A stretch of 40,165 nt of DNA from Chitinophagales bacterium. GTDB lineage: Bacteria; Bacteroidota; Bacteroidia; Chitinophagales; CAIODY01. Position 1 is the first letter of the stretch; the number at the start of each line of letters is the position of its first letter. Shown piece by piece: positions 1-40,165 of the stretch. The notes under the pieces were generated by a model. That model saw nothing but the letters and a program-made list of their open reading frames with translations, had not been told where the DNA came from and made no database searches. The stretch is from assembly GCA_026461075.1 (NCBI GenBank), contig JAPJNH010000042.1, forward strand, positions 1 through 40,165, in the 5' to 3' direction. The position numbers and the translations under genes were made by a program.

Positions 1-1416
1 AATCCGCAAACAGCAGGAGTAGGCGCTGATACGATGTTCTATCAATACACAAACGCAAATGGTTGTATTTCTATAGATTCCTTAATACTATTTGTACACC
101 CAGCTCCAATTAACAACGTCACCCTATCTCCGTTAAGTGGTTGCGCTCCATTGCAAGTTACTACCACGAATAGTTCTCTTAACGTGAATGCATTTAATTG
201 GGATTTCGGCGACTTAACGCAAAGTAATTTCTCGACGCCTACGCACGTATATAACAATAGCGGGGTGTATCAAGTGGTTTACACAAGTACAAATTTCTTT
301 GGCTGTACCGCTACCAATAATTTTAGCGTGACAGTGCTTCCTTCGCCAACAGCAGGATTTAATTTGTCATTGCCATTTGCTTGTACTACACCACCAGTGA
401 GCGTTACTTCTACGAATACTTCTACTGGTGCCAATACATATAACTGGACATGGAACAATAATACACAACAAAGTAGTATTCCGAATCCGGTGTTCACGTT
501 TAACAGTACAGGAACCTATCCAATTCAATTAGTGGTGAGCAATGGCTTCGGCTGTACGGATACAATCACTAAAAACTTTGTCGTATCACCGCAACCAGTT
601 GCTGATTTCTTTGTAATGCCACTTACTGGATGTGCTCCATTAAATGCAACCTTACAAAGTACCTCAACAGATGCGATTCAGTATTACTGGTATGTAAATA
701 ATCTGCCTGTAGGTAACACCGCAAGTGTTGCCCATGCATTCTCTTTACCGGGTGTCTATGATGTTTCATTGACTGTTACAGGTCCGAATCGTGCCTGTCC
801 TGATTCTACCTTTAAAAATTCCTATGTCACGGTCTATGGTCATCCAACAGCCATGTTCACGTACAATAATATCAATAGTGCAGCTCCAAATGCACAGGTC
901 GATTTCACTAATCAATCGATGGGTGCAAATACCTACTTGTGGATTTTTGATGACGGCGAAACAAGCACAGATACGAATCCTACACATTATTTCCATACTA
1001 CTGGTTACCATATTGTGAAATTAGTCGCTATAAATGGGGATGGTTGTACGGATACCTTTGCCCTGAATGTATTAACTACTTTTGATAAAGGCTTGTTTGT
1101 TCCGGATGCTTTCACTCCTAATTCAGACGATCCAATTAATAAAGTATTCTTGCCAGTAGGTACAGGCTTATCCGAATATCATATTTGGATTTACGACACT
1201 TGGGGTGGATTACTTTTTGAAAGTACTTCTCTAGATAATACAGGAACACCTAACGAAGCCTGGAATGGTAAGGTGCTCAATGTAGGTGACGACGTTCCAC
1301 AAGATGTTTATACGTGGTATATCGAAGCCAAATTTGAAGATGGTACACCATGGAAAGGAAATGATATTAATAACAAGCGCCCTCGTCAAATTGGGACTAT
1401 CACAATATTACGCTAA
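1..1416 (+). CDS. PKD-repeat adhesin-like protein with T9SS type B (CHU_C) C-terminal domain, 5'-truncated
   Basis: The frame is open from base 1, so the true start lies outside the window; the first ATG inside is at 34 but is not needed. At least four PKD-like modules are visible, each with the W-x-F/W-D-F-G/D-D type core (NWDFGD near base 200, WIFDDGE near 945) and Cys-rich joins such as SGCAPL. The last ~110 residues form the CHU_C or gliding-motility-associated domain (VPDAFTPNS, IYDTWGGLLFES, then WNG), which is the T9SS type B sorting signal. The protein is therefore probably exported by the T9SS and displayed or released at the surface. The next gene is a PorP/SprF protein whose ATG overlaps this stop by one base, the arrangement known for SprB-type adhesins and SprF. 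The ligand or role is not visible. Confidence 0.9.
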   Translation, partial: NPQTAGVGADTMFYQYTNANGCISIDSLILFVHPAPINNVTLSPLSGCAPLQVTTTNSSLNVNAFNWDFGDLTQSNFSTPTHVYNNSGVYQVVYTSTNFFGCTATNNFSVTVLPSPTAGFNLSLPFACTTPPVSVTSTNTSTGANTYNWTWNNNTQQSSIPNPVFTFNSTGTYPIQLVVSNGFGCTDTITKNFVVSPQPVADFFVMPLTGCAPLNATLQSTSTDAIQYYWYVNNLPVGNTASVAHAFSLPGVYDVSLTVTGPNRACPDSTFKNSYVTVYGHPTAMFTYNNINSAAPNAQVDFTNQSMGANTYLWIFDDGETSTDTNPTHYFHTTGYHIVKLVAINGDGCTDTFALNVLTTFDKGLFVPDAFTPNSDDPINKVFLPVGTGLSEYHIWIYDTWGGLLFESTSLDNTGTPNEAWNGKVLNVGDDVPQDVYTWYIEAKFEDGTPWKGNDINNKRPRQIGTITILR

Positions 1417-2663
1417 TGAAAAAGTTTTTACTTCTACTTACAATTTTATCAGCGCTAGTGAGTATGGATGCCAAGGCGCAAGATCCATCCTACCTGCAGT
1501 TCTTTAATCATTTGATTAATGTAAATCCTGCTTATGCTGGAATGAATGGCGATATTCGTATCTCCGCTATCGGCCAACATTTGTGGTATAGCGCTCCTGA
1601 TAAATTTATTTCCTCCGCAGCTTCTATGGACATGAACCTAGGCGGAAGTCCGTTTAGCATTGGGATGGATATGCAAACTTTTGACATGGAGGGGAGTGGT
1701 AAATTGAACACGGGAATCTTCAACTTTATTGCGGCCTATCGAAAGAATTTAAATGTGGTGAATGCGCGTGGCAAAGAGAAATTTAGCTTCATTCAGGCAG
1801 GCTTTAAATTTGGATACTTTAGTCAATCCGCTAATGTCAATGACTTTACCTTTCGTGATCAATTAGATCCTGTTTTAGGGGTTATTAGTCCAACCTCTAG
1901 TTATGCTTCGCAATTAAATTCTGTATATCAACCGGCAAGGGATAAAGATTTTTCTTTTGGCCTAGTGCTCCGTCACGACTTTGGCCGTAAGCGAGGTAAA
2001 ATTATTCAAAGCAATCTTGGTTTCTCTGCTTCGCATTTCTCAAATACAGAGCAAAGCCTTATTGATATGAGTGCTAAATTGCCCACCAAATATACGTGGA
2101 CCGCAAATGCAAATATCCCGATCGCTGCTTTCTCTAAGCGCTCTAATTTTTTAAGTAAAGATTTGTTTGCACCTTCTATCTTGTATAGTTATCAAGGGCC
2201 TTTTAATATTCTTCAATTTGGCTTTAATTACTTGCAGAAGAGTCTTGGTTCTTCTGGTGCTATGGGAAGTTCTTATACCTATTTTTATGGCGGTATTTGG
2301 GATAGGACTACCATGCATCCTTCGGGAGGCAATATCAGTAGTATCGTGCTTACGGCAGGCGCTCAATTCCCAACGAGTATTGTTCAGAATGGCAGTCTTA
2401 AAGGAGTTGATTATTTGAAAATCGGTTTCGGTTATGATATCACCCTCGGGAATCTATTAACGAAGACGCCAGGTGTTTATGAGTTGAGCATTGTGTATTC
2501 TAGAATCCCTGCAAAAAATTCAGTGAATTATTATAACCAACGCTCCGTTACAAATACCATTAGCTTGTGGTTATTGAAGAATAAGCACAACGACCTCGTA
2601 CGCTGGATTGCGAAAATAAAGTTGAAAAAGAGTAAGGTGAAATGCCCGCCGATGTTTATGTAA
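1416..2663 (+). CDS. PorP/SprF family type IX secretion system membrane protein
   Basis: This 415-aa protein has a signal peptide (cleavage after MDAKA) followed by the family N-terminus, QDPSYLQFFNHLINVNPAYAGM, and an outer-membrane beta-barrel with alternating aromatic strands. PorP/SprF proteins sit in the outer membrane and are needed for secretion or attachment of specific T9SS type B cargo. The start codon overlaps the stop of the upstream CHU_C gene (TAATG), so the two are probably translationally coupled and form a cargo-partner pair. The C-terminus has an extra basic tail (KNKHNDLVRWIAKIKLKKSKVK) that I do not recognise from the core family. Bacteroidota genomes often carry several paralogues, so this one need not be the core PorP. 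Confidence 0.9.
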   Translation: MKKFLLLLTILSALVSMDAKAQDPSYLQFFNHLINVNPAYAGMNGDIRISAIGQHLWYSAPDKFISSAASMDMNLGGSPFSIGMDMQTFDMEGSGKLNTGIFNFIAAYRKNLNVVNARGKEKFSFIQAGFKFGYFSQSANVNDFTFRDQLDPVLGVISPTSSYASQLNSVYQPARDKDFSFGLVLRHDFGRKRGKIIQSNLGFSASHFSNTEQSLIDMSAKLPTKYTWTANANIPIAAFSKRSNFLSKDLFAPSILYSYQGPFNILQFGFNYLQKSLGSSGAMGSSYTYFYGGIWDRTTMHPSGGNISSIVLTAGAQFPTSIVQNGSLKGVDYLKIGFGYDITLGNLLTKTPGVYELSIVYSRIPAKNSVNYYNQRSVTNTISLWLLKNKHNDLVRWIAKIKLKKSKVKCPPMFM

Positions 2664-2667
2664 TCTA

Positions 2668-3816
2668 TTAAACCATCACCTCCAATAGCCAAGCAATAAT
2701 CACGGCTATCGGTAGAAAATAGGCCCAAGTCATACTCGCTTCAAATGCCCCTAGCGCAATCGTTTCGATCTCCTCCTTACGTTGACGATAGAGATTTCTG
2801 CTATATAAAAATAACCAGGCCAGAGTAGCCAAGCCTAACCCAATCGCAGGGTAGATGGGATTTATAAATGAAAATCCTTGTAGAATCCCGCCGCCAGGAT
2901 AATACAATAAGTCGTGCATCCATTCTGCTACAATATTATGACGCACGTCTCCGGTACGGAAATAAGGTAGATAAGCCGAAATGCCAAGTAGCACGATAAC
3001 AATACTCGATTTGATAATCGTCTTACGACTAGCCTTCATCCAAAGGATTGGTAAGGCAAATAAACTAAGTGGACTAGCAGCCAATGCAAGTACATATAAA
3101 ATTCCACTACGCAACATTCTATTCTGCTGCATGAGTTGATAGGAGAATATCAAAAGTGCAAATGCTAAAGTCCAAGCCGGAGCAAACATCGCTATACTAA
3201 ATACAATAAATGGATTAAATAAATAATGTAATAAGCTGCTCAATTTGATCTTGGCATTTTGTTGCCACTTTAATAAAGTCAAGATGCTTAGTATGTCCAG
3301 CATAATAATAATCAAGCGGAAGATAGATGTCATCACCCAATCCTTCCCCAAGGAAAGTTTTACAGCGATAAAGGCAATCCACTCATATAATGGGCCATTC
3401 GTGGTATACGCATGGACATCCCTCAATTGATGATAAATATTGCCTGCATTCGAGAAGGTATTTAAACCTCTATCCATTAATTCTTTCGGCGTCACTGAAT
3501 AGGGATTATAGCCAATTGCTTGCAATTTTGCATCCCATAATATTCGATACAAATCACTAGCCCATCTTGGGAAAGCAAAGAGTAATAGCATTCGCATGAT
3601 TATTCCGCCATAAATAATATAACGGATATTTTTATTGCGTTCCATCTCGTCATCCGCCGCCAAATGTTTTCCTTCGTGCATAAGCAAGAAGTAAGAAATT
3701 GTCCAAACTACTAATGCAACAAGACTCCACCAGGCACTGTTACTTTGCGGAATATAAGCAATGCATAACATGGATGCAGTCATCAAACTCAAGGAACCCC
3801 AAATTGCTTTTCTCAT
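2668..3816 (-). CDS. Multi-pass membrane glycosyltransferase, GT-C fold, mannosyltransferase-like
   Basis: The protein is 382 aa and almost wholly hydrophobic, with about ten predicted membrane segments. Near residues 84-106 it carries RWASDLYRILWDAK followed by GYNPY. This matches the first-loop Asp signature (D-x-Y-R-x-x-W-D) of GT-C enzymes that use polyprenol-phosphate sugars, such as the GT87/MptA-like mannosyltransferases. It probably adds a sugar to a lipid-linked or envelope glycan on the outer face of the inner membrane; donor and acceptor are not visible. It lies 5 bases downstream of the methyltransferase gene on the same strand and is likely cotranscribed with it. The class is firm, the exact family moderate. 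Confidence 0.7.
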   Translation of the reverse strand: MRKAIWGSLSLMTASMLCIAYIPQSNSAWWSLVALVVWTISYFLLMHEGKHLAADDEMERNKNIRYIIYGGIIMRMLLLFAFPRWASDLYRILWDAKLQAIGYNPYSVTPKELMDRGLNTFSNAGNIYHQLRDVHAYTTNGPLYEWIAFIAVKLSLGKDWVMTSIFRLIIIMLDILSILTLLKWQQNAKIKLSSLLHYLFNPFIVFSIAMFAPAWTLAFALLIFSYQLMQQNRMLRSGILYVLALAASPLSLFALPILWMKASRKTIIKSSIVIVLLGISAYLPYFRTGDVRHNIVAEWMHDLLYYPGGGILQGFSFINPIYPAIGLGLATLAWLFLYSRNLYRQRKEEIETIALGAFEASMTWAYFLPIAVIIAWLLEVMV

Positions 3817-3821
3817 GACTC

Positions 3822-4622
3822 TTATTTTACTTTTAATAGAAAATGTTGCTTAGGAACACCTTTGTTAAAAAACACTAATCCCATTTCAAAAAGATCGATA
3901 CTGAATACTACACGATTGTCCTTGCTGATTTCATCCCAAGCCTTACGCATCCCTTTACTCCAATGAATGTCGTGAAAAATCAAACAGCTGTTCTCGTTCA
4001 CATAAGGGAATATCTTTTCAAAATAATCTTTTGTCGCTTCATAGGTATGGTTGCCGTCTATAAAGGCTAGTCCCACAGTTTGTAAGCGTTCAAGTGCCTC
4101 ACTTAAGGTGTCTTTAAAATCACCCACTTTAATTTGAATAACCTCGGCATTCAATTGTTCGAAATGCTGTTGGGCAATATGTGCAACAAAGGGATTCCCT
4201 TCTAATGTAATCATGGGGGCCTTCTGACGAGCCTTGTGTAAATACAAGCCACTAAAGCCAATACTAGTGCCCATTTCGAGGATAGTACTTGGTTGTAAGA
4301 CATCTACTAGCTTGAATAAAACTTCTCCGTATTTAGCAGGTATCGCCACGTTTTTTACCAAATCTCCGACACTGCGCACTCTATCTTCATTGTGTTTCGA
4401 GCCTGCACCTAATTCAATGATTTTGACTTTTCCTGTTTCTAAACTACGCTGTTTGCGTAATTGATCGATTTCTTTAAATGCGTGAAAACTACGCTTGTCT
4501 TCAAATACACGTTGGCACAGCTCAAATACAAAAGGGGAGTGCACACTATGTCTGTTCCCTGCCTTCCATTGAAAAAGCAGATATTCTTTCACCTGAAACC
4601 ATTTCTTAGCGATAGCCGACAT
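3822..4622 (-). CDS. Class I SAM-dependent methyltransferase (O-methyltransferase-like)
   Basis: A Rossmann methyltransferase with glycine motif I ILEMGTSIGFSGLYL, then TLEGNP (motif II acidic residue), FIDGNHTYE and IFHDIHWSKGM. The FIDGNHTYE plus FHDIHW pattern is that of the Methyltransf_24 or catechol-OMT-like group, which often modifies sugars or small phenolics. I chose the ATG at 4622 (MSAIAKKW, 266 aa). An ATG at 4646 would add eight residues, but a -7-like element (TATCTTAG) lies inside that extension. It is transcribed with the downstream GT-C gene, so an envelope-glycan substrate is a reasonable guess but unproven. Confidence 0.75.
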   Translation of the reverse strand: MSAIAKKWFQVKEYLLFQWKAGNRHSVHSPFVFELCQRVFEDKRSFHAFKEIDQLRKQRSLETGKVKIIELGAGSKHNEDRVRSVGDLVKNVAIPAKYGEVLFKLVDVLQPSTILEMGTSIGFSGLYLHKARQKAPMITLEGNPFVAHIAQQHFEQLNAEVIQIKVGDFKDTLSEALERLQTVGLAFIDGNHTYEATKDYFEKIFPYVNENSCLIFHDIHWSKGMRKAWDEISKDNRVVFSIDLFEMGLVFFNKGVPKQHFLLKVK

Positions 4623-4684
4623 CTTGATTGCTAAGATACAAAGCATGCGGTGATATCTCTCCTGATTTTTACTATATTTAATCT

Positions 4685-5608
4685 ATGAAAATTCGTAGTC
4701 TAATACTCCTTTTCATTTTACTCGGCTTTGTTCAACAATCGCAAGCTCAGCCTTGGAAAAAATTGTTGAAATGGAGCAAACGTGATAAATCTACCCTCAT
4801 CCAAACCTCTCGTATTGGAACCGTCTATTCTTCATGGGAACTTGGAGTGAACTATGGGGAAAGTCATTATAACGGAGATCTCTCCAAAAACTTCTTCCAA
4901 GTTGTCAATATGAATCAAGCCTTAGGCGCTTTTGTTCGTTATCAGCATACGCGTTACTGGGCTTATCGCATCTCTTATACAAAAGGAACACTCTCTGCAA
5001 GTGATGCCAATAATAAAACAAGCTTGCGTTACCGAAATCTTTCTTTTACCTCTCCTTTACAAGAACTCTCGCTTGTGGTTGAATCGCATATCCCTGAATT
5101 TTCGGTCTGTAAGAATTTTAATTGGTCGGGCTATGTTTTTGCAGGAATAGCCGGATTTAAATTCCGTCCCTCTAATCAATACGGTGACCTCCAATCGCTG
5201 CACACAGAAGGTCAAGGCACTTCTTCCAACCCTAATCTAAAGCCTTACAAACTCACCCAAATAGCCATTCCATTTGGCATCGGCATAAAATTCGTTCCAT
5301 TACGACCTATTGTTATCGGCGCCGAAATAGGCTTTCGTAAAACATTCACGGATTATATTGACGACGTCAGTACGCGCTATCCAGATGCTAAAGTTTTAGC
5401 GGAAGAAGTAGGCGCAAATGCTGTCGCAGCAGCCTTTTCAGGTTATGGTGGATCGAACCCACAAAGCAAGAAATCCTTTCAACGCGGCAACCCGCAATTT
5501 AAAGATGCGTATTGGATTGCACAACTGAGCCTCAGCTATTGCTTCCTTTATGACTGCCGTAGCGAACGTCACCGCTTTAATGATGTCGGAGGTTGTAAAT
5601 CTTTCTAA
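4685..5608 (+). CDS. PorG-like outer-membrane beta-barrel protein (DUF6089 family)
   Basis: 307 aa with a signal peptide ending QQSQA. After a basic segment (WKKLLKWSKRDK) comes the barrel: ELGVNYGESHYNGDL, several GxxxRY strands, then GIGIKFVPLRPIVIGAEIGFR and FTDYIDDVSTRYPD. The DYxDDVSTxYPD signature with the preceding GAEIGxRxTFTD is typical of the DUF6089/PorG group, an outer-membrane component linked to the T9SS core. No porK-N genes are near. A -7-like box (TATATTTA) ends four bases before the ATG. The gene converges with the next one and shares its stop (overlap 5605-5608). The match is from remembered motifs; a generic outer-membrane barrel is the alternative. Confidence 0.7.
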   Translation: MKIRSLILLFILLGFVQQSQAQPWKKLLKWSKRDKSTLIQTSRIGTVYSSWELGVNYGESHYNGDLSKNFFQVVNMNQALGAFVRYQHTRYWAYRISYTKGTLSASDANNKTSLRYRNLSFTSPLQELSLVVESHIPEFSVCKNFNWSGYVFAGIAGFKFRPSNQYGDLQSLHTEGQGTSSNPNLKPYKLTQIAIPFGIGIKFVPLRPIVIGAEIGFRKTFTDYIDDVSTRYPDAKVLAEEVGANAVAAAFSGYGGSNPQSKKSFQRGNPQFKDAYWIAQLSLSYCFLYDCRSERHRFNDVGGCKSF

Positions 5609-6348
5609 AAGCCGTTGAAGCATACACCAAAATGTATGCTATTATATTCTGGCATATAATTGTACATCTGCTGGGTCGGATTGAAAAGCGGAATTAATCC
5701 ATAATCCATATAAAACGCTATTCGTTTAAAGGCAAATCTAAAATTCACCGCAACTTGCTTGTCTTGCATGTTGAAGTTATTCCCATTATATCTCAACTTC
5801 GTTACTTCACCCACCTTTCGTAAAGTCTGCCAAGAGAATACACTGTATTGAAATTCCATCCCGCCAGAAATCGACCAATTCAATTTTTTGCCACTGTGCC
5901 AAGGATAATAAATAATGCGAACCGGGAAATAGATATAGTTTGTATTTAATATATTTCTAGCGTACGGATTATTCGTCTGTTGAATCACCAATGTGCCATT
6001 CACAGAATCCGTCGATAAAATTAAATCTGGTTTTATCCGTAAGTGGTTAAACGACCAGCCGATACCCCAAGAACAGAAGAATCGCGTCTCTGGTATCAGA
6101 ATATTCTGAGTAAAAATGTCAAAGCCAATTTGTGTCGACTTGCTTTTGATTAAGGAAAGTGGGGGATTGGGACTGAAATTCGCATGGTATTCCGGAAAAT
6201 GATCCGGCTGCGCCATTAAATGACTATATCCGATCCGTAAGCCCATCCAACGGTTATAATGCCCGTTTCTCCACTTTGGCTGGTAAGCCTCCGAAAGCTG
6301 AACACTCGCTAAAAAACATAAACTAACAAGGAAAAAGGCTTTTCTCAT
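5605..6348 (-). CDS. Putative outer-membrane beta-barrel protein, function unknown
   Basis: 247 aa with a clear signal peptide (MRKAFFLVSLCFLASVQLSEA), then about eight amphipathic strands rich in Tyr/Phe/Trp, and a C-terminal strand ending HFGVCFNGF, as expected of an outer-membrane barrel with a terminal aromatic residue. I do not recognise a specific family. A -7-like element (TAACTTTA, 6355-6362) lies six bases upstream of the start. Its 3' end overlaps the convergent PorG-like gene by four bases. Size and barrel pattern are similar to its neighbour but the sequences are not obviously related. Confidence 0.6.
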   Translation of the reverse strand: MRKAFFLVSLCFLASVQLSEAYQPKWRNGHYNRWMGLRIGYSHLMAQPDHFPEYHANFSPNPPLSLIKSKSTQIGFDIFTQNILIPETRFFCSWGIGWSFNHLRIKPDLILSTDSVNGTLVIQQTNNPYARNILNTNYIYFPVRIIYYPWHSGKKLNWSISGGMEFQYSVFSWQTLRKVGEVTKLRYNGNNFNMQDKQVAVNFRFAFKRIAFYMDYGLIPLFNPTQQMYNYMPEYNSIHFGVCFNGF

Positions 6349-6426
6349 CTTTTGTAAAGTTAAGTGAAAAAAAGGAAGTAAAAAATCGTATAAAGCCTGT
6401 CTTTTTATTAATTTCGTGACACCTTT

Positions 6427-8091
6427 ATGGAACAGTATGTAGTATCAGCGCGGAAGTATCGTCCCGCCCGTTTTTCAGACGTGGTAGGGCAAGAACATAT
6501 TACTGTTACCCTCCTGAATGCGTTAAAGCAACATCAGCTTGCACACGCCTTCCTTTTTTGTGGTCCTCGTGGTGTCGGTAAAACGACCTGCGCACGTATC
6601 CTGGCAAAAATTATCAACTGTCAAAGCCCGACGGAAACCAACGAAGCATGTGAACAATGTTCTAGCTGCGTTTCCTTCAATGAATCCACGTCTTTTAATA
6701 TCTATGAATTAGATGCCGCAAGTAATAATAGCGTCGACGATATTCGTCAGTTAATAGAACAAGTACGCATTCCGCCACAAGGTGGTCAATTCAAAGTCTA
6801 TATCATCGATGAGGTTCATATGTTGAGCTCTCAAGCCTTCAATGCTTTTTTGAAGACGCTTGAAGAACCGCCTTCCTATGCCATCTTCATCCTTGCTACG
6901 ACCGAACGTCATAAAATCCTTCCTACGATTTTAAGTCGTTGTCAGGTATTCGACTTCCACCGTATTCCAATGGATGCAATTGTTGGACAGTTGAAGAAAA
7001 TCGTCTCCGATAGAGGCTTACAGGCCGATGAAGATTCGCTACACCTCATCGCACAAAAAGCAGATGGTGGTTTACGCGACGCATTGAGTCTGTTCGATAA
7101 AATGGCGAGCTTCTGTAATGGGAATATCGAACTTTCTGCTGTGTTAGATCAATTGAATATTCTAGACGCAGATTTCTATTTCACACTCACCGACGCGATG
7201 TTGGCCGAAGATGTCGCTACCGTAATGCAAACCATCCAAGCGATTATCTTGAAAGGATTTGAAGGAGATACTCTCCTGAATGGACTTGGGGAACATTTTA
7301 GAAATGTCTTAGTCGCTAAATATCCTAGCACCATTAATATGCTAGAAGCGAGTGAAAACGTAAAACGTAAATATCTGCAACAAGCGCAGACTACGCCAAG
7401 TCAGTTTTTACTCAGTGCACTTAATCTCATTAACGAAGCAGATCAACAGTATCGCATGTCGAAGAATAAACGCCTGCATACCGAGATGACCCTCATTCGT
7501 TTGTGTTATTTGAACTCTGCACTCCAAGGCGCTGTTAGCTTGGACAAAAAAAAAAATGAGCTAAGCGAGTCGACGGCTCCTGCTAACGCTCCAATTCAAA
7601 CACCTAATCCGACTCCGGCACCTGCTCCAGCTCCTGTTGTAAGCACGCCCGTTTCAACAATAAACCCTATTGCTGCTTCTGTTACAACAAATACAGAAAA
7701 TACTAGCGCGGCTTCAGTCACTTCAACGCCTGCCAATACGCCGGCAGTGAAGCCTGTAACGGCTTCGGTACCTGCAACGCCTACCGCAAGTACTGCGTCT
7801 GCACCAGCAAGCAATCCCTTTAGTTTGAAAGGAATGAGTCGTGAACAATTGCAGAAGCAAGCCAAAGAACAATTAGAGCAATTGAAACAACAGGCTAGCG
7901 CTCCCGATGAAAAGAAACCGGAGACCATTGCCAACACGCAAGAAACAACAAATACCGTCAAGGTCGAAGAAACAGCAGTGTCGAATAATGGAAAGCCATA
8001 TACGCCTGCCCAACGTTTCGATGTCTTGTCAAAAAAATATCCTGATCTAATCAACTTCACCAAAATTTTGAATTTGGATGTGGATTGGTAA
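6427..8091 (+). CDS. dnaX: DNA polymerase III subunit gamma/tau
   Basis: 554 aa. The clamp-loader ATPase has Walker A GPRGVGKT (46-53), the zinc cysteines C65, C75, C78 and C81, Walker B IIDEVHML (127-133), sensor 1 (ATTE) and the SRC arginine-finger motif (170-172). Domain III ends near residue 373. There follow an 11-A run (see separate feature), a Pro/Ala/Thr linker (about 385-470), a Gln/Lys-rich helix and a short C-terminal segment ending NLDVDW. It loads the sliding clamp and, as tau, would couple the polymerase to the helicase. slyD starts 26 bases downstream. The -7-like TAATTTCG at 6409-6416 could be its promoter. Confidence 0.97.
   Translation: MEQYVVSARKYRPARFSDVVGQEHITVTLLNALKQHQLAHAFLFCGPRGVGKTTCARILAKIINCQSPTETNEACEQCSSCVSFNESTSFNIYELDAASNNSVDDIRQLIEQVRIPPQGGQFKVYIIDEVHMLSSQAFNAFLKTLEEPPSYAIFILATTERHKILPTILSRCQVFDFHRIPMDAIVGQLKKIVSDRGLQADEDSLHLIAQKADGGLRDALSLFDKMASFCNGNIELSAVLDQLNILDADFYFTLTDAMLAEDVATVMQTIQAIILKGFEGDTLLNGLGEHFRNVLVAKYPSTINMLEASENVKRKYLQQAQTTPSQFLLSALNLINEADQQYRMSKNKRLHTEMTLIRLCYLNSALQGAVSLDKKKNELSESTAPANAPIQTPNPTPAPAPAPVVSTPVSTINPIAASVTTNTENTSAASVTSTPANTPAVKPVTASVPATPTASTASAPASNPFSLKGMSREQLQKQAKEQLEQLKQQASAPDEKKPETIANTQETTNTVKVEETAVSNNGKPYTPAQRFDVLSKKYPDLINFTKILNLDVDW
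7546..7564 (+). promoter_or_regulatory. A11 slippage site in dnaX with stops in both alternative frames
   Basis: Eleven consecutive A bases (7546-7556) encode KKK plus the first two bases of an Asn codon, right after the end of clamp-loader domain III. A -1 shift (or one extra A in the mRNA) reads TGA at 7557-7559. A +1 shift (or one A fewer) reads Met-Ser then TAA at 7562-7564. Either event would give a product of about 376-378 residues, the expected size of a gamma-type subunit. E. coli and Thermus dnaX use A-rich slippery sites in the same region, by ribosomal frameshifting and transcriptional slippage respectively; use here is inferred. Confidence 0.6.
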
Positions 8092-8117
8092 AAACAATAA
8101 CAATTAAAACAAATAAA

Positions 8118-8621
8118 ATGCAATCTGCACCCAATCATGTGGTAGTATTGAGCTACCAATTACGCACTGAGCCAGACGGCCCTATCGCTGATGAAGCTAC
8201 TGCCGAAGCTCCTTTCGGGTTTTTAATGGGACATGGAAATGTCTTGCCTAAATTCGAAGAAGCCTTGAGCGGACTAACTGCTGGCGAAGGTTTTTCTTTC
8301 ACCTTGACTCCTGAAGAAGGCTATGGTGTTACAGATCCAAATGCTTTGGTAGCACTTGATATCAATATGTTCGCAAATGAAGATGGTACCATTGCGCAAG
8401 ATTTAATCTTCGTAGGTAATGCAATTCCATTAAGTGATAACCAAGGTAATCGCTACCGCGCGGTAATCACGCATTTCGATAATGAAAACGTACACGTAGA
8501 TTTGAACCACCCGATGGCTGGTAAAACTTTACATTTCTCTGGTACCGTAATCGAAGTTCGTCCTGCTACCGAGCAAGAATTAGAACACGGTCACGTTCAT
8601 ATGGGCGGTCACGACCATTAA
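8118..8621 (+). CDS. slyD: FKBP-type peptidyl-prolyl cis-trans isomerase, SlyD-like
   Basis: 167 aa. It has the SlyD layout: a short FKBP half (VVLSYQL, then GFLMGHGNVLPKFEEAL and AGEGFSFTLTPEEGYG), an inserted IF chaperone domain, the return FKBP strands with VDLNHPMAGKTLHFSG, and a metal-binding His tail (HGHVHMGGHDH). It catalyses prolyl isomerisation and acts as a chaperone; the His tail suggests nickel or zinc binding. I start at the ATG at 8118; the frame extends upstream only to a TTG inside dnaX. The leader is AT-rich with no Shine-Dalgarno. It lies between dnaX and the HAD gene, with 26- and 12-base gaps. Confidence 0.93.
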   Translation: MQSAPNHVVVLSYQLRTEPDGPIADEATAEAPFGFLMGHGNVLPKFEEALSGLTAGEGFSFTLTPEEGYGVTDPNALVALDINMFANEDGTIAQDLIFVGNAIPLSDNQGNRYRAVITHFDNENVHVDLNHPMAGKTLHFSGTVIEVRPATEQELEHGHVHMGGHDH

Positions 8622-8633
8622 TTGATTATACGT

Positions 8634-9338
8634 ATGCGCCGTTATCAGCATCTGTTTTTTGATCTCGACCATACGATTTGGGATTTTGAAACTAATTCCC
8701 GTGCGACATTAGCACATCTTTTTGTGTCGATGGGCTTGCGGGAATTAGGTATCCCTGATGTGACAACTTTTCTGGATGTCTATCATCCTATTAATCATCG
8801 CATGTGGGGCGAATTCGAACGTGGCGAAATTACCCGTATCGAATTACGCATCGGTCGTTTCTTACAAACCTTAGCCCATTTTGGAAAGCCAGACATCGAT
8901 TTGGCAAATGCGATCGCCGAGAATTATCTCAATGACCTTCCCTTGCAAACGAACCTATTTGACGGTGCTGCAGAGGTATTGCATATTCTAAAGGAAAGAA
9001 ATTATCAATTGCACCTCATCACGAATGGATTTACCAAAGTGCAAATAGATAAGCTCGAACGTGCTGGAATCCGCGATTATTTCACGCATATTATTACAAG
9101 TGAATTAGCACAAACGAACAAACCACATCCGGAAATTTTTCATCTTGCTCTTCAAACGGCCAATGCTACTTTAGCTGAATCCATCATGATCGGCGATAAT
9201 CCGCATGCGGATATGCTAGGTGCTAAAAAGGTAGGCATGGATCGGATTTTATTCAATACCAATCAACATCCTGTGGAAGTGGATGTCACGCACGAGATTA
9301 ATTCTTTACGAGAATTGATTGATTGGTTTCCTGCTTAA
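8634..9338 (+). CDS. HAD-superfamily phosphatase, YjjG-like nucleotidase
   Basis: 234 aa. HAD motif I is FFDLDHTIWDFE (nucleophile D10, D12), motif II ITNG, motif III Lys in TNKPHPEIF, motif IV IGDNPHADMLGA. The motif I form DLDHTLWDF, the alpha-helical cap and the length match the YjjG group, which dephosphorylates (often non-canonical) nucleoside monophosphates. The ATG at 8634 replaces an upstream TTG. It is the third gene of the dnaX-slyD cluster and ends sharing a TTAA with the convergent CHU_C gene. The substrate is inferred from the family only. Confidence 0.85.
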   Translation: MRRYQHLFFDLDHTIWDFETNSRATLAHLFVSMGLRELGIPDVTTFLDVYHPINHRMWGEFERGEITRIELRIGRFLQTLAHFGKPDIDLANAIAENYLNDLPLQTNLFDGAAEVLHILKERNYQLHLITNGFTKVQIDKLERAGIRDYFTHIITSELAQTNKPHPEIFHLALQTANATLAESIMIGDNPHADMLGAKKVGMDRILFNTNQHPVEVDVTHEINSLRELIDWFPA

Positions 9339-12046
9339 CGCACCAATTCAATATAGCCACCTAAAGGCTTTTTACGCTCAACAACCCCTGTTTCCTGAAT
9401 TTCAAAAACACGACATTTATAATAATAAGTGCCTGTCTGCATGGCCTTTCCCGACTTCTGATCGGTGCCATCCCAGTTAATCATCGGGTCTTTTGTTTCA
9501 TAAATTAAGCCACCCCATTTATTGTAAATACTCATCTCTACATGATCAATAAAGGAGTAGGGAAGAAACGGATGATACACGTCATTATGCCCGTCACCAT
9601 TTGGTGTGAATACGTTTGGTAAAGTGTAGTTTGCGCAATTGTCCATACACACGGTATTCGAAAGCGGACTCACGTTATAGGCAGAATCGAATGCCGCCAC
9701 CGCATAACAACCGGAGACTGCATTTTGATGATTATGCTTGAATGTCAGTGCCGTAGCCGGTTTTACAGTATCGACCACTTGTAACGGATTGTCTTTGTTT
9801 TCTGAATAATAGATATAATAACCCACTACGTCTTTGTTACAAGGACTGTTTGCCATGGTCCAGGTGAGGTGATTATAATCATCATCAATACCTGCATTAT
9901 CTTCTGAGCAGGCATTAGCAACACCTAGGTTCGGAGCACAAGGCGCAACGGTATCACGCGGATTAGCGCAAAGTTCTTGTGAAAAATTGTACGTGACGCT
10001 TGGCATCTTAGGTGCAGTGAATCGTCCTACGGTTTTTACTTTATAACAATAAGAAGTTCCATTCACTAAATTATTGTCTAAATAGGTGTTGCCTAATACG
10101 GTCGTGATGGAATCGAAAATACCTGTTGAAGGGTTCTTTTTAAAGATACGAATAGAGTCGTTAATCCATACCGTTTGTGCAACTACTTGCAAGCTCAAGG
10201 CTTTATTAGATGGGGTCGCAATTAACCACGGACTCGACGCTGCGTCGGATTTTCCAAGATCAATTACACCACCTTGTGTTTTTAATTGAATGGAGTAAGC
10301 ATATGGGTTGATTGCTGTTTTCAAGCCTGTATCCACAATACTCGTATCGCTATTATTTCGAATACTAAAATAAGAACTAAAGTTGAGTGTTTTTATCAAG
10401 GTGTTTGTACTGCCATTCGTAGCTCCACGATACACATTAAATACATAAGGTGGCGGATTTAATAAGGTATCGAAGTCGGGCACTTGCGGACGAATCCAGC
10501 GTACGAAAATAGAACCATGTGCTGCATCGGTATTAATCACGCTTGCGTTAATTAATACGGGCTTATCGAGTTTTAAAGAAACACAAGCAGGTGCACTCGG
10601 ATGACCAGAAAACTTATTATAGGCATAGCCTCCTGGTGAGACATCATTGAATTCTGCAACTACACGATAAACATAGGTTTGTCCGCGTTGTACATTCGCA
10701 TCCACATAGGTATAGCTTGTGATATTGGAAGCTATTTGGGTATAGCTTAAACCTTGCATCCCTTGTTGGCAGCTATCTAAAATACTATTGTCACAGCCTG
10801 TTTTACGCCATAAGCTGAAAGATCTAAACTTATTTGTATTCGTACAGAGATACGGATTTTGCCAGCTAAGATTAGTCGTATTCCCGGATTGAACGGCTTG
10901 TAGATTGATAGGTGGAGGTGGGATTACTTTCAGCTTCACCGTGAGATCATTCATCCCGTTTTGGTCGCCACAATTACCAGTGCCTGCAGCAGAGTCGATT
11001 GCGTGAATTACGATTTGATAGGGAAAGGCTTTTAAATCTGCGCAGCTCGGACTCCAAGTGAATAAGCCGCTGGTATTCCCTTTCTTCGGAATACAATTGA
11101 AACTGGCCGGATTACTTACTTGATTGGTAAACGGAATGCCATTCGCGCTTAGCACAATGAATTGATTTAGGTTGGGATCGCTAGCGGTGAAAACAACCGA
11201 TTTAGTGGTACCTGCCCAAATACATATTTCATTGATTGGATTAATTTGCGGAGGATCGTTTGGAATGCACGAAACGATGATTTGCATGTCACGGATGACA
11301 ATGCCTACTAACTTCGCTTTCCCATAGGCGTCTTTACGCCATTCACGAATTTCATAGGCAATATTAAATACGCCACAATTAAAAAAACAGCCAACAGGAT
11401 TAGGCCAATTAATTTCACCATTACCTGCATTAATACTGAGTCCGCTAGGATAGGTATACATTCCTGGTACACTCATTTGTTGTCCGCGATCGTAGTAGGG
11501 AGCAATTAAACGATAGGAGAGGGAATCCCCGTCCGGATCATTACCATTGGCATTATAAGTTAATGCTTTGTTTGCTTGGGTATAAACTACAGGACTATTA
11601 TAAAATGCGGCACTGCAATTGAATCCATAAAATTGCGGATCTGGCATATAGATCGTAGAACTGATACTAAATGGAATGTTTACGGAGTTGACAATATTAC
11701 AAACATCCGCTACACGATTCGGATTAGTAATACTGAGCGTATAGGTGCCGGTTCCTGCATATGTATGGGTACCATAATAATGATTCATGGTGATGGAATC
11801 ACAAATACGGGTCGAATCACTCTTAACAACGATGGATGAATCGCCATCGCCCCAATAGAGGTAAAGTGAGTGTGTTATCGTTCCGCCAGGAATGTCTCTG
11901 GTATAGCTTGTAACGGTGGCACTATAGGTATTGCCTGAAATATGACAATACGTGATTTCTCCTGCACGATTGTGAGTGGCGAAGGAAGAGGAATAACTAA
12001 TAATACAAAGGGCTACTAAAAGCCAAATTCGAATTAAAATTCGCAT
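9335..12046 (-). CDS. Large secreted protein with T9SS type B (CHU_C) sorting domain
   Basis: 903 aa starting at the ATG at 12046, which gives a clean signal peptide (MRILIRIWLLVALCIISYSSSFA, then THNRAGEITY). The THNRAGEI-type N-terminal domain, Ig/cadherin-like and fibronectin III-like modules (for example SPSCADLKAFPYQI and RGQTYVYRVVAEF) lead to the canonical type B domain: LPNVFTPNGDGHND, YNKWGGLIYE, NWDGT, then GTYYYKCR. It is probably exported by the T9SS and may act as a surface or matrix protein. Unlike the first gene it has no adjacent PorP/SprF. It follows the GT25 gene by 19 bases on the same strand; a -7-like box (TACATTCG) three bases before the ATG could also drive it alone. 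Confidence 0.88.
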   Translation of the reverse strand: MRILIRIWLLVALCIISYSSSFATHNRAGEITYCHISGNTYSATVTSYTRDIPGGTITHSLYLYWGDGDSSIVVKSDSTRICDSITMNHYYGTHTYAGTGTYTLSITNPNRVADVCNIVNSVNIPFSISSTIYMPDPQFYGFNCSAAFYNSPVVYTQANKALTYNANGNDPDGDSLSYRLIAPYYDRGQQMSVPGMYTYPSGLSINAGNGEINWPNPVGCFFNCGVFNIAYEIREWRKDAYGKAKLVGIVIRDMQIIVSCIPNDPPQINPINEICIWAGTTKSVVFTASDPNLNQFIVLSANGIPFTNQVSNPASFNCIPKKGNTSGLFTWSPSCADLKAFPYQIVIHAIDSAAGTGNCGDQNGMNDLTVKLKVIPPPPINLQAVQSGNTTNLSWQNPYLCTNTNKFRSFSLWRKTGCDNSILDSCQQGMQGLSYTQIASNITSYTYVDANVQRGQTYVYRVVAEFNDVSPGGYAYNKFSGHPSAPACVSLKLDKPVLINASVINTDAAHGSIFVRWIRPQVPDFDTLLNPPPYVFNVYRGATNGSTNTLIKTLNFSSYFSIRNNSDTSIVDTGLKTAINPYAYSIQLKTQGGVIDLGKSDAASSPWLIATPSNKALSLQVVAQTVWINDSIRIFKKNPSTGIFDSITTVLGNTYLDNNLVNGTSYCYKVKTVGRFTAPKMPSVTYNFSQELCANPRDTVAPCAPNLGVANACSEDNAGIDDDYNHLTWTMANSPCNKDVVGYYIYYSENKDNPLQVVDTVKPATALTFKHNHQNAVSGCYAVAAFDSAYNVSPLSNTVCMDNCANYTLPNVFTPNGDGHNDVYHPFLPYSFIDHVEMSIYNKWGGLIYETKDPMINWDGTDQKSGKAMQTGTYYYKCRVFEIQETGVVERKKPLGGYIELVR

Positions 12047-12065
12047 ATACGAATGTAACGAAATT

Positions 12066-12818
12066 TTAACTTGGAAGGACACGAGATTCGTTAAAAAGTC
12101 GTTTAATATAGGTGCGTATGAATTTGTGTAGGTGCCAACTAAATTGTCGTTTAAATGAACTTTTGTGTGTTGAAATATCTGCGGATAGCTTCCCATTATG
12201 TGAGCCTTGTTCGGCAATGGTTGGATGTGCCCAAAAAATCGAAATGATTTGTTCTTTCGCCAGATAATTATGCCACCAATCGATGACGGTAGCACATTTG
12301 TTTTTACGTAATTCGGATACCATGGCCTGCACAGCAGCCTTATCCACTAAGTAGGCGCCAGCTGCTCTTCCATCTTTTGCTTTATAAAGTAAGCGACCTG
12401 CTTTTGTTTGCCAATACGAAGGAAATCGCATGCAAGAGTTTTCTAAAGAAATAAGAAATTGCTGCAGCTTCCTTTTTTTTATTTCATCCATAATCTCTTG
12501 CAAAGCAGTATAAAAGTTAGGGGCCAAAAAAATATCATCTTCGAAAACAAGCAGATAGTTTTTATCGCTCCCTAAAAACTCTTCATAGATAAGCAAATGC
12601 TTTATAGAGCAGGATAAGCTTCCTTTAGAAAAAGGCAAATTCGATGTGAAATAATTTGCGAGTAATTCGTTCGTTAAATCTTCTTTATCACCTTTCAATT
12701 GAAATTCGAAAGGGATACGCTGTTCTTGCATCAAACGGATGATATGCTCTTCTTGCAAAGTATATCCTGTTCTAGGATGCACCACACGAACTGCTATATC
12801 ATTCCAAAGGTTTTGCAT
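12066..12818 (-). CDS. Glycosyltransferase family 25 (LPS biosynthesis type)
   Basis: 250 aa with the GT25 pattern: an N-terminal stretch with a PFEF core, GSLSCSIKHLLIYEE (the family's G-x-x-x-C-x-x-S-H region with K before the His), YLLVFEDDIFLAP with the acidic EDD at 93-95, and a C-terminal HPTIAEQGSHNGKLSAD similar to the family's P-x-x-x-x-Q segment. GT25 enzymes add galactose or related sugars to lipooligosaccharide. It is 19 bases upstream of the large T9SS substrate gene, and divergent from an acyltransferase gene, so the block looks like surface-glycan functions. The acceptor is unknown. Confidence 0.8.
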   Translation of the reverse strand: MQNLWNDIAVRVVHPRTGYTLQEEHIIRLMQEQRIPFEFQLKGDKEDLTNELLANYFTSNLPFSKGSLSCSIKHLLIYEEFLGSDKNYLLVFEDDIFLAPNFYTALQEIMDEIKKRKLQQFLISLENSCMRFPSYWQTKAGRLLYKAKDGRAAGAYLVDKAAVQAMVSELRKNKCATVIDWWHNYLAKEQIISIFWAHPTIAEQGSHNGKLSADISTHKSSFKRQFSWHLHKFIRTYIKRLFNESRVLPS

Positions 12819-12900
12819 ACAGCTAAATTACAGATAAACTGCCAATTCTATATTCCATTTAAAGCAATTACTTATCTTTATTCAAAGCCCCATTTTAGTA

Positions 12901-14022
12901 ATGAAGAAAAAAATATACTTTGAAAATTTAGATGGACTACGTTTCCTGTGTTTTCTATCCGTGTTTTTCTTTCATAGTTTCTTTTCGGACAATGCGAGCA
13001 TTCTGAATAGTACGAGTTATCTTTTTGTCAAGAAGAGTCTCTTTGCTAATGGAAATCTTGGCGTTAATTTTTTCTTTGTTTTAAGTGGATTTCTAATCAC
13101 CTATTTGTTAATAGAAGAAAAGAATATTAACGGTCGAATTGATATTCCAAAGTTTTGGATGCGAAGAGTTTTGCGGATATGGCCAGTTTATTTTTTCTGC
13201 GTGGTATTCGGCTTCTATATTTTTCCGTTCATCAAAACTTTGTTCGGACAAACATCTACAGAAACGGCAACGCTTCCGTATTATATCAGTTTCTTAAGTA
13301 ATTTTGAGTTTATCAAAAAGGGCTTACCAGACGCTTCCGTGTTGGGTGTATTATGGAGTGTGGCGATTGAAGAACAGTTTTATTTTGTCTGGCCTATTGT
13401 ATTAGCATTTTTACCGGTGCGCCATTATTGGATGGTCTTTTCGGCAATTATTCTTTCTAGTTTAATTTTTAGATGGAATTATGATTCTTATTTAATGCAT
13501 GAACATCACACGCTTTCTTGTATCGGCGACATGGCAACTGGGGCCTTTGCTGCGTGGTTAATGTTGGTTAATAATAAATTTAAGTCGTGGGTAAGCAATT
13601 GGAATAAATGGGGGATAGCGATTTTGTATCTATTATTCGTCTTTGTATTTTTTAAGCGCGATATTTTAGTGACGGAGAGTTTTGTCTTGCGCGTTTTTGA
13701 ACGTTGGCTGATTGCATTGGTAATTGCCGGAATAATTTTGGAACAGACATTTTCTACTAAGTCATTTTTTAAATTAGGGAATTTCAAAATTGCCAAGCTT
13801 GGACAGATTACTTACGGCTTATATTGCTATCATTTTATCGGCATATTGATCACGATCAAAGTATTAGCCAAAGCAGGTCTGGATCAATCCTTGTGGCAAG
13901 TCTTGATTCTTCAAACAGCCATCGCTCTGTTGCTTTCCATAATTATTGCGAAGCTCAGTTTTCGCTTTTTTGAAAAGCCTTTCTTAAAACTAAAAGATCG
14001 ATTCGCATTTATTACGAAGTAG
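12901..14022 (+). CDS. Acyltransferase 3 family membrane protein (OafA/YrhL-like)
   Basis: 373 aa with about ten membrane segments. The N-terminus NLDGLRFLCFLSVFFFHSFF contains the catalytic-type His of acyltransferase 3 (R-F-x-x-x-x-x-V-x-x-x-H). LGVNFFFVLSGFLIT and SVAIEEQFYFVWPI are the other family blocks. Such enzymes O-acetylate or otherwise acylate surface polysaccharides, LPS or peptidoglycan from the inner membrane. There is no SGNH extension. The neighbours (a divergent GT25 gene and a secreted protein) suggest a surface role; the exact acceptor cannot be told. Confidence 0.9.
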   Translation: MKKKIYFENLDGLRFLCFLSVFFFHSFFSDNASILNSTSYLFVKKSLFANGNLGVNFFFVLSGFLITYLLIEEKNINGRIDIPKFWMRRVLRIWPVYFFCVVFGFYIFPFIKTLFGQTSTETATLPYYISFLSNFEFIKKGLPDASVLGVLWSVAIEEQFYFVWPIVLAFLPVRHYWMVFSAIILSSLIFRWNYDSYLMHEHHTLSCIGDMATGAFAAWLMLVNNKFKSWVSNWNKWGIAILYLLFVFVFFKRDILVTESFVLRVFERWLIALVIAGIILEQTFSTKSFFKLGNFKIAKLGQITYGLYCYHFIGILITIKVLAKAGLDQSLWQVLILQTAIALLLSIIIAKLSFRFFEKPFLKLKDRFAFITK

Positions 14023-14094
14023 GGGTTTAAGGCTTAGAAATTGCGGGGTGTAACTTTTTTTTAGGTGCTGCGTACATACCCCAAACGCATCATT

Positions 14095-14958
14095 ATGAAA
14101 TCCATCCTTGTTTTTATGTTGTTGCTGCTCTTTAATAGTTACAACATTTTCGCATTCCCATCTAAAGCTGTGCTCCTCCTTGGTGGTAAATTAGGCGCTA
14201 GCAAAACACAGTTTGAGAAAGAACTATTGCAGTGCAAAGAAATTCTAGAAGAGAACGCCGTCTCCGTTACCTTATTTACTACTGCTACTTGTTCTTGGAA
14301 AGAAATCGCAAATGAAGCCTCCGAAGCAGATCTCCTTATCTATAGCGGACATGGTGTAAACATCTCTGGTAACTACGGTGGGTTTCTATTAGCAAACGGA
14401 CAAGTGATAAGTCCCGAACAAATTCGTCGCGATCTTCACTTTAAAAAAAATACGCTCGTTTATTTCTTACACACCTGTGGAAGTGCTGGAAGCTCGGCTC
14501 TAGATCGTTATGCATTAACCGAAACACAAGCGCAAAACAGAGTGATGAACTATGCTAGTCCCTTTATCCAAAATGGCGCAAGCGCTGTGCTTGCCATCAA
14601 TTGGAATGATCAGGTGTTTTCCATTCTAAATGACATGCTTATCCCTTATAGGGTAGACACTTCAACAAATGAAGAAGGGGAGATGTTTATACATCAACAC
14701 GGCTCTACAATAGGTGAATCCTACGTCAAAGTTTGTAATGAATTAAATCAATCAATCATCATTAATTTACCTTACCCTGGCAAGGATGAAATGTCGCTCT
14801 ATGTTTCACATAATGATCCAACAATAAGGAGAGATTATTTGTATGTAACAAATGAAAAGGGGGAGGTAGAGGAAGTGTATACAGAAAGGCCAACGGGTAA
14901 GAAAGGTCCCATTACGTACGAGCTGTCCTTTGTTGGGGATTCTAATTTTCGTTGGTAA
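14095..14958 (+). CDS. Secreted caspase/CHAT-like (clan CD) putative cysteine peptidase
   Basis: 287 aa from the ATG at 14095, which gives a signal peptide (MKSILVFMLLLLFNSYNIFA). The fold pattern is that of clan CD: KAVLLLGG strand, a helix, ADLLIYSGHGVN with the His at 86, then GGFLLANG, and TLVYFLHTCGSAGSS with the Cys at 128. The SGHG and hydrophobic-xx-C-G pair is the usual His/Cys dyad of caspase, CHAT and gingipain-like proteins. The following GASAVLAINWNDQV also fits the fold. The last ~100 residues have no repeats or known binding module. No T9SS domain is present, so a periplasmic location is likely. Substrate, activation and partner are unknown. Confidence 0.7.
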   Translation: MKSILVFMLLLLFNSYNIFAFPSKAVLLLGGKLGASKTQFEKELLQCKEILEENAVSVTLFTTATCSWKEIANEASEADLLIYSGHGVNISGNYGGFLLANGQVISPEQIRRDLHFKKNTLVYFLHTCGSAGSSALDRYALTETQAQNRVMNYASPFIQNGASAVLAINWNDQVFSILNDMLIPYRVDTSTNEEGEMFIHQHGSTIGESYVKVCNELNQSIIINLPYPGKDEMSLYVSHNDPTIRRDYLYVTNEKGEVEEVYTERPTGKKGPITYELSFVGDSNFRW

Positions 14959-14960
14959 AC

Positions 14961-14994
14961 AAAAAAGGCCCTTGCTAGTGCAAGAGCCTTTTTT
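14961..14994. terminator. Bidirectional intrinsic terminator between the caspase-like gene and sdhB
   Basis: A 15-base stem with one mismatch, 14961-14975 paired with 14980-14994, around a TAGT loop. The arms begin with six A and end with six T, so it works as a terminator on both strands. It lies between two convergent genes, three bases after the plus-strand stop. Confidence 0.9.
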
Positions 14995-15016
14995 GCGGTG
15001 TTTATTTCGTTAAATA

Positions 15017-15781
15017 TTAGTCGTTTGAAGAGAACCCTGCGTTCATAAACTCACGGTTCAAACGAGCGATATTCATCACTGAAATTTCTTTCGGACATTC
15101 AGCTTCACATGCGCCTGTATTCGTACAACTACCAAAACCTTCTTTATCCATCTGTGCTACCATGTTCAAGGCACGTGTCGTGCGCTCAGGCTGTCCTTGT
15201 GGTAATAAAGCGTATTGAGAAACTTTCGCAGATACGAAAAGCATCGCACTTGCATTCTTACAAGCAGCCACACATGCACCACAACCTATACAAGCAGCAG
15301 CAGCAAAAGCTAAGTCAGCATTTTCTTTCGCAACTGGAATATTGTTAGCGTCTTTCGCATTACCTGTATTGATAGAAACATAACCTCCCGCACGTTGGAT
15401 ACGGTCGAAAGCGCTACGATTCACCACTAAATCCTTCAAAACAGGGAAGGCAGATGCACGCCAAGGCTCAACAGTAATCGTGTCTCCGTCATTGAAAGCA
15501 CGCATGTGCAATTGACAGGTAGTAGTACCTTTCCACGGACCATGTGCACGACCGTTGATATGCATTGAACACATACCGCAAATACCCTCACGACAGTCGT
15601 GATCGAAGGCGATAGGCTCTTTTTTCTCAGCAATTAATTTTTCGTTCAATACGTCCATCATCTCTAAGAATGACATTTCAGTACTGATACCGCTGACAGG
15701 GTAAGTTTCAAAATGACCAGCGTCTTGAGCATTTTTTTGACGCCATACTTTCAAGGTCAAATTTAAATTTTGATGTTCCAT
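15017..15781 (-). CDS. sdhB: Succinate dehydrogenase/fumarate reductase iron-sulfur subunit
   Basis: 254 aa. The [2Fe-2S] ligands are C63, C68, C71 and C89 (CREGICGMC...TTTC). The [4Fe-4S]/[3Fe-4S] cysteines are C164-C167-C170-C174 and C219-C225-C229. It passes electrons from the FAD subunit to the membrane cytochrome b subunit. The four-cysteine second cluster, not three plus another residue, fits the usual Bacteroidota form. It is the last gene of the minus-strand block sdhC-sdhA-GT-sdhB, 11 bases after the glycosyltransferase gene, and is followed by a strong terminator. Confidence 0.97.
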
Positions 15782-15792
15782 ATCCTTCGATT

Positions 15793-16683
15793 TTAAATCT
15801 GTTTATAGTTTTTGTATTCTCCAGGTCGCCAGCCAAATTTCTTTTTAAAATGGTAGAAAACCCTTTGTTTTAAGTTTTTGAAATGTTTCACCTTCGTGTC
15901 TAATTCTACCTGCCAATCTGCTTTTTGAATGCGTGCTAGCATTACTTGCGGATGACTGTCAGTGAACTTTGCCACAGAGTCGATTTGCTCGTATTGATAA
16001 GCCTTCCCTTTATGTTGACTGGTGTTGCCGTTTTCGTACGCCGCCTGTTCTGCATCACTACGCCACCATTTTCCCATATCTGTATGCTTATGAAACATAT
16101 TTACCGGATTTTTTACCCAACCATAGTGGTAGATAAAAGCCGGAATGAGCTTTACACGCAACTTCCTATCCTGGATACGAAAGCCTTGTGCATCTTTATA
16201 AGAACGTATGTTTGCATCATTACGAATAATGCGAACCTCTTTATCATACCAGCGAATGCCGTCTGCAACATAAGCATAACTACCATAAAAATGACGGTAG
16301 TGTAAAAGCAACCCTTCGATAGAAGAATCGTTTTTATATTGCTCCATTGCTTGACGGATAGCAGGGTAGTACTGTTCATGAATCAATTCATCTGTTTGCA
16401 GATAAATGAGCCAATCACTATCTGGAGAAACAGCCGCTTTCGCTTTATCCGTTTCTGCCGCGAGCACTTTGCCTCCTTCGCGTAGCTGTTCGTCCCATAT
16501 CGTCTCCACAATTTTTATCTTGGGATCTCCAATAGCACGAACCTTTGCAAGGGTATCGTCTTCACTATTTCCTACAGCCACCACGAGTTCATCAACCAAT
16601 GGTAGTAGTGAAAGCATCGATTCGGTATAAGGATAGTCGTACTTGGTCCCGTTTCGAATGATGGTGAAGCCGCTAACCTTCAT
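15793..16683 (-). CDS. Glycosyltransferase family 2-like protein inside the sdh operon
   Basis: 296 aa. The N-terminus is a GT-A fold: [10 protein letters not shown] strand, [26 protein letters not shown], and [14 protein letters not shown], where TDE stands in the place of the metal-binding D-x-D. A middle part has RIIRND and [10 protein letters not shown]. It ends basic with no membrane segment, so it is probably cytosolic and may use a nucleotide sugar. Its ATG overlaps the stop of sdhA by one base (TAATG) and sdhB follows after 11 bases, so it is read as part of the operon. The glycosyltransferase call is from fold motifs; the substrate is unknown, and a role tied to respiration is not indicated. 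Confidence 0.7.
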
Positions 16684-18665
16684 TACTTATAAGAACGTTG
16701 ACTTGGTTTTACGATTTCGTATTTCAAGTCTTCTTTATTCAAAGTCCAGTTACAATCTCCATTCATTTCCCAAACTGCCACATAACTGTATTTCTCATCA
16801 TCACGTTTTGCTTCTCCTTCTTCTGTTTGATGTTCTTCACGGAAGTGGCCACCACAGCTCTCTTCACGATTCAACGCATCTACACACATCAATTCTCCCA
16901 ATTCCAAGAAGTCAGCAACACGATTCGCTTTATCTAATTCAGGGTTGAATTCATTGATATCACCAGGGATAAACACATCACTCCAGAAAGAAGCACGAAG
17001 AGCTTTGATATCTGCAATGGCTTGTTTCAAGCCCTCTGCATTACGCGCCATGCCGCACTTATCCCACATGATCTTACCAAGCTCTTTGTGGAAGCTTTCA
17101 ACGCTACGATTACCTTTAATACCATGTAACTTCGCTAAACGATCCGCTACTTGCTTCTCCGCTTCAACGAATGAAGGATGATCTGTAGGAATCGACTTGG
17201 TACGAATTTCATCCGCCAAGTAATTACCGATTGTATAAGGAATAACGAAATAACCATCTGCCAAACCTTGCATCAAAGCAGAAGCACCTAAACGGTTTGC
17301 TCCGTGGTCAGAGAAGTTAGCTTCGCCCAAAGCATATAAACCTGGAATGGTAGTCATCAATTCATAATCCACCCAAAGACCACCCATAGTATAGTGTACC
17401 GCAGGATAGATACGCATTGGCACTTCGTAAGGGTTTTCATTGGTGATCTTATGGTACATGTCGAACAAGTTACCATATTCTTCTTTCACCACTTCCTTAC
17501 CTAAGTTTACAAGAGTAGCTTCATCTGGATTTTGAATACCTAATTTATTTGCTTCCGCGCGACCATATTTATTAATAAGGTTGAAACGGAAATCTAAGTA
17601 AACCGCTTGTTTCGTAGTACCAACGCCATATCCAGCATCACAACGCTCTTTCGCAGCACGAGAGGCAACGTCACGAGGTACCAAGTTGCCGAAGGCAGGG
17701 TAGCGACGCTCTAAGTAGTAATCGCGCTCTTCTTCTGGAATATCATTCGGCTTACGAGAATCATTTTGTTTTTTCGGAACCCAGATACGGCCGTCATTAC
17801 GTAACGACTCCGACATCAAGGTTAACTTACTTTGGTGATCACCACTAACAGGAATACATGTAGGGTGAATTTGTGTGAAACATGGGTTACCAAAACCAGC
17901 TCCTTTTTTATGTGCTTTCCATGCAGCAGTTACATTCGAACCCATTGCATTGGTAGAAAGGTAGAATACGTTACCATAACCACCTGTACACAATAATACC
18001 GCATGACCAAAGTGACGTTCTAATTCGCCGGTAACAAGGTTACGAGCAATGATACCACGTGCTTTACCATCAATCATTACGACGTCCTGCATCTCATGGC
18101 GTTCGAACATTTCTACTTTACCAAGTGCTACCTGACGGTTCAACGCTGAATAAGCACCTAATAATAATTGTTGCCCTGTTTGACCAGCAGCATAAAAGGT
18201 ACGTTTTACTTGCGTACCACCGAAAGAACGGTTAGCTAAAAGCCCGCCGTAATCACGTGCGAAAGGAACACCTTGTGCCACACATTGGTCGATGATGTTT
18301 GTGCTCACTTCAGCCAAACGGTGAACGTTTGCCTCACGTGCGCGATAGTCACCACCTTTAATCGTATCGTAGAATAAACGGAAAACAGAGTCGCCGTCAT
18401 TTTGATAATTTTTTGCAGCATTGATACCGCCCTGTGCCGCAATGGAGTGCGCACGACGAGCAGAATCTTGAAAGCAGAACGCCTTCACCTTATAACCTAA
18501 CTCACCGAGAGAGGCAGCAGCAGAAGCTCCTGCCAAACCAGTACCTACTACAATCACTTCTAATGAGCGCTTGTTAGCTGGGTTAACTAATTTGCAATGA
18601 CCTTTGTAGTCTGTCCATTTGTGCTCCAAAGCACCTGCAGGAATTTTAGCATCTAAATTCATCAT
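16683..18665 (-). CDS. sdhA: Succinate dehydrogenase/fumarate reductase flavoprotein subunit
   Basis: 660 aa from the ATG at 18665 (the longer frame begins with TTG; ATG at 18662 is also possible). The FAD-binding Rossmann motif is [12 protein letters not shown], followed by [15 protein letters not shown], where His73 is the covalent FAD site. Substrate motifs are FTQIHPT and the late [29 protein letters not shown]. The length is that of the B-type enzymes. It oxidises succinate to fumarate. sdhC lies 34 bases upstream; the downstream glycosyltransferase start overlaps the stop codon. Confidence 0.97.
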
Positions 18666-18699
18666 GGTCAATTATTTTGAGTACAGTATTGTACGTGAA

Positions 18700-19404
18700 T
18701 TAATTTTTGTGGAATAAGAAAATATAAACTGGCATTGCAGCGAATAATGCTGGAACCAAGATTGAGAAAGCGATACCCGCTTTTTCAATAGTAGGCGTGT
18801 ATTTCTTGTGAGACAAACCTAAGGTGCGGAAAGCACTTTGGAAGCCATGCAACAAATGGTACGCTAATGATCCCATTGCCAATACATACACAATCACAAC
18901 CCATAAGTGGCTGAACTCTTCTTGCATCTCTGCATAAAGATCGTGTACCATTTCTCCGCTAGATACCCACTTTTCACCCAACGCATGCACACCCATGCTA
19001 CCACCTAAACGTGATGGAGCCCAGAAATGATACAAGTGAATAATCAAGAACATCAATAATAAAGTTCCTAATAAACCCATGCTGCGGCTATACCACTTCG
19101 AAGTTTCGTTGCCTGGATTTACTGCGTATTTCACCGGACGATGTGTTTTGTGATCAAGTGTCAAGGCAATACCTTGGAAGATATGTGCCAACAAACCTGC
19201 AAACAAGACAATCTCCATAGTACGAATTACCCAATTGCTACCCATGAAGTGAGCCGCGCGATTGAATAAGTCGCCACCGTCGTTAGCAAACATACATGCA
19301 TTGATACCCGCATGTACCATCAAGAACGAAACAAGGAAAATTCCCGTTACGCCCATTACAATCTTCTTACCGATGGAAGACGTGAAAATCTGACTAAAGT
19401 TCAT
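18700..19404 (-). CDS. sdhC: Succinate dehydrogenase cytochrome b558-type membrane subunit
   Basis: 234 aa with five hydrophobic segments. The heme-ligand-type histidines are in FLMVHAGINA, LLAHIFQGIAL, FLIIHLYHFW and SLAYHLLHGFQSAF, the pattern of the single-subunit b558 family of Bacteroidota and Bacillus. It anchors the dehydrogenase and passes electrons to menaquinone. It is the first gene of the operon and has the best promoter in the window directly upstream (see 19438-19468). Confidence 0.95.
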   Translation of the reverse strand: MNFSQIFTSSIGKKIVMGVTGIFLVSFLMVHAGINACMFANDGGDLFNRAAHFMGSNWVIRTMEIVLFAGLLAHIFQGIALTLDHKTHRPVKYAVNPGNETSKWYSRSMGLLGTLLLMFLIIHLYHFWAPSRLGGSMGVHALGEKWVSSGEMVHDLYAEMQEEFSHLWVVIVYVLAMGSLAYHLLHGFQSAFRTLGLSHKKYTPTIEKAGIAFSILVPALFAAMPVYIFLFHKN

Positions 19405-19437
19405 ATGATTCTATTGGTTATTTTTTAGAAAGGTGCC

Positions 19438-19468
19438 CAAAGTTAAAATTCTATTTGGAGTTAACAAA
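19438..19468 (-). promoter_or_regulatory. Bacteroidota-type promoter of the sdh operon
   Basis: Read on the minus strand, TTTG (19465-19468) is followed by exactly 19 bases and TAACTTTG (19438-19445). This is a full match to the Bacteroidota consensus TTTG/TAnnTTTG. It leaves a leader of about 27 bases before sdhC. Confidence 0.85.
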
Positions 19469-19522
19469 ATGATAAAAATTAGCTTTTGTGGATTTTGTTC
19501 GTTTTGTTTTAAAATTTGGTCA

Positions 19523-20551
19523 TTAAAGCCCATATTCCTTTATCATGGTTTGATGTTGCCATAAACCCTCCTTCGTTTGATATTCGAGTATATAAATGCC
19601 TTTGACCATTTCTTTAACACCAAACTCCGTTACATTGTTCCCCTGTTTTAAAATTTGTCCGTTAATTGCCTTTAGTTGATAAAATTTAACTGATTCGCTA
19701 AAATAAATCACATTCTCCACCGGATTCGGAAAAGCAAGTCTTGATTTTGCAGCCATTTCGTTCGTCCCATTAATCAAGGATACTGTAATCGTGTCGCAAA
19801 AGGTATTCTGACATAAAGAATCGTAAACAGTTAAACACACCACGAAATCGCCTGTGCTGCTGTAGACATGTCTAACGGAGTCGCAACGCGAGCTGCTTTG
19901 TCCGTCCCCGAATTCCCAAAAGCAGAATGCATCCTTTGGTTTGACGGAGTTATTTAAAAAGAGAAGATGATTGTCGCTTTGTAAGGCTGTAAACGCTGCT
20001 TGGCATGAATCTGTATTCACTACAATAGTATCACATTGCGTACTGATACAAGCCGAATCGTGAATAGTTAAACACACGATATAAGTGCCTGGGTTGGTGT
20101 AAAGATGGGAGGCCGGGAAGGTGCTCGTATCGCTGAAGCCGTCTCCGAAAGTCCATACACTTCCTTGGTCAGGGTAAATGGGTGTAGACTGATTCTCGAC
20201 ATGCACCACATTGCCATTGGGATAGAATACGAAATTCGCGGTACAAGGTGTTTGAAGGATTTGTATCGTGTCGCAATAACTTGCGGAGCAACTCGTGTCG
20301 CTAACCGTTACGCAAACTACATAAGTTCCTGTGGAGGTATACCAATGTGGAGCGGGTGAATAGCTGTTATCTGTCTGACCGTCGCCAAAGTCCCATGTGC
20401 ACGACATGCCTGTCGTAGAGGAATTGTAAAATTGAACTGTATTGCCTCCTTGGATATTGTAAATAAAGAATGCATTACACGAACCTTGCGCTTGTGCAAA
20501 ATAGCCTAGCAATAACAAGAGGAAGGTGCTTAAAAGACGTTTAGGCGCCAT
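19523..20551 (-). CDS. PKD-domain secreted protein with T9SS type A sorting domain
   Basis: 342 aa from the ATG at 20551, giving a signal peptide ending GYFAQAQ. Three tandem PKD-like modules each contain the aromatic-E/D-FGDG core (CTWDFGDGQ, VWTFGDGF, CFWEFGDGQ), end in a Tyr-rich strand with VCLTV or VCVTV, and are spaced by SxxCxTI with paired cysteines. The last ~75 residues (AFPNPVENVIYF, then GQILKQG, VKGIYILEYQT) are a type A T9SS C-terminal domain. It is therefore probably transported across the outer membrane and processed there. The enzyme or ligand role is not visible; all modules are PKD. Confidence 0.88.
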   Translation of the reverse strand: MAPKRLLSTFLLLLLGYFAQAQGSCNAFFIYNIQGGNTVQFYNSSTTGMSCTWDFGDGQTDNSYSPAPHWYTSTGTYVVCVTVSDTSCSASYCDTIQILQTPCTANFVFYPNGNVVHVENQSTPIYPDQGSVWTFGDGFSDTSTFPASHLYTNPGTYIVCLTIHDSACISTQCDTIVVNTDSCQAAFTALQSDNHLLFLNNSVKPKDAFCFWEFGDGQSSSRCDSVRHVYSSTGDFVVCLTVYDSLCQNTFCDTITVSLINGTNEMAAKSRLAFPNPVENVIYFSESVKFYQLKAINGQILKQGNNVTEFGVKEMVKGIYILEYQTKEGLWQHQTMIKEYGL

Positions 20552-20566
20552 ATTTTTCCGTTTTAA

Positions 20567-20597
20567 CAAATTTAATCCATTTGTGGAGTGTTTAAAA
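20567..20597 (-). promoter_or_regulatory. Promoter of the PKD/T9SS type A gene
   Basis: On the minus strand TAAATTTG (20567-20574) matches TAnnTTTG exactly. The -33 element is TTTT (20594-20597), 19 bases upstream. The leader is about 15 bases to the ATG at 20551. Confidence 0.6.
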
Positions 20598-20659
20598 GCG
20601 AGTTACCCACCAAATTGAGCACTTATTAACAATTGAACCTTTCCAATCAACTTTTGTTA

Positions 20660-20690
20660 TTGTCGTTATTCTATGAATCTTGTTACTTTG
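20660..20690 (+). promoter_or_regulatory. Promoter of trxB
   Basis: TTG at 20660-20662, a 20-base spacer, then TTACTTTG at 20683-20690 (one mismatch to TAnnTTTG). The ATG follows 22 bases later. Confidence 0.55.
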
Positions 20691-20712
20691 CAACACTAAA
20701 TTTTTATCGAAC

Positions 20713-21642
20713 ATGGAAAAAGTTAAATGCTTAATTATTGGATCAGGTCCTGCGGGATATACAGCAGCGATTTATGCTTCACGTGCAGGCTTAAAGCCGG
20801 TTTTATATACGGGTTTGGAACAGGGCGGTCAGTTGATGCAAACGACAGAAGTTGAAAACTATCCTGGCTATCCGAAAGGAATTATGGGACCAGAAATGAT
20901 GGAAGATTTTCGTAAGCAAGCGGAGCGTATGGGTACGGATATTCGTTACGCAATCATTACGAAGGTAACACCAGGTAATCCTTATCACATCGTTGAAACA
21001 GAAGATGGACATCAATTAGAAGCGGCTACTGTATTGATTTGTACAGGTGCGAAAGCAAAATGGTTAGGCCTGCCTTCAGAACAACGTTTGAATGGCTATG
21101 GCGTTTCTGCTTGTGCCGTTTGTGATGGATTTTTCTATAAAGGAATGGATGTTGCTATCGTAGGTGCTGGTGATACAGCATGTGAAGAAGCTTTATACTT
21201 AGCAAAGCTTTGTTCGCATGTAACTATGTTGGTGCGTAGCGACAAAATGCGCGCTTCGAAAGTAATGCAAGAGCGTGTATTGTCGGCTCCAAACATTACG
21301 GTAATGTGGAACAGCGAGACAGATGATATCTTAGGAGAAAAAGGAGTAGAAGCCGTTCGTGTTAAAAATCGTGTGAGCGGTGATTTGACAGATGTACCTG
21401 TTAAAGGGTTCTTCGTTGCAATCGGTCACCAACCAAGCTCTGAATTGTTCAAAGGATTTATCGATATGGATGAAACTGGCTATATTTTGACGAAGCCTGG
21501 AACCACCATGACCAATATCCATGGTATCTATGCTGCAGGCGATGTTCAAGATAAAAACTATCGTCAGGCAGTTACCTCTGCAGGTTCTGGCTGTATGGCT
21601 GCCTTGGATGCGGAGCGTTATATCACGCATCACAACTTGTAA
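20713..21642 (+). CDS. trxB: Thioredoxin-disulfide reductase
   Basis: 309 aa from the ATG at 20713 (a TTG further upstream is in frame). FAD site GSGPAGYTAAIYASRAG, redox pair C134-A-V-C137 in SACAVCDG, NADPH site VGAGDTACEEA, and the C-terminal FAD motif IYAAGDVQD. It reduces thioredoxin with NADPH in the cytosol. No thioredoxin gene is adjacent. It stands alone with its own promoter and is followed by a terminator. Confidence 0.97.
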   Translation: MEKVKCLIIGSGPAGYTAAIYASRAGLKPVLYTGLEQGGQLMQTTEVENYPGYPKGIMGPEMMEDFRKQAERMGTDIRYAIITKVTPGNPYHIVETEDGHQLEAATVLICTGAKAKWLGLPSEQRLNGYGVSACAVCDGFFYKGMDVAIVGAGDTACEEALYLAKLCSHVTMLVRSDKMRASKVMQERVLSAPNITVMWNSETDDILGEKGVEAVRVKNRVSGDLTDVPVKGFFVAIGHQPSSELFKGFIDMDETGYILTKPGTTMTNIHGIYAAGDVQDKNYRQAVTSAGSGCMAALDAERYITHHNL

Positions 21643-21661
21643 AAAGATATAATAGCAGCTT

Positions 21662-21691
21662 AAAGCGCAGGAGGAAGACTTTCTGCGCTTT
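21662..21691 (+). terminator. Intrinsic terminator after trxB
   Basis: A nine-base perfect stem (AAAGCGCAG at 21662-21670 with CTGCGCTTT at 21683-21691), a 12-base loop, and a T-rich end. It separates trxB from gap. Confidence 0.8.
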
Positions 21692-21707
21692 TTAGTTGCA
21701 GGTATAT

Positions 21708-21715
21708 TAACTTTG
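21708..21715 (+). promoter_or_regulatory. -7 element of the gap promoter
   Basis: TAACTTTG matches TAnnTTTG exactly, 20 bases before the gap ATG. A good -33 element is not visible because the terminator hairpin occupies that region. Confidence 0.5.
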
Positions 21716-21735
21716 AAAGAATAAATACTCTTTTT

Positions 21736-22731
21736 ATGCGCGTTGCAATTAATGGATTCGGAAGAATAGGTCGTTTATCCCTTCGTTCAATTTTAAAGAA
21801 ATCAGACATCACTGTTGTCGCAATTAACGATTTAACGGATACAGAAACGCTTGCACATTTGTTTAAGTATGATTCTGCGCAACATGCTTTCGATGGTGTG
21901 GTGCATTTTGATGAATCGCATTTAATTATTAATGGACATTCGATTCGTGTGGTACATGAAAAGAATCCTGCACAACTACCGTGGAAGGAGTTAGGGGTCG
22001 ATGTGGTGTTAGAGTCAACTGGTTTATTTACCAAACGTGAAGACGCAGAAAAACATATCAGTGCTGGTGCACAAAAAGTATTGATTAGTGCTCCGGCAAC
22101 AGGGGGCGTTAAAACAATTGTACTCGGCGTTAACGAACAAGATTTATTAGCAGAAGATGTAATTATCTCTAATGCCTCTTGTACTACCAATTGCTTGGCA
22201 CCGATGGTGAAAGTGTTGGAAGAAAATTTCGGTCTAGAACATGGATTCATGAGTACCGTACATGCAATGACTGCCGATCAACGATTGGTAGACGCTCCGC
22301 ATAAGGATTTAAGACGAGCAAGAGCAGCTTCGGTGAATATCATTCCTACGACAACGGGCGCTGCAAAAGCGGTAGCGGAAGTAATGCCTAGTATGAAAGG
22401 GAAGATTACAGGTAACAGCGTTCGAGTGCCCGTTATCACAGGTTCTTTAACGGATTTTACGGCCGTTCTTAAAAAGAATGTAAGCGTGGAAGAAGTGAAC
22501 GCAGCCTTCAAAAAAGCTGCAGAAAGTACTTTGAAGCCTTACTTACAATATTCAGAAGAGCCATTAGTTTCGGGGGATATCATTGGGAATACACACTCCT
22601 GTATTTTCGATGCTCCTTCTACCATGGTTTTAGAAGGCAACTTCGTGAAAGTAGTTGCTTGGTACGATAATGAAATGGGCTATAGTTCTCGTATAGCTGA
22701 TCTTTTACAGAAAATGTACAGTTTAAAATAA
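21736..22731 (+). CDS. gap: Type I glyceraldehyde-3-phosphate dehydrogenase
   Basis: 331 aa. NAD-binding GFGRIGRL at the N-terminus, the catalytic Cys149 in SNASCTTNCLAP, the activating His in MSTVHAMTADQ, and the C-terminal WYDNEMGYSSR. It converts glyceraldehyde 3-phosphate to 1,3-bisphosphoglycerate in glycolysis. It carries ND at residues 31-32, where NAD-specific enzymes have Asp. The cobalamin adenosyltransferase gene starts four bases downstream, so they are cotranscribed. Standard length; nothing odd. Confidence 0.97.
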   Translation: MRVAINGFGRIGRLSLRSILKKSDITVVAINDLTDTETLAHLFKYDSAQHAFDGVVHFDESHLIINGHSIRVVHEKNPAQLPWKELGVDVVLESTGLFTKREDAEKHISAGAQKVLISAPATGGVKTIVLGVNEQDLLAEDVIISNASCTTNCLAPMVKVLEENFGLEHGFMSTVHAMTADQRLVDAPHKDLRRARAASVNIIPTTTGAAKAVAEVMPSMKGKITGNSVRVPVITGSLTDFTAVLKKNVSVEEVNAAFKKAAESTLKPYLQYSEEPLVSGDIIGNTHSCIFDAPSTMVLEGNFVKVVAWYDNEMGYSSRIADLLQKMYSLK

Positions 22732-22735
22732 ACAC

Positions 22736-23287
22736 ATGAAAATCTATACTAAAAAAGGCGATACAGGAACAACGCAATTGATTGGAGGAACACGCGTTCC
22801 TAAACATCATTTACGTATTGAAACCTATGGAACAGTAGATGAATTGAATTCGCATATCGGTCTTCTAATAGAATGGATTCAAGATGACGCAACCCGTAAA
22901 ACATTGCAATCTGTCCAAGATCGCTTGTTTACGATGGGATCTTTATTGGCCGCTGATCCGGAGGCTTCGAAAATGAAGTTGCCGCAGTTACACGATGCAG
23001 ACGTTGTGTTATTAGAAGGTGAAATAGATCGCATGACTGATTTATTGCCTGCCATGACGCATTTTATTTTGCCAGGTGGCAGTCCTGCCGGAGCACAAGC
23101 GCATATCACGCGTTGTGTTTGTCGTCGCGCAGAACGCCTAATTACGCATTTGAATGAAGAAAGCCCTGTAGAGGAAATCATCATTCGTTATATCAATCGC
23201 TTGTCAGATTATTTCTTCACTCTTGGACGCTTTGCTTTGCACCTCACAGGTCATGAAGAAGTGAAGTGGATTCCACGAATGGATTAA
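22736..23287 (+). CDS. Cob(I)yrinic acid a,c-diamide adenosyltransferase, PduO type
   Basis: 183 aa. The N-terminus KIYTKKGDTGTTQLIGGTRVPK is the ATP-binding loop of PduO-type enzymes, followed by YGTVDELNSHIG, then ILPGG and CRRAERLI with the conserved Arg. It transfers the adenosyl group of ATP to cob(I)alamin to make coenzyme B12 for enzymes such as methylmalonyl-CoA mutase. No other cobalamin gene and no cobalamin riboswitch is nearby. It is cotranscribed with gap and shares TTAA stops with the convergent plug gene. Confidence 0.93.
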   Translation: MKIYTKKGDTGTTQLIGGTRVPKHHLRIETYGTVDELNSHIGLLIEWIQDDATRKTLQSVQDRLFTMGSLLAADPEASKMKLPQLHDADVVLLEGEIDRMTDLLPAMTHFILPGGSPAGAQAHITRCVCRRAERLITHLNEESPVEEIIIRYINRLSDYFFTLGRFALHLTGHEEVKWIPRMD

Positions 23288-24534
23288 CGCATGGAGTGAA
23301 AATTATTCACCCCCACTAATTGATCATATCTCCCGGAAAAGGAACGATAGTACACTAAAATTGTGTACTCGTTTTCTGTCTCATACCAATTGCCTTCTGC
23401 TGTTGAGAAGTCGAATCGGCCATCGCCACCAGCAGTGCCAATCAGATATTCGTAATAACCGTTTTTTAAGAACAAATCGAGATCATAGCCTTTGGTAGAT
23501 GGATTATACTTAAACTCATAATCCTTACTGAATTCATACTGACTAGCCTGCCCACACCAAAATAATTGAGCTTCGTTCAGCAAAGGGGAGGCATAATGAA
23601 AATGCGCTAAAACATAATCTGCTTCGGTATTTGGATTATTGGTTTCTTGTTTTTCAATATAAAACTCACCATTATAATCTTTGTTATAAACGTAGTTTAC
23701 ATTGGCTCTGCATGGATCGCTTTGGATATATACATTCGGAGGGGTAGTAGTATTGTCATTGCGTTGAACCCCCATGCCTGCAAATCGAATGGTGCGGATA
23801 TCCACTCTTCTAAATTCTTTTCCAGCAGGAAAAACGGCGTCCATGTCGCAGTTGTATTTTAAGACATTATCATTAAAATACATCGGCTGAATATTCGTAA
23901 TGGCGTTCGCCCAGATTTGATTTTGTAGAATAACCACTTTAATATCCTCCATCGGATTGGCCATATTGATTCCGCCCGCATTTACTGTAAAATCAATTTC
24001 TTGATGTGTTCTAAGCAAACTGTTGTTTCTTGGGCGGATACAATTCGCTATGATAGCCGCTTGTGCGTCGATGACGAGCAAACGCTTCGTTAATATGACA
24101 TTGCCATTGTCGAAGTCTTTGATTTGAATGATATAATTGCCACTTTTTTTAAACTTACATTGCTCATTCGGAAAGCTGATTGTATAATGCGTATAAGGAG
24201 TTTCTGTATTAAACGAACGCTGATAATTGTTGATAGAGTTTTCTGCAAAACCATCGATACAATCATATGCGTTTAAAGTGGCGCTCGTCCAATCCCAGTT
24301 ACAAGGAATAATTGCGTAACGCAAGGCGCGGGTATCTGTACTTAAATCGTCAAAGTCAATATCAATAGGAACCCCACCATTTAAGGCGGTAATCGCCAAT
24401 GTCGCATCTAATCCCGCTTGGGTACATTTTACGGTTTTAATCTTCGGATCATAGATTCGATCTTTCCAAATCGATTCCTCTGCTCGTGAAGCGAACGATA
24501 GTATAAAAAAACAGATTATCAAGAGGAGACGCAT
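23284..24534 (-). CDS. T9SS plug protein (DUF5103 family)
   Basis: 416 aa with a signal peptide ending FASRA. The beta-rich N-terminal plug domain runs from IYDPKIKTVKCTQAG through YTISFPNEQCKFKKSGNYIIQI. The C-terminal half has the family signature ILVYYRSFSGRYDQLVGVNNF; the xGxRYDxLVG ending is characteristic of this group. In the SprA translocon structure, a Plug protein closes the periplasmic side of the pore, so this gene probably encodes the gate. A -7-like element (TATCTTCG) ends four bases before the ATG, beside the divergent mazG promoter. Confidence 0.85.
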   Translation of the reverse strand: MRLLLIICFFILSFASRAEESIWKDRIYDPKIKTVKCTQAGLDATLAITALNGGVPIDIDFDDLSTDTRALRYAIIPCNWDWTSATLNAYDCIDGFAENSINNYQRSFNTETPYTHYTISFPNEQCKFKKSGNYIIQIKDFDNGNVILTKRLLVIDAQAAIIANCIRPRNNSLLRTHQEIDFTVNAGGINMANPMEDIKVVILQNQIWANAITNIQPMYFNDNVLKYNCDMDAVFPAGKEFRRVDIRTIRFAGMGVQRNDNTTTPPNVYIQSDPCRANVNYVYNKDYNGEFYIEKQETNNPNTEADYVLAHFHYASPLLNEAQLFWCGQASQYEFSKDYEFKYNPSTKGYDLDLFLKNGYYEYLIGTAGGDGRFDFSTAEGNWYETENEYTILVYYRSFSGRYDQLVGVNNFHSMR

Positions 24535-24589
24535 ATAACGAAGATACGATTTGCGTGTGAATCTAAAGGAATGCTTGTATTTTTAAACT

Positions 24590-25375
24590 ATGGATGCTGT
24601 CAATACTACCGAAAAGCAATCGTTTTATCGTTTAGTGCAAATAATGGAAGATTTGCGCGAGAAATGTCCTTGGGATCGTAAACAAACGATTCATACTTTG
24701 CGCACCTTGACCATCGAAGAGATGTATGAAATGGGGGATGCTATTCTTCAGGAGGATTGGACAGATTTGAAAAAGGAGCTCGGTGATTTAATGTTACACC
24801 TGGTGTTTTATGCGAAAATTGCGTCTGAAGAAGGACATTTTGCTATCGGCGACGTGATAGAATCTATTTGTGAGAAATTGATTTTTCGTCATCCGCACGT
24901 ATATGGTGAATTGCAAGTGGAGAATGAAGATGAAGTAAAACGTAACTGGGAACAGCTTAAATTGAAGGAAGGGAATAAGTCAGTGCTAGGCGGTGTCCCT
25001 AAAGGATTGCCAGCTATGGTGAAAGCGCTTCGTATGCAAGAGAAAGCAAAACAGGTAGGCTTCGAATGGGATACTGCCGAACAAGTTTGGGAGAAAGTGA
25101 AAGAAGAAGAAGGCGAGTTTAAGGAAGCATTAGCATCCGAGGATAAAGCTGCTGCCGAAGAAGAGTTTGGAGATTTGCTCTTCTCCTTGATAAATTATGC
25201 ACGTTTCAAAAACATTGATCCTGAAACAGCTTTGGAAAAGACCAACCAAAAGTTTTTAAGACGCTTTCAAGGGATGGAACAGATCGCGGCTTCGGAAGGT
25301 AAAAGTTTCGCATCGATGAACCTTCAAGAAATGGATGCGCTTTGGAATCAAATTAAATCTACTGAAAATAAATAA
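24590..25375 (+). CDS. mazG: Nucleoside triphosphate pyrophosphohydrolase
   Basis: 261 aa with two MazG domains. The first has RxKCPWDRKQTIHTL, EEMYEMGDAI (E-x-x-E metal site) and KKELGDLMLHLVFYAKIA; the second has EEEGEFKEAL and EEEFGDLLFSLINYARF. Both acidic motifs are intact. The enzyme hydrolyses NTPs to NMP and pyrophosphate, often cleaning the nucleotide pool. It leads a tight cluster (12-base gap to the arginase-like gene, then one base to the lipoprotein). A -7-like TATTTTTA ends four bases before the ATG. Confidence 0.95.
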   Translation: MDAVNTTEKQSFYRLVQIMEDLREKCPWDRKQTIHTLRTLTIEEMYEMGDAILQEDWTDLKKELGDLMLHLVFYAKIASEEGHFAIGDVIESICEKLIFRHPHVYGELQVENEDEVKRNWEQLKLKEGNKSVLGGVPKGLPAMVKALRMQEKAKQVGFEWDTAEQVWEKVKEEEGEFKEALASEDKAAAEEEFGDLLFSLINYARFKNIDPETALEKTNQKFLRRFQGMEQIAASEGKSFASMNLQEMDALWNQIKSTENK

Positions 25376-25387
25376 AGATATTTTAAT

Positions 25388-26563
25388 ATGTCATCTGCTA
25401 ACGATTTAACACTATTAAACGATTTTTTAAGTCCTGTTGATTCGGCTACTATCGAAGCTAATCACGCGCTCAACCCATATTTAATGGGCGCCAATATTCA
25501 ATACTTCGATGGTCAAGAATTACCAAACATAGAAGCTACGCGTATCGCAATTATCGGCGTGAGCGAACAAAGAAATGTGGTGAACAACCACGGTACCGCA
25601 GATGCTCCGCAAAAAGTAAAACAAGAGTTTTATCAATTGTCCGCTTTCAATGATTATACTAAAATCATTGATATGGGCGAAATCAAAGCCGGCGCAACAC
25701 CGAAGGATACTTACTTCGGACTAGCGAAGGTTTGTAGTATTTTGTTAAAGCTAGGAATGATTCCTGTGGTGATTGGCGGCTCGAATGATTGTGCGTATGG
25801 TCATTTTATGGGCTATCAAGAGCAAGAGCAAGATATTCATTATGTACACGTAGACGCTCGATTAGATCTTAGCTTTTTGCAAGAAGATATTTTGGCCAAT
25901 ACTTTTTTGTCGAATGTAATTACGCATAAGCCTAACTACTTAAAGCATTTTCAATTATTAGGTTATCAATCTTATTTGTTGGATTATAACTTGATGAAGG
26001 TATTAGGGCAGTTAAAATTTGATGCTACTCGTTTGGGTGCTTTGCAAGAAGATTGGAAGGAAATGGAGCCACATGTGCGCGATGCAGATTTGGTAACGAT
26101 TGATATCTCTGCGGTACGTGCAAGTGAGGCACCAGGTAATGGAAACGCTTCGCCGAATGGCTTTTTCGGAGACGAAATATGTGCGATGGCACGTTATGCT
26201 GGAATGAGTGATCGTGTAAGTTCTTTTGGTATTTATGAAATCAATCCACATCTCGATTTACGCAATACGACTGCACAATTAGCCGCACAAATGATTTGGT
26301 ATTTTATTGATGGCGTTTTGCATAGAGTAGCGGATTATCCAATCATCAATGAAAATGATTTTATCCATTATCATCTTATGATGGAAGATACGGGCGAACA
26401 GATGCAGTTTTTAAAGAGCCGTAAAAGTAGCCGTTGGTGGATTAAAGCAAAACTGCCAGGTAGCGAACGTCATAAACTGATTCCATGTTCGTATCAAGAT
26501 TATTTGATGGCGACACGCAATGAGTTGCCGGAGCGCTTTTTGAAAGGACTTGAATTAATGTAA
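25388..26563 (+). CDS. Arginase/formimidoylglutamase-fold protein with degenerate metal site
   Basis: 391 aa with the ureohydrolase fold: TRIAIIGVSEQRNV at the start, IPVVIGGSNDCAYG, YVHVDARLDLS, LVTIDISAVRASEAPG and FGIYEINPHLD. In arginases these align with GGDH, DAHxD and D-x-D motifs. Here the six Mn ligands read N133 (for His), D156, R158 (for His), D160, D239 and S241 (for Asp), so three of six are replaced. That argues against a normal two-manganese hydrolase. The gene is in the mazG-lipoprotein unit. Bacteroidota genomes hold a family of formimidoylglutamase-annotated proteins; I cannot say whether all share these changes. A catalytic role with another metal, or a structural role, is possible. 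Confidence 0.75.
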   Translation: MSSANDLTLLNDFLSPVDSATIEANHALNPYLMGANIQYFDGQELPNIEATRIAIIGVSEQRNVVNNHGTADAPQKVKQEFYQLSAFNDYTKIIDMGEIKAGATPKDTYFGLAKVCSILLKLGMIPVVIGGSNDCAYGHFMGYQEQEQDIHYVHVDARLDLSFLQEDILANTFLSNVITHKPNYLKHFQLLGYQSYLLDYNLMKVLGQLKFDATRLGALQEDWKEMEPHVRDADLVTIDISAVRASEAPGNGNASPNGFFGDEICAMARYAGMSDRVSSFGIYEINPHLDLRNTTAQLAAQMIWYFIDGVLHRVADYPIINENDFIHYHLMMEDTGEQMQFLKSRKSSRWWIKAKLPGSERHKLIPCSYQDYLMATRNELPERFLKGLELM

Positions 26564-26564
26564 G

Positions 26565-26987
26565 ATGAAAAAGAGTGAAGTTCTTATTGGCTTACTAGCC
26601 GTTCTTTCTTTAAATGCTTGTCATTTGCATTGGGGCTTGCATAAACACAAGCAAGCTATTTCCGAAGAAGAAATGGATCCTCCGAGAGAAGAGTACGTTC
26701 ACGTTGTTCCTAATTGGGTAAAACAACAAATAGAAATTCTAAAAACTGCGCCACCCTATAGAACGGGCAAGAAAATGATTTTGGAATACCGCTATCAATA
26801 TAATTACGTCTACTATATTCCTGCTGATTGTTGCGATCAGTTGAATCCATTATATGATGAGTTCGGAAAGAAAATCTGTGCGCCGGATGGAGGCTTCACT
26901 GGTAAAGGGGATGGCCGTTGCCCTGATTTCGATCGAGCATCGCAAAGCCCAACTATTATTTGGATGGAAGAATCGCCTGCTAAATAA
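26565..26987 (+). CDS. Lipoprotein of unknown function
   Basis: 140 aa. The signal peptide ends LSLNAC with the lipobox Cys19. The mature part is acidic and then has VKQQIEILKTAPPY, a strongly aromatic YRYQYNYVYYIPADCCDQLNPLYDEFGKK stretch, ICAPDGGFTGKGDGRCPDF, and several cysteines that could form disulfides. It is probably outer-membrane or periplasmic. The gene starts one base after the arginase-like stop, so it is in that operon. I do not recognise the family with certainty. It ends one base before the convergent fmt. Confidence 0.65.
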   Translation: MKKSEVLIGLLAVLSLNACHLHWGLHKHKQAISEEEMDPPREEYVHVVPNWVKQQIEILKTAPPYRTGKKMILEYRYQYNYVYYIPADCCDQLNPLYDEFGKKICAPDGGFTGKGDGRCPDFDRASQSPTIIWMEESPAK

Positions 26988-26988
26988 T

Positions 26989-27897
26989 TTATTGAATCGT
27001 ATTCCCGCGTAAAAAATCTGCAATCGGCATTCGCTTCTTGCCTTCAGGTTGTACCTCTAATAAATTTAAATAACCATCGGTGGTGGCGATGTGAAGGAAT
27101 GTTTTACCATCACTCACAATACTGCCTGCTAAATGCTGGTGCGCTTCGTAGATAGGTCTGGCCAAATGAATCTTCAAAATCTTTTCATTCAAAATAGTGA
27201 AGGATCCTGGGAATGGAATAAAGGCTCTGTATTGATCGTAAGCCCCTCGGGTGCTTTGATTCCATTGTATGCAAGCGTCTTGTTTTTGCAACTTAGGCGC
27301 ATGTTTAATTTCCCCTGATTGAGGCGTAGTGGTATATTTATTTTGATCGATGGCTTCCACGCTTTTTAATACAACAGCAGCCCCCAAAGCTTGTAAACGG
27401 TCGTGTAGTTCACCGCCTGTCATATCGGCTCCGATCTCTACTCGTTCTTGCATAATCCAATCACCCGTATCTATTTCATGTTTGAGGAAGAAAGTTGTAA
27501 CGCCCGTTTCTTTTTCTCCATTGCGAATAGCCCATTGTATCGGAGCCGCGCCACGATAAGCCGGTAGGAGAGAAGCGTGTAAGTTGAAAGTGCCGATACG
27601 TGGCATTTGCCAAACAATTTCAGGCAACATACGAAAGGCGATAACAATAAATAAATCGGCCTCCAAGGCTTGTAACTGCTCAATAAAGGCGGGATCTTTT
27701 AGTTTCGTTGGTTGTAAAACAAGAAGGTCTTTTTCAAGCGCCCACTGCTTAACGGCCGAAGACTGTAATTGCATACCTCTGCCTGCTGGTTTGTCGGGAG
27801 CGGTTACTACCGCTTTAATCGCAAAGCCTGCACTGCGTACCGCTTCGAAAGCCGGTATGGGAAATTCTGGTGTGCCAAATAATACAATCTTCAACAT
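26989..27897 (-). CDS. fmt: Methionyl-tRNA formyltransferase
   Basis: 302 aa. N-terminal Rossmann half IVLFGTPEFPIPAF, active-site residues N105 and H107 in FNLHASLLPAYRGAAP, and D143 in KHEIDTGDW, then a C-terminal OB-like domain (FNLHASLLP-type enzymes end with the tRNA-binding part). It formylates Met-tRNA for initiation. A -7 element TAACTTCG ends four bases before the ATG. The GH97 gene lies 28 bases upstream on the same strand. Confidence 0.97.
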   Translation of the reverse strand: MLKIVLFGTPEFPIPAFEAVRSAGFAIKAVVTAPDKPAGRGMQLQSSAVKQWALEKDLLVLQPTKLKDPAFIEQLQALEADLFIVIAFRMLPEIVWQMPRIGTFNLHASLLPAYRGAAPIQWAIRNGEKETGVTTFFLKHEIDTGDWIMQERVEIGADMTGGELHDRLQALGAAVVLKSVEAIDQNKYTTTPQSGEIKHAPKLQKQDACIQWNQSTRGAYDQYRAFIPFPGSFTILNEKILKIHLARPIYEAHQHLAGSIVSDGKTFLHIATTDGYLNLLEVQPEGKKRMPIADFLRGNTIQ

Positions 27898-27925
27898 AAT
27901 GCGAAGTTACATTTTTTATAGGTCA

Positions 27926-30517
27926 TTAACGCCAAACGATTTCATCACAAAATAACCAAGAAGGATTCACTGCTCCTTTACTTTCTTTCGGGCAAGGACC
28001 AGGATTATAAACTTTCACACGCAGATATTTGCCTGTTACCCCTAAAAGGTCGATTTCGAAGTCGTCGGTTTTTCTTTGACCATTCTCTTCTTTCGGCAGT
28101 TCGTTGTATTCATGAATAAATGATTTAACCACCTGATTGTTGGAGTCTAATACTATCACGGAAACTTTTCTTGGGAAATAAATCCAATCGTCAGGAGAGG
28201 CCAAACAATGGACCATCGCTTGGTGTAGTTCTTCATTTTTGGGAAGGTCAATGGTGACATCGATATCCTTATTAAAGAATCCTTGCCAATTGCCGTCGCT
28301 GAAATCGTAAAAGGATATTTTACCGTCTGTCAGAGAAAGATCGCCTTGCGCCGGATAATTTGAATCGTAGTGGGAATTATAATGAACCACTGCATTGGTG
28401 TCTTTTCGATAGGCGTATCCGTAGGTGCTCTGGTGTTGGAATACGGCATTATAAATATGATTCATTCGATTCCACAAGGGAATTTGAATGATTGGCTTTT
28501 CTTGGGCTTTATTTTCTTGATCAAAAACCGCTCGCGTTACAATGCGCACAGTCGCTCCACCAGCCTTAGCCAAGCTCATTGTAAAGGTATCGCTAGCTTT
28601 AATCGCAATATAATTCACACTAAAATCTCTTGGTCGTGATTGCCATTGCGTGCTCCGATTGTCGCTAAATATCGTAGCTACATATTCTTGCTTGGTCGAC
28701 AAGAAATCTAATGGAACCTTTATCTGATATGCATTTTCATCGGCAATAGCTGCGACATACCAAATGCTATCTTGTTTTGTAGTTTGTAAAGCTCGTGTCA
28801 CTACATAGTCACCCGGACGCGACTGAATTACTTTTCTGTCTTGCCAAACCGGTGGAATATTCGCCATGAATTTAAAAGCTTCTGTATACTCTTTTCTGTA
28901 ATTTGAATAAGTGAAAATATCTTGCGCTAGCATGCTCATCGGACTGTAAAGCACCACATACAAGGCAATTTCATGCGCTAATGTTGTATAGCCTCTCTTT
29001 CTGTGTTCTGTATTATTAAATAAGTTGAGTAATCCTGGAGTATAATCAAATGCACCAGCAAATTGTCTTGTGAACGGTAAGACCGTTGCATAGTAGGGTG
29101 GAAGGCCTTTATAGGTGGCATTCCATTCATTTCCGCGTCCTGCCTCCTGTGTAAGCAAATTCGGCCAGGTACGTTCAATACCGCTTGGCATAATGCTTTC
29201 GTGTACATCCAAACAGATTTCATATTTCGCCGCTAGTTCAACGATTTTTTGAAAATGTTCGATTTGTGCTTGACCATATTCCATGCCAACTCCGGCATAT
29301 CCTGTTTTAAGATAGTGTACCCCTTTTTTGTGTAGGTCTTTAAAAAGACTTTCTGCAATGCTGTCATAATGCTTGTATTCTGCTTGCGTCTCGTGATGGG
29401 CAATCCAATTTACATTCTTCTCTTTTGCATAGCGCAATACTTCATCCCAAGTGAAATCAGTGGCTGCTTTGGCAAAATTTTGTTTGGAGTGGTTAGAGGT
29501 GCCGTAGTTGTCCCATCCGCTATTCCACCCCTCTGTTAAAGTGCCCCCTAGATGAAATTCATTAGCGAAGGCAATATATTCTTTAGCTCTCTTGGTAGTA
29601 GCACCATGCGCTTTTCCTTCTGGCCAAGTTAAAATTCCTTCATGCATTTCCCACCAGATGCCATTAAACGTAAGCGGCTTAATCCAGCTAGTATTAGCAA
29701 TTTTACAAGCTTCGTTCAAGCTGCTGATCACTTTTGAATTAGCAATGTCAGCGGCCGTATTTCCGAATGAAATTACACGCCATGGCGTGGTGAAGCAATA
29801 CTTTCGCATAAATAGGGAATCATCGCTGCCGTAACGGAGACGAGTTTCCAATTGATGATATTCATTGCTTTGTAAGTCGCTCAGTGGGTACTGTAATAGA
29901 GCGGCTTCGTGAATAACATACCAAAGACTGTCGCCACGATGTCCTAGAAAAGGGGTGTTTACGAGGGTGCTTATATTTTCTATCAACCCATTTTTATACA
30001 ATCCTTCGAAGGCAAAGCAATCACTGGGTATCCACCAGGCAGAGTCTGTCGCTGGAAATGGATAATTACTTTGATCTCCGTAATAACTTTGAGTATAACT
30101 AATAACCTTGAAACGATAGGCTAGCGCTTTATCGAAAACACGAAATTCTAAGGTACATCGACTCGCGCTATTTAAACTGTCCTTACGCTTAAAATAATAT
30201 TCCTTTTTATTGTAAATATTACTGATAAATTCTCCGCTCAAAGGATCCGTCCAAGAGTCATCTACTTTTGTAAACGGACTGCAATGGCTATAAGCAAATT
30301 GCTGGTCGAGGTTCAAGTTTTTATCTTGAAGCAATGCACATTTTGCATGCTGCAGTAGGGCTATTTTGTGGTAATAAATTGAAAAATGCGCTTGTGCAGA
30401 CAATGCGCTAGGGTTGATAAACAACTCTGTTTCATTATGAGGCGAACTTAAATCTTGTCCCTTAGCACAAAAGCCGAGGAGTATTAAGATTAGCAAACAT
30501 TGAATTCGGAGCAGCAT
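27926..30517 (-). CDS. Glycoside hydrolase family 97 (SusB-like inverting group) with extra C-terminal module
   Basis: 863 aa with a signal peptide (ending GFCAKG). N-terminal beta-sandwich, then a (beta/alpha)8 barrel with LTEGWNSGWDNYG, WIAHHETQAEY, VHYLKTGYAG, CLDVHESIMPSGIERTWPN, TQEAGRGNEW. E440, E458 and E464 align with the calcium and catalytic Glu residues of SusB (E508, E526, E532), so this is the inverting alpha-glucosidase-type subgroup, not the retaining one. Beyond a normal C-terminal sandwich there are about 190 residues (675-863) with SLTDGKISFYDF, VTIDLPKNEE, RKVSVIVLDS and KYLRVKVYNPGPC, like the discoidin-type domain found in some hexosaminidases. Acts on alpha-glucans or alpha-galactosides, probably periplasmic. 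No sus-like genes are adjacent. Confidence 0.9.
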   Translation of the reverse strand: MLLRIQCLLILILLGFCAKGQDLSSPHNETELFINPSALSAQAHFSIYYHKIALLQHAKCALLQDKNLNLDQQFAYSHCSPFTKVDDSWTDPLSGEFISNIYNKKEYYFKRKDSLNSASRCTLEFRVFDKALAYRFKVISYTQSYYGDQSNYPFPATDSAWWIPSDCFAFEGLYKNGLIENISTLVNTPFLGHRGDSLWYVIHEAALLQYPLSDLQSNEYHQLETRLRYGSDDSLFMRKYCFTTPWRVISFGNTAADIANSKVISSLNEACKIANTSWIKPLTFNGIWWEMHEGILTWPEGKAHGATTKRAKEYIAFANEFHLGGTLTEGWNSGWDNYGTSNHSKQNFAKAATDFTWDEVLRYAKEKNVNWIAHHETQAEYKHYDSIAESLFKDLHKKGVHYLKTGYAGVGMEYGQAQIEHFQKIVELAAKYEICLDVHESIMPSGIERTWPNLLTQEAGRGNEWNATYKGLPPYYATVLPFTRQFAGAFDYTPGLLNLFNNTEHRKRGYTTLAHEIALYVVLYSPMSMLAQDIFTYSNYRKEYTEAFKFMANIPPVWQDRKVIQSRPGDYVVTRALQTTKQDSIWYVAAIADENAYQIKVPLDFLSTKQEYVATIFSDNRSTQWQSRPRDFSVNYIAIKASDTFTMSLAKAGGATVRIVTRAVFDQENKAQEKPIIQIPLWNRMNHIYNAVFQHQSTYGYAYRKDTNAVVHYNSHYDSNYPAQGDLSLTDGKISFYDFSDGNWQGFFNKDIDVTIDLPKNEELHQAMVHCLASPDDWIYFPRKVSVIVLDSNNQVVKSFIHEYNELPKEENGQRKTDDFEIDLLGVTGKYLRVKVYNPGPCPKESKGAVNPSWLFCDEIVWR

Positions 30518-30542
30518 GCTTAAAAGTACGAATTAATGCAAT

Positions 30543-30569
30543 AAAAAAGGCCTTCCGAAGAAGACCTTT
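30543..30569 (-). terminator. Intrinsic terminator after tRNA-Leu
   Basis: A ten-base stem (30546-30555 with 30560-30569, one G-T pair) closed by a UUCG tetraloop on the minus strand and followed by a T-run. It begins two bases after the tRNA 3' end. Confidence 0.85.
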
Positions 30570-30570
30570 G

Positions 30571-30654
30571 TGCCCAAGACGAGATTTGAACTCGTACACC
30601 CTTTCGGGCGCTACCACCTCAAGGTAGTGCGTCTGCCAGTTTCGCCACCTGGGC
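30571..30654 (-). tRNA. tRNA-Leu (anticodon GAG)
   Basis: An 84-base class II tRNA. The acceptor stem GCCCAGG pairs with CTTGGGC (one G-T pair). The anticodon arm CTACC-TTGAGGT-GGTAG has GAG at positions 34-36, reading CUC and CUU. A long variable arm (CGCCCGAAAGGGTGT) and a T arm ACGAG-TTCAAAT-CTCGT follow. CCA is not encoded, as is usual in this phylum. It is divergent from fabD. Confidence 0.95.
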
Positions 30655-30774
30655 CTCCACTGTGGAAAAGCCAATGTTTGAAACAAATGTCTTTTGCACT
30701 GAAATGATTACTTTCGCAAAGATAAGAAATTTGAACGCATACTCTATCCGAGCTTGCATAAAAAATTACAAACA

Positions 30775-31650
30775 ATGAATGCATATGTTTTCCCTGGTCA
30801 AGGGTCTCAATTCCCAGGAATGGGTAAAGCGCTTTACGAAAGTAATGAAACAGCAAAAGCACTTTTCGAACAAGCAAATGAAATTTTAGGTTTCCGTATT
30901 ACTGATATCATGTTCAACGGAACAGAGGAGGAATTGAAACAAACCAATGTTACACAACCTGCGATTTTTATTCTTTCTGTCGTATTAGCGAAAACAATGC
31001 CTGCCTTCAAACCGGATATGGTTGCTGGTCATTCTTTAGGAGAATTCTCTGCACTTGTTGCTGCCGACTGTCTTGATTTTGCAGACGCACTTCGTTTAGT
31101 TGCTGCGCGTGCAAATGCAATGCAGAAAGCCTGTGAGGTAACACCTTCTACAATGGCTGCAATATTAAACCTCGCAGATGATATAATCGAAAAAATTTGT
31201 GCTGAAACAGATGGTGTAGTAGTTGCGGCAAATTATAACTGTCCTGGTCAAGTGGTGATCTCTGGCGAAGTGCCTGCTGTTACCACCGCTTGCGAAAGTT
31301 TAAAAGCTGCCGGAGCAAAACGTGCTTTATTATTACCTGTTGGTGGCGCTTTCCATTCTCCTCTAATGGAGCCTGCTCGTCAAGAATTACAAGCGGCTAT
31401 CGAAAGCACACCTTTCCGCGAACCTATCTGTGCAATCTATCAAAACGTTTGTGCCATGGGAATTCGTGACGCTGCTACCATCAAACAAAATTTGATTGCG
31501 CAATTGACAGCACCGGTTAAATGGACACAATCCGTTCAAGCAATGATTGCTGACGGGGCGACGAACTTCGTTGAAATTGGTCCTGGTAAAGTATTGCAAG
31601 GCTTAATCGTTAAGATTGATAAAACTGCTGTTGTAAGCGGAGTAAACTAA
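30775..31650 (+). CDS. fabD: Malonyl-CoA-acyl carrier protein transacylase
   Basis: 291 aa from the ATG at 30775 (a TTG-started extension of seven residues is in frame). FPGQGSQFPGMG at the N-terminus, catalytic Ser87 in VAGHSLGE, the conserved QxV-type pocket, and His in GGAFHSPLM. It loads the malonyl group onto ACP for fatty-acid synthesis. murF follows after five bases, so they are cotranscribed; the pairing of fatty-acid and cell-wall genes is compact rather than functional. The tRNA-Leu gene is divergent. Confidence 0.97.
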   Translation: MNAYVFPGQGSQFPGMGKALYESNETAKALFEQANEILGFRITDIMFNGTEEELKQTNVTQPAIFILSVVLAKTMPAFKPDMVAGHSLGEFSALVAADCLDFADALRLVAARANAMQKACEVTPSTMAAILNLADDIIEKICAETDGVVVAANYNCPGQVVISGEVPAVTTACESLKAAGAKRALLLPVGGAFHSPLMEPARQELQAAIESTPFREPICAIYQNVCAMGIRDAATIKQNLIAQLTAPVKWTQSVQAMIADGATNFVEIGPGKVLQGLIVKIDKTAVVSGVN

Positions 31651-31655
31651 TTTAT

Positions 31656-32945
31656 ATGTCGCAATATCCATCCATTCCTGAATTGTATGCACTTTGGAAA
31701 AGTTCGGAAGGGCTTACCACAGATACTCGTCAAATAAAGGATGGATGGATGTTTGTCGCCTTACGCGGCGAAAAATTTGATGCGAATAATTTCGCTCAAC
31801 AAGCGATTGATGCAGGCGCTTCTTGGGTAATCGTTGATCGAGAAGATGCTGTTGTTCATGAACGCTGCGTCTTAGTGCCCGATACCCTGCGCATGCTACA
31901 AGCACTAGCGAATCATCACCGTTCTAATTTCACTATTCCTTTTCTAGCCATCGGCGGTAGCAATGGGAAGACGACTTCGAAAGAACTGATTCGTTCGGTA
32001 TTAAGTCAGAAATTTAAAGTTCACGCGACAGCAGGGAATTTGAATAATCATATTGGGGTTCCATTAACCATCTTGCAAATGCCGTTGGATACTGAAATTG
32101 CGGTGATTGAAATCGGCGCCAACCATTTATACGAGACAGCAGAATTAGCTGCAATCGTTGCACCTGATTTCGGAATTATTACCAACAACGGTAAAGATCA
32201 TTTGGAAGGATTTGGGAGTATTGAGCAAGTGAAAAAAGCGAATGCCGAGCTATTTGAATTTTTGAGCAGTAATCAAGGTACTTGTTTTGTCAATGCGGAT
32301 GATACTGATTTAATGCAGGCTTCCGAAGGCTTGAAACGATTTACCTATGGACTTTCCTCTAGCGAATGCAAGGGGGAAATTGTTTCGCATTTTCCTTTAT
32401 TGGAAGTGAGCTTCACCAAGCCTGAACCATTTAACGCGAGCTCTAACTTAGCTGGCGATTATAATCTACCGAATATATTAGCTGCAGCTAGAATTGGATT
32501 CCACTTCGGATTAACTGCGCAAGAAGTGAAGGCCGGTATCGAAGCCTATATGCCTGCCAATAATCGTTCCCAATGGAAAGCATGGAATACTAATCAAGTA
32601 CTGATGGATTGCTATAATGCGAATCCTAGCAGTATGGCAGGTGCGGTGCAGAGCTTTGCTAAAATGCCTGCGAAGCCAAAGTATGTAATCTTGGGTGATA
32701 TGTTCGAACTAGGAGAGTATGCTGAAAGCGAACATCAATTAATGGTGGAGCTTGTTAAAAGCTTAGCATTCGAACACGCTATTTTTGTCGGTACCCATTT
32801 CTTAAAGCATCGTGAAGCTTCCTTTGGGAGCTGGTTTGAGACCACCGATGCTGCAAAAGAGTTTTTACAAAAAGAAATGCCTCAAAATGCATTCTTATTA
32901 GTGAAAGCATCTCGAGGCATGGCCTTAGAAAAATTATTTGATTAA
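31656..32945 (+). CDS. murF: UDP-N-acetylmuramoyl-tripeptide-D-alanyl-D-alanine ligase
   Basis: 429 aa. The ATP loop is AIGGSNGKTTSKE (98-110), then NLNNHIGVPLT, EIGANHLYE, FGIITNNGKDHLEGFGS, and the C-terminal DCYNANPSSM motif. It adds D-Ala-D-Ala to the UDP-muramyl tripeptide in the cytosol. The N-terminal sugar-binding part has the usual SSEGLTTDTRQI. It ends overlapping the convergent isomerase gene by four bases (TTAA). Confidence 0.96.
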   Translation: MSQYPSIPELYALWKSSEGLTTDTRQIKDGWMFVALRGEKFDANNFAQQAIDAGASWVIVDREDAVVHERCVLVPDTLRMLQALANHHRSNFTIPFLAIGGSNGKTTSKELIRSVLSQKFKVHATAGNLNNHIGVPLTILQMPLDTEIAVIEIGANHLYETAELAAIVAPDFGIITNNGKDHLEGFGSIEQVKKANAELFEFLSSNQGTCFVNADDTDLMQASEGLKRFTYGLSSSECKGEIVSHFPLLEVSFTKPEPFNASSNLAGDYNLPNILAAARIGFHFGLTAQEVKAGIEAYMPANNRSQWKAWNTNQVLMDCYNANPSSMAGAVQSFAKMPAKPKYVILGDMFELGEYAESEHQLMVELVKSLAFEHAIFVGTHFLKHREASFGSWFETTDAAKEFLQKEMPQNAFLLVKASRGMALEKLFD

Positions 32946-33928
32946 GCTTTCGCTAATTCAGCTTTCAACCAATCAATCACTTTTACTTCTACACAGTCAT
33001 AATTGCGTTCCTTCGATAAGAAGAAGCTTACCCAATCCGTTAAGTGGATTAAATAAAATTGACGTGCCAACACACTCTCACCTTTAGAGTGAATTTCTGT
33101 GATATGCGGTGTACATTTCTTAATGACTTGCTGATTCAACTTCATACGCATTTGTGTACGCGGATGATCGAAAGGATGGCGAAGGAAAATGACTGCTAAG
33201 TTCGGGTTTTTATCGCGCCAAGCCACCAATTCATTGTGGTTCATTTCAGGCAATACATGATGCCAACACAATTGCTTTCCATTTTCATTGATTTGCTGAC
33301 GGAAGCGTATTGCAACCCCCTCAGTACCCGCGGCAGCATAGATAACAGGCGTTTTGTCCGCTAAGTGTTTTGCCAACTTCTCCGCTTGTTTCAAGATGCT
33401 TTTTTGCTCTTTTTGTAAAAGGCTAATTGACTCCAACACGTCCTTTTCAACGCTCATTTTTGTCAATTTTAACTTTTTGAAGATACTCAACAATTGCACT
33501 AATGAATAGCCAACACATGAACGCGGAGGCATTCCTCCTGGAATTAAAATAAAGTCTTTCTTCTTTTTAAAGGCCCATTCCGCCATCTTGCCACCACTTG
33601 AAATGCAAATAATTTGTGCCTTCTTTTTATACGCGATTTCTAGAGCACTCAAGGTCTCTTCGGTATTGCCACTATAAGAACAAGCAATGACTAATGTGTT
33701 CTTGCCAACATAAGCTGGTAAGGAATAGTCTTTGGTAACCAAAACTGGTAAGGTACAATCTGTTGCTAATAATTCTTGCGCAATACTTCCACCGATGCCT
33801 GAGCCACCTAATCCGCTAATAACAATATGTTGTACGTCTTTAATTTTGACGTTCAGTTCTATTTCTTTTGCAATCGCCAATGCCTCTTTCAATTGCACAT
33901 CAAATCGAGCGATAAGTTGATCCATCAT
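32942..33928 (-). CDS. Bifunctional phosphoglucose/phosphomannose isomerase
   Basis: 328 aa with two SIS subdomains. Sugar-phosphate motifs GLGGSGIGGS, VIACSYSGNTEET, ISSGGKMAEWA, then VIYAAAGTEGVAIRFRQQINENGK and the catalytic-type EMNHNELVAW. This short PGI/PMI form interconverts glucose, fructose and mannose 6-phosphates. Two adjacent ATGs (33928, 33925) are possible starts. A -7-like TAACTTTA (33951-33958) and a terminator hairpin lie upstream. It shares TTAA stops with murF. Confidence 0.93.
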   Translation of the reverse strand: MMDQLIARFDVQLKEALAIAKEIELNVKIKDVQHIVISGLGGSGIGGSIAQELLATDCTLPVLVTKDYSLPAYVGKNTLVIACSYSGNTEETLSALEIAYKKKAQIICISSGGKMAEWAFKKKKDFILIPGGMPPRSCVGYSLVQLLSIFKKLKLTKMSVEKDVLESISLLQKEQKSILKQAEKLAKHLADKTPVIYAAAGTEGVAIRFRQQINENGKQLCWHHVLPEMNHNELVAWRDKNPNLAVIFLRHPFDHPRTQMRMKLNQQVIKKCTPHITEIHSKGESVLARQFYLIHLTDWVSFFLSKERNYDCVEVKVIDWLKAELAKA

Positions 33929-33950
33929 GAGATTTATTTTTATTCGACCT

Positions 33951-33958
33951 TAAAGTTA
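33951..33958 (-). promoter_or_regulatory. -7 element of the phosphoglucose/phosphomannose isomerase gene
   Basis: TAACTTTA on the minus strand, 22 bases before the ATG. Its -33 region falls inside the bidirectional terminator hairpin just upstream. Confidence 0.4.
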
Positions 33959-33960
33959 AT

Positions 33961-33987
33961 AAAAAGCAGGCTAAATGCCTGTTTTTT
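33961..33987. terminator. Bidirectional terminator upstream of the isomerase gene
   Basis: Stem AAAAAGCAGGC (33961-33971) with GCCTGTTTTTT (33977-33987), loop TAAAT. T-runs follow on both strands. It sits between the candidate small-RNA terminator and the isomerase gene, so it probably isolates that gene from upstream transcription. Confidence 0.7.
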
Positions 33988-34058
33988 GTTGAAAATACGC
34001 ATTCGTATTAAGTTGAAAGAATTAAGCTTGTAATGCTTTCTTTAATTGCTCTGTGATT

Positions 34059-34107
34059 AAAAAGAAAAACCCGACTGCAGATATTTTAAGGAGTCTCTGA
34101 GTCGGGT
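34059..34107 (-). terminator. Minus-strand terminator with no ORF upstream
   Basis: A 12-base-pair stem with one bulged base (34096-34107 with 34069-34081), a 14-base loop, and on the minus strand a TTTTTCTTTTT tail (34059-34069). No gene on that strand reads into it, so it most likely ends a non-coding transcript. Confidence 0.75.
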
Positions 34108-34205
34108 AATTTCCTGTTTCCTAGTTTTAATAAGCGTTAAAAAGGTAGAATTAACAGGGCTGATTAAATCAACAATACAAAGATGAGATGAAATCGTGCC
34201 TAGGA
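34059..34205 (-). ncRNA. Candidate small RNA of unknown family
   Basis: The only gap over 300 bases (33929-34298) holds no ORF but has a strong minus-strand terminator at 34059-34107. A -7-like box TGTCTTTG (34206-34213, one mismatch) lies about 100 bases upstream of it, so the RNA would be roughly 140-150 bases; a good -33 element is not visible. TCCTAG near the 5' end can pair with CTAGGA about 80 bases on, and CCTGTT with AACAGG, so a closed stem with an open interior is possible, as in 6S-like RNAs. I could not match a family; the 5' end is a guess. Confidence 0.35.
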
Positions 34206-34281
34206 CAAAGACAATATATTCAAGTTATACGGACCCACTAACCATGTTTCGACTAGATTCTATAATCCGCCTTCCTTTTTG

Positions 34282-34289
34282 TATTTTTG
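34282..34289 (+). promoter_or_regulatory. -7 element of the rRNA methyltransferase gene
   Basis: TATTTTTG fits TAnnTTTG exactly and lies nine bases before the ATG at 34299. No clear -33 element. Confidence 0.5.
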
Positions 34290-34298
34290 TTCTTAATA

Positions 34299-35504
34299 AT
34301 GATTAATAAACTGTTTCCTAACCTAGTAGCGGAGGTAATTTTATCCCTCCAAGATGTTTTTCGTGATGGCCGTCCTTTGGATCGTGTGATATTATTTCGC
34401 ATGAAAAACAACCCGAAATGGGGGAGTCGCGACCGTTCCTTTGTCGCTGAATCGACCTTTGATATCGTCCGTCATTGGCGTCGTTTGTGGCGTCATTTGG
34501 AAGAGGAACCTGCATTAGATATTCGTTCTTTATATCAGCTTTTTGCTGTTTATTGGCAGTTGAAAGGCGGTGAATTACCTGCCTGGAAGGAGTTTGCGGG
34601 AATGAAGGAACTTTGGGTACCCCTTCAAGAAAAAGACATGAAACGTGCGGAATGGTTCTCCTTGCAAGATGAAATGGATGAGTTGGGTGCAGCTGCTTTG
34701 GGAGAGGATGCTTGGCGAACAGAGTTGGAAGCCATGAATCGCCCGGCTCCAGTTTATCTACGCGTCAATACCTTGAAAGCTTCTGGCTATACCGTTAAAA
34801 AAGCCTTAGAAGAAGCAGAGTTTCCATATATGGAGCTTTATGAAAATGGACCGATTAAATTAATGTCGAAGAAGCATTTGAATACGCATGCACTTTTAAG
34901 AAGTGGCTTATTCGAAATTCAAGATGTAGGCTCTCAAATGATTGCTCCGTTTCTGCAAGTAGAGCCGGGAATGCGTGTCATCGACGCCTGCGCAGGTGCG
35001 GGTGGTAAGTCATTGCATCTAGCTGCTTTAATGAACAATCGTGGGCGTATCATTTCAATGGATGTGGAGCCTCGTAAATTGGAAGAACTAACGCGTCGTA
35101 CCCGTAAAAATGGCGTTTCTATCGTAGAGCCTCGTTTGATCGATACAACTAAAGTCATCAAACGTTTGCACGAACAAGCGGATCGTCTACTGTTAGACGT
35201 TCCTTGCTCAGGTAGCGGTGTTATTCGTCGTAACCCTGATTCTAAATATCGTGTGAATAAGGAGTATGTTGAACGTCTACTAAAAGTACAAGAAGATATT
35301 TTGGAACGCTATAGCTCCATGCTAAAGCCTGGTGGTAAAATGGTATATGCTACCTGCTCTTTGTTCTCGGTTGAAAATGAAGGTCAAGTACAGAAATTTT
35401 TAGCACGCCATCCTGAATTTACACTAGAAGAAGAAAAATACATCTATCCTTCAGAACATGATTCTGACGGCTTTTTCATGACTCGTTTGCTTAAAAAGAA
35501 ATAA
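34299..35504 (+). CDS. RsmB-family RNA (cytosine-5-)-methyltransferase
   Basis: 401 aa from the ATG at 34299 (the longer frame starts with TTG). An N-terminal NusB-like helical part, then the RsmB/NOP catalytic domain: SAM motif VIDACAGAGGKSLHLA (227-242), MDVEPRKL, LLLDVPCSGSGVIRRNPD with C303, and VYATCSLFSVEN with C353 as the catalytic cysteine. It methylates a cytosine, most likely in 16S rRNA (RsmB makes m5C967). hutH-like follows after 12 bases. Confidence 0.88.
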   Translation: MINKLFPNLVAEVILSLQDVFRDGRPLDRVILFRMKNNPKWGSRDRSFVAESTFDIVRHWRRLWRHLEEEPALDIRSLYQLFAVYWQLKGGELPAWKEFAGMKELWVPLQEKDMKRAEWFSLQDEMDELGAAALGEDAWRTELEAMNRPAPVYLRVNTLKASGYTVKKALEEAEFPYMELYENGPIKLMSKKHLNTHALLRSGLFEIQDVGSQMIAPFLQVEPGMRVIDACAGAGGKSLHLAALMNNRGRIISMDVEPRKLEELTRRTRKNGVSIVEPRLIDTTKVIKRLHEQADRLLLDVPCSGSGVIRRNPDSKYRVNKEYVERLLKVQEDILERYSSMLKPGGKMVYATCSLFSVENEGQVQKFLARHPEFTLEEEKYIYPSEHDSDGFFMTRLLKKK

Positions 35505-35516
35505 AAATACAGGTTT

Positions 35517-37013
35517 ATGTCTCACGCGATTTCAAACAATCATCTATCGATTACCCAACTTCGTCATATATGGAAGAATCGCATTCCGTTGACGATTTCA
35601 GAAGAAAGTAAAAAACAGATCAACCATTGCCGTCAGTTCTTAGAAACGAAACTGGCTGACGTAGAACGTCTTTATTATGGGATTAATACGGGCTTCGGTT
35701 CGCTTTGTAATGTACGTGTGAGTCCGGATGAATTGGAAGACCTTCAGTACAAATTGGTTGTAAGCACGGCTTGCGGTATCGGAGACGAAATCGATCCAGA
35801 AATTACGCGTCTTTTACTTATTCTGAAAGCACAGTCCTTAAGCTATGGCTATTCGGGTATCTGTCTAGAAACAGTTGAATTGCTAATCAAATGCTATAAC
35901 GAAGATTTGTTGCCAATCATCTACGAACAAGGTTCTCTAGGAGCTTCTGGCGACCTTGCTCCTTTGGCACACATGGCTTTAGCTATGATGGGAATTGGTG
36001 ATTGTTATTTGAAAGGTAAACGTATGCCTGCGGCTGAAGCCTTGAAAACTATTGGTGCTAAGCCTGTTGTTTTACAATCTAAAGAAGGCTTAGCTTTATT
36101 GAATGGTACGCAATTTATGAGCGCGCACGCTTGTTTCTGCCTATTCAAAGCAATGGATATGTTAGAACTAGCGGATGCAGTGACTGCTATTTCAGTCGAT
36201 GGCTACGATTCTAAAGCAGAGCCATTTACTGATACGATTCATTTGATTCGTCCGCATGCCGGACAAATACATACCGGAGCAACGATTTTAAAATGGTTGA
36301 AAGGTTCTGAAATTATTCAACAAACGAAACAACAAGTACAAGATCCTTACAGCTTCCGCTGCGTACCACAAGTACATGGTGCAAGTAAAGATGCGATTGC
36401 ACAAGTGATTCGCGTCGTTGAAACAGAAATCAACTCCGTTACAGATAATCCAATCGTAGACCCTGCTAACGACCGTATCCTATCTGGTGGTAATTTCCAC
36501 GGACAGCCACTAGCCTTGCATCTTGACTTCCTTGCTATTGCAGTCGCTGAATTAGCAAATATCTCAGAACGTCGTATCTATCAGATGTTGAATGGTGGAC
36601 GTAACTTGCCTGTCTTCTTAGTAGATAAGCCAGGATTGAATTGTGGTCTGATGATTCCGCAATATACGGCAGCTGCTATCGTTAGTCAGAATAAACAATT
36701 ATGTACCCCCGCTTCGGTAGATAGTATCGTGAGCTGTAACGGACAAGAAGATCATGTTAGCATGGGCGCAAATGCCGCTACAAAATGTGTTCGCGTAATG
36801 TATAATACCGAACGTGTATTAGCCATTGAATTATTGACAGCTGTACAAGCATTGGATTTCCGCAAGCCGTTGAAATCATCTCCTGCGATTGAAGTGATTC
36901 GTGAAGAGTATCGTAAAGTGGTGCCGTTCATCACAGAAGATCGAGTTTTTCATGATGATATGGTGAAGAGTGTTGAATTCGTACGCTCTCGTAATTGGTC
37001 AGCCCCAGAATAA
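35517..37013 (+). CDS. Histidine ammonia-lyase family protein, substrate uncertain
   Basis: 498 aa. It has the MIO prosthetic-group triad A143-S144-G145 in GSLGASGDLAPLAH, the catalytic Tyr in YYGINTGFG, RCVPQVHG, NFHGQPLAL and QEDHVSMG with the Glu that binds the substrate imidazole in HutH. However, the position of His83 of Pseudomonas HutH, normally in an SHAxG motif, is Thr84 here (LVVSTACGIG). This is the main selectivity residue of the family. There are no hutU, hutI or hutG genes nearby. It is cotranscribed with rsmB. HutH is the likely automatic annotation, but another aromatic substrate or an aminomutase is possible. Confidence 0.8.
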   Translation: MSHAISNNHLSITQLRHIWKNRIPLTISEESKKQINHCRQFLETKLADVERLYYGINTGFGSLCNVRVSPDELEDLQYKLVVSTACGIGDEIDPEITRLLLILKAQSLSYGYSGICLETVELLIKCYNEDLLPIIYEQGSLGASGDLAPLAHMALAMMGIGDCYLKGKRMPAAEALKTIGAKPVVLQSKEGLALLNGTQFMSAHACFCLFKAMDMLELADAVTAISVDGYDSKAEPFTDTIHLIRPHAGQIHTGATILKWLKGSEIIQQTKQQVQDPYSFRCVPQVHGASKDAIAQVIRVVETEINSVTDNPIVDPANDRILSGGNFHGQPLALHLDFLAIAVAELANISERRIYQMLNGGRNLPVFLVDKPGLNCGLMIPQYTAAAIVSQNKQLCTPASVDSIVSCNGQEDHVSMGANAATKCVRVMYNTERVLAIELLTAVQALDFRKPLKSSPAIEVIREEYRKVVPFITEDRVFHDDMVKSVEFVRSRNWSAPE

Positions 37014-37032
37014 TAAATTAATAAAATTCAAG

Positions 37033-37218
37033 ATGGAAGATTTAGTTAAAGAAGTGGCTGCTAAAGCCGGTATTACAGAAGAACAAGCTAGAATTGCTGT
37101 TGAAACAATGATGGAATTTGCAAAGGCAAAAGTTCCGCCAGCGTTCCAAGGGATGATTGAAAAAGTGATGAAAGGGGAGAAGCCAGGAGGTATGTTCGGA
37201 GGGCTTTTCGGTAGCTAG
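37033..37218 (+). CDS. Small conserved-looking helical protein, function unknown
   Basis: 61 aa from ATG at 37033, 19 bases after the lyase stop. It is a short helix-helix protein (DLVKEVAAKAGITEEQARIAVETMMEF) with a Gly/Met-rich tail GGMFGGLFGS. The K-A-G-I-T-E-E-Q-A pattern resembles DUF2267/DUF2780-type small proteins, but that is only a resemblance. No signal peptide. It has the same strand and AT-rich leader as its neighbours. Confidence 0.6.
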   Translation: MEDLVKEVAAKAGITEEQARIAVETMMEFAKAKVPPAFQGMIEKVMKGEKPGGMFGGLFGS

Positions 37219-37255
37219 TTGCAAAAACAAGTTTCTTTTGTTATATTGTAGAAGT

Positions 37256-38227
37256 ATGACAAAGCGGATTCTCTTACTGCTAAGTATTTGTATCAGTATT
37301 TTGCTGGTACAAATGGCTTGTAAAAAGGAGTATGTGCCAGGGAATATTCCTCCTGCACCGTTCAATCCATTTGATACCATTCATTATCCGCATCATCTGC
37401 TGAATGCTTCGCCAATCGATTCTAATTCATTTGTTGGTATTCATGCCTATATTTTTGCCAAAAAGTGTGCGAATCCTGGTTGCCATGACGGACATTTCGA
37501 TCCCGATTTCAGAACGGTGCAGTCTGCTTACTCTACCTTGGTGTATCAACATGTTACCAAAAATAATTTAGCAGGCTCATTCGTCTATCGCGTCAAGCCC
37601 GGTGATGTAGCGAATTCTTGGCTGCATGAAAGAATCACAACCATTGATCCCGTTCTAGGGCGAATGCCACTCTATGATTCGATGCTTAGCGCACGCCAAA
37701 TTAATCGTATTAAGAATTGGATACAAGCGGGAGCCCCTGATATCTTCGGGCAAGTGTCTTTACCAACGAATACTATTCCTCAAACCTTCGGCATTGTTGC
37801 CTTCGCACAAGTTGGCAGCAATTGGGTGCAGGTCGATACCATTCGTGGTGGAAGTACCTTTAATCCTATGCTTGTTCCCAATAATACCAATCTTAAAATT
37901 TGGTTCGGGGTTTATGATGATGTGCAAACACCTTTCCAACTGACTAATCTCTTCGTAAAGTTTTCAAGTAACCCAACTGATTTTAGCGCCTCTACCGCTT
38001 ATCCATTGACTGTTCAAACAACTCCTACTTATTTTAGTAATGTATTTGGCGCTAATAAGCCGTATTTTCTGTCGTATACAGTCAACACAGCTTCCTTGCC
38101 GAATAATCAGCCAGTATATTATCAAATCAGTGTGCAGGACGCAGATCATGCAACACCTACCTTGATACCATCCGTGGGAAATCAGCCTTATATTTTAAGT
38201 TACTTTTCATTAATAGTTGCCCCATGA
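37256..38227 (+). CDS. Putative c-type cytochrome-like lipoprotein with CX4CH motif
   Basis: 323 aa from the ATG at 37256 (TTG upstream in frame). Lipobox LLVQMAC with Cys22. A short cytochrome-like module has C71-ANPG-C76-H77 (CX4CH, not CXXCH), then VKPGDVANSWL, GRMPLYDSMLSARQINRIKNWIQAGAPD, where the RMP Met and the I-x-x-W-I-x-x-G-A ending are typical of PSD1/planctomycete-type cytochrome c domains. A beta-rich C-terminal half follows. The stop overlaps the next lipoprotein's start (ATGA). Heme binding is uncertain because of the CX4CH spacing. Confidence 0.65.
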   Translation: MTKRILLLLSICISILLVQMACKKEYVPGNIPPAPFNPFDTIHYPHHLLNASPIDSNSFVGIHAYIFAKKCANPGCHDGHFDPDFRTVQSAYSTLVYQHVTKNNLAGSFVYRVKPGDVANSWLHERITTIDPVLGRMPLYDSMLSARQINRIKNWIQAGAPDIFGQVSLPTNTIPQTFGIVAFAQVGSNWVQVDTIRGGSTFNPMLVPNNTNLKIWFGVYDDVQTPFQLTNLFVKFSSNPTDFSASTAYPLTVQTTPTYFSNVFGANKPYFLSYTVNTASLPNNQPVYYQISVQDADHATPTLIPSVGNQPYILSYFSLIVAP

Positions 38228-38682
38228 GAAAAGTGATTTTTTATACAAGCATTGCGTTGGTTTCTTTTTTCTCCTGTAGAAAGCCTACTGAAAAATTAAT
38301 ACCTACTGTTCCATTAGAACCGGTCTTGACCTTCGAGTCGCTCAATAAATCGAATGTAAAGGCCTTTGGCGATTCCTTAGTTTTTACGGTTTCATATACC
38401 GACGGAGACGGGGATCTAGGAGATTTTAATAGCGACTCTTTATCGCTTTACTTGATGGACACCCGCTCGGCAAGTTTATATGAGCGATACCATATCGCGC
38501 CCTCGGTTCCTGCCAATGTTAAAGTGGCAATACAAGGTCAATTGCGCATCGTTTTAGATCACACTATTTTGTTGAATAGTTCGAGCGCTAGCGAGACCAG
38601 TGTCTTTAAAATAAAAGTAAAAGATAGAGCAGGGCATTGGAGTAACCTTGTAAGCTCTCCGACCATAACTATTAAGCCGTAA
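38224..38682 (+). CDS. Lipoprotein with DGDGDLGD motif, function unknown
   Basis: 152 aa. Signal peptide ending LVSFFSC (Cys18), then a single beta-sandwich-like domain containing VSYTDGDGDLGDFNSD, an acidic loop often seen in Bacteroidota lipoproteins that may bind calcium, and VKDRAGHWSN. It starts inside the stop of the cytochrome-like gene (4-base overlap), so the two are probably made together. The convergent TPR gene overlaps it by 11 bases. Confidence 0.6.
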   Translation: MRKVIFYTSIALVSFFSCRKPTEKLIPTVPLEPVLTFESLNKSNVKAFGDSLVFTVSYTDGDGDLGDFNSDSLSLYLMDTRSASLYERYHIAPSVPANVKVAIQGQLRIVLDHTILLNSSSASETSVFKIKVKDRAGHWSNLVSSPTITIKP

Positions 38683-39700
38683 TATGCTTTTGCGCTTCTA
38701 CTAATTTCTCTCGCGCATCTTCAAATTCAGGATTTAATTTCAAGGCCTGTGAGAAATCGGCAACCGCTTCGTTCCAGACACCTCTTTTTAGGTTACATAA
38801 GCCGCGCATATAATATGCTTTTGCATTCATTGGATCTGTCTGAATCAAGATAGTGAAATGATTGTAGGCAGGTTTTACAGAATCCATGTAGAAATATAAA
38901 TAGCCCATATTGTAAATTGGATTGGGGTCCTGCGGATGTTTGATAATCAAACTCCGGTAAATACTCATCGCCTTTTTTACTTGTTTGCCTTCTTGATAAT
39001 ACATCGCCAAAGCGTATGGGCCCTCAAAACGTGTGCTATCGATTCGCATCGTATTTAAAAAATAGGCTTCAGCCTTTTTATCCTTCACAGACTGTGCTAG
39101 CAAACCTAATTGCATGTAAGCGTCATAATTATCCGGATTTCTTTCCGTGCAATTCAAGAAGGTTTTTATCGCATGTGCCGTGTCGCCGCGCTCTTTCCAG
39201 ATGATACCTTGCAATAAAAATGGACGATCGTCGTTTGGGTCAATCGTCGATACAGCATTCGTATACGCGATCGCTTTATCGTATTCCTTTAGATATAAAT
39301 GAATCTTAGCAAGCTTCAACTTTAAGTCCTTATCCATCGGCGCTAATTTCTCCGCCTTTAAAAGATATTGTGCAGCCACTTTCAAATAGCGTGCTTCGAC
39401 ATTAATATCGGCAAAGCCTAGATAATAACTGATTTGGGTAGAATCTAATTCAATGGCGCGATGTACATCCTTCGCCGCATAATCCAACATCTTAAATTGG
39501 TAAAATAACATCCCGCGCTCATAATAGCCTTCTGATTTTTCAGGATGTGCATTGATTTCATTCGATAAACGGGCAAGGTCCGGACTGATTTTAGATAAAG
39601 AATCAATAGTGCTTTGCTCAACGACTTTTTTACCGCCGCATGAGCTAAGGCTTATTCCGATAAATAGGCTTACAATTGCTAAAAATGATTTCCAATTCAT
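38672..39700 (-). CDS. TPR-repeat lipoprotein
   Basis: 342 aa. Lipobox ISLSSC with Cys21, then at least seven tetratricopeptide repeats (for example YYERGMLFYQFKMLDYAAKDVHRAIELDS, AYYMRGLCNLKRGVWNEAVADFSQALKLNP near the end). TPRs bind partner proteins; no enzymatic domain is seen. -7 TAACTTTG at 39705-39712 ends four bases before the ATG. It is divergent from guaA. Confidence 0.85.
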   Translation of the reverse strand: MNWKSFLAIVSLFIGISLSSCGGKKVVEQSTIDSLSKISPDLARLSNEINAHPEKSEGYYERGMLFYQFKMLDYAAKDVHRAIELDSTQISYYLGFADINVEARYLKVAAQYLLKAEKLAPMDKDLKLKLAKIHLYLKEYDKAIAYTNAVSTIDPNDDRPFLLQGIIWKERGDTAHAIKTFLNCTERNPDNYDAYMQLGLLAQSVKDKKAEAYFLNTMRIDSTRFEGPYALAMYYQEGKQVKKAMSIYRSLIIKHPQDPNPIYNMGYLYFYMDSVKPAYNHFTILIQTDPMNAKAYYMRGLCNLKRGVWNEAVADFSQALKLNPEFEDAREKLVEAQKHITA

Positions 39701-39704
39701 AAGG

Positions 39705-39712
39705 CAAAGTTA
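39705..39712 (-). promoter_or_regulatory. -7 element of the TPR lipoprotein gene
   Basis: TAACTTTG on the minus strand, an exact TAnnTTTG, only four bases upstream of the ATG. No good -33 element is visible at the usual distance. Confidence 0.5.
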
Positions 39713-39768
39713 CACACATTTCTGTGTTTTCGATAGCATTCCAAGCGCTGCATTTTAGGGATTTTAAT

Positions 39769-39776
39769 TACCTTTG
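39769..39776 (+). promoter_or_regulatory. -7 element of guaA
   Basis: TACCTTTG matches TAnnTTTG exactly, 17 bases before the ATG at 39794. The -33 region is weak. Confidence 0.55.
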
Positions 39777-39793
39777 TAATTCAATCTATTTTT

Positions 39794-40165
39794 ATGTCTT
39801 TGCAAAAAATCTTAATCCTCGATTTCGGATCTCAATACACTCAACTAATCGCTCGCAGAATTCGTGAGTGTAATGTTTATGCAGAAATCGTTCCTTACAA
39901 TCACAGCTTTTCTTTAGATGCTGATTTGAGAGGGGTGATTTTAAGTGGTAGTCCTTGTAGTGTCAACGATCCAGAGGCTCCGATGATTGATTTGGACGCA
40001 ATTTTAGGAAAGATTCCTGTTTTAGGTATTTGTTACGGAGCGCAATTAATGGCGAAATTGGGAGGTGGTGAAGTAGCACGTTCGAGCACACGTGAATACG
40101 GTCGCGCAAAGGTGTTGATGTCGAATGTTAATAATCATTTGTCGGCTTTAAATGAATCGCAAGTA
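39794..40165 (+). CDS. guaA: GMP synthase (glutamine-hydrolysing), amidotransferase part, 3'-truncated
   Basis: 124 codons are present and the frame runs off the window end. The N-terminal GATase domain is clear: [33 protein letters not shown], and the catalytic Cys in [12 protein letters not shown]. It is the class I glutamine amidotransferase that feeds ammonia to the ATP-pyrophosphatase domain to make GMP from XMP. The order [13 protein letters not shown] is specific for GuaA rather than CarA or PabA. Confidence 0.95.

Follow-up and report, generated by a model that had tools for sequence, protein, structure and literature searches.

The locus described here raises the question of why a gene for a protein of the arginase fold is retained when several of the residues that would be expected to hold the manganese ions have been replaced. 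The gene lies on a contig of a Chitinophagales bacterium that was analysed over a stretch of 40,165 nucleotides (hereafter, the window), and the features discussed below are collected in Table 1. The explanation that we consider probable is that the product is a metal-free pseudo-formimidoylglutamase, that is, a cytoplasmic binding protein that derives from a HutG-like ancestor and would have no ureohydrolase activity. The pseudoenzyme status of this protein is well supported; the absence of ureohydrolase activity, the binding role and the nature of the partner are what we infer.

Table 1. Features of the locus, with positions numbered from the first nucleotide of the window
Feature	Position	Strand	Remarks
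Type IX secretion plug protein (PF17116)	23284-24534	-	oriented divergently from the mazG operon
mazG (NTP pyrophosphohydrolase)	24590-25375	+	upstream neighbour within the putative operon, confined to this genus
Predicted metal-free arginase/HutG-fold pseudoenzyme gene	25388-26563	+	391 aa; arginase-fold domain and C-terminal module
Degenerate motif 1, GGSND (G130-G131-S132-N133-D134)	25775-25789	+	N133 codon at 25784-25786; first metal His position
Degenerate motif 2, DARLD (D156-A-R158-L-D160)	25853-25867	+	R158 at the second metal His position
Family-specific block FDxxRLG...EPxxR	26018-26080	+	residues 211-231
Degenerate motif 3, DIS (D239-I-S241)	26102-26110	+	S241 at the metal Asp position
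C-terminal module	26318-26560	+	residues 311-391; signature RWW...PC.Y.DY..A....P
Putative lipoprotein, DUF6970 (PF22311)	26565-26987	+	several Cys; downstream neighbour within the putative operon, confined to this genus; fast-evolving
Glycoside hydrolase family 97 gene	27926-30517	-	among the least conserved window genes within the genus (65%)
tRNA gene (Rfam RF00005)	30571-30654	-	
HutH-like aromatic amino acid lyase (PF00221)	35517-37013	+	97% identical to the same-genus copy

Fold, motifs and conservation of the gene

Translation of the open reading frame places N133, R158 and S241 exactly where the preliminary description had located three replaced ligands out of six, and the remaining metal aspartates, D156, D160 and D239, likewise occupy the positions assigned to them. 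Within GGSN, N133 replaces a histidine, whereas S132 does not count as a lost ligand, given that the HutG enzymes, the closest relatives with an intact site, read GGGH[DE] in this motif. An asparagine at the position of the first metal-binding histidine is found also in the formiminoglutamase of Trypanosoma cruzi (a Foldseek match with ‘N114H variant’ in its entry title), which leaves R158 and S241 as the telling replacements. No signal peptide of the 391-aa protein is apparent by eye.

The claim that the arginase fold is otherwise intact is borne out by profile and structure comparisons. The protein scores 90.4 bits with the Pfam family Arginase (PF00491), for which the cut-off is 22, and so belongs to the superfamily. 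The best curated family is HutG (profile TIGR01227), with 94.7 bits, below the cut-off of 229.15; the agmatinase and arginase profiles yield 42.3 and 21.9 bits, respectively. HutG-like genes of the same phylum whose motifs are intact score 176 to 211 bits with TIGR01227, somewhat under the cut-off too. The AlphaFold2 model, for which the input consisted of 47 aligned sequences of the family, adopts the arginase fold with a mean pLDDT of 92.2, and a Foldseek search started with this model identifies metformin hydrolase and formiminoglutamases as the best matches (E-values of 1e-16 to 1e-17; TM-score of 0.83, by target length, to the T. cruzi structure 4mxr).

The gene had been described as free of signs of decay, and comparison with G592, a genome of the same genus that is syntenic with the window, is in full agreement with this view. 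The protein is identical to its orthologue in G592 at 382 of 391 positions (97.7%), while 65% of the four-fold sites of the gene differ, which is about saturation. The gene thereby ranks among the top few of the 35 window genes in conservation, level with those for an SdhB-like protein, a pyridine nucleotide oxidoreductase and HutH, whereas its immediate neighbours are much less conserved (mazG 87%, the lipoprotein gene 73%). Such strong purifying selection, together with a loss of ligands that extends over the entire family (see below), supports the proposal that the protein is kept for another use.

The family and its metal site

Among 296 sampled genomes of the phylum, strong-scoring long homologues are confined to the host class (Bacteroidia), and the best matches in other classes are weaker and correspond mostly to open frames of 300 to 390 aa. 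The HutG-type motifs are intact in the seven other-class matches that were inspected; the other-class relatives L127-L132 and L135 combine GGGHE or GGGHD with DAHLD-type motifs. Beside some of the other-class relatives lies a gene of ~420 aa that, judging by its length and the start of its sequence, we take to be a putative hutI. Within the class, the family profile matches 264 of 278 good genomes, the weakest of these matches possibly being other members of the superfamily. In a phylogeny that also comprises HutG, arginase and agmatinase sequences, and from which L183 and L185 (wrong reading frames) and the long-branch row L120 were excluded, the family makes up one side of a 100/100 branch. 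The family is monophyletic, has a single origin in the class and is clearly affiliated with HutG. Some genomes that carry the family gene also encode HutG-like paralogues with GGGH[DE] and DAH[FL]D motifs.

The C-terminal module is kept in all family members tested, mostly with the pattern RWW...PC.Y.DY, and is absent from HutG enzymes and from the intact-motif relatives L127-L132 and L135. When it was modelled in isolation (pLDDT 82), four strands and two helices were predicted. Pfam searches with the module gave scattered weak matches only, and the best Foldseek match in the PDB has an E-value of 0.9. An SH3-like fold, at which a weak sequence similarity to spectrin hinted (E-value of 0.02), received no support in the fold search.

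A survey of 47 divergent members of the family reveals that the loss of the metal site is real, common to the family and beyond chance. Position 133 is Q in 37 members and N in 3, with the nuance that 7 have H; position 158, with 13 residue types, is free to drift; and position 241 carries S, G, N or T, never D. The six-ligand set of an active Mn-dependent ureohydrolase is incomplete in the 391-aa protein and family-wide. An alternative metal site that relies on other histidines, of the kind that would have overturned the preliminary description, is not conserved in the family, as none of the aligned columns is a near-invariant histidine.

In two clades, the erosion extends further. D156, D160 and D239 are all lost in L116-L119, and most of the metal half is lost in L121-L124, which belong to the same order as the window genome; all members of both clades keep the C-terminal module with the aromatic positions in register, and all except L124 keep EPxxR. 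Because these eroded clades retain the C-terminal module and mostly EPxxR, it follows that selection has kept the scaffold and a new surface, not the metal site. The conserved surface of the family consists of FDxxRLG, EPxxR, C265, RYAGxSDK, QMxWYF, RWW, PC and DY.

Candidate functions and gene context

In the scenario that we favour, a HutG-like (formimidoylglutamase) ancestor would have lost its two-metal hydrolytic centre and gained the 80-residue C-terminal module; hydrolysis of ureohydrolase substrates would have been abandoned, and the arginase fold would have been retained as the scaffold of a cytoplasmic binding protein. The conserved elements listed above other than C265, with RWW, PC and DY contributed by the C-terminal module, would form a new surface that binds a partner, which is probably a protein or a nucleic acid present almost throughout the class. 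Most lineages would still form the old pocket (D134, D156, D160, D239 and E284), in which a stabilising ion or a small ligand may be bound.

The degree to which this pocket is conserved speaks against a pure scaffold: the three Asp ligands, E284 and D134 each recur in between 43 and all 47 of the members (D156, D239 and E284 in 46 each, D160 in 43), more than a scaffold needs, so that binding of a metal or ligand may persist. The family could conceivably consist of ligand sensors, in which the old pocket, including Q or N at position 133, would bind a cation, for instance a compound of the guanidino or formimino type or one divalent ion, while the C-terminal module would signal this state to a partner. 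The near-invariance of the pocket acids in most of the family is compatible with this possibility, as is the retention of E284, the counterpart of the conserved Glu in HutG; however, the C-terminal features persist in L116-L119 after the loss of D156, D160 and D239 and in L121-L124 after that of most of the metal half, and we regard a sensor as rather unlikely.

The preliminary description had the gene cotranscribed with mazG and a cysteine-rich lipoprotein gene. In this genus, the gene for the type IX secretion system (T9SS) plug on the reverse strand is followed by mazG, the family gene and the lipoprotein gene on the forward strand, and an operon of these three genes is plausible from the gaps of 12 bases and 1 base and from the same order in G592; in a promoter scan, matches were no more frequent than in shuffles. 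The linkage to mazG and the lipoprotein gene is missing even within the taxonomic family (L155, L163), and both genes, which stay beside the family gene only within the genus, were rejected as a clue to function. Outside the genus, the neighbours are different: among 80 loci with record titles, the gene directly before the family gene, on the same strand, is topA in 57 of 78, and the one directly after it is porP or gldK in 36 of 76. In a Flavobacteriales genome (L042), gldM and gldN appear as a tandem duplication downstream of the family gene. It may tentatively be suggested that this near-universal core protein of the class is a pseudo-formimidoylglutamase with a C-terminal module of its own that was recruited as a regulator or structural partner into a process shared by the whole class, possibly chromosome topology (topA) or the T9SS/gliding motor (gldKLMN). 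Across the class, the gene often lies between topA and gldKLMN, an arrangement that would bring a role in a process particular to the class within reach of experiment.

A narrower role, in which the protein would assist the type IX secretion/gliding machinery as an accessory factor, is unlikely. T9SS genes occur within 10 kb of the family gene in 36 of the 80 loci, and 54 of 79 genomes (those in both class-wide tables; hand count) have gldL no more than 5.5 kb away. The family gene is still near gldK in the eroded L122-L124, and the window genome has a type IX secretion system, with the plug gene facing the operon of the family gene. However, adjacency to topA is commoner, the linkage may represent inherited gene order, and the plug gene, which was rejected as a partner, is near the family gene only in this genus (G000 and G592). 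The genetic linkage to T9SS core genes, seen in many lineages, does not extend to the window genome, where porP-gldKLMN is on another contig (C12) and the family gene is not adjacent to it. Strict dependence on T9SS is contradicted by co-occurrence exceptions in both directions: G517 and G347 keep the family gene without GldL or SprA, and G443, G469, G492, G190, G249, G388, G571 and G311 have GldL and SprA without the family gene.

It is very unlikely that the protein has remained catalytically active by means of a single metal or of unusual ligands. The retention of D156, D160 and D239 and the asparagine of the T. cruzi formiminoglutamase would fit such an enzyme, but the diversity of residues in the second His column, the consistent replacement of the last Asp and the lack of a conserved His in the family do not. 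Furthermore, the formimidoylglutamate step, which might otherwise have created a metabolic need for HutG, is covered in the window genome by FtcD (373 bits; L170 on contig C47), and the window itself carries the HutH-like gene (Table 1), so that histidine breakdown needs no HutG role of the family protein.

Highly improbable, too, is a non-catalytic subunit that would activate a canonical ureohydrolase, by analogy with the activation of MetCa by MetCb. The top-ranking structural matches include chains of metformin hydrolase, and the window genome encodes two other members of the superfamily, L001 and L002, both with intact motifs and thus apparently intact ureohydrolases. However, the family gene is the sole representative of PF00491 in seven near-complete genomes (G099, G138, G214, G261, G538, G557 and G517), so that no active paralogue is needed; these genomes rule out a heteromer with an active ureohydrolase as the general role, and no ureohydrolase gene was seen adjoining the family gene. 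Finally, a decaying pseudogene, which the loss of catalytic residues could suggest, is effectively refuted by the protein identity with G592 at saturated synonymous sites and by the fact that almost every near-complete genome of the class has a match to the family.

A near-universal gene of the class, one of the best conserved of the 35 window genes compared, has lost the chemistry that is typical of its fold. Members of the family are presumably labelled formimidoylglutamase in public annotation by fold similarity; if so, many genomes carry a wrong functional label.

Comparison with known systems

No earlier description of the family was found in the literature searched. Arginases and agmatinases (L001, L002 and SpeB from Escherichia coli) have the superfamily fold in common with the family but differ in the full ligand sets, as seen in L001 and L002, in their location on the opposite side of the 100/100 branch and in the absence of the C-terminal module. 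HutG enzymes (TIGR01227; e.g., 3m1r from Bacillus subtilis, 1xfk from Vibrio cholerae and 4mxr from T. cruzi) adopt the same fold and provide the best-scoring profile; N67, G130-G131, D156, D160, Q194, E284 and D290 are common to HutG and the family, and the first loop is similar in HutG-like genes of the same phylum. In contrast to HutG, the family protein scores far under the profile cut-off, has three ligands replaced and possesses ~80 extra C-terminal residues.

Arginase-fold pseudoenzymes are already known, although among those found none is class-wide or carries this C-terminal module. An arginase-like protein of Trypanosoma brucei, according to the account cited in PMC11271267, has no manganese cluster and an elusive function; it likewise combines the arginase fold with the lack of a binuclear cluster but is eukaryotic, and the likeness is one of description only. 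The arginase domains of some Fusobacteriaceae are mentioned as further pseudoenzymes of this fold (cited in the same paper). A further parallel comes from MetCb/MfmB, the solved metal-free arginase-family subunit of metformin hydrolase that activates MetCa (PMC11271267). Like the family protein, for which it is a close structural match, MetCb is an arginase-fold pseudoenzyme with lost metal ligands; however, the MetCb gene is paired with that of the active subunit, whereas the family gene is single, also in genomes where there is no active partner.
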